Assembly: GCA_012728215.1 (NCBI GenBank)
Contig: JAAYFO010000068.1
Coordinates: 1-38,668, forward strand
Source of the DNA: Spirochaetales bacterium
Lineage (GTDB): Bacteria; Spirochaetota; Spirochaetia; Sphaerochaetales; Sphaerochaetaceae
Length of the DNA: 38,668 bases
Direction: 5' to 3'
How positions within the stretch are numbered: the stretch's first letter is position 1; each line of letters begins with the position of its first letter. The notes beneath the pieces are model-generated. The model saw nothing but the letters and a program-made list of their open reading frames with translations, had not been told where the DNA came from and ran no database searches. Made by a program: the position numbers and the translations under genes. Shown in pieces: positions 1-38,668 of this stretch.

Positions 1-192
1 AACGGTGAGAATGACGATGTCGTGGATCCGGCAAGCGGCAACGAGATTGCAAGGATTGCTTCTAATTCTCTTTCCACATATATCGTCATTCCTGGTGCCG
101 ATCATACTTTCGGCGTATTCACCGATCCTGATTTCAACGCCCTTGGCGAAACTATCGCCAATACCATGCAGTGGTTCGCAACCACTCTTTGA
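1..192 (+). CDS. alpha/beta hydrolase, C-terminal end (partial)
   Basis: The reading frame is open from the first base to a TGA at 190-192 and encodes 63 residues; the start lies outside the window. The visible tail has a short strand, then G-A-D-H-T-F-G, then a final amphipathic helix ending in W-F. This matches the end of alpha/beta-hydrolase (dienelactone hydrolase or acyl-esterase-like) proteins, in which the His of the GADH motif is the third member of the Ser-Asp-His triad. That assignment rests on family knowledge: the nucleophile and acid residues cannot be seen here. Substrate unknown. The overlapping frame at 5-259 starts inside this one and has no coding character. Confidence 0.6.
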   Translation, partial: NGENDDVVDPASGNEIARIASNSLSTYIVIPGADHTFGVFTDPDFNALGETIANTMQWFATTL

Positions 193-220
193 AAGAGGAT
201 ATAGTCAAGGTTATGGGTCA

Positions 221-250
221 CCTCACATGAAATCAGAAAATCATGTGGGG
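221..250 (+). terminator. hairpin downstream of the hydrolase, possible terminator
   Basis: A 10-bp stem (221-230 with 241-250, one G-T wobble) encloses a 10-base loop, 28 bases after the hydrolase stop. The sequence after it is not a proper T tract, so intrinsic termination is uncertain; it could equally be a processing or mRNA-end structure. The remaining bases up to the infC promoter show no gene. Confidence 0.4.
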
Positions 251-400
251 TTGCCATGATTGGCAAGGCAATTGCAATTATCTACGGTAAGGGGTTCAAC
301 ATTCGATTGCCGCCAATCAAAACCAGATTGGAATCAGTTGTCGGATAATGCTCCCATATTGATAGTCGGACGTTTTTTTCTCAATATATTGCCATGGTCT

Positions 401-430
401 TTGACATTGTCTGCGTTGTTATGCTATATT
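401..430 (+). promoter_or_regulatory. sigma70-type promoter of the infC operon
   Basis: TTGACA at 401-406, an 18-base spacer and TATATT at 425-430 give a near-consensus vegetative promoter. Transcription would begin near 437, leaving an mRNA leader of about 50 bases before infC. In other bacteria L20 or IF3 represses this operon through the leader; I see no large pseudoknot-like structure in these 50 bases, so autoregulation cannot be claimed from sequence. Confidence 0.75.
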
Positions 431-487
431 TCATGCTGAACGTACTTTACGGTCAAACTTAAAGCAAGGATTTACAGAAGAGGTTAG

Positions 488-1024
488 ATGGCTACTAAAG
501 AAAGAGAACTGCGGATGAATCGACAGATCAGGGTTCCCGAAGTCTATGTCATAGATGCGGACAATTCACAGAAGGGCGTGATGAGAACAATTGATGCCCT
601 GCAATATGCCCAGGATCAGGGATTGGATCTGATAGAGGTTTCCCCAAACGCGAATCCTCCTGTGTGCAAGATTCTGGATTATGACAAGTATCGTTTCCAG
701 ATGGAGAAAAGGCAGAAGGAAGCAAGGAAGAGCCAAGTGATCGTCAAGGTCAGAGAAGTCCGTATGCAGCCTAAGATTGATGTCCATGACATGGATACTA
801 AGTCAAAGGCGATAAAGTCATTTCTCGAGGGTGGTGACAAATGCAAGGTTTCCGTCCGTTTCAAGGGAAGGGAACTCGCACACACAGAACTTGGAAAGGT
901 TGTTCTGGATAAGATTCTGGTCAAGCTTGACGAGACTGGCACCGCACTTAGTGTGGACCAGCCGCCAAAGATGGAAGGAAGGATGATGAGCATGCTTCTT
1001 TCTCCATCCAAGGTGAAGAAATAA
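488..1024 (+). CDS. infC: translation initiation factor IF-3
   Basis: IF-3 binds the 30S subunit, prevents early 50S joining and checks start-codon and initiator-tRNA pairing. The 178-residue product has the usual length and both domains: an N-terminal domain with the conserved stretch around I-D-A-L-Q-Y-A and [19 protein letters not shown], a Lys-rich linker (residues 75-90), and a C-terminal domain with V-K-E/V-R-M-Q-P-type and F-K-G-R-E-L-A-H motifs. The ATG at 488 follows AAGAGG closely. In many bacteria infC uses the rare AUU start that IF-3 itself discriminates against; here the start is a plain ATG, so that feedback is probably absent. It is first gene of the infC-rpmI-rplT operon, the classic order. 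Confidence 0.97.
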
Positions 1025-1103
1025 GAAAGACGACCCCGTAGGGGATGTCAATACGGCCTGGCAAGGGTTCTTGTTCCTTGCAGGCTTGAAGAAGAGGTAT
1101 TAT

Positions 1104-1301
1104 ATGCCAAAGATGAAAACAAGAAAGGCCGCTGCAAAGCGGTACAGAGTTACCGGGACTGGCAAAATCCGCTATAAGAAAGCGGGTCTTCGCCATATTC
1201 TCACCAAAAAGACCAGAAAGAACAAGAGAAATCTCAGGGCTTCTGGTATTCTCGAAGAATCAGCAGCAAAGGCCGTAAGGCAGATGTTGCCGTACGCGTA
1301 G
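1104..1301 (+). CDS. rpmI: 50S ribosomal protein L35
   Basis: This 65-residue, strongly basic protein starts [13 protein letters not shown] and has the K-A-G-L-R-H-I-L core typical of bL35, a late-assembling protein of the large subunit. ATG 1104 is preceded by GAAGAGG at 1091-1097, which fixes the start; the longer frame from 1071 has no such site. It sits 79 bases after infC and 12 bases before rplT, so the three are almost certainly co-transcribed. The 79-base gap contains no clear promoter. Confidence 0.97.
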
Positions 1302-1313
1302 GGAGGGTGGAAT

Positions 1314-1664
1314 ATGCCAAGAGCAGTTGACGGAACAAAGCACAAGGATAGAAGGAACAAGATTCTCGAAAGAGCTAAAGGTTACTACGGCAGACGCAGC
1401 ACGAACAATCGTGTCGCCAAGGACGCAGTTGCCAAGGCTGGCGTCTACGCATACAGCGGCCGTAAGGATCGCAAGCGTGACTTCAGAAAGCTCTGGATTG
1501 CAAGAATCAGTGCTGCAGTGAGAGCCGAGGGCATGAACTATTCACAGTTCATCCATGCGCTCAAGCAGGCGAACATCGAGATGGATAGAAAGACTCTCTC
1601 CAATATGGCTATTGAAGACAAGAAGGCTTTCTCAGCTCTCGTTGCTCAGGTTAAGCAGGCATGA
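1314..1664 (+). CDS. rplT: 50S ribosomal protein L20
   Basis: The 116-residue product begins M-P-R-A-V and has the long basic N-terminal arm ([22 protein letters not shown]) followed by the globular C-terminal domain with Y-S-Q-F-I-H-A-L-K. bL20 is needed for early 50S assembly, and in several bacteria is the autogenous repressor of this operon. A GGGAGG-type Shine-Dalgarno lies just upstream. The gene lies 12 bases after rpmI; its product may regulate the operon, but no L20-binding mimic was identified in the leader. Confidence 0.97.
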
Positions 1665-1695
1665 TGATGCCGTCAGGTTATGATGGAGGAGAGCA

Positions 1696-2028
1696 ATGTC
1701 AATGATTGAGAAGGTTCAGCAGGTAGAGTTGAGAGTCAAGAAGGCTGCGTTGCTCATTGAGCAGCAGCGAAAGGAGATTGCCGATTTGAAGCAGTCTCTT
1801 GAACTTGTGCAGATGCACAACGAGGAGCTTCAGAAATATGCGGATTCCTATAAGGAAGACACGAAGCTCATCGAAGAAAGCATTGCAAAATCTCTTGATA
1901 CTCTGGATGCGATTGACGGTCTTGACGATCTCGATACCATCGGGCTTGATGATTTTGACACAGCGGACAGTTTTGATGGAGGTGCTGCCATTCTTGATGA
2001 CGACCTCTCAATTGACGACCTGTCCTAG
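1696..2028 (+). CDS. coiled-coil protein with Asp-rich tail, ZapB-like
   Basis: The product has 110 residues. Residues 1-65 are a continuous heptad-patterned coiled coil (V-Q-Q-V-E-L-R-V-K-K onward, rich in L, E, K, Q). Residues 70-110 are very acidic with repeated L-D-D or L-D-x-I units and no positive charge. Size, coiled coil and position after rplT recall the small ZapB or cell-division coiled-coil proteins annotated there in treponemes, but this is resemblance and not a motif match. It starts at ATG 1696 behind GGAGGAG and is last gene of the infC operon, before a good terminator. A division or nucleoid-scaffold role is an inference; the acidic tail might bind a basic partner. Confidence 0.6.
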   Translation: MSMIEKVQQVELRVKKAALLIEQQRKEIADLKQSLELVQMHNEELQKYADSYKEDTKLIEESIAKSLDTLDAIDGLDDLDTIGLDDFDTADSFDGGAAILDDDLSIDDLS

Positions 2029-2055
2029 CAGTCAGGTTTTATCCAAGTAAAGCTT

Positions 2056-2084
2056 CAGCCACCTTGAAAGAGGTGGCTGTTTTG
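2056..2084 (+). terminator. Rho-independent terminator of the infC operon
   Basis: A perfect 9-bp stem (2056-2064 with 2071-2079) has a 6-base loop and is followed by TTTT and further T-rich sequence. It lies 27 bases after the coiled-coil gene. Confidence 0.85.
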
Positions 2085-2117
2085 GTTCTTGAATCCCAGG
2101 TATTTTCATTTTGCTGC

Positions 2118-2154
2118 GGAAAAAGAAAAGAGCCACCGCATTTTGCGGCAGCTC
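2118..2154 (-). terminator. Rho-independent terminator of fba
   Basis: Read on the minus strand, a 10-bp GC-rich stem (2154-2145 with 2139-2130, two G-T wobbles) with a short A/T loop is followed by TTTTCTTTTT. It lies about 40 bases after the aldolase stop, facing the infC-operon terminator. Confidence 0.85.
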
Positions 2155-2191
2155 CTTGCAGATACTCCTTGAATCATTCGATTACCGAAGA

Positions 2192-3184
2192 TCAGGCATG
2201 ATTGGCTGATCCAAGGACATCGAGGTTCTTGTGCATGTACATCTTCTTCAGCTCATCACGTGCTGGTCCAAGATACTTTCTTGGGTCGAAGACACCAGGA
2301 TTCTCTGTCAGATACTTGCGGATTGCCGCTGTCATGGCAAGTCTTCCATCACTGTCGATGTTGATCTTGCATACTGCGCTCTTGGCGGCCTCGCGAAGCT
2401 GCTCTTCAGGAATTCCTACGTTGTCCTTGAGCTTTCCACCATACTCGTTGATGATCTTCACATATTCCTGAGGAACTGATGACGATCCGTGGAGAACGAT
2501 TGGGAATCCAGGAAGCTCTTTCTCGATTTCCTTGAGAATGTCGAAGCGCAGTGGAGGTGGAATGAGAATTCCATCTGCATTCCTGGTGCACTGCTCAGGC
2601 TTGAACTTGTTGGCTCCGTGGGATGTTCCGATGGAGATTGCAAGTGAGTCGACACCGGTCTTTGAAACGAAATCAACGACTTCGGAAGGCTGAGTATAAT
2701 GGGAATGCTCTGCAACGACATCATCCTCGATGCCTGCAAGAACTCCGAGTTCACCTTCGACTGTCACATCGTACTTATGTGCATATTCCACGACTTTCTT
2801 GGTGACTTCGATGTTCTTCTCATAAGGAAGTGAAGAACCGTCGATCATCACGGAAGAGAATCCGTTGTCGATGCATTCCTTGCATGTCTCGAAGCTGTCA
2901 CCATGGTCCAGGTGAAGAACGATAGGAATGTCGTATCCCAGTTCGTGGGCGTACTCAGTTGCTCCCTTTGCCATGTTTCTAAGGATGTTGATGTTGGCGT
3001 AGTCACGCGCTCCTCTGGAAACCTGAAGAATCACAGGTGACTTGGTCTCTACGCAAGCCATGATGATTGCCTGCATTTGCTCCATGTTGTTGAAGTTGTA
3101 AGCAGGAATTGCATAACCGCCTTTCACGGCCTTTGCAAACATCTCTCTGGTATTGACCAGTCCTAAATCTTTATACGAAGTCAT
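2192..3184 (-). CDS. fba: class II fructose-1,6-bisphosphate aldolase
   Basis: This is a Zn-dependent aldolase that splits fructose-1,6-bisphosphate into glyceraldehyde-3-phosphate and dihydroxyacetone phosphate in glycolysis. In the 330-residue product the H-L-D-H-G-D-S motif (catalytic Asp about 93, Zn His about 94), the V-E-G-E-L-G motif near 145, S-I-G-T-S-H-G near 185-190 (Zn His) and V-L-H-G-S-S-S are all present. The frame can be extended to a GTG at 3190, but AAGGAG at 3190-3195 overlaps that codon and is 5 bases from ATG 3184, so ATG 3184 is the start. It stands alone between its own promoter and terminator. Confidence 0.96.
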   Translation of the reverse strand: MTSYKDLGLVNTREMFAKAVKGGYAIPAYNFNNMEQMQAIIMACVETKSPVILQVSRGARDYANINILRNMAKGATEYAHELGYDIPIVLHLDHGDSFETCKECIDNGFSSVMIDGSSLPYEKNIEVTKKVVEYAHKYDVTVEGELGVLAGIEDDVVAEHSHYTQPSEVVDFVSKTGVDSLAISIGTSHGANKFKPEQCTRNADGILIPPPLRFDILKEIEKELPGFPIVLHGSSSVPQEYVKIINEYGGKLKDNVGIPEEQLREAAKSAVCKINIDSDGRLAMTAAIRKYLTENPGVFDPRKYLGPARDELKKMYMHKNLDVLGSANHA

Positions 3185-3217
3185 ATTCACTCCTTGAATG
3201 TTAATTCAGTACATATC

Positions 3218-3246
3218 ATTTTATTTAGATAGAAGAGCTTGGTCAA
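3218..3246 (-). promoter_or_regulatory. promoter of fba
   Basis: On the minus strand TTGACC (3246-3241), a 17-base spacer and TAAAAT (3223-3218) form a strong sigma70-type promoter. Transcription would start near 3211, giving a leader of roughly 25-30 bases with the Shine-Dalgarno in it. Confidence 0.8.
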
Positions 3247-3280
3247 CAGTTTTGGATAAGAGAATGGATTTGCCTGTCGC

Positions 3281-3310
3281 TTGACAGATGCTCTGGTTCT
3301 GATGTTAGAT
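3281..3310 (+). promoter_or_regulatory. candidate leaderless promoter of the 3318 gene
   Basis: TTGACA at 3281-3286 is followed after 18 bases by TTAGAT (3305-3310), a weak -10. The predicted start of transcription falls at about 3317, next to ATG 3318, and there is no Shine-Dalgarno. Confidence 0.45.
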
Positions 3311-3317
3311 GACGTAT

Positions 3318-4142
3318 ATGAAGAAAAACAAGGCATGGGTAATGATCATTGCAGTCATCTTGGGGTTGATGATAGTTGCATTGGCTTTGTATTTTCTTGT
3401 ATTGCCAGAAATAACTTTTTATTATGCCGCCCATGAGAATGTCAATGCAGTGAATTTCGGAATAAGGCTTCTTCAAATGGGCTACAGGCTGCGTTCGCAA
3501 TGCCTGGGGGCGGATATCCTTGATGAAGCTGAGGCTCTGGAAACAAAGCTCCGTTCATGTGACTCTGAAGCAATGCTGCTCAGTGCCGGGGTGTCGATGT
3601 TTGCCCAAAGGACTGGATTCGAGAAGGACAGTGATGGCCCGGTCGTGATGGCTGTGTGCATGAGCGATGAGCAGAACCGCTATGATGTGATCTTTCAGTT
3701 TTCTCCTCTCAGCGGTTGGGATGAAGCATCAAGATGGATCATCTCAAGAGACGAATCAGCAGTGGTGGCTATTACTGAGGAGACTTCCGGCCTTGCCGAT
3801 GTCTTTGATGATTCCCGCTTCTGTTGCGTTGATACCAATGATTCATCGTTGCGTGCCTCTTCCAAGGTGATGACGCTCTATTCCAGCTCAAATGCTGACT
3901 ACATCTGTTGCCCATACGTGTCTGATTTCTCTTCGTATCTTGGAAATGGCGGGACAGCATTGTGGATTCTGGACAGCAGCCTTGCCTTGTCTGTTCCAAG
4001 GGAATTTCTTGTCGGTACGATTGAGGATGACCTTTTCTCCTCGATCAGGCCTCTGCTGAAGGCAGGGATCCGTCATTCGAAGACCATCGAACTTCCTCTC
4101 CAAAGAAGCTTTGTCAAGTCATCAGGAAGCCTGTTTCAGTAG
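3318..4142 (+). CDS. membrane-anchored exported protein, unknown function
   Basis: I do not recognise a family. The product has 274 residues: a basic N-terminus (M-K-K-N-K), one hydrophobic segment (about residues 8-32) without a signal-peptidase site or lipobox, then a soluble periplasmic part of about 240 residues. It contains four cysteines clustered in the middle to late part (C-C-V-D and I-C-C-P), unusual outside the cytoplasm. The alternation of strands and helices could be a binding-protein-like fold, which is a guess. ATG 3318 is preferred over ATG 3309 because a TTGACA box and a -10-like hexamer would start the mRNA at 3317. The EamA gene follows after 74 bases with its own candidate promoter, so no functional link is implied. 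Confidence 0.65.
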   Translation: MKKNKAWVMIIAVILGLMIVALALYFLVLPEITFYYAAHENVNAVNFGIRLLQMGYRLRSQCLGADILDEAEALETKLRSCDSEAMLLSAGVSMFAQRTGFEKDSDGPVVMAVCMSDEQNRYDVIFQFSPLSGWDEASRWIISRDESAVVAITEETSGLADVFDDSRFCCVDTNDSSLRASSKVMTLYSSSNADYICCPYVSDFSSYLGNGGTALWILDSSLALSVPREFLVGTIEDDLFSSIRPLLKAGIRHSKTIELPLQRSFVKSSGSLFQ

Positions 4143-4179
4143 CATTCAGAAAAGGTGCTGCAATGATTGCCTTGACCAG

Positions 4180-4208
4180 TGGACATTAGTATTGGAAAAG
4201 GGTATATG
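4180..4208 (+). promoter_or_regulatory. candidate near-leaderless promoter of the EamA gene
   Basis: TGGACA (4180-4185), a 17-base spacer and TATATG (4203-4208) lie directly before ATG 4217. The mRNA would start near 4215. No Shine-Dalgarno is seen in the eight bases between. Confidence 0.45.
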
Positions 4209-4216
4209 TTTCAGCC

Positions 4217-5140
4217 ATGAACACAAAATCAGTTTTTTCTTCTCTTGCTCTTCTTGTGACATCAATGCTATGGGGGCTGAGTTTCGTTGCCCAGAGCGTC
4301 GGCATGGACAACATCGGTCCTTTGACCTTCAACTATGTACGATACTTCATGGGGTTCATCGTGCTCATTCCTTTTTCAGTGGTTCGGTTTCGCAGGAACA
4401 GGCAATTGGACAAATCCCCTGATCTGAAGCATTTCTGGAAGAAGGCCTGTTGGGCCGGACTGCTTTGCGGCCTTTCTCTTGCCGTGGGAATCATCATGCA
4501 GCAATATGCAATCAGCATGCTTCCAGTGGGAAAAGTTGGCTTTCTCACTGCTCTTTATGTCATTCTTGTTCCAATCCTTGGATTGTTTCTCAAGCGACGG
4601 GTATCGCCTCTGGTATGGATTTGCTGCATTGTCGCGACTGTGGGTGCTTACCTCATGTGCATGGGAAGCGGATCGTTCGTAATTCAGGGCGGAGATGTCC
4701 TTGGAGCTCTGAGCGGTCTGTTCTTTGCTGTCTATATCCTGATAGCGGACAGGTTCTCCCCTCATTTCGATGGAGTGTTCCTGACATGTATCCAGCTGTT
4801 CTTTGCTTCCCTGTTCTGCTTTATCCCGAAGTGCATAGTCGAACCGTTCGATGCCTCTGCGGTATGGAATGCGATAATTCCCCTGCTGTATTCTGGTTGC
4901 GTATCTTCGGCTCTTGGAACTACGCTGGAGATGATTGCTCAGAAGAATGTCAATCCTACAGCAGCATCGCTGATAATGAGTCTGGAGTCGGTTTTCTCCC
5001 TTATATTCGGATGGATCATCCTCAAGCAGGTGATGAGTCCTGTGGAGCTTGGTGGCTGTGCTCTTGTCTTTGCCGCTGTGTGCATCTCTCAGATTCCGTC
5101 GACTCTGTTTCGCAAGACAGGCAAAAAGATTGGCAATTGA
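4217..5140 (+). CDS. EamA/DMT-family transporter
   Basis: The 307-residue product has about ten hydrophobic helices in two homologous halves (about residues 5-140 and 155-295), the EamA arrangement of the drug/metabolite transporter superfamily. The first helix contains W-G-L-S-F-V and is followed by F-N-Y-V-R-Y, and the second half ends with a helix bearing L-I-F-G-W-I-I-L, all typical. The family exports or imports small metabolites such as amino acids; no substrate can be read from sequence. It ends two bases from the convergent tatD stop, with no hairpin between, so transcripts from the two strands probably overlap. Confidence 0.9.
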   Translation: MNTKSVFSSLALLVTSMLWGLSFVAQSVGMDNIGPLTFNYVRYFMGFIVLIPFSVVRFRRNRQLDKSPDLKHFWKKACWAGLLCGLSLAVGIIMQQYAISMLPVGKVGFLTALYVILVPILGLFLKRRVSPLVWICCIVATVGAYLMCMGSGSFVIQGGDVLGALSGLFFAVYILIADRFSPHFDGVFLTCIQLFFASLFCFIPKCIVEPFDASAVWNAIIPLLYSGCVSSALGTTLEMIAQKNVNPTAASLIMSLESVFSLIFGWIILKQVMSPVELGGCALVFAAVCISQIPSTLFRKTGKKIGN

Positions 5141-5142
5141 GT

Positions 5143-5985
5143 TCAGATCTGTCTGCCTGCCTGATGATTTGGGCAGAACGAGAGCAGATGATTGAAGTTG
5201 TCAACGATTTCCACAGCAAGCTGAGCAACGTCTTTGCTTAGAATCTCTGCTGCAAAGCCGTATGTATGGACCATGTTCCTGGGATCGTTTGGCTTGCCCC
5301 TCTTGGGGATAGGTGCAAGGTATGGGCTGTCGGTTTCCAGAAGCAGGCGGTCTTTAGGAATGCTGCGCATAACTTCGCACAGATCCTCCGAATGTCTGTA
5401 TGTGATGTTACCTGCAAATGAAATGTAGTAACCTTTGTCGAGAAGTCTGAAAGCAAGTTCCCTGCTCCCCGAGAAGCAATGGATTATGCCGGAATTGGGG
5501 CAGCTGTGTTTGCAAAGCACTTGCTCCATGTCACTGTCCGCTTCGCGGTCATGGATGATGACCGGAAGATCATGCTCTGCTGCAAGTTCAAGTTCCGCCT
5601 CGAGAAGTTCTATCTGACATGAAGGATTTCCATAGTCTTTCCAGTAGTAGTCCAGACCGAATTCTCCTAGAAACGAGAATGTGTCAGGGTTGCATTCAAG
5701 CAATGACTTGAGGCGTGAAATCAGCGAATCAGTGTCTTCCTCCGATCCTGTTTCCCAAGGTCCCATCCCAATGGCATGTCTTATGCCAGGATAGACTGAG
5801 GTAAGTGAACGGCTTGCACTGATGTCCGAACTGCTCAGGCATATGTCAATCCCGCCAAGAAATCCTTCGCGATCAAGCTCTTGAAGGATTGCCTGGCAGT
5901 CGAGTCCTTTCTCCTGCATGGCGGCAAGATGGAAGTGCGAATCAATAAGATTCTCATATCTATGTCCGGAAGTTGAATCCGTCAC
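5143..5985 (-). CDS. tatD: TatD-family metal-dependent DNase
   Basis: TatD-like proteins are TIM-barrel metal hydrolases with 3'-5' exonuclease activity on DNA and RNA. The 280-residue product shows the full set of ligands: D-S-H-F-H-L near the N-terminus (two His), G-E-F-G-L-D-Y (Glu), I-I-H-D-R (His), I-H-C-F-S-G-S (His) and E-T-D-S-P-Y-L-A-P (Asp), with the usual K-R-G-K-P-N-D-P loop. The start is GTG 5985; it shares one base with the stop of the upstream decarboxylase gene, and AAGGA lies ten bases upstream. No ATG is available before the essential D-S-H-F-H motif. Translation is probably coupled to the upstream gene. Confidence 0.92.
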   Translation of the reverse strand: MTDSTSGHRYENLIDSHFHLAAMQEKGLDCQAILQELDREGFLGGIDICLSSSDISASRSLTSVYPGIRHAIGMGPWETGSEEDTDSLISRLKSLLECNPDTFSFLGEFGLDYYWKDYGNPSCQIELLEAELELAAEHDLPVIIHDREADSDMEQVLCKHSCPNSGIIHCFSGSRELAFRLLDKGYYISFAGNITYRHSEDLCEVMRSIPKDRLLLETDSPYLAPIPKRGKPNDPRNMVHTYGFAAEILSKDVAQLAVEIVDNFNHLLSFCPNHQAGRQI

Positions 5986-7196
5986 TATTTCTGAATCCTT
6001 CTGGCTTCGAAGTTCTGGGGCAGGACATATGTCTTGATTGGAGGAAACCCGTTGAATCCCACCGAAGCATAGCTGGATGTGTATGCTCCGGTCGAGAGGA
6101 AGTAAAGACGGCTTCCACTGGCGAGATTGTCAGGCATTGTGTATTTGAAGTCCTGATACATGATGTCCATGCTGTCGCAGGTCGGACCAGCAAGAATCAC
6201 TTCACTTCGGGGTTCATCGGAGGATATACCGTTCTTGATTTCATGCTCGGTCTTGACGACGTACTTCACGCTTTCGTCCAGTGTCTCAATGAGTCCGTTG
6301 AATTTTCCTGCATCGAGGAATATCCATCTGACTTCACCTTCTACGCTCTTCTTTGCTATTGTGATGATCTCCGAAACCAGCACGCCACTGTCTGCAACCA
6401 ATGACCGGCCAGGTTCCATTGCGAACTGAGGTCTTGTCTCTGGATCGGGGAAGTACTTTTCGATGTATCTGGAGATATGGGCAGAGTAGGTTGCCATTGG
6501 CTTGGTATCCTGAAGATAGTGCGCTGGAAGGCCGCCTCCCATGTTTATCAGACGGATTGGGACAGGACTTAGCTTGCATATCTCGGAGACAGCCCTGAGT
6601 GCGAGGTCCCACTGTTCGATGTCACGCTGCTGGCTTCCGACGTGGAAGCTCAATCCATAGACTTCCAGACCGCATGTCAGTGCTTCGTCTATCAGATCCT
6701 GTATCACTTCGGCACGGCATCCGAACTTCCGTGAGAGTGGCCAGTCTGCTGTGTTCTCCGGACCATCGAGCAGAAGACGGAAATATATTCGTGAGCCGGG
6801 AGCGTTCGTTGCAATCTTATGAAGATCCTCCAGACAGTCGGAAGCGTATGTGCGTACACCCTTGCTGAAGAAGTATGCGATGTCTTCGGCTTTCTTGATC
6901 GTGTTGCCATAGAACATTCTGTCGGGCTCGATTCCAAGTCCAATAAGCATGTCGAGTTCATAACGGCTTGCTACATCGAAGTTTGATCCCATCTTTGCAA
7001 CCAGACGGACCACTTCTGGATTTGGGTTCGCCTTTACGGCATAGAATATCTTAGTCGATTTGAATTTAGAGCAGAGTGCCTTGAATTCATTCTTCACCAT
7101 TTCTGGATCAATCAGAATGTGCGGTGTGGGAAGGGTGTCCGAAAAGGACAGCAGACGAGGCAGATTCTTGCTTTTCAAGATGGGGTGTATTGACAT
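5985..7196 (-). CDS. PLP-dependent ornithine/lysine decarboxylase family protein
   Basis: This is a fold-type III (alanine-racemase-like) decarboxylase of about 403 residues. Visible are Y-A-V-K-A-N-P (Lys that binds PLP), F-H-V-G-S-Q near mid-protein, the phosphate-binding G-G-G-L-P, E-P-G-R-S-L-V near residue 265, the catalytic G-P-T-C-D-S-M-D (Cys and Asp) and the C-terminal S-T-G-A-Y-T-S-S-Y-A-S-V-G-F-N-G-F. These match ornithine (or ornithine/lysine) decarboxylases, which make putrescine or cadaverine, rather than diaminopimelate decarboxylase. The start at ATG 7196 is set by AGGAGAAG just upstream; an in-frame extension to 7298 runs across the promoter. Substrate preference cannot be decided by eye. 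It is co-transcribed with tatD. Confidence 0.9.
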   Translation of the reverse strand: MSIHPILKSKNLPRLLSFSDTLPTPHILIDPEMVKNEFKALCSKFKSTKIFYAVKANPNPEVVRLVAKMGSNFDVASRYELDMLIGLGIEPDRMFYGNTIKKAEDIAYFFSKGVRTYASDCLEDLHKIATNAPGSRIYFRLLLDGPENTADWPLSRKFGCRAEVIQDLIDEALTCGLEVYGLSFHVGSQQRDIEQWDLALRAVSEICKLSPVPIRLINMGGGLPAHYLQDTKPMATYSAHISRYIEKYFPDPETRPQFAMEPGRSLVADSGVLVSEIITIAKKSVEGEVRWIFLDAGKFNGLIETLDESVKYVVKTEHEIKNGISSDEPRSEVILAGPTCDSMDIMYQDFKYTMPDNLASGSRLYFLSTGAYTSSYASVGFNGFPPIKTYVLPQNFEARRIQK

Positions 7197-7236
7197 TTCT
7201 TCTCCTGTATAAAGGGCATCATTGGATGCAGGCATC

Positions 7237-7264
7237 ATTATAAATTGTAGCAAATAAAAATCAA
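7237..7264 (-). promoter_or_regulatory. promoter of the decarboxylase-tatD pair
   Basis: On the minus strand TTGATT (7264-7259), a 16-base spacer and a perfect TATAAT (7242-7237) precede the gene by about 40 bases. Confidence 0.75.
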
Positions 7265-7344
7265 CATGAACAACAGACATTTGAAGAAGATTTTTCATTT
7301 CTTTTCATTTTTGTCATTATGTCAAAGCATGTGGAAACAACCTG

Positions 7345-7364
7345 ATTCGCAAGGGACGGCGAAT
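7345..7364. other. small hairpin in the divergent intergenic region
   Basis: A 6-bp inverted repeat (7345-7350 with 7359-7364) lies between the divergent decarboxylase and hpt promoters. It may be an operator or chance; the rest of the interval 7265-7455 is AT-rich and shows no gene. Confidence 0.25.
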
Positions 7365-7455
7365 TTTAATCTACCGGCGGATTTCTTAAATGATGTCCTT
7401 GAATAAAAGAGATTCATAATCTACTATTCAGTTGAAACAACCTTCTGATGAATAA

Positions 7456-7484
7456 TTGAAGAAACAGCTGTTTGCTGTTATAAT
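7456..7484 (+). promoter_or_regulatory. promoter of the hpt-purA operon
   Basis: TTGAAG (7456-7461), a 17-base spacer and a perfect TATAAT (7479-7484) predict an mRNA start near 7491, about 15 bases before hpt. The Shine-Dalgarno GGAGG (7495-7499) fits inside this short leader, leaving no room for a purine riboswitch. Confidence 0.8.
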
Positions 7485-7505
7485 CCGTGGCTTTGGAGGC
7501 CTCTT

Positions 7506-8075
7506 ATGACTAGAAAGAGTATTGCGATTCCACCGCTTACTGATGAGCTTGCGTGCGTCCTTATCGATGCAGAGACGATTGACCGACGTGTGGCTGAACT
7601 TGCCCAGCAGATCAATCATGACTATGCAAACATCAAAGAGCCGTTGATTCTCGTAGGAGTGCTGAAGGGCTCGTTCATCTTTCTTGCAGATCTATGCAGA
7701 AAGCTCACGGTGCCTCATGTGGTGGATTTCATTTCCGTTTCAAGCTATGGAAAGACAACCAACACTTCAGGTAATGTCAGGCTTCTGATGGATACCAGGG
7801 AGAATCAGGAGAATCATCATGTTCTCATAGTGGAGGATATCCTGGACAGCGGTTATACGCTGGATTATCTTGACCGCAACTTCAAGACACGCGGAACCAA
7901 GTCGGTTAAAAACTGTGTTCTTCTGGACAAGCCCGACCGTCACGTCGTTCCTGTGGAAATCTCATACCTTGGATTTGATGTCCCTGATGTGTGGGTAGTC
8001 GGTTATGGTCTGGATGTTGGAGAAAAATACAGAACTCTGCCATACATTGCAGAGTATAAGCACGAGGAGGCTTGA
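7506..8075 (+). CDS. hpt: hypoxanthine phosphoribosyltransferase
   Basis: The enzyme salvages hypoxanthine and guanine to IMP and GMP with PRPP. The 189-residue product has the type I PRTase layout: G-V-L-K-G-S-F near residue 56-62 (PPi loop), a flexible loop with S-S-Y-G-K-T-T, the PRPP-binding motif V-L-I-V-E-D-I-L-D-S-G-Y-T-L near residue 105-118, and C-terminal W-V-V-G-Y-G-L-D, with L-L-D-K-P as the Lys region that contacts the purine. ATG 7506 follows GGAGG (7495-7499). The stop lies two bases before the purA ATG, giving an IMP-producing enzyme directly ahead of the IMP-consuming PurA. Confidence 0.95.
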   Translation: MTRKSIAIPPLTDELACVLIDAETIDRRVAELAQQINHDYANIKEPLILVGVLKGSFIFLADLCRKLTVPHVVDFISVSSYGKTTNTSGNVRLLMDTRENQENHHVLIVEDILDSGYTLDYLDRNFKTRGTKSVKNCVLLDKPDRHVVPVEISYLGFDVPDVWVVGYGLDVGEKYRTLPYIAEYKHEEA

Positions 8076-8077
8076 GA

Positions 8078-9343
8078 ATGAGTGTGGTTTCTATTGTCGG
8101 TGCTCAGTGGGGAGATGAAGGAAAGGGTAGGATTGTAGACTATCTTGCTCAGAAGTCCGACCTGGTGATTCGCTATCAGGGTGGAGACAACGCCGGACAT
8201 ACAGTGGTGAATGATTTTGGAAAGTTTGCACTTCATATCATTCCTTCTGGGATATTCAATGATGAGTGCACAAGCATAGTCGGTGCCGGTACTGTTGTGA
8301 ACTTCGATACTATGGCAAAAGAGCTTGAGGCAATTCCTGAGCATCTTCAGAAGAACCTGTTCATTGACTACAGAGCTCATCTGATTCTTCCTTTCCACTG
8401 CCTTCTCGATGGTGCCGAGGAAGCCAAGAAAAGCGGTCACTGGAAGGTCGGCACCACAAAGAGAGGAATCGGTCCTTGCTACAGTGACAAGGCTGCCCGT
8501 TGCGGAATCCGAGCCGTGGAGCTTCTCAATCCAGAGATTCTGAAAGACAGACTTGAGATGCTTCTGCCAAAGAAGAACCGTGATCTTGAATACTATGGAC
8601 TGAAGACATTCACCGTCGAAGAGCTCATGGAACTCTGCGAAAAGTGGAGAGAGAGATTCGGAAAGCAGATTGTGGATACTCTTCCAATCATCCGAAATGC
8701 CGTTGAGGAAGGAAAGAACATTCTTCTCGAAGGGCAGCTGGGCGTGATGAGAGATCTGGACTGGGGTATCTATCCGTATTCGACAAGCAGCAATCCGACA
8801 AGTGGCGGAGCATGCAATACAAGTGGCATCTCTGCTAAGAAGCTCGATGAGGTCATCGGTGTGGTGAAGGCCTATTCGACTTCCGTCGGTGGCGGACCAT
8901 TCGTCACAGAGCTTTTCGACGAGGATGGCAAGAAGTTCCAGAATATCGGCAACGAGTTCGGAGCCACTACTGGAAGGCCGAGACGCTGTGGCTGGTTTGA
9001 TGCAGTTGCACTGGATTATTCCTCTTATCTCAATGGGTTCACTCAGCTGGCCATCACCAAGCTCGACGTGCTTGACTCTTTCTTGAAGATCAAGATATGC
9101 ACGGCCTATGAGATTGATGGCGAGACTTATTCGCAGCTTCCTGAGACTTCAATGCAGGAGAAGGCGAAGCCTGTGTATGAGGAGATGGATGGCTGGATGT
9201 GCGATACGACAGGCGTGAGAAAGTGGGAAGACCTTCCTGAAAACGCTCAGAAATATGTTCGAAGACTTGAAGAGCTTGGCGGTGCAAAGGTCAAGTATGT
9301 TTCAGTCGGACCTGAGCGTGATCAGATCATTGTAATGAAATAG
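8078..9343 (+). CDS. purA: adenylosuccinate synthetase
   Basis: PurA uses GTP and aspartate to turn IMP into adenylosuccinate, the first committed step to AMP. The 421-residue product begins M-S-V-V-S-I-V-G-A-Q-W-G-D-E-G-K-G, the GTP-binding signature with catalytic Asp and His (G-G-D-N-A-G-H-T) following, then K-R-G-I-G-P-C-Y-S-D-K, E-G-Q-L-G-V-M and Y-S-T-S-V-G-G-G-P-F. The frame extends to a TTG at 8072 inside the hpt end, but GAGGAGG at 8064-8070 is seven bases from ATG 8078, the start chosen here. purB follows, completing IMP to AMP. Confidence 0.97.
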   Translation: MSVVSIVGAQWGDEGKGRIVDYLAQKSDLVIRYQGGDNAGHTVVNDFGKFALHIIPSGIFNDECTSIVGAGTVVNFDTMAKELEAIPEHLQKNLFIDYRAHLILPFHCLLDGAEEAKKSGHWKVGTTKRGIGPCYSDKAARCGIRAVELLNPEILKDRLEMLLPKKNRDLEYYGLKTFTVEELMELCEKWRERFGKQIVDTLPIIRNAVEEGKNILLEGQLGVMRDLDWGIYPYSTSSNPTSGGACNTSGISAKKLDEVIGVVKAYSTSVGGGPFVTELFDEDGKKFQNIGNEFGATTGRPRRCGWFDAVALDYSSYLNGFTQLAITKLDVLDSFLKIKICTAYEIDGETYSQLPETSMQEKAKPVYEEMDGWMCDTTGVRKWEDLPENAQKYVRRLEELGGAKVKYVSVGPERDQIIVMK

Positions 9344-9373
9344 ATTGACAAACTGATCTTGGATTGTTTTTGG

Positions 9374-9440
9374 CGAGGCCTTTGGTGCTGCTGCATTGGG
9401 GCCTCGATTCATCTGGACTGAGATGCCGGAGCCACGGCAT
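9374..9440 (+). promoter_or_regulatory. two hairpins in the purA-purB gap
   Basis: The 112-base gap contains a 7-bp stem (9374-9380 with 9400-9406, 19-base loop) and a perfect 6-bp stem (9423-9428 with 9435-9440, 6-base loop) ending six bases before the purB Shine-Dalgarno. No T tract follows the first, so it is not an evident terminator. They could stabilise or space the mRNA, or modulate purB translation. A TTGACA at 9345-9350 has no convincing -10 after it. Confidence 0.35.
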
Positions 9441-9455
9441 GTAGCAGGAGTGAAC

Positions 9456-10859
9456 ATGGCTGATTTTGGATTTGATACTTTTCTTAGCCCGATGACGTGG
9501 CGTTACGGAACCCCGGAAATGAAGAATGTCTGGTCGGAGGAGAGCAAGAGAAAGATGCTTAGAAAGATCTGGGTCGCTCTTGCAGAGGTTCAGTCAGAAG
9601 CCGGGCTTGTCTCGCAGTCTCAACTTGATGAACTGTCAGCACATGCTGATGACATCGACATAGAACGTTCACTTGAAATAGAAAGTGCCATACATCATGA
9701 CCTGATGGCCGAAATCAGGACTTACGCCGAGCAGTGCCCCCAGGCAGGCGGTGTGATTCATCTTGGTTGCACGTCGATGGATATCGAAGACAACATGGAT
9801 GCTTTGAGACTCAGGGATGCTCTTGATATCGTCAAGGCGAAGCTTCGAAGAGTGCTGGAAGTGTTTTCGCAGAGAATCAGAGAGACATCTGATATCAGAT
9901 GCATGGCATTCACTCACATTCAGAGTGCGGAGCCGACCACCGTGGGATATCGGCTGTCTCAGACCGCACAGGATCTTCTTGCCTCGCTGGAAGGGCTTCA
10001 GTCCATCATCATCAAGGGAAAGGGCTTCAAGGGTGCAGTCGGTACGGGTGCTTCGTTCGAGACTCTTCTGGAGGGCTCCGGTTGGGATTTCGACCGATTT
10101 GAGTCAGCAGTGATGGACAGGCTTGGCATCCCTGCCTTTGACGTCGCCACTCAGGTTTACACCAGACGGCAGGATGTCGAGGTGCTCCAGTCGCTCAGTC
10201 TTCTTTGCTGCAGTATTCATAAGTTCGCCCTCGATTTTAGAATCCTTCAGGGTTCGTCGGTAGGTGAGGTGAACGAATTCTTCTCTGAGAAGCAGGTAGG
10301 ATCGTCTGCCATGCCATTCAAGAGAAATCCAATCAACTCCGAGAAGATATGTTCTTTGTGCAGGCTTGTACGTTCGTATGAGTTAGATGCCTGGGACAAT
10401 GCTTCTCTCTGCATTCTCGAAAGGACTTTGGATGACAGTGCCAATCGCAGGGTCTGTCTGCCTGAGGCTTTCATCGCCGTTGATGAGATTCTGGAGACGA
10501 TGATCCGCCTTGTCGGCAGGATGATTGTGAACCGAGGTCCGATTGAGCGAAACTTTGATAAATTCGGTGTCTTCGCCGCTTCCGAAAGACTTCTGATGAA
10601 GCTTGGGATGCTAGGTGGCGACAGGCAGCTGTTCCACGAGGTTATCCGTGAGGAGAGCCTCAAGGCGTGGGAGGCAGTCAAGGAAGGAAGGACTAATCCC
10701 CTTTCAGATCTTCTTGCTTCCAATGCCGAGATTGCAGAATTCATGTCTCCTTCTGAGGTCAGAGCCTGTCTGGATGCAGGTGAATATGTCGGAATCGCCC
10801 CCAAACGGGCCATTCTGGTTGCCGATCAGATAGATTCTGCACTTGGAGACAAGCGCTGA
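9456..10859 (+). CDS. purB: adenylosuccinate lyase
   Basis: PurB, of the fumarase/aspartase superfamily, releases fumarate from SAICAR and from adenylosuccinate. The 467-residue product shows conserved regions C1 (H-L-G-C-T-S-M-D-I-E-D-N), C2 (A-F-T-H-I-Q-S-A-E-P-T-T, with the catalytic His) and C3 with the flexible signature loop G-S-S-A-M-P-F-K-R-N-P-I-N-S-E, containing the catalytic serine. Length and the single alpha-helical core match. ATG 9456 is five bases after AGGAG; the frame continues upstream to 9396 without a ribosome site. It stops two bases before the MFS gene. Together with hpt and purA it forms an IMP-to-AMP salvage unit. Confidence 0.96.
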   Translation: MADFGFDTFLSPMTWRYGTPEMKNVWSEESKRKMLRKIWVALAEVQSEAGLVSQSQLDELSAHADDIDIERSLEIESAIHHDLMAEIRTYAEQCPQAGGVIHLGCTSMDIEDNMDALRLRDALDIVKAKLRRVLEVFSQRIRETSDIRCMAFTHIQSAEPTTVGYRLSQTAQDLLASLEGLQSIIIKGKGFKGAVGTGASFETLLEGSGWDFDRFESAVMDRLGIPAFDVATQVYTRRQDVEVLQSLSLLCCSIHKFALDFRILQGSSVGEVNEFFSEKQVGSSAMPFKRNPINSEKICSLCRLVRSYELDAWDNASLCILERTLDDSANRRVCLPEAFIAVDEILETMIRLVGRMIVNRGPIERNFDKFGVFAASERLLMKLGMLGGDRQLFHEVIREESLKAWEAVKEGRTNPLSDLLASNAEIAEFMSPSEVRACLDAGEYVGIAPKRAILVADQIDSALGDKR

Positions 10860-10861
10860 AT

Positions 10862-12004
10862 ATGACAGTTCTTCTTCTCCTTACATATCTGACTTTCATA
10901 AGTCTGGGGCTTCCAGACAGCCTTCTTGGTGCCGCCTGGCCAGTAATGCACCTTTCTTTTGGGGTTCCTGTCACATATGCGGGTTTCCTCAGCTTCACTG
11001 CAAGTGCCTGTACAGTTGTCTCTTCTCTTTGCGCCATGTGGCTGAACAAGCATCTGGGTACAGGAAGGACAGTTGCATTTTCCACATTGCTCACCGGACT
11101 TGCCCTGCTGGCCTATTCGCTTTGTTTGAATTTCTGGCTTCTGATTCCAATCGCCATCGCGCTGGGGCTGGGCGGTGGTGCAATCGACTCGGCGTTGAAC
11201 AATTATGTCGCCCTGCACTTTGAAGCAAGACATATGTCCTTTCTTCATAGCTTCTGGGGTGTCGGAGCTACGATCGGTCCAATGATTCTTTCGGCATTCA
11301 TCGTTCACAGTTCATGGCGAATGGGATATCGGGTGATAGCATTGTTCCAGCTTGGGCTTTGTCTGATACAGTTCTTCTCAATAAGGCTTTGGAAGGATGG
11401 ACGGGACAGTGCAGATGGGCATGTTTCAATCATCTCAGGCGGTTCCAAGCCGTGGACCAAGTGGCTTGCGATGCTTAGCTTCTTCTTCTACTGTGCAATA
11501 GAGACTACTGGAATCCTTTGGATATCGACGTATTTCGTCAATCGCTTCAATGCTGATGCGGTTCTGGCAGCTCGTGCGTCCTCTATGCTCTTCTTTGGAA
11601 TAACTGGTGGTCGCTTCTTGTCCGGATTCGTTGCCACTCGTCTTGGAGTGAAAAAACTGATCTACTTCGGAGCGGCATTGTGTGCCGTCGGTTCGGTGTC
11701 ACTGCTGTTCATCTCCACTTCCAGTGTTGCACTCTGGGCTGTGCTGGCGATGGGGCTTGGAATGGCTCCAATCTATCCTGACATGATACACAGGACGCCG
11801 AGACGATTCGGCTCGATGCTCTCACCAAAGATCATAGGCTTCCAGATGGCTGCTGCATATGTTGGCTCCACCTGTGTCCCGCCTCTGATGGGAATCCTTT
11901 TCAATGATGTGAGCTTCACATTCCTCCCTGTGCTTGGAATTCTCTGCTCGTTCATGGTGATTCTGTTCACTGCTGTGATCGAGCATGGAAACAATGTCAT
12001 CTGA
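10862..12004 (+). CDS. MFS transporter
   Basis: The 380-residue product has about 12 hydrophobic helices with the loop between TM2 and TM3 and a polar central loop near residue 180. The N-terminus (L-G-L-P-D-S-L-L-G-A-A-W-P) and the TM4-TM5 region (D-S-A-L-N-N-Y-V-A, then H-S-F-W-G-V-G-A-T-I-G-P) are the pattern of the sugar-permease-like MFS branch (FHS/YfkF-type). Substrate unknown. It begins two bases after the purB stop with only a distant GGAGA, so translation is probably coupled. Being co-transcribed with purA-purB suggests, without proof, export or uptake of a nucleoside or base. Confidence 0.85.
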   Translation: MTVLLLLTYLTFISLGLPDSLLGAAWPVMHLSFGVPVTYAGFLSFTASACTVVSSLCAMWLNKHLGTGRTVAFSTLLTGLALLAYSLCLNFWLLIPIAIALGLGGGAIDSALNNYVALHFEARHMSFLHSFWGVGATIGPMILSAFIVHSSWRMGYRVIALFQLGLCLIQFFSIRLWKDGRDSADGHVSIISGGSKPWTKWLAMLSFFFYCAIETTGILWISTYFVNRFNADAVLAARASSMLFFGITGGRFLSGFVATRLGVKKLIYFGAALCAVGSVSLLFISTSSVALWAVLAMGLGMAPIYPDMIHRTPRRFGSMLSPKIIGFQMAAAYVGSTCVPPLMGILFNDVSFTFLPVLGILCSFMVILFTAVIEHGNNVI

Positions 12005-12026
12005 GAAACCTGTTCTGCAATTCATA

Positions 12027-12055
12027 TTGAATTTCACTGTGCAAAGGGTTATTCT
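12027..12055 (+). promoter_or_regulatory. leaderless-type promoter of the glycosyltransferase
   Basis: TTGAAT (12027-12032), a 17-base spacer and TATTCT (12050-12055) are followed by exactly six bases and ATG 12062, so the predicted +1 is at or next to the start codon. There is no Shine-Dalgarno. Confidence 0.5.
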
Positions 12056-12061
12056 GAAGTC

Positions 12062-12982
12062 ATGAAAAGCGATTACTGCATCATACATGGAAGTCAGAAC
12101 ATCGGCTCGGTCATAAACCGGCTGCACAAGGAAGAGCTCCTGTGTGTGATAATTCAGGATAAAGGGAGCATACAGGATCTGCTTCAGACAATTCAATGGT
12201 ACAAGGCCAATATGAACTTTTCGATTCATGTGGCGTTGAACAATGACAAAGAGAAGCTTGAGGTACTGACACGTAAGCACCCTGATATAACCTATCTGGT
12301 GTTCAACAGACCTGTTTCCATGGGAGCGAGAATCAATGCCATGGCGACGGAGTGCTATTCCACTTATTTCCTTGTAGTCAGAAGTGATTGTCAGTTGATC
12401 CGCTTTGACGGCGGAGCTCTCATCGACCTGCTTAGGGATAATTCCCAGGCTTGCTGCATCACTCCGGTGGTGAAGAATCAGCTTGATGAAGTTGTCCCCA
12501 CCTTACGGATACCTGTATTCAACCAGAAGAACGAGATAAAAACCGAATGCGAATGTCCTGACGGGAGTTTCGAATCCCATGTGGTTTATGACACTCTATA
12601 TCCTTTCTGGGGACTTGGACTGTACAAGCGTGCAGTTTTCCAGCGGCTTCGCGGTATGGATGAGCAGATAGCTTCGTCATACTGGCAGGCACTGGATTTC
12701 GGAGCCAGAAGCTGGCTGTTTGGATTTCCAATAGTGGCAACTAACAGTCTCCAGATCAAGTTCCGTTCGAAGCTCAATGCCATCGAGGACATAAGCTATT
12801 CGGAAGGGACTGACCGGTGCTTCGCCAAGGTCTTGGGCATGAAACAGGTGGATGGCAGGAACTATCTGGAGCGTTGGCCTTACAGAAACAAGCTCAGGCT
12901 CCTCAGAGAAGAGGTGAAGCCCAAGCTTCCGCTGTACAAGACCGACTATCATCACCTGTGCGAGAGTTTCAAGCGGCCATGA
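12062..12982 (+). CDS. glycosyltransferase-like protein (GT-A fold, family 2-like)
   Basis: The 306-residue product reads as a GT-A nucleotide-sugar transferase: alternating strands and helices at the N-terminus, R-S-D-C near residue 103-106 in the place of the metal-binding D-x-D, then a W-G-L-G-L-Y-K-R-A-V-F-Q-R-L-R-G-M-D-E acceptor-side motif (residues 180-200) and a helix ending with a Trp-containing stretch. The motif match is loose: the DxD is degenerate and no family signature is complete. It is soluble, with no membrane segment, and shares four bases (ATGA) with the amidase gene, hinting at a wall- or surface-polysaccharide role. Confidence 0.65.
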   Translation: MKSDYCIIHGSQNIGSVINRLHKEELLCVIIQDKGSIQDLLQTIQWYKANMNFSIHVALNNDKEKLEVLTRKHPDITYLVFNRPVSMGARINAMATECYSTYFLVVRSDCQLIRFDGGALIDLLRDNSQACCITPVVKNQLDEVVPTLRIPVFNQKNEIKTECECPDGSFESHVVYDTLYPFWGLGLYKRAVFQRLRGMDEQIASSYWQALDFGARSWLFGFPIVATNSLQIKFRSKLNAIEDISYSEGTDRCFAKVLGMKQVDGRNYLERWPYRNKLRLLREEVKPKLPLYKTDYHHLCESFKRP

Positions 12983-13749
12983 AACTGTCAGTTGTCCGAT
13001 ACGCCACCGAAGCCTCAGCCAAGGTTCTGAAACTTGCCGGTGCCTTGTTGATTGTCTTGTTTTTCTCCATCAGCCCGATCATTGCCAATCCTTTTGATCA
13101 AAAGGTTTCTCTTGTCGTCATTGATGCAGGGCATGGAGGACATGATCCCGGAGCTGTGGCAAACGGAATCATGGAGAAGAATCTGGTGCTCAAGGTTTGC
13201 CAGAAGCTGGCACGGATGCTTGAAGAAGATGGCATGAAAGTGGTTATGACGCGAACTGACGATGTATTTCTTGAATTGGAGGCACGCTGTGCCGTGGCAA
13301 ACTCTCAGGTCTGGCCTGATGGTGGAAGTGCGATATTCATTTCGGTGCATGCCAACAGCTCTTCCATCGAAGATGCCAATGGATACGAAGTATTCTCCGC
13401 ATATGATGACAATCCGGTCGATTTTCTCAACGAAAGCACACCCTCTGTCCAGGGCTTCAGATTTGCCGCCATTGCCTCCAACGAGGCCAGCCGTCTCTGT
13501 GCACAGAAGTCGAATCTGCTTTCAGAAAGGATAGTCTCATCCATTTCCTCTCGGTTACCCGAAATGCGTTCGAGAGGTGCAAAGGAAGCCGACCTGTATG
13601 TTCTCAACTGCAGTGCCATGCCTTCCGTGCTTGTGGAGATTGGGTTTCTTTCCAATCCTGATGAGTCCAGGATGATGAAATCCGATTCTTTCCAGATAAG
13701 GATGGCACAGGCAATAAAGGATGGAATTGAGGATTATTCTGGGAAATAA
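12979..13749 (+). CDS. N-acetylmuramoyl-L-alanine amidase (Amidase_3)
   Basis: This secreted Zn enzyme cuts the amide bond between muramic acid and the peptide stem. The 256-residue product has a signal peptide (basic start, hydrophobic residues 17-34, cleavage near I-A-N) and then the AmiC/LytC catalytic domain: V-I-D-A-G-H-G-G-H-D-P-G (Zn His), E-K-N-L-V-L (Zn Glu), S-V-H-A-N-S (Zn His) and V-L-V-E-I-G-F-L-S-N (catalytic Glu). There is no extra wall-binding domain, so the protein is catalytic only. ATG 12979 overlaps the preceding stop by four bases, which makes translation coupled. A role in daughter-cell separation or recycling fits the family. Confidence 0.93.
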   Translation: MKLSVVRYATEASAKVLKLAGALLIVLFFSISPIIANPFDQKVSLVVIDAGHGGHDPGAVANGIMEKNLVLKVCQKLARMLEEDGMKVVMTRTDDVFLELEARCAVANSQVWPDGGSAIFISVHANSSSIEDANGYEVFSAYDDNPVDFLNESTPSVQGFRFAAIASNEASRLCAQKSNLLSERIVSSISSRLPEMRSRGAKEADLYVLNCSAMPSVLVEIGFLSNPDESRMMKSDSFQIRMAQAIKDGIEDYSGK

Positions 13750-13767
13750 AAGTTTGTTCCACTTCTT

Positions 13768-13795
13768 TTATGTGTTGGAAACACATAATTTTCTC
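13768..13795 (+). terminator. terminator of the glycosyltransferase-amidase unit
   Basis: A perfect 9-bp AT-rich stem (13768-13776 with 13780-13788) with a GGA loop is followed by TTTTC, 18 bases after the amidase stop. Confidence 0.75.
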
Positions 13796-13803
13796 AGCAA
13801 TGA

Positions 13804-14040
13804 ATCAGCATTCCTGTTCTTAGGGTAAAGAGCCACACGGCTCTGTGTTTTAAGAAGGACGGCAATGCAGAATCAATCAAGTATTTTCCCAAGGTCCTCG
13901 ATGGCGGAACATCCATGATAGACGTCTAGATGCACTCATCTCCTGATGTGGACATAGCAGCCAACACAAAATATGATGAATCTGCAATAGCACAATTCCC
14001 ATTTCGACTTGGATTTATGAATTTAAGGATGAAGCAATAA
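13804..14040 (+). pseudogene. possible decayed reading frame in the gap
   Basis: Between the amidase and serS one frame is open for 78 codons apart from a single TAG at 13927, ending at TAA 14038-14040. The translation (K-K-D-G-N-A-E-S-I-K-Y-F then, after the TAG, D-V-D-I-A-A-N-T-K-Y-D) looks protein-like, but no family is recognised and there is no start codon with a ribosome site. A small hairpin (13829-13834 with 13839-13844, ACAC loop, T-rich tail) lies in it. A frame this long with one stop also arises by chance, so confidence is low. Confidence 0.2.
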
Positions 14041-14114
14041 TCAGCCACAGAAAAAGTGACTGATCCTGAATTTTGGGAAACTTTGCCCTAAGTTTCCGCT
14101 CTGTGTGCTTTATC

Positions 14115-14138
14115 AATGATAATTTTTGTTGTATCATT
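14115..14138. other. inverted repeat before serS
   Basis: A perfect 7-bp inverted repeat (14115-14121 with 14132-14138, 10-base T-rich loop) lies 21 bases before the serS start, overlapping a possible -10 (TATCAT at 14132-14137). It could be an operator; the -35 side is poor. Otherwise 14041-14159 shows no gene. Confidence 0.3.
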
Positions 14139-14159
14139 ATCGGCTAAGGAGCAGTATCC

Positions 14160-15434
14160 ATGATTGATCTTAAGGAACTTAAGCAAAGAAGGGACGAGAT
14201 TGTCCGCAATGTAAGTAATCGCTATATGAACTGTGACGTCGATGAAGTCATCAGACTTCAGGAAGAGAGGTCAGCATTGATGCAGCAGGCAGAGCTCATG
14301 AGGTCCAGAAGAAACGAAGTTGCCGGTCTGATGAAATCCAAGATTGACAGCGACTCCCGTGCCAGGCTTATTGCCGAGGGCAAGCAGCTGAAGGATGATA
14401 TTGCCACAACAGAGGAGAAGCTTGCCGCATTGAATGCTGATTACGATCAGAAGGCAAGACAGATTCCAAACTATGCACATCCTGAGGCTCCTATCGGAAA
14501 GGAAGACAAGGACAGCACAGCCGTTAAGTTTGTCGGCAAGCCTCCTGTATTCGATTTTGCCCCGTTGGATCATGTGCAGCTGGGTCAGAATCTCGATCTG
14601 CTGGATTTCGATACTGCGACAAAGGTCAGCGGACCGAAGTTCTACTACATCAAGAACAAGGCTGTGATTCTTCAGATGGCATTGGAAAGATATGCCTTGG
14701 ATATAGTGATGAAGCATGGATTCATGCCGATGATCACTCCTGACGTGGCCAAGGAGGAAGTGCTTCTTGGAATCGGATTCAATCCACGTGGAGCAGAGAG
14801 CAACATCTATACCGTTGAAGGCACCGATACATGCCTCGTCGGTACTGCTGAGATAACACTTGGCGGATACATGGAAGGCAGAATCCTGGAGAAGAAGGAT
14901 CTTCCAATAAGATATACGGGTCTTTCCCATTGCTTCAGAAGGGAAGCCGGTGGTGCTGGTCAGTATTCTAAGGGACTCTACAGAGTGCACCAGTTCTCCA
15001 AGCTGGAGATGTTCATATTCTGTCTTCCAGAAGACAGCGATGAAATGCATAAGGAGCTTCTATCAATAGAGGAGGAGATCTTCGGTGGTCTCGGTCTTGC
15101 TTACAGGGTAGTGGACACCTGCACCGGAGACCTTGGTGCTCCTGCCTATAGAAAGTTCGACATCGAGGCATGGATGCCAGGCAGAGGTGATGGTGGAGAA
15201 TATGGTGAAGTCACTTCAACCAGTAACTGCACCGATTATCAGGCAAGGAACCTCAACATCCGTTTCCGTGATGATGATGGAAAGACTCGTTTCGTTCACA
15301 TGCTCAACGGTACTGCAGTGGCTTTGTCCAGGGCAATGGTGGCGGTGATGGAGAATTATCAGACAAAAGATGGAAATATCAGAATCCCGCAGGCTCTTGT
15401 ACCGCTCTGTGGATTTGAAATGATCACAAAATAG
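14160..15434 (+). CDS. serS: seryl-tRNA synthetase
   Basis: SerRS charges tRNA-Ser. The 424-residue product starts with the long antiparallel coiled coil (residues 1-105) that grips the tRNA variable arm, then the class II core: motif 1 around residue 150-180, motif 2 with R-Y-T-G-L-S-H-C-F-R-R-E-A-G-G-A-G (ATP-binding Arg) followed by G-L-Y-R-V-H-Q-F, a T-S-N-C-T-D-Y-Q-A-R segment that lines the serine pocket, and motif 3 with N-G-T-A-V-A-L-S-R (ATP Arg). ATG 14160 follows TAAGGAG with eight bases between. It is monocistronic up to a strong hairpin before pncB. Confidence 0.96.
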   Translation: MIDLKELKQRRDEIVRNVSNRYMNCDVDEVIRLQEERSALMQQAELMRSRRNEVAGLMKSKIDSDSRARLIAEGKQLKDDIATTEEKLAALNADYDQKARQIPNYAHPEAPIGKEDKDSTAVKFVGKPPVFDFAPLDHVQLGQNLDLLDFDTATKVSGPKFYYIKNKAVILQMALERYALDIVMKHGFMPMITPDVAKEEVLLGIGFNPRGAESNIYTVEGTDTCLVGTAEITLGGYMEGRILEKKDLPIRYTGLSHCFRREAGGAGQYSKGLYRVHQFSKLEMFIFCLPEDSDEMHKELLSIEEEIFGGLGLAYRVVDTCTGDLGAPAYRKFDIEAWMPGRGDGGEYGEVTSTSNCTDYQARNLNIRFRDDDGKTRFVHMLNGTAVALSRAMVAVMENYQTKDGNIRIPQALVPLCGFEMITK

Positions 15435-15446
15435 CACTTGAATCAG

Positions 15447-15471
15447 TGATACCGGCTTTTAGCCGGTATCA
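15447..15471 (+). terminator. strong hairpin after serS
   Basis: A perfect 11-bp stem (15447-15457 with 15461-15471) with a TTT loop lies 12 bases after the serS stop. The following bases contain only scattered Ts, so it may act as a partial terminator that lets some transcripts run into pncB, or as an mRNA 3'-end stabiliser. Confidence 0.6.
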
Positions 15472-15511
15472 TTGCATTGGTTGGATGGGTGGTTGGATTC
15501 AGGAGGCAATC

Positions 15512-16948
15512 ATGGCAATTTCTGCCTTGTTCACAGATTTTTATGAGCTTACTATGATGCAGGGATATTTCCTTGCAGGCAACAATCCTCAGGTTGTGTT
15601 CGATATGTTTTATCGGACTAATCCTTTTGGTGGCGGTTATGCAGTATTCACCGGAATACAGGATCTGATCAGCAACCTGGAGACTTTCAGGTTCTCCGAT
15701 GATGATATTTCGTATCTGAGGTCGTTGAATCAGTTTGATGAGACGTTCCTTGACTTCCTTTCCACCTATAGATTCTCTGGAACAATCTGGGCGATGAAGG
15801 AAGGAACGGTGGTGTTTCCGCAGGAACCGCTGGTCAGGGTCCATAGCAATCTGATTGACTGCCAGCTGATCGAAGGGCTTTTGCTGAATACCCTTAACTT
15901 CCAGACGCTGATTGCATCCAAGAGCGCCAGAGTATGCCAGGCTGCTGGAAATGGAGCTGTGATGGAGTTCGGTCTCAGGCGTGCCCAGGGGCAGAATGGA
16001 GCCAACAGTGCCAGCCGTGCAGCCTATGTAGGTGGTGTAGCCCTGACAAGCAATACATTTGCGGCCAAGGAATACGGAATCCCGACTGGAGGAACCATGG
16101 CTCACAGCTGGGTCATGTCGTTTTCAAGTGAACTCGAGAGTTTCCGTGAATTCGCCAGAATCTATCCGGAGAACTGCATTCTTCTGATTGATACCTATGA
16201 CACTCTAGGATCAGGAATTGACAACGCCATCATAGTTGGGCTGGAGCAGAAAGCCAAGGGATTGAAGATCGGTGTCAGAATCGACAGTGGAGACTTGTCG
16301 TATCTGCCGAAGATCATTCGCAGCAGGCTGGATGAAGCCGGATTGGAGAATGCCACCATCTGCGTATCGAATGACCTTACCGAAGACATCATCCAGACGC
16401 TGGTCATCGATGGAGTTCCAATCGACAGCTGGGGTGTCGGAACCCATCTGGCAACCGGAGGCACACAGAGTTCGCTCAATGGAGTCTACAAGCTTTCCGC
16501 AAAACAGGGAGCTGATGGACAGTTCTTACCTTCGATGAAGATTTCCAACAGCTTTGAGAAGACTACAAATCCTGGCATCAAGCAGGTGTATAGATTCTAT
16601 GGGTGCGATGGACTTGCTGCGGGAGATCTGATCTGTCTGGATGACGAAAAGATGACAGAAGGGCAGGATTACATGTTCTATCATCCTTTCTCTGATACCG
16701 ATCTGTTCAAGATGAAGAAGGACAAGTATCAGCGATTTGTGCCTCTGCTCTCAAAAGTCATGGAAAATGGTTCATTATGTGTTGAGCTTACGCCTCTCTT
16801 TGATGTAAGGAACAACGTAAAGAAGAATCTTGAAGAGTTCCACAAGAGCTACAAAAGATTCATAAATCCTCATATCTACAAGGTTTCTCTTTCAGAAAGA
16901 CTTAAGGAACTGAAGAAGAGACTCATAATATCATCAAAGATTGAATAG
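15512..16948 (+). CDS. pncB: nicotinate phosphoribosyltransferase
   Basis: The enzyme joins nicotinate to PRPP, making nicotinate mononucleotide in NAD salvage. The 478-residue product has the N-terminal T-D-F-Y-E-L-T-M-M-Q-G-Y typical of the family, F-G-L-R-R-A-Q-G (with R-R near residue 155), T-M-A-H-S-W-V (His contacted by substrate), I-D-T-Y-D-T, R-I-D-S-G-D-L and G-V-G-T-H-L-A-T-G-G in order. The track to an earlier ATG at 15446 lies in the serS-end hairpin; ATG 15512 is five bases from AGGAGG and starts M-A-I-S-A-L-F. uppP follows 13 bases later. Confidence 0.95.
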   Translation: MAISALFTDFYELTMMQGYFLAGNNPQVVFDMFYRTNPFGGGYAVFTGIQDLISNLETFRFSDDDISYLRSLNQFDETFLDFLSTYRFSGTIWAMKEGTVVFPQEPLVRVHSNLIDCQLIEGLLLNTLNFQTLIASKSARVCQAAGNGAVMEFGLRRAQGQNGANSASRAAYVGGVALTSNTFAAKEYGIPTGGTMAHSWVMSFSSELESFREFARIYPENCILLIDTYDTLGSGIDNAIIVGLEQKAKGLKIGVRIDSGDLSYLPKIIRSRLDEAGLENATICVSNDLTEDIIQTLVIDGVPIDSWGVGTHLATGGTQSSLNGVYKLSAKQGADGQFLPSMKISNSFEKTTNPGIKQVYRFYGCDGLAAGDLICLDDEKMTEGQDYMFYHPFSDTDLFKMKKDKYQRFVPLLSKVMENGSLCVELTPLFDVRNNVKKNLEEFHKSYKRFINPHIYKVSLSERLKELKKRLIISSKIE

Positions 16949-16961
16949 TGCAGGACAGTTT

Positions 16962-17762
16962 ATGATAGAAATCCTGAAATCGATTTTGTTTGGAATAGTT
17001 CAGGGCATCACCGAATGGCTTCCGGTCAGCAGTACTGGGCATATGCTTCTTCTGGATGAATTCATGACGCTGGATGTCGGTGCGAATTGCAGGGAATTGT
17101 TTTTCGTGCTTGTTCAACTGGGATCCGTCCTTGCTGTGATTGTCCTGTTCTTCAATGAACTTTGGCCTTCCTCTCGCAAGAAATGGACGCTTTGGCTCAA
17201 GATAGCCATAGCTTCGATTCCCGCTGGTGTCCTTGGCTTGCTTTTTGAGGATTACATTACCGAGAAGCTCTATGGAACTGTCACTATCTGCATAGCGCTT
17301 ATCGTCTATGGTGTTCTGTTTGTCGTCATTGAACGGGTCAAGCAGAAAAAAGGAACAAAACACAAGGTCAACAGCATTGATGACATTTCTTTTTTCAAGG
17401 CATTCCAGATGGGGTGCTTTCAGGCTCTGGCTCTGATTCCAGGGACCTCCAGAAGTGGTTCCACGATTCTGGGTGGAATGCTCTGTTCTGTCAGCAGACC
17501 AGTTGCTGCGAAATTCAGTTTCTTCATGGCAATCCCGATCATGGTAGGTACCAGTGGGTACAAACTCCTCAAGTGCGGATTTGCTTATAATGCTCTGGAA
17601 ATCTGGGTGCTTGCAGCCGGAACGGTTACAGCTTTCCTGGTATCGCTTCTTGTGATAAAGGGATTGATGTCATTTGTCCGTTCGCACAGTTTCGAAGTCT
17701 TTGGATGGTATAGAATCGCTCTCAGCATCGTTGTTCTCATCGTCTGGCTTCTTAATCGTTGA
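16962..17762 (+). CDS. uppP: undecaprenyl-diphosphatase
   Basis: UppP (BacA) removes a phosphate from undecaprenyl pyrophosphate to recycle the lipid carrier of peptidoglycan synthesis. The 266-residue membrane protein has about eight hydrophobic helices and both family signatures: Q-G-I-T-E-W-L-P-V-S-S-T-G-H near residue 14-27 (catalytic Glu, Ser/His) and P-G-T-S-R-S-G-S-T-I in the second half (Arg). ATG 16962 follows AGGA. Its last 93 bases overlap the end of dinB on the opposite strand. It is probably transcribed with pncB. Confidence 0.95.
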   Translation: MIEILKSILFGIVQGITEWLPVSSTGHMLLLDEFMTLDVGANCRELFFVLVQLGSVLAVIVLFFNELWPSSRKKWTLWLKIAIASIPAGVLGLLFEDYITEKLYGTVTICIALIVYGVLFVVIERVKQKKGTKHKVNSIDDISFFKAFQMGCFQALALIPGTSRSGSTILGGMLCSVSRPVAAKFSFFMAIPIMVGTSGYKLLKCGFAYNALEIWVLAAGTVTAFLVSLLVIKGLMSFVRSHSFEVFGWYRIALSIVVLIVWLLNR

Positions 17763-18902
17763 GGCCTTCTGGACGTTATGTCCTTTCTTGGTCAACTGCA
17801 TAATAGTCTGGTCCAGGTTTCTTCTCTTCTGCTCGACTTCATTGAACAGCTCACCTTGAATCGGTGCATCTCCCTTGTATACCTGGTACAGCCCAAGTCC
17901 GATCAGCCTTATGCCCTGGCTTTTTTTCCAGCGGGAGAGGAAGAGCTTCCTTGCCTGCTCATATACTTGATTGGAATTGAGAATCGCCTGGTCCGGAGTG
18001 GCTTGGACAGTAGTAGTCTCAAATGAACCATAGCGGATCTTGACTCCGATAGTCCGAGGCATCATCTTGTCTTCATAGGCTCGAAACATCACTTCTGTAG
18101 CCATCTTGAGAAGAATCGCCGAGATGGTTTCTTCATCGTAAAGGTCATCCGTGAAGGTTGATTCGGTGGAGATGGAATGTGACTTAGTCTCCGCTTCGCA
18201 TATGCCCGGGTCGATTCCCCTTGAAGCAAGAAACAGATAGTGGGCAAGGTTGCTTCCAAGAATCGCTTCCAGTCTTTCCATGGGAAGTGCTCTGATTTCT
18301 TGGGTACTATGCAATCCCTTCTCTTGAATGAATTTAAGTGTGCTTTTTCCAATTCCCCATAGCTTGGCAAGTCCAACTCTGTCAATGAATATCGTTTCCT
18401 TGGTCGGTGAAACTACGCATATTCCATCTGGCTTGTGGAAATCGCTGGCAAGCTTGGCGACGAATCTGTTCTGGGATACTCCGACACTTACCGTCAGTTG
18501 GGTCTCATCCAGTACCGCCTTCTTGAGCTTTTGGCAGGCTTCCCTGGCAGGGCCGAATAGCAGTTCGGTGCCAGTCATGTCCAGGAAGGCTTCATCTATT
18601 GATATCTGCTGTACTTCGGGTGAGAAACGATGCAGGATGTCCATTACCTGACGGCTTGTTCTCTGATAGAGCTTGTGATCACCTGGAATGAATATTCCAT
18701 TTGGACATAGCCTTTGAGCCTGCATTGCAGGCATGGCCGAATGAACACCGAACTTTCTAGCCTCATAGGAACAGGTGGATACTACGCTACGCCTTTCCGG
18801 CATCCCGATTATCAGAGGCTTGCCACGGTATTCTGCGTGGTCACGCTGTTCCACCGAGGCGAAGAATGCATCCAGATCCACATGAAAGAAGACTTTTCCC
18901 AT
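17670..18902 (-). CDS. dinB: DNA polymerase IV (Y family)
   Basis: DinB is an error-prone polymerase that bypasses lesions. The 410-residue product shows the active-site D-L-D-A-F-F-A-S-V-E near residue 9-18, Y-E-A-R-K-F-G-V (fingers), the second metal motif S-I-D-E-A-F-L-D near 100, S-V-G-V-S-Q-N-R-F-V-A-K-L-A-S-D-F-H-K-P, a helix-hairpin-helix with K-L-W-G-I-G, and a little-finger domain. A Q-G-E-L-F peptide near residue 350 fits the beta-clamp motif. The final 30 or so residues are hydrophilic and unlike the family; they are encoded antisense to the end of uppP. The start at 18902 has a -10 six bases upstream and is probably leaderless or coupled to ddl. Confidence 0.95.
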   Translation of the reverse strand: MGKVFFHVDLDAFFASVEQRDHAEYRGKPLIIGMPERRSVVSTCSYEARKFGVHSAMPAMQAQRLCPNGIFIPGDHKLYQRTSRQVMDILHRFSPEVQQISIDEAFLDMTGTELLFGPAREACQKLKKAVLDETQLTVSVGVSQNRFVAKLASDFHKPDGICVVSPTKETIFIDRVGLAKLWGIGKSTLKFIQEKGLHSTQEIRALPMERLEAILGSNLAHYLFLASRGIDPGICEAETKSHSISTESTFTDDLYDEETISAILLKMATEVMFRAYEDKMMPRTIGVKIRYGSFETTTVQATPDQAILNSNQVYEQARKLFLSRWKKSQGIRLIGLGLYQVYKGDAPIQGELFNEVEQKRRNLDQTIMQLTKKGHNVQKASTIKKPDDENNDAESDSIPSKDFETVRTDK

Positions 18903-18908
18903 GGGAAT

Positions 18909-18936
18909 ATTATAATCCTTATCGGCCTGAATGCAA
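18909..18936 (-). promoter_or_regulatory. candidate leaderless dinB promoter inside the ddl end
   Basis: On the minus strand TTGCAT (18936-18931), a 16-base spacer and a perfect TATAAT (18914-18909) are followed by six bases and then ATG 18902, placing +1 on the A of the start codon. The -35 box is inside the last codons of ddl. AAGGA is 14 bases from the start, too far to serve as Shine-Dalgarno. Confidence 0.5.
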
Positions 18937-19953
18937 ACTGAAGCTCCGGTTGTTTTTCAAGGCAATTTCTCTTATGTCATGAATGAAGCTTTCACCAGTG
19001 ACTCCTGAAGCCTGAAGCATCTTTGGAAAATGGCTGGACTGCGTGAAGCCGGGAAGTGTGTTCACTTCGTTGAAGAAAAGCTTTTCATGCTCTGTATCGA
19101 AGAGAAAATCCACCCGGGCGTAGCCACTGCATCCAAGGCGCCTGAAGATTTTGATTGCGGTGCTCTGGATCTCTTTTTCCAGGCACTCATCAATATCAGC
19201 GGGACAGATCACGTAGTCTCCTCCATGATGATACTTGTCATCATATGACAGAAAGGACCCATGGCGGGAAAGTTCACAGACTCTTAGCGCTTGCGCTACT
19301 TCATCGTTTTCCACTATTCCACATTCAAATTCCCTGCAATTCTGCAGAAACTGCTCGAAGATGACGATTGGAGAAAAACGGGAAGCAGCTTCGAATGCCT
19401 TGGATATCAGTTTTTGACTGTTTTCATGGATGATGGTTATGCCCACTGAAGATCCTGATGCCTCCGGCTTGACAATCAGTGGAAATGGAATCGCTCTGAG
19501 GTCGCTGGGGCAGGGGGCTTTGTCTGCACATATTCTTGGAACACTGTTGGCCAGCGTGCCGACAACGGAGATTGTAGCTGACTTGGACATGCATAAGGCG
19601 CTGGAAAGAACTTCGCTTCCGGTGTAAGGGATTCCTGCTGAGAGCAGAATCGACTGAAGTGTGCCATCCTCGCAGTTAGTGCCATGGACAAACAGATAGG
19701 CAAGGCTGATGTCCAGAAGAGACTGGGAATCGGAGACGGAGATTCCAATTCCTGGAATGACTGCAAGCTTAGTTCCGGATTCCTCGTCAGAGATGTTTTG
19801 GGTCAGCGACCAAGTTCCTTCAAATGATATTCTGATGAGCATCACCGGGGCTGCTTCGACTTTTTCAATTAGCTTGAGTGCATTGATCGCGCTTCTAAGT
19901 GAAACTTCATGTTCGGGGGATTGCCCTCCATAGATTATTGCCGCTTGCTTCAT
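18919..19953 (-). CDS. ddl: D-alanine--D-alanine ligase
   Basis: Ddl joins two D-Ala with ATP to make the end of the peptidoglycan stem. The 344-residue product has the N-terminal Y-G-G-Q-S-P-E-H-E-V-S-L-R-S-A, the ATP-grasp core V-K-P-E-A-S-G-S-S-V-G-I, and the ATP/metal segment F-N-E-V-N-T-L-P-G-F-T-Q-S-S-H-F-P-K-M. The omega-loop region Y-D-D-K-Y-H has a Tyr in the place usual for D-Ala specificity, so a vancomycin-type ligase is less likely. ATG 19953 lies behind AAGGAGG and overlaps the murE stop by four bases. dinB follows 16 bases after its stop. Confidence 0.93.
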   Translation of the reverse strand: MKQAAIIYGGQSPEHEVSLRSAINALKLIEKVEAAPVMLIRISFEGTWSLTQNISDEESGTKLAVIPGIGISVSDSQSLLDISLAYLFVHGTNCEDGTLQSILLSAGIPYTGSEVLSSALCMSKSATISVVGTLANSVPRICADKAPCPSDLRAIPFPLIVKPEASGSSVGITIIHENSQKLISKAFEAASRFSPIVIFEQFLQNCREFECGIVENDEVAQALRVCELSRHGSFLSYDDKYHHGGDYVICPADIDECLEKEIQSTAIKIFRRLGCSGYARVDFLFDTEHEKLFFNEVNTLPGFTQSSHFPKMLQASGVTGESFIHDIREIALKNNRSFSLHSGR

Positions 19954-21404
19954 AATCTTGCCTCCTTGAGTGCTTTCAGCAGGACTTCCTTTTCGTTCCA
20001 GCTTATTGCACTGCCTTTTTCGTATTCGATTGTATGTTCGTGCCCTTTGCCCAGAAGAAGAGTGACTGTGTATGGAGTGGAAAGGCTTACTGCCTTGCTT
20101 ATCGCCAGCTGGCGGTCTGGTATTCTGTATATGACTGGAGAGAACGCTGCTGTATCACTGAGCAAGTCCGCTGTGATGTGTTCAAAGCCCTCATCCCTGG
20201 GGTCTTCGCTGGTCAGTATCATTGTCTTGCAGAACTGAGCTGCAATTCTGCCCATTTTGCTTCTTTTGTTCCGGTCTCTGTTCCCTCCTGATGAGAAGAC
20301 GGCCGTAATCGAATGGTCAGGACATCTTTTTGCTATGAAAGTCATGAGTCTCATGTAGGCATCAGCTGTATGGGCAAAGTCAATGATGAATATTCCGTTT
20401 GGAGTTCTCAATACTTCCATTCTTCCTTCCACTGGCTTCAGCGTGGACAAAACGGCTGCCGATAGAGGTCTGTGCAGAATCTTCTCTGAAGCAACCAGTG
20501 CGGCACGTGCGTTCTGCAGAAACACATCTTCTCCATAGCAGAATGCAATGCTGGTGCAGTCTTCGTTGAAAATGGTTTCGTCAAGTTTCCTGGATGCGAT
20601 TGAGTAGCAATCTGTGCTGTAGCTGGATATGTCCAATCCTTTGAATGAATCATGGATTGCACTCTCATGCAATGATCCTTTGGGATATATGACAAATCCA
20701 TTGGAGTCAGTCTGACGGGCAAGATTGAGCTTGCACTGGATGTAGTTCTCCATTGTGTGGTGAAACTCCAGATGCTCACTGCTGATGGTGGTGTAGATGG
20801 CACCACTGAATGTGATCTGGCTGAGTCTGGATGTCACATGAGACAGTGAATGACTGGTGGCTTCCATAATCACTGTCTTCAGACCATTGCTTTTGCAGTC
20901 TGACAGAAACTGGAATATATGTTCTGCTTCCGGGGTGCTCTGCCTGTACGGTGAAGGGCGCTTTCCACTTCCGTCATCCATGCTTACTGTGGACAGAAGC
21001 CCGGGATGGAGGCCTTCAGTGCAAAGAATCTGGTAGAGAAAATCACATGTCGAAGTCTTTCCGTCAGTTCCACTGACACCTATGATCTGAAGGTCCTTCT
21101 GAGGCTGGTCGTGAAGAATACTGCACCATCTGGAATATTCCGCCTGGGGATTGTCATTTGTGATGAACAATGCGTCAGGGTATCTGCTCTGCAATGCCTT
21201 GCTGGAATCACTTGCTCTGCAGATTATGACGGAAGCTCCACGTTTCAGAGCATCCTCAATGAATTCATCTCCAGCCTTTCCACCTGAAATCGGAAGGAAG
21301 GCAAAGAATGCCCAGCCTTCTTCAATGTTCCGTGAATCGTATGAAAGACCATTGATATGCATGTCGGAATGCATTTCCGGCATGAAAGATGATAGGTTCT
21401 TCAT
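19950..21404 (-). CDS. murE: UDP-MurNAc-tripeptide ligase (MurE family)
   Basis: MurE adds the third residue (a diamino acid) of the peptidoglycan stem to UDP-MurNAc-L-Ala-D-Glu. In the 484-residue product the S-Y-D-S-R near residue 21-25, the P-loop G-V-S-G-T-D-G-K-T-S, S-T-P-E, the carbamoylated-lysine area, V-E-G-R-M-E, and F-A-H-T-A-D-A are recognisable. The C-terminal specificity motif reads S-E-D-P-R-D-E, where DAP-specific enzymes have D-N-P-R and Lys-specific ones differ, so DAP, Lys or ornithine cannot be decided. The start at 21404 has no Shine-Dalgarno; a -10-like TAGAAT stands six bases upstream. ddl overlaps its stop. Confidence 0.9.
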   Translation of the reverse strand: MKNLSSFMPEMHSDMHINGLSYDSRNIEEGWAFFAFLPISGGKAGDEFIEDALKRGASVIICRASDSSKALQSRYPDALFITNDNPQAEYSRWCSILHDQPQKDLQIIGVSGTDGKTSTCDFLYQILCTEGLHPGLLSTVSMDDGSGKRPSPYRQSTPEAEHIFQFLSDCKSNGLKTVIMEATSHSLSHVTSRLSQITFSGAIYTTISSEHLEFHHTMENYIQCKLNLARQTDSNGFVIYPKGSLHESAIHDSFKGLDISSYSTDCYSIASRKLDETIFNEDCTSIAFCYGEDVFLQNARAALVASEKILHRPLSAAVLSTLKPVEGRMEVLRTPNGIFIIDFAHTADAYMRLMTFIAKRCPDHSITAVFSSGGNRDRNKRSKMGRIAAQFCKTMILTSEDPRDEGFEHITADLLSDTAAFSPVIYRIPDRQLAISKAVSLSTPYTVTLLLGKGHEHTIEYEKGSAISWNEKEVLLKALKEARL

Positions 21405-21410
21405 GTTTCA

Positions 21411-21416
21411 ATTCTA
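21411..21416 (-). promoter_or_regulatory. -10-like hexamer six bases before murE
   Basis: TAGAAT on the minus strand lies exactly six bases before the start codon, the leaderless geometry seen at other genes here. The -35 region (near 21434-21439) is a poor match, so this is a weak call. Confidence 0.3.
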
Positions 21417-21460
21417 TCAGCAAAAGGGGTTATGGACTAGATGATATTCCGTGATTTTGT

Positions 21461-21466
21461 TATCAT
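21461..21466 (+). promoter_or_regulatory. -10-like hexamer six bases before the TSCPD gene
   Basis: TATCAT is six bases from ATG 21473, with no Shine-Dalgarno between and no good -35. It would share the 68-base divergent region with murE. Confidence 0.3.
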
Positions 21467-21472
21467 TGATGC

Positions 21473-21724
21473 ATGAGTATGAGAACTATTGATTATAAGC
21501 CGCACGGCATCTGTGCTTTTGAGATATTGGTTGAAATCGATGACGATGACAAGGTTCAGTCAGTCACATTTGTTGGTGGCTGCGATGGGAATCATAAGGG
21601 ATTGGCTGCGCTGTGCAAGGGAATGAAGGCTGACGAAGTGATCAGCCGTCTCGAAGGAGTCACTTGCGGTTACAAGAACACTTCCTGCCCTGCCCAGCTC
21701 GCCAAGGCACTCAGAACGAGGTAG
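21473..21724 (+). CDS. TSCPD-domain protein
   Basis: The 83-residue product matches the small TSCPD domain family (the type named from T-S-C-P-D, here N-T-S-C-P-A-Q-L-A-K-A-L near the C-terminus). It has five cysteines including G-I-C-A-F, G-G-C-D-G-N-H-K-G, L-C-K and C-G-Y. The same domain is found at the end of class II ribonucleotide reductases; the stand-alone form is of unknown function and may bind metal. The next gene starts five bases after its stop, so they are probably one unit. Confidence 0.8.
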   Translation: MSMRTIDYKPHGICAFEILVEIDDDDKVQSVTFVGGCDGNHKGLAALCKGMKADEVISRLEGVTCGYKNTSCPAQLAKALRTR

Positions 21725-21728
21725 ATTA

Positions 21729-22838
21729 TTGAAGAAGGCTGTTTCAATCATTGCTTTTCTGACAGTTGCCCTTTCACTGTGTGCCGCTCCAGTGAGCCTT
21801 GTGGATATCAGAAGCGATGCCATGGGCGGGCTTGGAATGGCATGCTATGACAGCAGCCTTGCTTTCTATCACAATCCAGCCTCCATGCTGTTTGGCAGGG
21901 ATAAGGCAAATCTCTCGATGAGCGGCGGAGGGATCGACGGCATAGATGCCGAAGCTTTCTCTTCCAATCTTCCCAATCCGTTTCTAAGTGATCCAGCCTC
22001 ATTCGGGTCAATCCGATTTGTCGGCAGGAATGCTGCGTTGAGCATAACCCTGACAAACATGCTTGTCCAAAAGAGCATAAGTGACGACCTGTCATATGGT
22101 GTATATGACGCACTGAACGTTGCTGATCTTCAGCTTACGGTTGCATATGGATGGCCGAATTTCAGCTTCGGTTTCACCGTCAACGGCGGAAACTGCACTC
22201 AAAGGGAGAATATCAGCATCTATGATGAAAGTACATTCCTCGATTACATGATGCAGACATTGTTCGAAAGGTATGCTCCGAAGCTAGGCTCCGAGTTCGT
22301 TTCGCTCTCGTTGGGAATGATGGGAAAGCTTGGTGACTTCTCAATTGGGCTCACGTTTGATGAGTTCACCTCGGTGAATGATGACAAGAGCATTGGAGTA
22401 TCATTGGGTGCCATACTGTCAACAATGTGCTTTGGCTTCCATTACACCGGACAGAGATATGACAGGCAGACTGCTGGTCTGATCTTTGTCGTCCCAAGCT
22501 TTGGAATTGAAGTCCACAATGTTTTTCTGGAAAGCTTCGATCATTCTGAGAATGGAATAGTCCTTCCTGCGTCAGCGGTCAAGAAGCGTGATTCCGGCCT
22601 ATGCATTGGCGGTGAGGTAAGCTTTCAGCTTTCTCCTATTCTGTCGATCGCAGTTCAGACGGGACTTGCCAGCGGAGGATTCAGCTCCCGCTTCGTTTCT
22701 GGAGCCAGACAGACTTTCGGTTTTTCGGTCAATACGGAACAACTCTCAATCAACCTTGCAGTGTCGATTCCTTTTGAAGTCTATATGGGTCATAGCAAGA
22801 AGGTCGATGCCTCTCTTGGAATGGATTTCTCCTTCTGA
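21729..22838 (+). CDS. predicted outer-membrane beta-barrel protein
   Basis: The 369-residue product has an N-terminal signal peptide (K-K-A, hydrophobic residues 5-18, cleavage near C-A-A-P), then a barrel-like pattern of alternating hydrophobic and polar residues, and ends in phenylalanine (G-M-D-F-S-F), the C-terminal signature that marks outer-membrane barrels. The N-A-A-L-S-I and G-M-A-C-Y-D-S-S-L-A-F-Y-H-N-P-A-S-M segment resembles the start of FadL/OmpP1-like or treponeme Tp0548-type barrels. Start: TTG 21729, seven bases behind GAGG; no ATG is available before the signal peptide. Function unknown, possibly hydrophobic-compound uptake. Confidence 0.75.
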   Translation: MKKAVSIIAFLTVALSLCAAPVSLVDIRSDAMGGLGMACYDSSLAFYHNPASMLFGRDKANLSMSGGGIDGIDAEAFSSNLPNPFLSDPASFGSIRFVGRNAALSITLTNMLVQKSISDDLSYGVYDALNVADLQLTVAYGWPNFSFGFTVNGGNCTQRENISIYDESTFLDYMMQTLFERYAPKLGSEFVSLSLGMMGKLGDFSIGLTFDEFTSVNDDKSIGVSLGAILSTMCFGFHYTGQRYDRQTAGLIFVVPSFGIEVHNVFLESFDHSENGIVLPASAVKKRDSGLCIGGEVSFQLSPILSIAVQTGLASGGFSSRFVSGARQTFGFSVNTEQLSINLAVSIPFEVYMGHSKKVDASLGMDFSF

Positions 22839-22891
22839 TTTGCACTAAGTGGAATCTGAATCCCGTAGAGTCGCTTTGTTTCTGTTTTACC

Positions 22892-22921
22892 TTGACATGA
22901 TGGTAAATGATTTTGTATAGT
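22892..22921 (+). promoter_or_regulatory. strong promoter of the zinc-ribbon gene
   Basis: TTGACA (22892-22897), an 18-base spacer and TATAGT (22916-22921) predict transcription from about 22928, a leader of roughly 17 bases. Confidence 0.8.
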
Positions 22922-22944
22922 CACTTTGACAAGGAGTTGATGAC

Positions 22945-23115
22945 ATGTCTAAAGCACATAGAGGTTTCGGTATAAGAGAGCAGGCGAACAAGGGAAGAGG
23001 CACATGCCCCGTCTGCAGCCGCACAGGAATCAAGGTTCTTTATGAGAACAAGATTGATGATCAGACTGCAAAAGTCTGCAAGCAGTGCAATGCAAAACTC
23101 AAGAACGCCAAATAA
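22945..23115 (+). CDS. small Cys4 zinc-ribbon protein, unknown function
   Basis: A 56-residue basic protein, shorter than the usual gene-calling limit. It has C-P-V-C at residues 21-24 and C-K-Q-C at residues 45-48, a four-cysteine metal site, and a Lys-rich end (K-L-K-N-A-K). The N-terminus is basic with H-R-G-F-G-I-R-E. ATG 22945 is eight bases from AAGGAG. A near-consensus promoter and a T-rich terminator bracket it, so it is a stand-alone, probably abundant transcript. I recall similar short proteins in spirochaetes; a nucleic-acid or ribosome-binding role is inferred from charge and zinc site only. Confidence 0.85.
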   Translation: MSKAHRGFGIREQANKGRGTCPVCSRTGIKVLYENKIDDQTAKVCKQCNAKLKNAK

Positions 23116-23140
23116 GCAAGTACCGAGATTGGTTTGAATG

Positions 23141-23168
23141 AAAAGGGCTGCATGTCAGTCCTTTTTTT
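23141..23168 (+). terminator. terminator of the zinc-ribbon gene
   Basis: A 10-bp stem (23141-23150 with 23156-23165, one G-T wobble) with a CATGT loop runs into a continuous T tract to 23168. It lies 25 bases after the stop. Confidence 0.85.
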
Positions 23169-23204
23169 AATTTCTGGTTGTTCGTCGGGATGCTGGAGGT
23201 CGAT

Positions 23205-24686
23205 TTGAATCTTGCAGGAAAAAAATGCTTCTTGATTGGTATCAAGGGGACGGGCATGTCTTCTTTGGCTGTGATATTGAAAAAAGCCGGAGCCTTCGTC
23301 ACAGGCTGTGATTCAAATGAAGTCTTTCCAACAGATCAGTTGCTTGAGGATGCTGAAATCTGCTTTGCATCAGGTTTTGGTGCTGATCTTCTGATGGAAG
23401 ATGCTGATTTTCTCATCTACAGTGATGCCTACAGAAGAGAGAACTGTCCAGTTCTGGCGGTGGCTCTGTCTCGGTTTTTCGACAGATGTCATTCATATCC
23501 ACAGTTTCTGGCTTTGCTGTCGTCGATGTGCCGAACCTACGGGGTGGCTGGGACTCATGGCAAGACCACTACGACTGCAGCTGCCGGATGGTTGCTGTCT
23601 CAGGGAAAGCGGAAGCAGTTTCCTCTGTTTGCAGTGATGGGGTCTGCCGTTGCCGGCGAGGGTGCGATTTGCAATGGAACTGACGAAATGCTGATCGAGG
23701 CTTGTGAGTACAGAGACCATTTTCTATCATATGATCTTCGTGGGGTGCTTATAACGTCGATTGAGATGGATCATCCAGATTGGTTTGCCGATGAAAATGC
23801 GGTTTGCCGCAGCTTCGAGAAGCTTGTCAAGGGATTGTCCAAGGGGGGAGTCGTCATCCTATGTGTCGATGATCCCAACGTCAGGAAGCTTTCCAAATGG
23901 GTGGAATGCAACCGAAAGGACCTTATTTGCGTTGAATACGGGTTTTCGTCTCAATCAGCGTTTCGAATCAGAAGAAGCGGGAAGGCATACTCCATAGATC
24001 TGGTTCCGTATGTCACATTTGCTCTCAATGCGATGAGTGATCCGATAATCTGTGATTACTTCGGCGCCGCGATTCTTGCCTCATCCATTCTGCTTGATCG
24101 AAGCAATCCACGGCTGTTTCTTGATGACTCAGCGCTTGTCTGCGATGAGATACTTGGTACGTTGGTCGGATCGATGATGAAGGAGATGGAATTGTTTCCC
24201 GGTGTCAGGAGCAGAAACGAAGTTGTTGCACAAGAGAATGGAATAGTCTACATCGATGACTATGCCCATCATCCGACGGAAATACGTGTGTGTCTGGATA
24301 ATCTAAGGCGTTCGTACCCAGGACGGAGACTTTGTGTGGCATTTAGCCCGCATACATACTCAAGGACTTCAGCATTGATGGAAGAGTTCGTCGCAGCTCT
24401 GGCAATGGCCAATGTGGTGGTTGTTCAGAAGACCTATGCAAGTGCAAGGGGTGAGACTGCAGATTCAGATAATGCCAGGGAGCTTGCAGAAAAGCTTTCT
24501 TCACGGATTTCAAGGTCATTGTACGGATGTCTTGAGTCTGCAGTGTATATTGAATATGATGAGGACGCAGCTGCATTCCTAGCTGATGCACTTGGCCAGA
24601 ATGGCGTATGCATCAGTCTTGGCGCTGGAAACAACAGACCGCTGCTGGGAAGAATAATCGAGCTGAGAAGAGGTGATGGCAGATGA
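23205..24686 (+). CDS. murC: UDP-N-acetylmuramate--L-alanine ligase (MurC family)
   Basis: MurC starts the peptide stem by adding L-Ala to UDP-MurNAc. The 493-residue product has the N-terminal G-I-K-G-T-G-M-S-S-L-A nucleotide-binding turn, the P-loop G-T-H-G-K-T-T-T, E-A-C-E-Y-R-D-H-F-L (a variant found in a subset of MurC), E-M-D-H-P-D-W-F near residue 190, V-R-S-R-N-E, D-D-Y-A-H-H-P-T-E-I and the F-S-P-H-T-Y-S-R-T C-terminal domain. The frame runs upstream to ATG 23190 and TTG 23178, but only TTG 23205 has a good site (GGAGG five bases upstream), giving M-N-L-A-G-K-K. It is the first gene of the five-gene block to miaA. Confidence 0.9.
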   Translation: MNLAGKKCFLIGIKGTGMSSLAVILKKAGAFVTGCDSNEVFPTDQLLEDAEICFASGFGADLLMEDADFLIYSDAYRRENCPVLAVALSRFFDRCHSYPQFLALLSSMCRTYGVAGTHGKTTTTAAAGWLLSQGKRKQFPLFAVMGSAVAGEGAICNGTDEMLIEACEYRDHFLSYDLRGVLITSIEMDHPDWFADENAVCRSFEKLVKGLSKGGVVILCVDDPNVRKLSKWVECNRKDLICVEYGFSSQSAFRIRRSGKAYSIDLVPYVTFALNAMSDPIICDYFGAAILASSILLDRSNPRLFLDDSALVCDEILGTLVGSMMKEMELFPGVRSRNEVVAQENGIVYIDDYAHHPTEIRVCLDNLRRSYPGRRLCVAFSPHTYSRTSALMEEFVAALAMANVVVVQKTYASARGETADSDNARELAEKLSSRISRSLYGCLESAVYIEYDEDAAAFLADALGQNGVCISLGAGNNRPLLGRIIELRRGDGR

Positions 24687-25552
24687 CTAGCATGACAGGA
24701 TATGGATTTGGAGAAGTCCAGACTTTGGACTTTGTTCTTAGCGTTGAGGTGAAATCCTACAATAACAGGTTTCTTGAGATTGCACATGTGATGCCACCTT
24801 CATTTTCTCTATTTGAGGCTGAGATTGATTCCTCGGTCAAGGCTGTCGCAAGCCGTGGCAGGGTAGAGGTCAACGTCAAGTTCAAGTCTCTCAGGTCTCA
24901 GGTTCAGGTCACCGTGGATGAAGGTATGCTGGCACAATATGCCGAAGCAGTCAGTAAGATCGAGAAGATCACAGGAAAGCAGGTTGTCTTCTCGTTTGCC
25001 GACCTTTGCGCTGTTCAGAATCTGATATCCGAGACAAACGATCTAGAGGCGGATGCATACCGTCCTGCCTTGAAGGAAGCACTGGATATAGCTATGAAGC
25101 AGTTCGCCAAATCCCGCAAGGTTGAAGGCGAGGCCACTTATAACGATCTGGTCAGATTGCTTGATGGGCTTTCTCAGAGCTTTGATGTTGTAAAGACTGA
25201 TGCTGGAAAGATAGAGGATTCGCTTCGCGAAAGTCTTCTTGCAAAATTCGCCGAACTTCTGAAGGACAGGGGCTATGATGAAGGTCGTTTTCTACAGGAA
25301 GTTGCGATACTTCTTGTCAAGTATTCGATCAATGAGGAGATCTGCCGTCTGACATCACACATAACAGAGGCTTACAGACTCATTAATGGTGATGAACCAT
25401 GCGGAAAGAAGATGGATTTTCTATGTCAGGAGATGAACCGGGAAATCAACACAATAGGAAGCAAGAACATTCTGGTGGAGATAAGCCAGAAGGTAGTGAC
25501 GATGAAGGACTGCCTGGAGAATATCCGAGAGCAGATAAGGAACATAGAGTGA
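24683..25552 (+). CDS. yicC: YicC/YloC family endoribonuclease
   Basis: The 289-residue product has the N-terminal M-T-S-M-T-G-Y-G and V-E-V-K-S-Y-N-N-R-F-L-E motifs and the C-terminal domain ending in K-M-D-F-L-C-Q-E-M-N-R-E-I-N-T-I-G-S-K. Family members are metal-dependent endoribonucleases involved in small-RNA or mRNA decay. The gene overlaps the murC stop by four bases (ATGA) and the next gene by one, so coupling is likely. Its presence next to rpoZ and cmk is a common bacterial layout (yicC-gmk-rpoZ), but here a cytidylate kinase replaces guanylate kinase. Confidence 0.93.
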   Translation: MTSMTGYGFGEVQTLDFVLSVEVKSYNNRFLEIAHVMPPSFSLFEAEIDSSVKAVASRGRVEVNVKFKSLRSQVQVTVDEGMLAQYAEAVSKIEKITGKQVVFSFADLCAVQNLISETNDLEADAYRPALKEALDIAMKQFAKSRKVEGEATYNDLVRLLDGLSQSFDVVKTDAGKIEDSLRESLLAKFAELLKDRGYDEGRFLQEVAILLVKYSINEEICRLTSHITEAYRLINGDEPCGKKMDFLCQEMNREINTIGSKNILVEISQKVVTMKDCLENIREQIRNIE

Positions 25553-26079
25553 TGAGAATTGCAATATCTGGAAAAAGCGGCTGTGGAAATACTACTGTTT
25601 CAACCTTGGTGGCCAAGAGGCTTGGCTTTACAATGATTAACTTCACCTTTCGGAATCTGTCTGCAGAAAAGGGGATTGATTTCTGGACTTTCTGTTCGAT
25701 GGCACAGAAGGATGACAACATAGACAAGGAACTCGACAGGCGTCAGGTCCAGATGGCGATGGAACAGGAGAACTGCGTTCTTGGTTCCAGACTTGCTGTA
25801 TGGATGCTCAAGGATGCAGATCTGAAGGTATATCTCGATGCCGATGAGGATACCCGGGCAAGGCGTGTCTTCAAAAGAGAAGGTGGTGATTTTGAGACTG
25901 TGCTCCAGCAGACAAGGCGAAGAGACGCTTCCGATACCGCCAGATACAAGCGAATCTATGGAATTGACAACAATGATTCCGCCATTGCCGACCTGGTAAT
26001 AGATGTGAATGGCAAGACTCCGGATGAGATAGCCGACCTGATTGTGGCAAGGGCCTCGGGACTGTACAAAAAAGGCTGA
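25552..26079 (+). CDS. cmk: cytidylate kinase-like protein (archaeal-type, short)
   Basis: Cytidylate kinases phosphorylate CMP and dCMP. The 175-residue product starts M-R-I-A-I-S-G-K-S-G-C-G-N-T-T-V-S; this is the P-loop of the short archaeal-type enzymes, with the loop Lys replaced by Asn. It also has the N-F-T-F-R-N-L-S-A-E-K-G-I-D-F-W-T-F region, a D-R-R-Q segment, a G-S-R-L-A-V-W CMP-contact motif, A-D-E-D-T-R-A-R-R-V lid and R-R-D-A-S-D-T-A-R-Y. This fits a cytidylate-kinase-like protein. The Asn-for-Lys change might lower or alter activity. ATG 25552 overlaps the yicC stop (TGATG). Confidence 0.8.
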   Translation: MRIAISGKSGCGNTTVSTLVAKRLGFTMINFTFRNLSAEKGIDFWTFCSMAQKDDNIDKELDRRQVQMAMEQENCVLGSRLAVWMLKDADLKVYLDADEDTRARRVFKREGGDFETVLQQTRRRDASDTARYKRIYGIDNNDSAIADLVIDVNGKTPDEIADLIVARASGLYKKG

Positions 26080-26121
26080 ATGTTGTAACATCATACCCTG
26101 CGATTGAATAAGGAGAAGATT

Positions 26122-26322
26122 TTGAGCATCCCACTTGATAAATTGATTGATAAGGACTGCAATGTCTATGAAATGACCTGTGTGGCCATAAAGGAAGCCA
26201 CTCTTCTTTCGAATAAGCTGAGTGAAGAAGAGCAGAAGAGCGGCATTAAAATCGTTTCCGAGGCTTTGGAAAAGGTTTTGAATGACGAAGTGGAGTATTC
26301 CATCAACGATGAGGAAAAATGA
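26122..26322 (+). CDS. rpoZ: RNA polymerase omega subunit
   Basis: The omega subunit helps beta-prime fold into the RNA polymerase. The 66-residue product begins S-I-P-L-D-K-L-I-D and has the N-V-Y-E-M-T-C-V-A-I-K-E-A core helix typical of omega; a Lys-rich region then an acidic end follow. The frame can start at TTG 26104, but AAGGAG at 26110-26115 is six bases from TTG 26122, which is chosen. It overlaps the miaA start by four bases (ATGA). The homologue assignment is by length, motif and neighbourhood. Confidence 0.85.
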   Translation: MSIPLDKLIDKDCNVYEMTCVAIKEATLLSNKLSEEEQKSGIKIVSEALEKVLNDEVEYSINDEEK

Positions 26323-27233
26323 CCGATAAGGTTGTTTTCCTCTTTGGTCCAACGGCGGTCGGAAAGACCGCCTTGCTTTTTAATGTGTTCTCTTCAGGCT
26401 TTGAGGTCATAAACTGTGATTCCGTTCAGGTGTATCGTCATCTGGATATCGGGTCAGCCAAGGCTACTGCCGAGGAGATGCGACGGGTTCCTCATCACTT
26501 GATTGATATCCGTGATCCTTGGGAGGATTTCTCAGTCGGTGATTTTCTTCAGCTTGCTGATGAAAAGGTCAAAGAGATCGAGTCGCGAGGCAATGTTCCC
26601 GTCCTCTGCGGTGGAACCGCATATTATTTCAAGCATTTTCTCTATGGGCTGAGCAAAAGCCCAAAATCCGACCCTGTGATCAGAGACAGAGTCCGTGAAC
26701 TGCTTGCTTCCAATGGTCCGCAATGGTGCCATGACGAACTGATGAAGATGGATCCTATAAGTGGAGTCAGAATTCATCCCAACGACACCTACCGCACGAC
26801 CCGTGCTCTTGAAGTATGCTTGAGTGGGCAGGGCAGGCTCTCTGACTTTGCAGTCCCTTCAACGGTTAGAAATGGCATGAAGGTTCTCTGCCTTGGGTTG
26901 AAGAGACCAAAGGAAGAGATCGACAGACGGATAAGAATGAGAGTCGATCAGATGTTTGACCAGGGGCTTGTCGATGAGATAAGAGGTCTGGTGTCCATGG
27001 GAGCTGACGATCAATGGCCAGGAATGAAGGCCATAGGCTATCAGGAATTTATTGAGGGCATGAGTACCGGTGAACTGGACATGCGTGCCATCAAGGAAAA
27101 GATAGTGATCAACTCGATTCATTATGCCAAGCGTCAGAAGGTTTTCTTTCAGAGCTTCTCTGCTGTGGACTGGGTCAACCCGGCGGAAGAGGACCTGATA
27201 AGACAGAAAGTCAGTGCTTTTCTCAACGAATAG
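26319..27233 (+). CDS. miaA: tRNA dimethylallyltransferase
   Basis: MiaA attaches a dimethylallyl group to A37 of tRNAs reading U-starting codons. The 304-residue product shows the P-loop G-P-T-A-V-G-K-T-A near residue 10-18, I-N-C-D-S-V-Q-V-Y-R, P-H-H-L-I-D-I, G-G-T-A-Y-Y-F-K-H (with the substrate-binding Thr), N-D-T-Y-R-T-T-R-A-L-E-V and G-M-K-A-I-G-Y-Q-E-F. ATG 26319 overlaps rpoZ, so translation is coupled. It closes the five-gene run and its stop is nine bases from the convergent membrane-protein gene. Confidence 0.96.
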   Translation: MTDKVVFLFGPTAVGKTALLFNVFSSGFEVINCDSVQVYRHLDIGSAKATAEEMRRVPHHLIDIRDPWEDFSVGDFLQLADEKVKEIESRGNVPVLCGGTAYYFKHFLYGLSKSPKSDPVIRDRVRELLASNGPQWCHDELMKMDPISGVRIHPNDTYRTTRALEVCLSGQGRLSDFAVPSTVRNGMKVLCLGLKRPKEEIDRRIRMRVDQMFDQGLVDEIRGLVSMGADDQWPGMKAIGYQEFIEGMSTGELDMRAIKEKIVINSIHYAKRQKVFFQSFSAVDWVNPAEEDLIRQKVSAFLNE

Positions 27234-27242
27234 CCGATTTGC

Positions 27243-28652
27243 CTACTGTGGTGAAGCCTTTCTGGTCTGATAAGGCACTTGGAAGTGATCTTTTTGAACC
27301 AGACTCACTTCGTTGATTGCAGATATTTCCTTCCATTCATGTTTATCAATAAAGTCGAACTGCTGAACCTGTTCGTACACATACACTTCGGTGAATGTTG
27401 GAACTGAATCACTCAGGTCTGTCTCATAATCAGGATTGACATAGTCTGAGTTGCTGTAAAGAGTGACGGTTGCTTCGATGGTGTCATCATCGACCCACCT
27501 GGTTTTCAGATCGGTTGTGCCATAGATCATTGCACCTTCCACGATAGGCTGTCTTCCTTCTGCTATCCATGATTCGGGTGTGATGACGCAGTCAATGTGC
27601 TCATATCCAAGTCTAGTCGCTCTGGTGACGAACAGGGAGATGACTTCATTCTCAACAGGGCTTTTGACTCCATGTACAAGAGTGTCTCTGAGATGCTCGG
27701 TGTTCAGTTCATTCTGTGCCTGATAGTAGTAAGACACAATTTCTTCCTCGTTAAGGCCGGCACTTGCTGGCGGTCCGTATTCCTTGACTATGTAGTTTCC
27801 AAGGAAATAGCCGGTTGTGATGACGATTGCCACAATCAATGCAACCAGCCAGCCCTTCTTTTTCCAGAAAAGGCATATGCGGGACTGACGCTCGAGTCGA
27901 TCAAGGGCCGAAGCGGCCTGCGGAGTGTCAATAAGGTCTTCGACGGTTGACCATTCAATGCTAAGTAGGACAGAAGAAAGGTCGATGGAGGCCTTGTCAC
28001 CTTTTTTTAGAAGACACTGATCGATGATCTGTGCAAGCTTTGGTTCGGCTGCTGTGTAAGAAAGCCTTACATACCACTTTGCACCGGTGTTTCTGATTCT
28101 GTCATCAGCAAATGGAAACATGCCGGTCTGGGCAAAGTACAAAAGCTGTATCATTTCGTTCTTCAGCTTGATTGCGCTGTTGTAGCGGACCCAGCTCAAG
28201 GCGAAAGTCTGTGCGAAGCTGTCCGGTTCTTCAAGGCAGAAATGGATGATGTCGCCAAGCTGCTTGGAAAGAATTATGACATTGCCATCTTCGGTGAAGA
28301 AAATGCAATACAAAGGAATGATTCCATCCAGAAGGGGAAGAAGCTTGGGGTCTGTGGCCTCGATGGCCTTCCAGAGTTCCTGCACTCTGGACAATGCTTC
28401 ATTGTGCAGGCTGAAAGCCAGTTCGCTGACTGGAATGGGGCAGATGTCATTGAAGAGAATCACTATCTCACGGCTGGATGTGGCTTTTGCTTCAAGAATG
28501 ATCTCCTTGGCTTCTCCGTCTTGGAAAATCATGCTTGGCAATGTCTTTCCTCCGAATTTTGCCAGAGGATTGGCATGAGCACTTCCAATGAAGCTCCCTA
28601 CTGTCAGATAATTTCCATCCGGTCCACTCTTTATATCGCTTTTTCTGAACAT
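27243..28652 (-). CDS. single-span membrane protein, possible degenerate kinase domain
   Basis: The 469-residue product is not recognised. Residues 1-265 would be cytoplasmic, followed by a Lys-rich edge (W-K-K-K-G), one hydrophobic helix (about residues 268-290) and an extracytoplasmic part of about 175 residues ending in R-K-A-S-P-Q. The cytoplasmic part has features that recall the C-lobe of a Ser/Thr kinase (P-F-A-D-D-R-I-R-N, then L-A-Q-I-I-D-Q-C-L-L-K-K-G-D-K-A), but no glycine loop, HRD or DFG. The extracytoplasmic part is Asp-, Glu- and Tyr-rich. A pseudokinase-type sensor is an inference only. ATG 28652 lacks a well-placed Shine-Dalgarno and follows a leaderless-type promoter. Nothing around suggests a partner. 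Confidence 0.65.
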   Translation of the reverse strand: MFRKSDIKSGPDGNYLTVGSFIGSAHANPLAKFGGKTLPSMIFQDGEAKEIILEAKATSSREIVILFNDICPIPVSELAFSLHNEALSRVQELWKAIEATDPKLLPLLDGIIPLYCIFFTEDGNVIILSKQLGDIIHFCLEEPDSFAQTFALSWVRYNSAIKLKNEMIQLLYFAQTGMFPFADDRIRNTGAKWYVRLSYTAAEPKLAQIIDQCLLKKGDKASIDLSSVLLSIEWSTVEDLIDTPQAASALDRLERQSRICLFWKKKGWLVALIVAIVITTGYFLGNYIVKEYGPPASAGLNEEEIVSYYYQAQNELNTEHLRDTLVHGVKSPVENEVISLFVTRATRLGYEHIDCVITPESWIAEGRQPIVEGAMIYGTTDLKTRWVDDDTIEATVTLYSNSDYVNPDYETDLSDSVPTFTEVYVYEQVQQFDFIDKHEWKEISAINEVSLVQKDHFQVPYQTRKASPQ

Positions 28653-28658
28653 GTCTGT

Positions 28659-28687
28659 AATATCCTCGTCATTTTATTTTCATGCAA
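28659..28687 (-). promoter_or_regulatory. candidate leaderless promoter of the membrane protein
   Basis: On the minus strand TTGCAT (28687-28682), a 17-base spacer and GATATT (28664-28659) are followed by six bases and ATG 28652. The -35 is the same hexamer as in front of dinB. GAGGA overlaps the -10 and lies about ten bases from the start, so a weak Shine-Dalgarno remains possible. Confidence 0.4.
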
Positions 28688-28712
28688 TGAGTTGCCTCAA
28701 AACAACATCATT

Positions 28713-29402
28713 CTACACATTGGCAGCACAGAAGTGAACCACTGAATTTTTTGTTGCCGAGCTTCCGACCTTCCATCTTCCGCCAAAAGCCTGAAGCCAG
28801 AGTCTTCCGCATGGTCCTGCCGGTATTTCTGTTCCCTTCTTCATGGCCTCGAATATAACAGATGGATCCTGTTTCTTGGCGCTTTGCAGTGAGATGTTGG
28901 TGCTTAGTATGAAGAGAGGGCATTTGAACGAAGCCCTGATTTCATCAATGAGTCTTCTGAGCCTGGTCACATGACCAGTTGAAAGAAGAGGCATTACCTC
29001 TGTTTCTGGAAACGCCTTGCTTATCAATGGATATAGTTCTTCGCATGCAGGCTCTTCTTCGAAGTATGATATCTTCTGTACAATGTCAGTGAAGAGAGGG
29101 TGGGCTATGCTTATCTTGAAGGTTCTGCCCTGGACTGACTTCTGAGGGGTGGTTATTGCACAATATTCAAGGTCTTCATCCAGAACTGGGCTGTGAAGCG
29201 GGGCAAGTATGACAATCAAGTCAGGATTGATATGCGAGGCGTATCCAAATGCCTCTTCCATCAATGGAAGAATTTCACATAGTCTTGCATGTGGAACGAT
29301 TATGGCATTGTTCTCTGTCTGAATGGCAGATGGTTTGATTGCAAAATCGGCCATGTCCTTTTCTTCGTTGTAGAATACGTCATGATGGAATGTATCAGTC
29401 AA
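28713..29402 (-). CDS. MEMO1-like (AmmeMemoRadiSam B-type) protein, degenerate
   Basis: The 229-residue product resembles MEMO1-family proteins: near the start an F-Y segment in the place of the family's A-G-x-F-Y-P, then I-I-V-P-H-A-R-L (usually P-H-A-G-Y), I-L-A-P-L-H-S (usually G-P-N-H-H) and a late L-F-I-L-S-T-N-I-S region (usually S-S-D-L-S-H-Y). Several of the residues that bind metal in extradiol-dioxygenase-related members are changed, so activity may be lost. The family is often next to a radical-SAM and an AMMECR1 protein; none is seen here. Start: TTG 29402, seven bases after AAGGAG and overlapping the end of the NFACT gene. An ATG at 29354 would cut off the F-Y segment. Confidence 0.65.
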   Translation of the reverse strand: MTDTFHHDVFYNEEKDMADFAIKPSAIQTENNAIIVPHARLCEILPLMEEAFGYASHINPDLIVILAPLHSPVLDEDLEYCAITTPQKSVQGRTFKISIAHPLFTDIVQKISYFEEEPACEELYPLISKAFPETEVMPLLSTGHVTRLRRLIDEIRASFKCPLFILSTNISLQSAKKQDPSVIFEAMKKGTEIPAGPCGRLWLQAFGGRWKVGSSATKNSVVHFCAANV

Positions 29403-30822
29403 TGTCCTTCTCCTTGCCTTCAAGAATGGCTTGTGCTCTTTTTCTGTCGACAGTGATTGTCAGATTCTTTTCCTGGGAAGGAATGACAAGCCCGAGCGGT
29501 CCGTTCTTTACTCTTCTCAGATATTTAACCTGAGTATAGTACAGGTTGACCTTAGAGTTGTTCTTTCCTTCTGAGTACAATGCAGCCAGATTTGCGGCGT
29601 CAAGCATTGTTTCCAGTGGGACTGTCTTGTTTCTTGGACATCTGACAAACACATAAGCTCCAGGGAAGTCTCTGGTGTGGAACCAGTAGTCATTGCCTTT
29701 GAACCCGTGCCGAAGCAGCTTGTCGTTTTCCTTTGCAGTCCTGCCGATCACTATCTCGAATGAATTGCTCCGGCAGATTATTCCCACCTGATTCTGAGGC
29801 TTGGATTGAATGGGTATGCAATTCTTCAATGCCCCCTTCATCCTTCTCAGGTCGGCCTTGTCGTCTCCTGTCGGTTTCAGAAGCTCTGAATACTCAGCCT
29901 GGATGCCGGCAAGCCTTGCCTCAGCCTGCTTCAGCTCGGTCTGAGCATTTTCGAGGGTGCCCCTGGCTTTCTTGGATTTCTCATAATAGCTTTCTATGTG
30001 CTGTGATCCTTTGTGCGAAGGATCCAGAACTACCAGACGCTTGCTCCCATTGTCGTAATCGTCAATTTCGATGGAAGTCTGCCGTGGCTGTATTCGATGA
30101 AGGTTCGCTGCAAGAAGGTCTCCGATGTGCCTGAGCTCCTCCCATCCGCTGTTCTCGTCGATGGATTTGCGAAGAGAGGATATTGTTCCAAGTTCATGTG
30201 ATGTCAGGCGGTCGAGCTGAAGCTGAAGCTTGGCCTTTATATCGGACAACTGATCTTCCTGTGACTCATTAGAGAACTGAGTGTTGATCTGCTCGTTGAA
30301 TGTCATCCCTTCGATTCGATCCCTTATGGCGAATTCCCTGGGGTTTGCAGATTGGGGCGATTCCTGAAGGATTGCACCGGAAATCTCATTGCGTTTTGGA
30401 CGCCGATAGAGAAGATCCATTATTCTGTGTTCGGAGTCGGTTACGATGATATTGGCACCGGGACCGCTGAAAAGCCTGATGCATATGAACATCGGCTGTT
30501 GCCTTATCAGCTCGATGGTGACTTCCCTGTCTCCGGGTTTCTGCATCAGTTTTACTACTCTGGCTCCTTCGATGTTTGCTCTGGCGAATTGGACAAACCG
30601 CTGGAGCTTCTCTGTCTTGGTCTTTGCAATTTCATTTTCTGCAAGACATATCCGGCTCTGAGGAGTCCCGACTTCGGTGTAGAGGGCAAAGCTTCCACGA
30701 GATTTGTCATATAGCATCCATGTGATGGAGTGAAAGGAATTCTGAATGACTTTCTGAACAAGGCAGCCTTCCAGACTGAGTTCTGATAGAATCAGTTCGA
30801 TTTCTCTCCAGTTAAGCGACAT
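29395..30822 (-). CDS. rqcH: NFACT-family protein, RqcH-like
   Basis: RqcH recognises 50S subunits blocked by peptidyl-tRNA and adds C-terminal alanine tails that mark the peptide for degradation. The 475-residue product has the NFACT-N domain with G-D-R-E at residues 97-100 (Asp98 and Arg99, matching the conserved D-R pair needed for Ala-tRNA recruitment), an extended coiled coil (residues 195-345) and the C-terminal NFACT-R domain with G-N-D-Y-W-F-H-T-R-D, P-G-A-Y-V, L-D-A-A-N-L-A-A-L-Y-S and Y-T-Q-V-K-Y. It is shorter than the usual 560-570 residues. Start ATG 30822 sits behind AAGGAGG, 31 bases inside the end of folC. Confidence 0.85.
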   Translation of the reverse strand: MSLNWREIELILSELSLEGCLVQKVIQNSFHSITWMLYDKSRGSFALYTEVGTPQSRICLAENEIAKTKTEKLQRFVQFARANIEGARVVKLMQKPGDREVTIELIRQQPMFICIRLFSGPGANIIVTDSEHRIMDLLYRRPKRNEISGAILQESPQSANPREFAIRDRIEGMTFNEQINTQFSNESQEDQLSDIKAKLQLQLDRLTSHELGTISSLRKSIDENSGWEELRHIGDLLAANLHRIQPRQTSIEIDDYDNGSKRLVVLDPSHKGSQHIESYYEKSKKARGTLENAQTELKQAEARLAGIQAEYSELLKPTGDDKADLRRMKGALKNCIPIQSKPQNQVGIICRSNSFEIVIGRTAKENDKLLRHGFKGNDYWFHTRDFPGAYVFVRCPRNKTVPLETMLDAANLAALYSEGKNNSKVNLYYTQVKYLRRVKNGPLGLVIPSQEKNLTITVDRKRAQAILEGKEKDID

Positions 30823-32180
30823 AGTGCCTCCTTTATCTCTCCGGCCATGTAGAATGATCCAGTGACCAGGACTGCCTGATTTTCCTCGCACAGCTCAAGT
30901 GCGGAAGCGAGTGCTCTGTCCGGGTCTTTTTCCAATATAATGTTTTTGACTGTATTGGGATAGAGCTGCGATGCAGAGCAAAGGAACGTGTCATATATGA
31001 GTTCCGGGTTGCTCTTCTTGAAATCTCCTGGGCGCGAAACAATGATTGTGCTGAAGGATTTGAGAATCAGCCCAGTCAGTGTCTGATAATCCTTTCCACT
31101 TACGCAGCAGAATATGCAGACGCCTCCGTTTCCTATGAATGCGGAACGGAAGGTGCTCAAGGTGCTTTCAATTGACTTAGGGGTGTGTGCTCCATCGAAG
31201 AAGATAGGGTGGTGCAGAAAGCGTCTCTCCATTCTTCCGGGAAGGGTGTTATTCTCCATGGCCTTGAGTGAATCTGCGGTCATCAAGCCCAGTGAATGCA
31301 GAACCAGAATTGCAAGGGCACAGTTGTCCGCCTGGACTTGCCCCAGCATCTTGAGTGAGACGTCTGCGTGGAAACCGTCAATGAATCCCAGCTCCATCTG
31401 TTCCCTTTCCTCTATTCCTTCACAGTATGTCTGGATGGATGTACGCTGGATGGAAATGCGGTCTTCAAGAAATGTGATTGGTGATTTCTGAGCCTTGGCT
31501 TCCTCTTCGAACACCTTCCGTGCTTCGGGAAGTTGTCTGGAGACGAACACGGGTATTCCTGGTTTGATTATCTTTGACTTTTCGGTCGCTATCAGAGGTA
31601 TTGTGCCCCCAAGTATTTCAGTATGCTCCAGTTCAATCGGGGTCAGCACAGAGGCTTGGGGAATGATTATGTTTGTGGCATCCAGCCGTCCGCCAAGTCC
31701 GGTCTCAATCACTGCCCATTGGCATCCTGCATTTTTGAATAGAAGGAATGCGAATGAGGTATAGAGCTCGAATGTAGTCGGGACATTCTCACCGTATGTG
31801 TCACAGAAAGTAAAGCCTTCAAGCAGGGAACGCAGCTGGTTGGCTGTATCAAGCATGATTCCATCATCGAAGAATTCACCAGCCAGGGTGAAGCGTTCTC
31901 TGTAATCGACGACATGCGGAGACATGTAAAGTCCAGTCTTGAAGCCTAAAGCCTTCAGTCCTGCGGCAATGAAGGACGATGTGGATCCCTTGCCCTTGCT
32001 GCCTGCCACATGAATGGTCCTGTAGCAGTTCTGTGGATTGCCGAGACGTTCCATGATGGCTCTCATCCGGTCCAGGCGGAATGTTCTTCTGGCTTTGGTG
32101 AAGCTCCTGTTTTCCTGGTTGGTGAAGCTGTCCATGTATGCTGGTATCTGATCGAAGTCTGTGAAATACTGTTTTGTCAT
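30792..32180 (-). CDS. folC: folylpolyglutamate synthase / dihydrofolate synthase
   Basis: FolC adds glutamate to dihydropteroate and folates. The 462-residue product has the P-loop V-A-G-S-K-G-K-G-S-T-S-S-F near residue 60-72, Y-M-S-P-H-V-V-D-Y-R-E-R-F (folate and Mg2+ region), E-T-G-L-G-G-R-L-D-A-T-N, T-P-I-E-L-E-H-T-E-I-L-G and F-D-G-A-H-T-P-K-S-I in the right order. ATG 32180 is chosen over an upstream frame to 32222: it fits the promoter, though no Shine-Dalgarno is seen. The end overlaps the RqcH-like gene by 31 bases, so the two are co-transcribed. Confidence 0.93.
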   Translation of the reverse strand: MTKQYFTDFDQIPAYMDSFTNQENRSFTKARRTFRLDRMRAIMERLGNPQNCYRTIHVAGSKGKGSTSSFIAAGLKALGFKTGLYMSPHVVDYRERFTLAGEFFDDGIMLDTANQLRSLLEGFTFCDTYGENVPTTFELYTSFAFLLFKNAGCQWAVIETGLGGRLDATNIIIPQASVLTPIELEHTEILGGTIPLIATEKSKIIKPGIPVFVSRQLPEARKVFEEEAKAQKSPITFLEDRISIQRTSIQTYCEGIEEREQMELGFIDGFHADVSLKMLGQVQADNCALAILVLHSLGLMTADSLKAMENNTLPGRMERRFLHHPIFFDGAHTPKSIESTLSTFRSAFIGNGGVCIFCCVSGKDYQTLTGLILKSFSTIIVSRPGDFKKSNPELIYDTFLCSASQLYPNTVKNIILEKDPDRALASALELCEENQAVLVTGSFYMAGEIKEALCRLTGEKSN

Positions 32181-32190
32181 AACAGATGTA

Positions 32191-32219
32191 AATCTACTCT
32201 TTGCTTGTTGTTTTGTCCA
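32191..32219 (-). promoter_or_regulatory. candidate short-leader promoter of folC
   Basis: On the minus strand TGGACA (32219-32214), a 17-base spacer and TAGATT (32196-32191) are followed by ten bases and ATG 32180. The leader would be about four bases with no Shine-Dalgarno. Confidence 0.4.
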
Positions 32220-32321
32220 CATGGGGATTGAGAGTAGAGCTCACTTGAAGCGTGAAACTGATGATTCTCATGCACCCTCTGAATGTTTGAGACCCATTGG
32301 TTTTGATGGGAAAGTTTATTA

Positions 32322-32393
32322 TTGACAAATTTTAAAAATATGTTAGAAATGGAGCTGAAAAGTATTGCCAAACTGTAATTGTTTTAATAAACT
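32322..32393 (+). promoter_or_regulatory. two candidate promoters of the acyl-CoA ligase operon
   Basis: TTGACA (32322-32327) with TAGAAA 16 bases later (32344-32349), and TTGCCA (32365-32370) with TAAACT 17 bases later (32388-32393), lie in an AT-rich block before the gene. They face away from the folC promoter. The rest of 32220-32430 shows no gene. Confidence 0.5.
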
Positions 32394-32430
32394 TTTCTTG
32401 TAATATGAAAAATTAAGTATGGAGGATACT

Positions 32431-34164
32431 ATGGCGAAATTAAAGCATAATCCAATTCCATGGGATTTTCTTGCCAAATATAAAGGTGAGTTCTTCTTTG
32501 AGGAGTGGCCGACGATACCCGAGATGTTCAATATAACAGTGAAGCGTTATGGTGAAAGAAACTGCTTCCTTTGCTTCCAGCCTGAAAAGGTTGTATATAC
32601 CTATAATGAAGTCCAGAAACTTGTGAATCAGCTTGCTGATTTCATGGTGATGAATGGCTTGAAGCATGGTGACCGAGTAGGCCTTACAGGCAAGAACAGC
32701 CCTGAGTGGGGCATCACATACCTGGCTGCCTTGTTCGCAGGAGCCATCATTGTGCCAGTTGACCATTCATTTTCCGTGCAGGAGATCGATAATCTGTTTG
32801 ATTTCGCCGAGGTGAAGATGATCTTTTCCGATGTGGACAAGCTGGAGAAGCTGGAGAACAAGAGGGGAGTCTCCTCGTTCTGCCTGGAGAAGGATGACAG
32901 ATTCACTTATGTGATGGACTGCATGGGGACTGAAAGCCAGCCAAGGGAACTTCCGAAAAGTGAGGAGATGGCTGCTATTCTATTCACAAGCGGAACCACA
33001 GGAACTCCCAAGGGAGTCATGCTGAGCCATAGAAATCTGGTTGCAGACTGCTATATGGCACAGAGCCGGATGAATATTTACAGCACTGATGTATTCTATG
33101 CGATTCTCCCGATTCACCATGCATATACCATGCTGGCGGTGTTCATTGAGGCACTGTCGGTCGGTGCATCGATAGTATTTGGAAAGAAACTCGTTGTCAG
33201 TGCGATCTTCAAGGAAATGAAGGAAGCTCATGTGACGATGTTCCTGGCTGTTCCAATGCTGTACAACAAGCTCCTTTCAGGTCTGATGAAGGGTGTCAAG
33301 GAGAAGGGACCTGTTGTCAATGGACTGATTCATGCACTCATGGGTATCTCCGGGTTCTGCAAGAAGGTGTTCCATTTCAATCCAGGAAAGAAGATGTTCG
33401 GTTTTCTTCTGAAGAAGGTCTCACTGGACAGCAACCGAATCTGCATAAGCGGCGGTGGTCCTCTTCCTGCTTCGACGTTCAAGCGTTACAACCAGCTTGG
33501 AATAGACTTTGTCCAGGGCTATGGACTTACTGAGACAAGCCCGATTCTCACTTTGAATCCGATTTTCGACTATATTGAGACAAGTATCGGTCAGGTGATT
33601 GCCAATACTGAAGTGAAGGTCGTCGATCCTGATTCTGATGGCAACGGACTTCTCTACTTCAGAGGTCCAAGCATCATGATGGGTTATTACAAGAATCCAG
33701 AGGCGACCAGCGAAGTCATCGACAAGGATGGCTGGATCAATACCGGTGACATTGGACATGTGGATTCCAGAAATTATGTATACCTCACAGGGCGAGCGAA
33801 GAACATCATCGTCACTGAAGGTGGAAAGAATGTGTTCCCTGAGGAAATTGAGGACGCCTTCCAGCTGTATTACGACATAGAGCAGATTTGCTGTGTCGGA
33901 TATACCTTGAATGCTGAACTTAAGAGCGAAGCAGTCTGTGCACTGATTCTTCCTTCTCAGTCATGCATGAAGGAATTGGGCAACGATGAAGCGGCAATCC
34001 GCAGTCATGTTGAGAAAATCGTCGAGAATGTCAACAAGACCCTTCTGCCGTATCAGCGGATTCACAAGACAATCGTAGTGAATGAGCCGTTTGAGCTTTC
34101 TTCGACCAACAAGGTCAAGAGGTTCAAGGTGGTTCAGAAATATAAGGATCAAATCAATGGATAG
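32431..34164 (+). CDS. long-chain acyl-CoA ligase (AMP-binding)
   Basis: The protein activates a fatty acid with ATP and CoA. In the 577-residue product the AMP-binding motif F-T-S-G-T-T-G-T-P-K-G-V near residue 186-197, the adenylate contact Y-G-L-T-E-T-S-P, the hinge T-G-D-I-G-H-V-D and the T-G-R-A-K-N-I-I-V-T-E-G-G-K-N-V-F-P-E-E end are all present. The catalytic lysine lies in the C-terminal T-N-K-V-K-R-F. ATG 32431 is five bases after GGAGG; an upstream ATG at 32419 overlaps that site. Substrate chain length and membrane association are not visible. It overlaps yhbY by eight bases. Confidence 0.92.
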   Translation: MAKLKHNPIPWDFLAKYKGEFFFEEWPTIPEMFNITVKRYGERNCFLCFQPEKVVYTYNEVQKLVNQLADFMVMNGLKHGDRVGLTGKNSPEWGITYLAALFAGAIIVPVDHSFSVQEIDNLFDFAEVKMIFSDVDKLEKLENKRGVSSFCLEKDDRFTYVMDCMGTESQPRELPKSEEMAAILFTSGTTGTPKGVMLSHRNLVADCYMAQSRMNIYSTDVFYAILPIHHAYTMLAVFIEALSVGASIVFGKKLVVSAIFKEMKEAHVTMFLAVPMLYNKLLSGLMKGVKEKGPVVNGLIHALMGISGFCKKVFHFNPGKKMFGFLLKKVSLDSNRICISGGGPLPASTFKRYNQLGIDFVQGYGLTETSPILTLNPIFDYIETSIGQVIANTEVKVVDPDSDGNGLLYFRGPSIMMGYYKNPEATSEVIDKDGWINTGDIGHVDSRNYVYLTGRAKNIIVTEGGKNVFPEEIEDAFQLYYDIEQICCVGYTLNAELKSEAVCALILPSQSCMKELGNDEAAIRSHVEKIVENVNKTLLPYQRIHKTIVVNEPFELSSTNKVKRFKVVQKYKDQING

Positions 34165-34447
34165 CAAGACAAGAAGTCATCTTCGTTCTTTATCGCAGAC
34201 GCTTTCGGCGATAGTCATGATTGGCAAGGAAGGTCATACCGATGGTGTGGCAAATGCTCTTGACGAAGCTCTTGATTGTCACGAGCTTGTGAAAGTCAAG
34301 TTCGTCTGCATGAAGGACCAGGTGAGAAGCATATCAGAGGCTCTTGCCAAGGCGGTGGGTTGTGAACTGGTTTCGGTCATAGGCTTCACTTCGGTGTTCT
34401 TCAGACAGAATCCAGATCCGTCCAAGCGAACGATACAGCTGCATTGA
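34157..34447 (+). CDS. YhbY/CRM-domain RNA-binding protein
   Basis: The 96-residue product is a single CRM domain: a first helix (K-T-R-S-H-L-R-S-L-S-Q), the G-K-E-G loop in M-I-G-K-E-G-H-T-D-G, a helix with A-L-D-E-A-L-D-C-H-E-L-V-K-V-K, and the I-G-F-T-S-V-F-F-R-Q end. Proteins of this type associate with pre-50S particles. It starts at ATG 34157, eight bases after AAGGA, and overlaps the ligase stop by eight bases. A strong terminator follows. Function in ribosome assembly is inferred from the family. Confidence 0.9.
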   Translation: MDSKTRSHLRSLSQTLSAIVMIGKEGHTDGVANALDEALDCHELVKVKFVCMKDQVRSISEALAKAVGCELVSVIGFTSVFFRQNPDPSKRTIQLH

Positions 34448-34462
34448 CATATTGAAATGACA

Positions 34463-34514
34463 ACAGGTTTGCTGTTTCCAGTAGTTGACTGGAGATATGC
34501 AGCCTGTTTTTTTT
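34463..34514 (+). terminator. Rho-independent terminator of the ligase-yhbY operon
   Basis: Outer arms 34463-34467 and 34503-34507 and an inner 6-bp TCCAGT/ACTGGA stem form one long hairpin, ending in eight consecutive Ts. It lies 15 bases after yhbY. Confidence 0.85.
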
Positions 34515-34545
34515 GATGCGGTACTGGGCACTGAAATCTCTGAAC

Positions 34546-34580
34546 ATAAAAAATGGCGATCACTTGTCAAGATCGCCATT
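34546..34580 (-). terminator. Rho-independent terminator of the Hc1-like gene
   Basis: Read on the minus strand, a perfect 10-bp stem (34580-34571 with 34561-34552, 9-base loop) is followed by TTTTTT. It lies 20 bases after the stop of the Hc1-like gene. Confidence 0.9.
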
Positions 34581-34600
34581 AAGTCTTTAAAAACCAGTGC

Positions 34601-34780
34601 TTAAGCTTCAGTGTTTTTCTTTTCCTGAATCTCCTGTCTTCTGGCTTTACAGAGCTTTGCAATTTCTGCCAGTGCCTTCCTGGCTCTCGCAGCGGATGCC
34701 TTTATTCCTTTTACCTCAAACTTCTCGCTTTCTGCGACATAGTTCTCAAAAAGTTCTACTAGCTGTTCATGATTGGACAT
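34601..34780 (-). CDS. Hc1-like histone H1-type protein
   Basis: The 59-residue product has an acidic helical N-terminal half (N-H-E-Q-L-V-E-L-F-E-N-Y) followed by K-G-I-K-A-S-A-A-R-A-R-K-A-L-A-E-I and a basic end (K-A-R-R-Q-E-I-Q-E-K-K). Size, layout and A-R-A-R-K-A-L-x-E-I fit the small Hc1-like family related to the chlamydial nucleoid protein and found in several phyla. It would bind DNA, but the charge balance is mild. Start: the first ATG (34786) is only one base from GGAGG, whereas ATG 34780 is seven away and is chosen. It has its own terminator. Confidence 0.75.
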   Translation of the reverse strand: MSNHEQLVELFENYVAESEKFEVKGIKASAARARKALAEIAKLCKARRQEIQEKKNTEA

Positions 34781-34867
34781 TTGCATGCCTCCTTCCTTAG
34801 TTATGGTTTATCGTATCATATTTTTGGAGTTGCACAAGCGAAAAAGCAGGAATTATCAGAAAAAAGG

Positions 34868-34890
34868 AAAAAAACTGCAATGCAGGGCTT
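34868..34890 (-). terminator. weak terminator-like element after the glycosyltransferase
   Basis: On the minus strand a short inverted repeat CTGCATTGCAG (34885-34875) is followed by seven Ts. The stem is only 4-5 bp, so termination may be inefficient and some transcripts may continue to the Hc1-like gene. Confidence 0.3.
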
Positions 34891-34912
34891 TGTTTGCATG
34901 TTTTGGCGAAAA

Positions 34913-36043
34913 TCAGACTTCTCTGCCTTTCCATTTTATGCTTTTTTTCATGATTCGGGAGAATACGCTGAAGTTGTAAAGCAATGCAGTCATTATGAAT
35001 GAAAGTGGCTGTGAAAATGCTACAAGGAAGGAAAACCCTTCGAATCTGGCTACAATAGCCCATCCGATCCATATCAATAATGATCCTCCCAATATCATCA
35101 TCGCCGGCGTTGAATAGCCAGAAATTATCAGCCAGACAAGTGATGCAATACCAGAGAAAGAGGAAAGAAACAGACCAAACACTGCAATGATGAGAAATGA
35201 GAACATCCACGTAGGGATGATTCCTGTTACGCTTCTTCCTATGCCATGTATTGCACTCTTCAAGTCTGGATACATGTTGCAGCTTACATGTTCCTTGAAG
35301 GATGTGAGCAGAGCCCGATGTCCGTTGCCGACCATCTTCCGAACCAGATTCACGTCATCGGTTATGCCGTTCTTGATTGACGTCATGCCACCGATTTCCA
35401 ACAGGGCAGTCTTTCTGACCAGCATGTACTGACCAATGCATGAAGCAAGGGTTTTGGTATTCAGCCATGGCTGGAGAAACATTGGAAGTGCAAGGCAGAG
35501 GAATACCATTGCTGATATTGCAACTGAACCTGCATAGCTTGGGCATAACTCACGAGGGTAGCCACTTACAAAATCGACATTCCTCTGAACTGCGATTGAT
35601 ATTCCGTTGGCAACGCTGTCAGGACCATGAATGGTGTCTGCGTCAACAAAGAGGATGAACTCTCCTTTGCTGTTCTCTATCAGCTGCTGCATACCGAATG
35701 TCTTGCCTTTCCATCCCTTTTCCAAAGGTTTGCCCTTCAAATACCTGATTCTGGAATCCTTCTGGTGGTATTCGTTGATTATATCTGCTGTGCGGTCATT
35801 GGAATTGTCATCCAGAACGAGAATTTCCATGTTCGTGTATGTTTGATTCATTAACGAATCCAGGCATTTCCCGATGTTGTCTTCCTCGTTTCTTGCCGGT
35901 ATGCATACTGATACCATCGGACCGTCCTTAAGAATCGGTTTGCCTTTTATTCTGCTTAATACTATGACGTTGAGAATTCCATTGATCAGGAAATAAATCC
36001 CGACAATCAGAATGACAATGCCTAGAATGCCTAGAAAACCCAC
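34913..36043 (-). CDS. membrane glycosyltransferase, family 2
   Basis: The 376-residue product has an N-terminal membrane helix (residues 4-28), a cytoplasmic GT2 domain with V-C-I-P-A-R-N-E-E-D-N-I (residues 46-57), L-D-D-N-S-N-D-R-T, V-D-A-D-T (metal-binding DxD near residue 134) and I-T-D-D-V-N-L (late acid), and then two to four C-terminal helices. It resembles the CrtQ-like glycosyltransferases that act on carotenoid or lipid acceptors; the acceptor here is unknown. The start is GTG 36043 behind GGGAGG, spaced four to five bases; no ATG exists nearby. It is 12 bases after the upstream gene, so they share an operon. Confidence 0.85.
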   Translation of the reverse strand: MGFLGILGIVILIVGIYFLINGILNVIVLSRIKGKPILKDGPMVSVCIPARNEEDNIGKCLDSLMNQTYTNMEILVLDDNSNDRTADIINEYHQKDSRIRYLKGKPLEKGWKGKTFGMQQLIENSKGEFILFVDADTIHGPDSVANGISIAVQRNVDFVSGYPRELCPSYAGSVAISAMVFLCLALPMFLQPWLNTKTLASCIGQYMLVRKTALLEIGGMTSIKNGITDDVNLVRKMVGNGHRALLTSFKEHVSCNMYPDLKSAIHGIGRSVTGIIPTWMFSFLIIAVFGLFLSSFSGIASLVWLIISGYSTPAMMILGGSLLIWIGWAIVARFEGFSFLVAFSQPLSFIMTALLYNFSVFSRIMKKSIKWKGREV

Positions 36044-36055
36044 GTTACCCTCCCT

Positions 36056-36850
36056 TCAGTGCGTCAGCTTGCTGATGGTTTCCGCTATGACTTCATCTCC
36101 ATGATAGATTGCCATAGCCTTGTGCAGATATACAGCCGATTCATCATAACACTGTTTTTCGAACAGGCACATACCGATTCCGCTGTAGATTGAAAACATA
36201 TCCCATTCTGCCAGCCCCTGGTGATTTGCCAGTTTGCAAAAGATCGAGTATGCTTCCTCGACATCCTTGCCTCCAATGGCTGGAGCATAAAGACGGCGGT
36301 TTGCATACATCAATGCAACTGATACTTCGTTGCTGTAGCTTTTGAAAGCCTTGTCGATAAGCTTTGTCGACTCAATTCCCTTTGATAGATGAAGTATGGG
36401 CGATATTATGTATTCCACGCTGTAGAAATCTGATTCCAAAGCCCCGATGACACTGATTGCTGAAGGGTCTGCAAGTCGCTTGATCTGCGCAAGCAGTCTT
36501 CCTGCGTCCTTAAGAAGTTTCTTTGCGGTGTCCTTCTCCTTGGAAGGTCCCTGAATGCAGTACCTGGCCAATACAGTGTCCGCCTTGAAAAGGAGGCAAA
36601 GGTCCTCCCAGGAGCTGCACTTTGTGATGGATTCGATCTGTTCATGTATCTGCTTGCATACAATAAGTGGTTCACGGTTCCAGACTGCAGATTCAAGCTT
36701 GGATAATAGCTCACAATCCTTCAGAAAAGACAGGGAATCAACATATTCGGATGGCTTACATTGGTCAGTGATCTCAATTGAATCCGTTGGATTGGCCCAG
36801 ATCGGAATCAGTGCGAAAAAGAGGCATGAAAGAATCAGAATTCTTTTCAT
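36056..36850 (-). CDS. secreted helical-repeat protein, unknown function
   Basis: The 264-residue product has a signal peptide (K-R then hydrophobic residues 4-17, cleavage after I-W-A-N) and an otherwise alpha-helical mature part. The final 90 residues have the alternation of helix-pairs typical of TPR-type repeats (A-L-M-Y-A-N-R-R-L-Y-A-P-A and G-M-C-L-F-E-K-Q-C-Y-D-E-S-A-V-Y-L-H-K-A-M-A-I-Y). No family is recognised. ATG 36850 overlaps the U32 stop by four bases and AAGGAG lies nine bases upstream. It sits between the U32 gene and the membrane glycosyltransferase; the link between them is not known. Confidence 0.7.
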   Translation of the reverse strand: MKRILILSCLFFALIPIWANPTDSIEITDQCKPSEYVDSLSFLKDCELLSKLESAVWNREPLIVCKQIHEQIESITKCSSWEDLCLLFKADTVLARYCIQGPSKEKDTAKKLLKDAGRLLAQIKRLADPSAISVIGALESDFYSVEYIISPILHLSKGIESTKLIDKAFKSYSNEVSVALMYANRRLYAPAIGGKDVEEAYSIFCKLANHQGLAEWDMFSIYSGIGMCLFEKQCYDESAVYLHKAMAIYHGDEVIAETISKLTH

Positions 36851-38046
36851 TCGACAGCTCTCCTTATCATGTAGCCGGGTCTCACCGGGCATGGAGTCTT
36901 CAGATAGCAAGTCTTGCAATGGTCAATGTGCGGCACAACCTGAAAGTCCTCATCGAGCGTCTCGAACTCCTTGTCGTCAATCTTCAGCACATCAGGCCCA
37001 ATGTATTCCAGCGATTTGCCCATTGCTATCTGGTTTCTAATGTCAATTTCCCAGATTCCAGGCTTCACTTCCTTGAGGAATCTGCCCAGATACATGTACT
37101 GGCGCTGATACCCCGATGAGGTGTTGACGTCTATAGGTCCGTTGCCATAGAAGAAACCTGTGCAATAGTCGCGGTGGCTGACATTGTCCAGCTCGTTACG
37201 ATAGGGAAGGTAGTCCACAGCCGGATCATCCAGTGCATCAAGGGCTTTTCTATAAGCTCTGGTAACGGTCGCAACATAGTAAATGCTCTTCATCCTGCCT
37301 TCAATCTTCAATGAAGACACGCCTGCGTTTCCAAGATCAAGCAGATGATCTATCATGCACAAGTCCTTTGAGGAGAGGATTGTAGTCCCATGTTCATCTT
37401 CTTCGATTGGGTAATACATTCCAGGCCGTTCGGATTCTTCGAGTGCGAGACGGTAGTTCCATCTGCAGGTGTGTGCACAGTCTCCTTGGTTGGCACTTCT
37501 TCCGGTAAGATGAGCCGACAGCATGCATCTTCCGCTGTATGCCATGCACATAGCTCCATGGACGAATGCCTCAAGCTCCATTTCAGGAACAGCGTCCTTT
37601 ATCCTTCTGATATCGGAAAGGGGCGTTTCCCGCCCGAGGACGATCCTTGAGAACCCAAGTCTCTGGTAGAGTCTTGCACTTTCAGAATTGAGGCAGTTCG
37701 CCTGAGTCGACAGATGAAGCTCGATGTTGGGAAACCTTGTCTTCAGAATGTCCACAGCCCCCATGTCAGAGACAAGGAATGCATCGAATGGGTAGAGCGC
37801 TATCTCATCCAGCTTGCTTCTAAGCAGATCAAGGTCATCCTCGTGGTAGTAGATGTTCAGTGTCCCATAGACCTTCTTGCCATGCTTCTGCTTCATTTTT
37901 GCAATAGTGGCAGCTTCACTTTCAATGAAGTTGTCCGCCTTGCATCTAAGGGAAAAATCCTTGAGTCCCATGTAGACTGCATCAGCGCCATAGGTGAATG
38001 CAGTCTCCATTTTTTCCAGATTTCCAGCAGGGGAGAGCAGCTCCAT
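36847..38046 (-). CDS. U32-family protein, TrhP/YegQ-like tRNA hydroxylase
   Basis: Proteins of this family (TrhP/YegQ and RlhA) hydroxylate tRNA uridine or rRNA cytidine. The 399-residue product has the N-terminal E-L-L-S-P-A-G-N (first strand of the TIM barrel), the signature E-A-F-V-H-G-A-M-C-M-A-Y-S-G-R-C-M-L-S with R-S-A-N-Q-G-D-C-A-H-T-C-R-W-N-Y following (Cys residues that likely bind a cluster or metal), S-S-K-D-L-C-M-I and I-E-G-R-M-K-S. The closing P-x-x-R-P-G-Y-M-I-R segment has further Cys. ATG 38046 overlaps the lon stop (TGATG). Which RNA is the target cannot be read; TrhP is the closest by length. Confidence 0.85.
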   Translation of the reverse strand: MELLSPAGNLEKMETAFTYGADAVYMGLKDFSLRCKADNFIESEAATIAKMKQKHGKKVYGTLNIYYHEDDLDLLRSKLDEIALYPFDAFLVSDMGAVDILKTRFPNIELHLSTQANCLNSESARLYQRLGFSRIVLGRETPLSDIRRIKDAVPEMELEAFVHGAMCMAYSGRCMLSAHLTGRSANQGDCAHTCRWNYRLALEESERPGMYYPIEEDEHGTTILSSKDLCMIDHLLDLGNAGVSSLKIEGRMKSIYYVATVTRAYRKALDALDDPAVDYLPYRNELDNVSHRDYCTGFFYGNGPIDVNTSSGYQRQYMYLGRFLKEVKPGIWEIDIRNQIAMGKSLEYIGPDVLKIDDKEFETLDEDFQVVPHIDHCKTCYLKTPCPVRPGYMIRRAVE

Positions 38047-38668
38047 CACTTTTCACATCCAACGAAGCTCAGAACTTCAGTTCCGTCTGCCTTTCCGGGA
38101 AGACGGTCGTCAGTGAAGGCTATCTTGAGCACCTGATGAATATCATTGACGGTGAAGAAGGTAAGTCCGTTCTTAACGCAGTCATCAAGTTTCATGACGT
38201 CTTTTTTGTTGGTTCTTGGGATTATGACGTATTTGAACTTGTTGCGGGCAACAGCCAATGTCTTTTCCTTCAATCCGCCGATCTCCATGACCCTGCCGGT
38301 AAGCGACAGTTCGCCGGTCATTGCAAGATCACGTGCAATCATCTTTCCTGAGACAAGGGAATAGATGGCACAGCAGATTGCCGCACCTGCACTAGGCCCA
38401 TCCTTTGGCGTGGCTCCGTCTGGGAAGTGAATATGGACATTGTGAGTGTCAAACCATGCAGGATCCAGTCCATGCTCCTGTGCTTCGCTTCGAAGCAGCG
38501 AGAATGCTATGGTGGCTGATTCCTTCATCACATCGCCAAGCTGTCCTGTCAGTTTGAGCTCTCCCTTTCCGCCAGGAATGCTGATTGCCTCGATTCCAAG
38601 TGTGGTGCCTCCCAATCCGTTGTAGGCCAGACCTATCGACATGCCAGGCTTGTCAGCTCTGATGATGT
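38046..38668 (-). CDS. lon: Lon protease, C-terminal end (partial)
   Basis: The frame enters from the right edge and ends at 38046, leaving about 207 residues of an ATP-dependent protease. The proteolytic domain is clear: G-L-A-Y-N-G-L-G-G (the family W-T-x-x-G-G region), H-I-H-F-P-D-G-A-T-P-K-D-G-P-S-A-G with the nucleophilic serine, the M-T-G-E-L-S-L-T-G-R-V-M-E-I-G-G-L-K-E-K stretch with the catalytic lysine, and the K-K-D-V tail. The AAA+ part is outside the window. The U32 gene follows with a one-base overlap, so the two are co-transcribed. Confidence 0.95.
   Translation of the reverse strand, partial: IIRADKPGMSIGLAYNGLGGTTLGIEAISIPGGKGELKLTGQLGDVMKESATIAFSLLRSEAQEHGLDPAWFDTHNVHIHFPDGATPKDGPSAGAAICCAIYSLVSGKMIARDLAMTGELSLTGRVMEIGGLKEKTLAVARNKFKYVIIPRTNKKDVMKLDDCVKNGLTFFTVNDIHQVLKIAFTDDRLPGKADGTEVLSFVGCEK

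Follow-up and report, generated by a model that had tools for sequence, protein, structure and literature searches.

A Small Basic Four-Cysteine Protein of Spirochaetia as a Candidate Ribosomal Protein

The Gene and Its Signals

The locus holds a gene for a 56-residue protein with four cysteines, which stands alone beside murC and has its own promoter. The window, that is, the whole stretch of 38,668 nucleotides that was analysed, comes from a Spirochaetales bacterium. The original prediction described near-consensus promoter boxes, a good ribosome-binding site, a C-P-V-C and C-K-Q-C pair, and a strong terminator, and all of these are present (Table 1). The basic charge that it emphasized was also borne out, as the protein has a pI of 9.9 and contains 13 lysine and arginine residues versus 4 aspartate and glutamate residues.

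Table 1. Coordinates of the four-cysteine gene and its signals in the window.
Feature	Position	Strand	Basis
-35 hexamer TTGACA	22892-22897	+	read from sequence
-10 hexamer TATAGT, spacer of 18 nt from -35	22916-22921	+	sequence; whole-window shuffle control
Ribosome-binding site AAGGAG, 8 nt before the ATG at 22945	22931-22936	+	sequence
Gene for the 56-residue Cys4 protein, stop codon (23113-23115) included	22945-23115	+	homologues; dN far below dS
CPVC, first presumed metal-ligand pair, residues 21-24	23005-23016	+	sequence; 45-row alignment A2
CKQC, second presumed metal-ligand pair, residues 45-48	23077-23088	+	sequence; both Cys replaced in C- members
Intrinsic terminator, 11-pair hairpin (23140-23166) and T run to 23168	23140-23168	+	fold of -12.4 kcal/mol

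The promoter agrees with the consensus at 11 of 12 bases (TTGACA-18-TATAGT). Two sites of this quality are found in the 38.7-kb window, the gene promoter and one at position 401, whereas 12 dinucleotide shuffles of the window yielded 0 or 1 such site each (nine zeros and three ones). The match is therefore above chance. The other site reads TTGACA-18-TATATT and lies at 401-430 on the + strand. The signals are also recognizable in related genomes when they are inspected by eye. TTGAC is kept in all 11 upstream regions compared (the window and 10 chosen relatives), and TATA(G/T)T follows 17-18 nt downstream of the -35 box in eight of them, with a weaker -10 box in the other three. In the 10 relatives themselves, the -35 box persists, the -10 box is kept in seven, and the spacer length drifts. 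Hairpins with T runs that resemble the terminator of the window were seen 3' of the gene in several relatives, again by eye.

The open reading frame at 22945-23115 is a real gene under purifying selection. Over the first 53 codons, dN is 0.11 versus a dS of 1.36 in the comparison with the nearest relative (L031), and 0.13 versus 0.78 in the comparison with another (L032); dS was saturated for two of the five relatives compared. Codon usage fails to discriminate the gene from the background. Its score of 0.004 exceeds that of 28 of the 31 window genes and falls at the low end of the range for 23 frames of a ribosomal-protein contig, a set that includes SecY-, RpoA-, and EF-Tu-like frames, and the same score or a better one is reached by 29 of 186 background segments of the same length.

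Two other short frames of the window deserve a record. At 21473-21724, a stand-alone 83-aa protein with a TSCPD domain (PF12637, E 3.1e-25) is encoded directly 5' of a 369-aa frame that has no Pfam match at E <= 0.01. A 72-aa frame at 26104-26322, which overlaps the start of an IPP-transferase (miaA-like) gene, resembles RNA polymerase omega by eye and has no Pfam match at E <= 0.01.

Distribution of the Family

The original prediction recommended a search of spirochaete small-protein sets for the same Cys4 spacing and named a lack of homologues in relatives as one sign against it. Such a lack was not observed, and pattern and profile scans uncovered a widespread family rather than an oddity of the window. 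With a profile built from a 45-row alignment (A2) and membership in the class counted at E <= 1e-6, the family was found in 189 of the 248 sampled genomes of the class Spirochaetia. The corresponding figures were 173 of 228 for the high-quality genomes and 79 of 99 for genera. Among the matches listed, each positive genome has one match at this threshold, except for one genome (G468) with two. The remaining 59 of the 248 genomes, four of them from the window's own family, have no match at E <= 1e-6, and the gene is thus dispensable over long times. No match to the profile was obtained in any listed genome of group f5, which is probably Borreliaceae.

Across the phylum, a search with the single sequence found matches in 82 of 296 genomes; 81 of these belong to the class, and the other is a doubtful case with two in-frame stops. 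A phylum search at E <= 0.05 gave 98 of 296, and the 17 genomes outside the class gave weak matches (E 1.4e-4 to 0.05). When 84,980 species were scanned with a sequence pattern, 29 loci were returned, of which 21 were spirochaete-titled, seven belonged to Bacillota, and one came from a Poribacteria-labelled bin. This last member (L050) carries a 12-residue insert after position 13. The distribution in Bacillota is patchy. In the order of Paenibacillus sp. CF384 (L053), 44 of 119 genomes match at E <= 0.001, and 13 of these have two or three matches, while in the Bacillota phylum to which a Clostridiales bin belongs, 23 of 398 sampled genomes match. A phage or plasmid origin was rejected on the phage and plasmid records covered: no tblastn match was found in 50,697 phage records, and the one match in 72,556 plasmid records lies on a 2.7-Mb Paenibacillus replicon.

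Genomic Context

The flanks of the gene were examined in 86 gene-carrying genomes of the class. Because these were the 30 best single-sequence matches and others chosen for the spread of groups, the shares given here are not population estimates. The gene rplQ, encoding bL17, lies directly 5' on the same strand in 33 of the 86 genomes. This arrangement was found in all 23 examined genomes of group f3, all three of f4, all six of f8, and the single f12 genome. Of the 17 rplQ-linked loci measured, 16 have no more than 33 nt between the end of rplQ and the gene or show an overlap, and the gap in the other locus (L028) is 288 nt. Each of the four groups has loci with rpoA 5' of rplQ where the flank reaches far enough. 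In a 34th genome, G468, one copy follows rplQ on a 3.1-kb contig and a second copy is located elsewhere (L131, L132); the copy on the short contig may be contamination.

The window gene belongs to a different arrangement. The start of murC lies within 400 bases in 12 of the 86 genomes, including that of the window. In the window's own family, the gene stands before murC in 10 of the 17 genomes examined and after rplQ in none of them. The original description of the gene as stand-alone is consequently accurate for the window and does not extend across the family, since elsewhere the gene follows rplQ in a ribosomal-protein gene cluster. Neither rplQ nor a nearby murC turned up in 40 of the 86 genomes, some of whose flanks are short. 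No rplQ linkage was seen at the inspected Bacillota loci, judged with an rplQ query and by viewing the nearest frames. At two of 18 Bacillota loci (L177 and L181), the gene lies within about 50 bases of a frame resembling a DEAD-box RNA helicase by eye, or overlaps its called start. In the window's own genome, the contig ends at rplQ. By eye, the next large frame after rplQ resembles RNase Y in the genomes G227 and G281 and in the Borrelia-like G237.

Conserved Residues and Cysteine-Poor Forms

Seven residues are invariant in the 45 rows of A2 (M1, K3, R6, G7, C21, K30, and K46), and seven others are nearly so (R18, G19, P22, C24, Y33, C45, and C48). Besides the form with four cysteines (C+), there is a cysteine-poor form (C-), which retains the first of the four cysteines. 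The other three positions carry different residues (CPxT ... SKxG or SKxA), with threonine at the second, while the remaining sequence is kept. The C- form was found in seven of the 86 examined class genomes, from groups f3, f13, f16, and f74; one of these carries the probable orthologue of Treponema pallidum (L060). C+ and C- copies were seen together in none of the 86 genomes.

The C- form may have arisen once or several times. With the ligand columns included, six C- rows group in a single clade, which has support of 100/91 and recurs in 98% of the bootstrap trees. With the three ligand columns masked and the Paenibacillaceae rows taken out, the C- state needs four changes (bootstrap 3-5). 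No bootstrap tree of the masked alignment shows a single C- change, yet one C- clade is not rejected (p-AU 0.347).

Predicted Fold and Database Similarity

An AlphaFold2 model from a 40-row alignment has a mean pLDDT of 87.9 and a pTM of 0.62. It places a knuckle, a beta-hairpin (29-37/40-45), and a helix (46-55) that begins inside the second CxxC. The best structural match is a FYVE domain, 2yqm, with a Z of 3.6 and an rmsd of 6.0 over 53 residues, followed by a thymidine-kinase zinc lobe (Z 3.2, rmsd 1.9 over 36 residues) and GATA (Z 2.6, rmsd 2.3 over 37 residues). The order of the predicted elements is treble-clef-like rather than that of a classic zinc ribbon, although with such weak matches this label of the fold is tentative. 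The original description survives as far as a basic Cys4 protein is concerned, and with respect to the predicted fold a treble-clef-like domain would take the place of the zinc ribbon. A Foldseek search of the PDB with the model gave nothing at E <= 0.001.

The window protein does not reach the cut-off of any model in Pfam or NCBIfam. Whereas the curated cut-offs were checked for the window protein, the E values of the weak matches are those of A2 members. In NCBIfam, nine of the 45 members match TIGR03655 (best E 9.3e-5), NF047912, and TIGR00270, and two match NF033497 (best E 5e-5). In Pfam, 18 families match between one and three members each, with a best E of 4.4e-4. These weak matches scatter over unrelated zinc fingers and are taken to reflect the common CxxC spacing. 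PHROGs gave weak matches (best E 0.017). Among PDB sequences, there was no match for the single protein or the C- profile, and the A1 profile gave E >= 0.16.

The Treponema pallidum Protein and Its Abundance

At one locus (L060), the gene order is RpoA, RplQ, the family gene, a 274-aa frame, and DnaK. The 274-aa frame is presumably GrpE by gene order, grpE being TP0215 in T. pallidum. The L060 protein agrees with the window protein at 55% over 56 residues and has a computed mass of 7.0 kDa. In T. pallidum, L17 and DnaK are TP0213 and TP0216, and TP0214 is listed as uncharacterized, with a mass of 7 kDa (PMC5015957). The sequence match and the position between L17 and DnaK suggest that L060 is T. 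pallidum and that its family gene is TP0214.

TP0214 heads Table 4 of the same paper, which lists the 50 most abundant T. pallidum proteins, with an NSAF of 19.6, a measure that is noisy for tiny proteins and can overstate them and that here comes from one species and one method (PMC5015957). The values in that table for ribosomal proteins are 13.1 for L34, 12.5 for S18, 9.4 for L17, and 8.9 for L28. In that study, NSAF correlated poorly with transcript level (r = 0.26), and TP0214 had an unremarkable transcript ratio of 1.6 (PMC5015957). A later paper again cites TP0214 as having the highest level in that study (PMC9200625). The high abundance expected in the original prediction is thus matched in the published table for the probable orthologue. 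The same record qualifies the claim that the function was not yet described. No function is named for the family in the literature searched, outside whose reach lay most subscription journals and supplements, and the T. pallidum protein itself had already been recorded as abundant and uncharacterized. The accessible parts of two further papers (PMC2386257, PMC11668736) contain nothing on the family.

Relation to Known Ribosomal Proteins

Complementary loss was looked for in four ribosomal proteins, bL28, bL31, bS21, and bL36. Every one of the 25 genomes tested has bL28, and every one of 28 has bL31, bS21, and bL36, with genomes both with and without the gene in each set, so a stand-in for any of these four proteins was rejected. 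The bL31 matches in the 28 genomes span either about 190 nt or about 235 nt. The long span occurs in the tested genomes of f5, f6, f7, f11, and f59 that lack the gene but also in those of f2, f13, and f16 that carry it, and the short span is also found in six genomes without the gene. By eye, the C- form resembles bL28. This likeness gained no support, since PF00830 is absent from the Pfam matches of all 45 A2 members (E <= 0.01). More generally, L28, L31, L33, L36, S14, and S18 are absent both among the family-model matches of the window protein (E <= 1) and among those of the 45 A2 members (E <= 0.01).

The nearest precedent is the ribosome of Borrelia burgdorferi, which contains two small proteins that were formerly unannotated, bS22 and bL38 (PMC10618245). 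No bL38 match was obtained in the PDB by profile or among the 50 Foldseek matches listed. In seven 20-kb stretches of a 914,768-bp Borrelia-like chromosome, bb0162 was sought through five published residue positions; no frame matched all five, and one matched four. As the probable Borreliaceae (f5) have no family match in the listed genomes, the Borrelia ribosome structure cannot test the family protein. The literature searched yielded neither a ribosome structure nor a ribosome proteome from a species that carries the gene.

Interpretation and Alternatives

The family is probably a lineage-specific ribosomal protein of Spirochaetia or a near-stoichiometric ribosome-bound protein. This reading explains at once the place in the gene cluster, the abundance, a small and basic build with four cysteines, and the existence of C- forms. 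The single-copy spread and the conserved promoter of the gene also point toward it. On the other side stand the class genomes without a match, the genomes with neither rplQ nor murC nearby, the patchy occurrence in Bacillota, the undiscriminating codon usage, and the caveats on NSAF. The ribosome- or nucleic-acid-related role that had been proposed from the window is supported by the place after rplQ and the cysteine-poor variants, while binding to zinc, RNA, or the ribosome would be a further step. In such a protein, the four cysteines would hold one zinc ion that staples a small treble-clef-like domain, and rRNA would be contacted by the basic C-terminal helix and by the N-terminal tail, which is basic and conserved (M-x-K-x-x-R-G). 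Where the gene follows rplQ in the rpoA-rplQ cluster, the two would be co-expressed, and the window gene beside murC may keep its high output by means of its own near-consensus promoter. Some lineages carry the C- form, as is the case with known zinc-binding ribosomal proteins.

Other explanations differ in where the protein would act. It could be a factor for ribosome assembly, hibernation, or another accessory function of translation, which is abundant and binds rRNA or immature subunits and is not stoichiometric in the mature 70S ribosome. The patchiness in Bacillota, the second copies in some genomes, the DEAD-box-like neighbours at two Bacillota loci, and the absence from 59 of the class genomes would all suit such a factor. 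It is nonetheless considered unlikely, because the published abundance of TP0214 lies above that of structural ribosomal proteins (PMC5015957) and the gene follows rplQ in every examined genome of f3, f4, f8, and f12. The position of rpoA two genes 5' in loci of these same groups, where the flank extends to it, could instead suggest a small zinc protein associated with RNA polymerase, in the manner of the omega, epsilon, or delta subunits. However, the immediate neighbour rplQ encodes a protein of the ribosome, and the linkage thus suits a ribosomal protein no less well. C- forms, moreover, are known for ribosomal proteins (PMC8000910). An association with RNA polymerase is therefore very unlikely.

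Slightly less credible again is a general nucleic-acid-binding or regulatory zinc finger unrelated to ribosomes, for example one that binds the nucleoid or mRNA. The basic charge and the treble-clef-like model with its weak FYVE, thymidine-kinase, and GATA matches would agree with this, as would the lack of an rplQ neighbour in examined genomes outside f3, f4, f8, f12, and one f9 contig. Against it speak the rplQ linkage in four groups and the cysteine-poor variants, which keep the remaining sequence. Finally, the shortness of the frame and the lack of a database family might raise the thought of a chance ORF or misread sequence. This has virtually no chance of being right and is refuted by the matches across the class, a dN far below dS, the conserved promoter, and peptide evidence for the probable orthologue TP0214 (PMC5015957).

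The ribosomal reading can be put in a fuller form. An undescribed ribosomal protein would occur in most Spirochaetia, its zinc (C+) and zinc-free (C-) versions would replace each other between lineages, and it would have been lost in the Borrelia-like group and be patchy in Bacillota. We give this complete picture about an even chance. If it is true, most spirochaete ribosomes, including that of T. pallidum, hold an extra unmodelled protein, which would bear on the reading of spirochaete ribosome structures and on ribosome-directed antibiotics. The top-ranked “uncharacterized” protein of the T. pallidum proteome would gain a role. The family would also be another case of the C+/C- pattern in ribosomal proteins, and short ribosomal proteins would again be seen to escape annotation, as did bS22 and bL38 in Borrelia.

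Comparison with Known Systems

Treble-clef fingers such as FYVE, GATA, and the thymidine-kinase zinc lobe share the predicted arrangement of knuckle, hairpin, and helix with the family protein but differ in that the structural scores are weak and there is no common sequence family at the curated cut-off. The likeness to bL38 and bS22 of B. burgdorferi is of another kind, as these are small extra spirochaete ribosomal proteins missed by annotation (PMC10618245). However, no sequence relation to them was detected, and the probable Borrelia group is without a family match in the listed genomes.

The zinc-binding ribosomal proteins provide another parallel. Among them, L28, L36, S14, and S18 exist in both C+ and C- versions. 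Zinc-free counterparts are also described for L31 and L33 (PMC8000910). Like the family protein, such proteins are small and basic, carry two CxxC pairs, and have counterparts free of these cysteines. In contrast, no homology to them was detected, and C+ and C- copies of the family never occurred in the same genome among the 86. Also among the closest known proteins is TP0214 (UniProt R9UVZ6, “Uncharacterized protein”), a probable orthologue by sequence and position. TP0214 is a C- form that follows rplQ, in contrast to the C+ protein of the window, whose gene has its own promoter.
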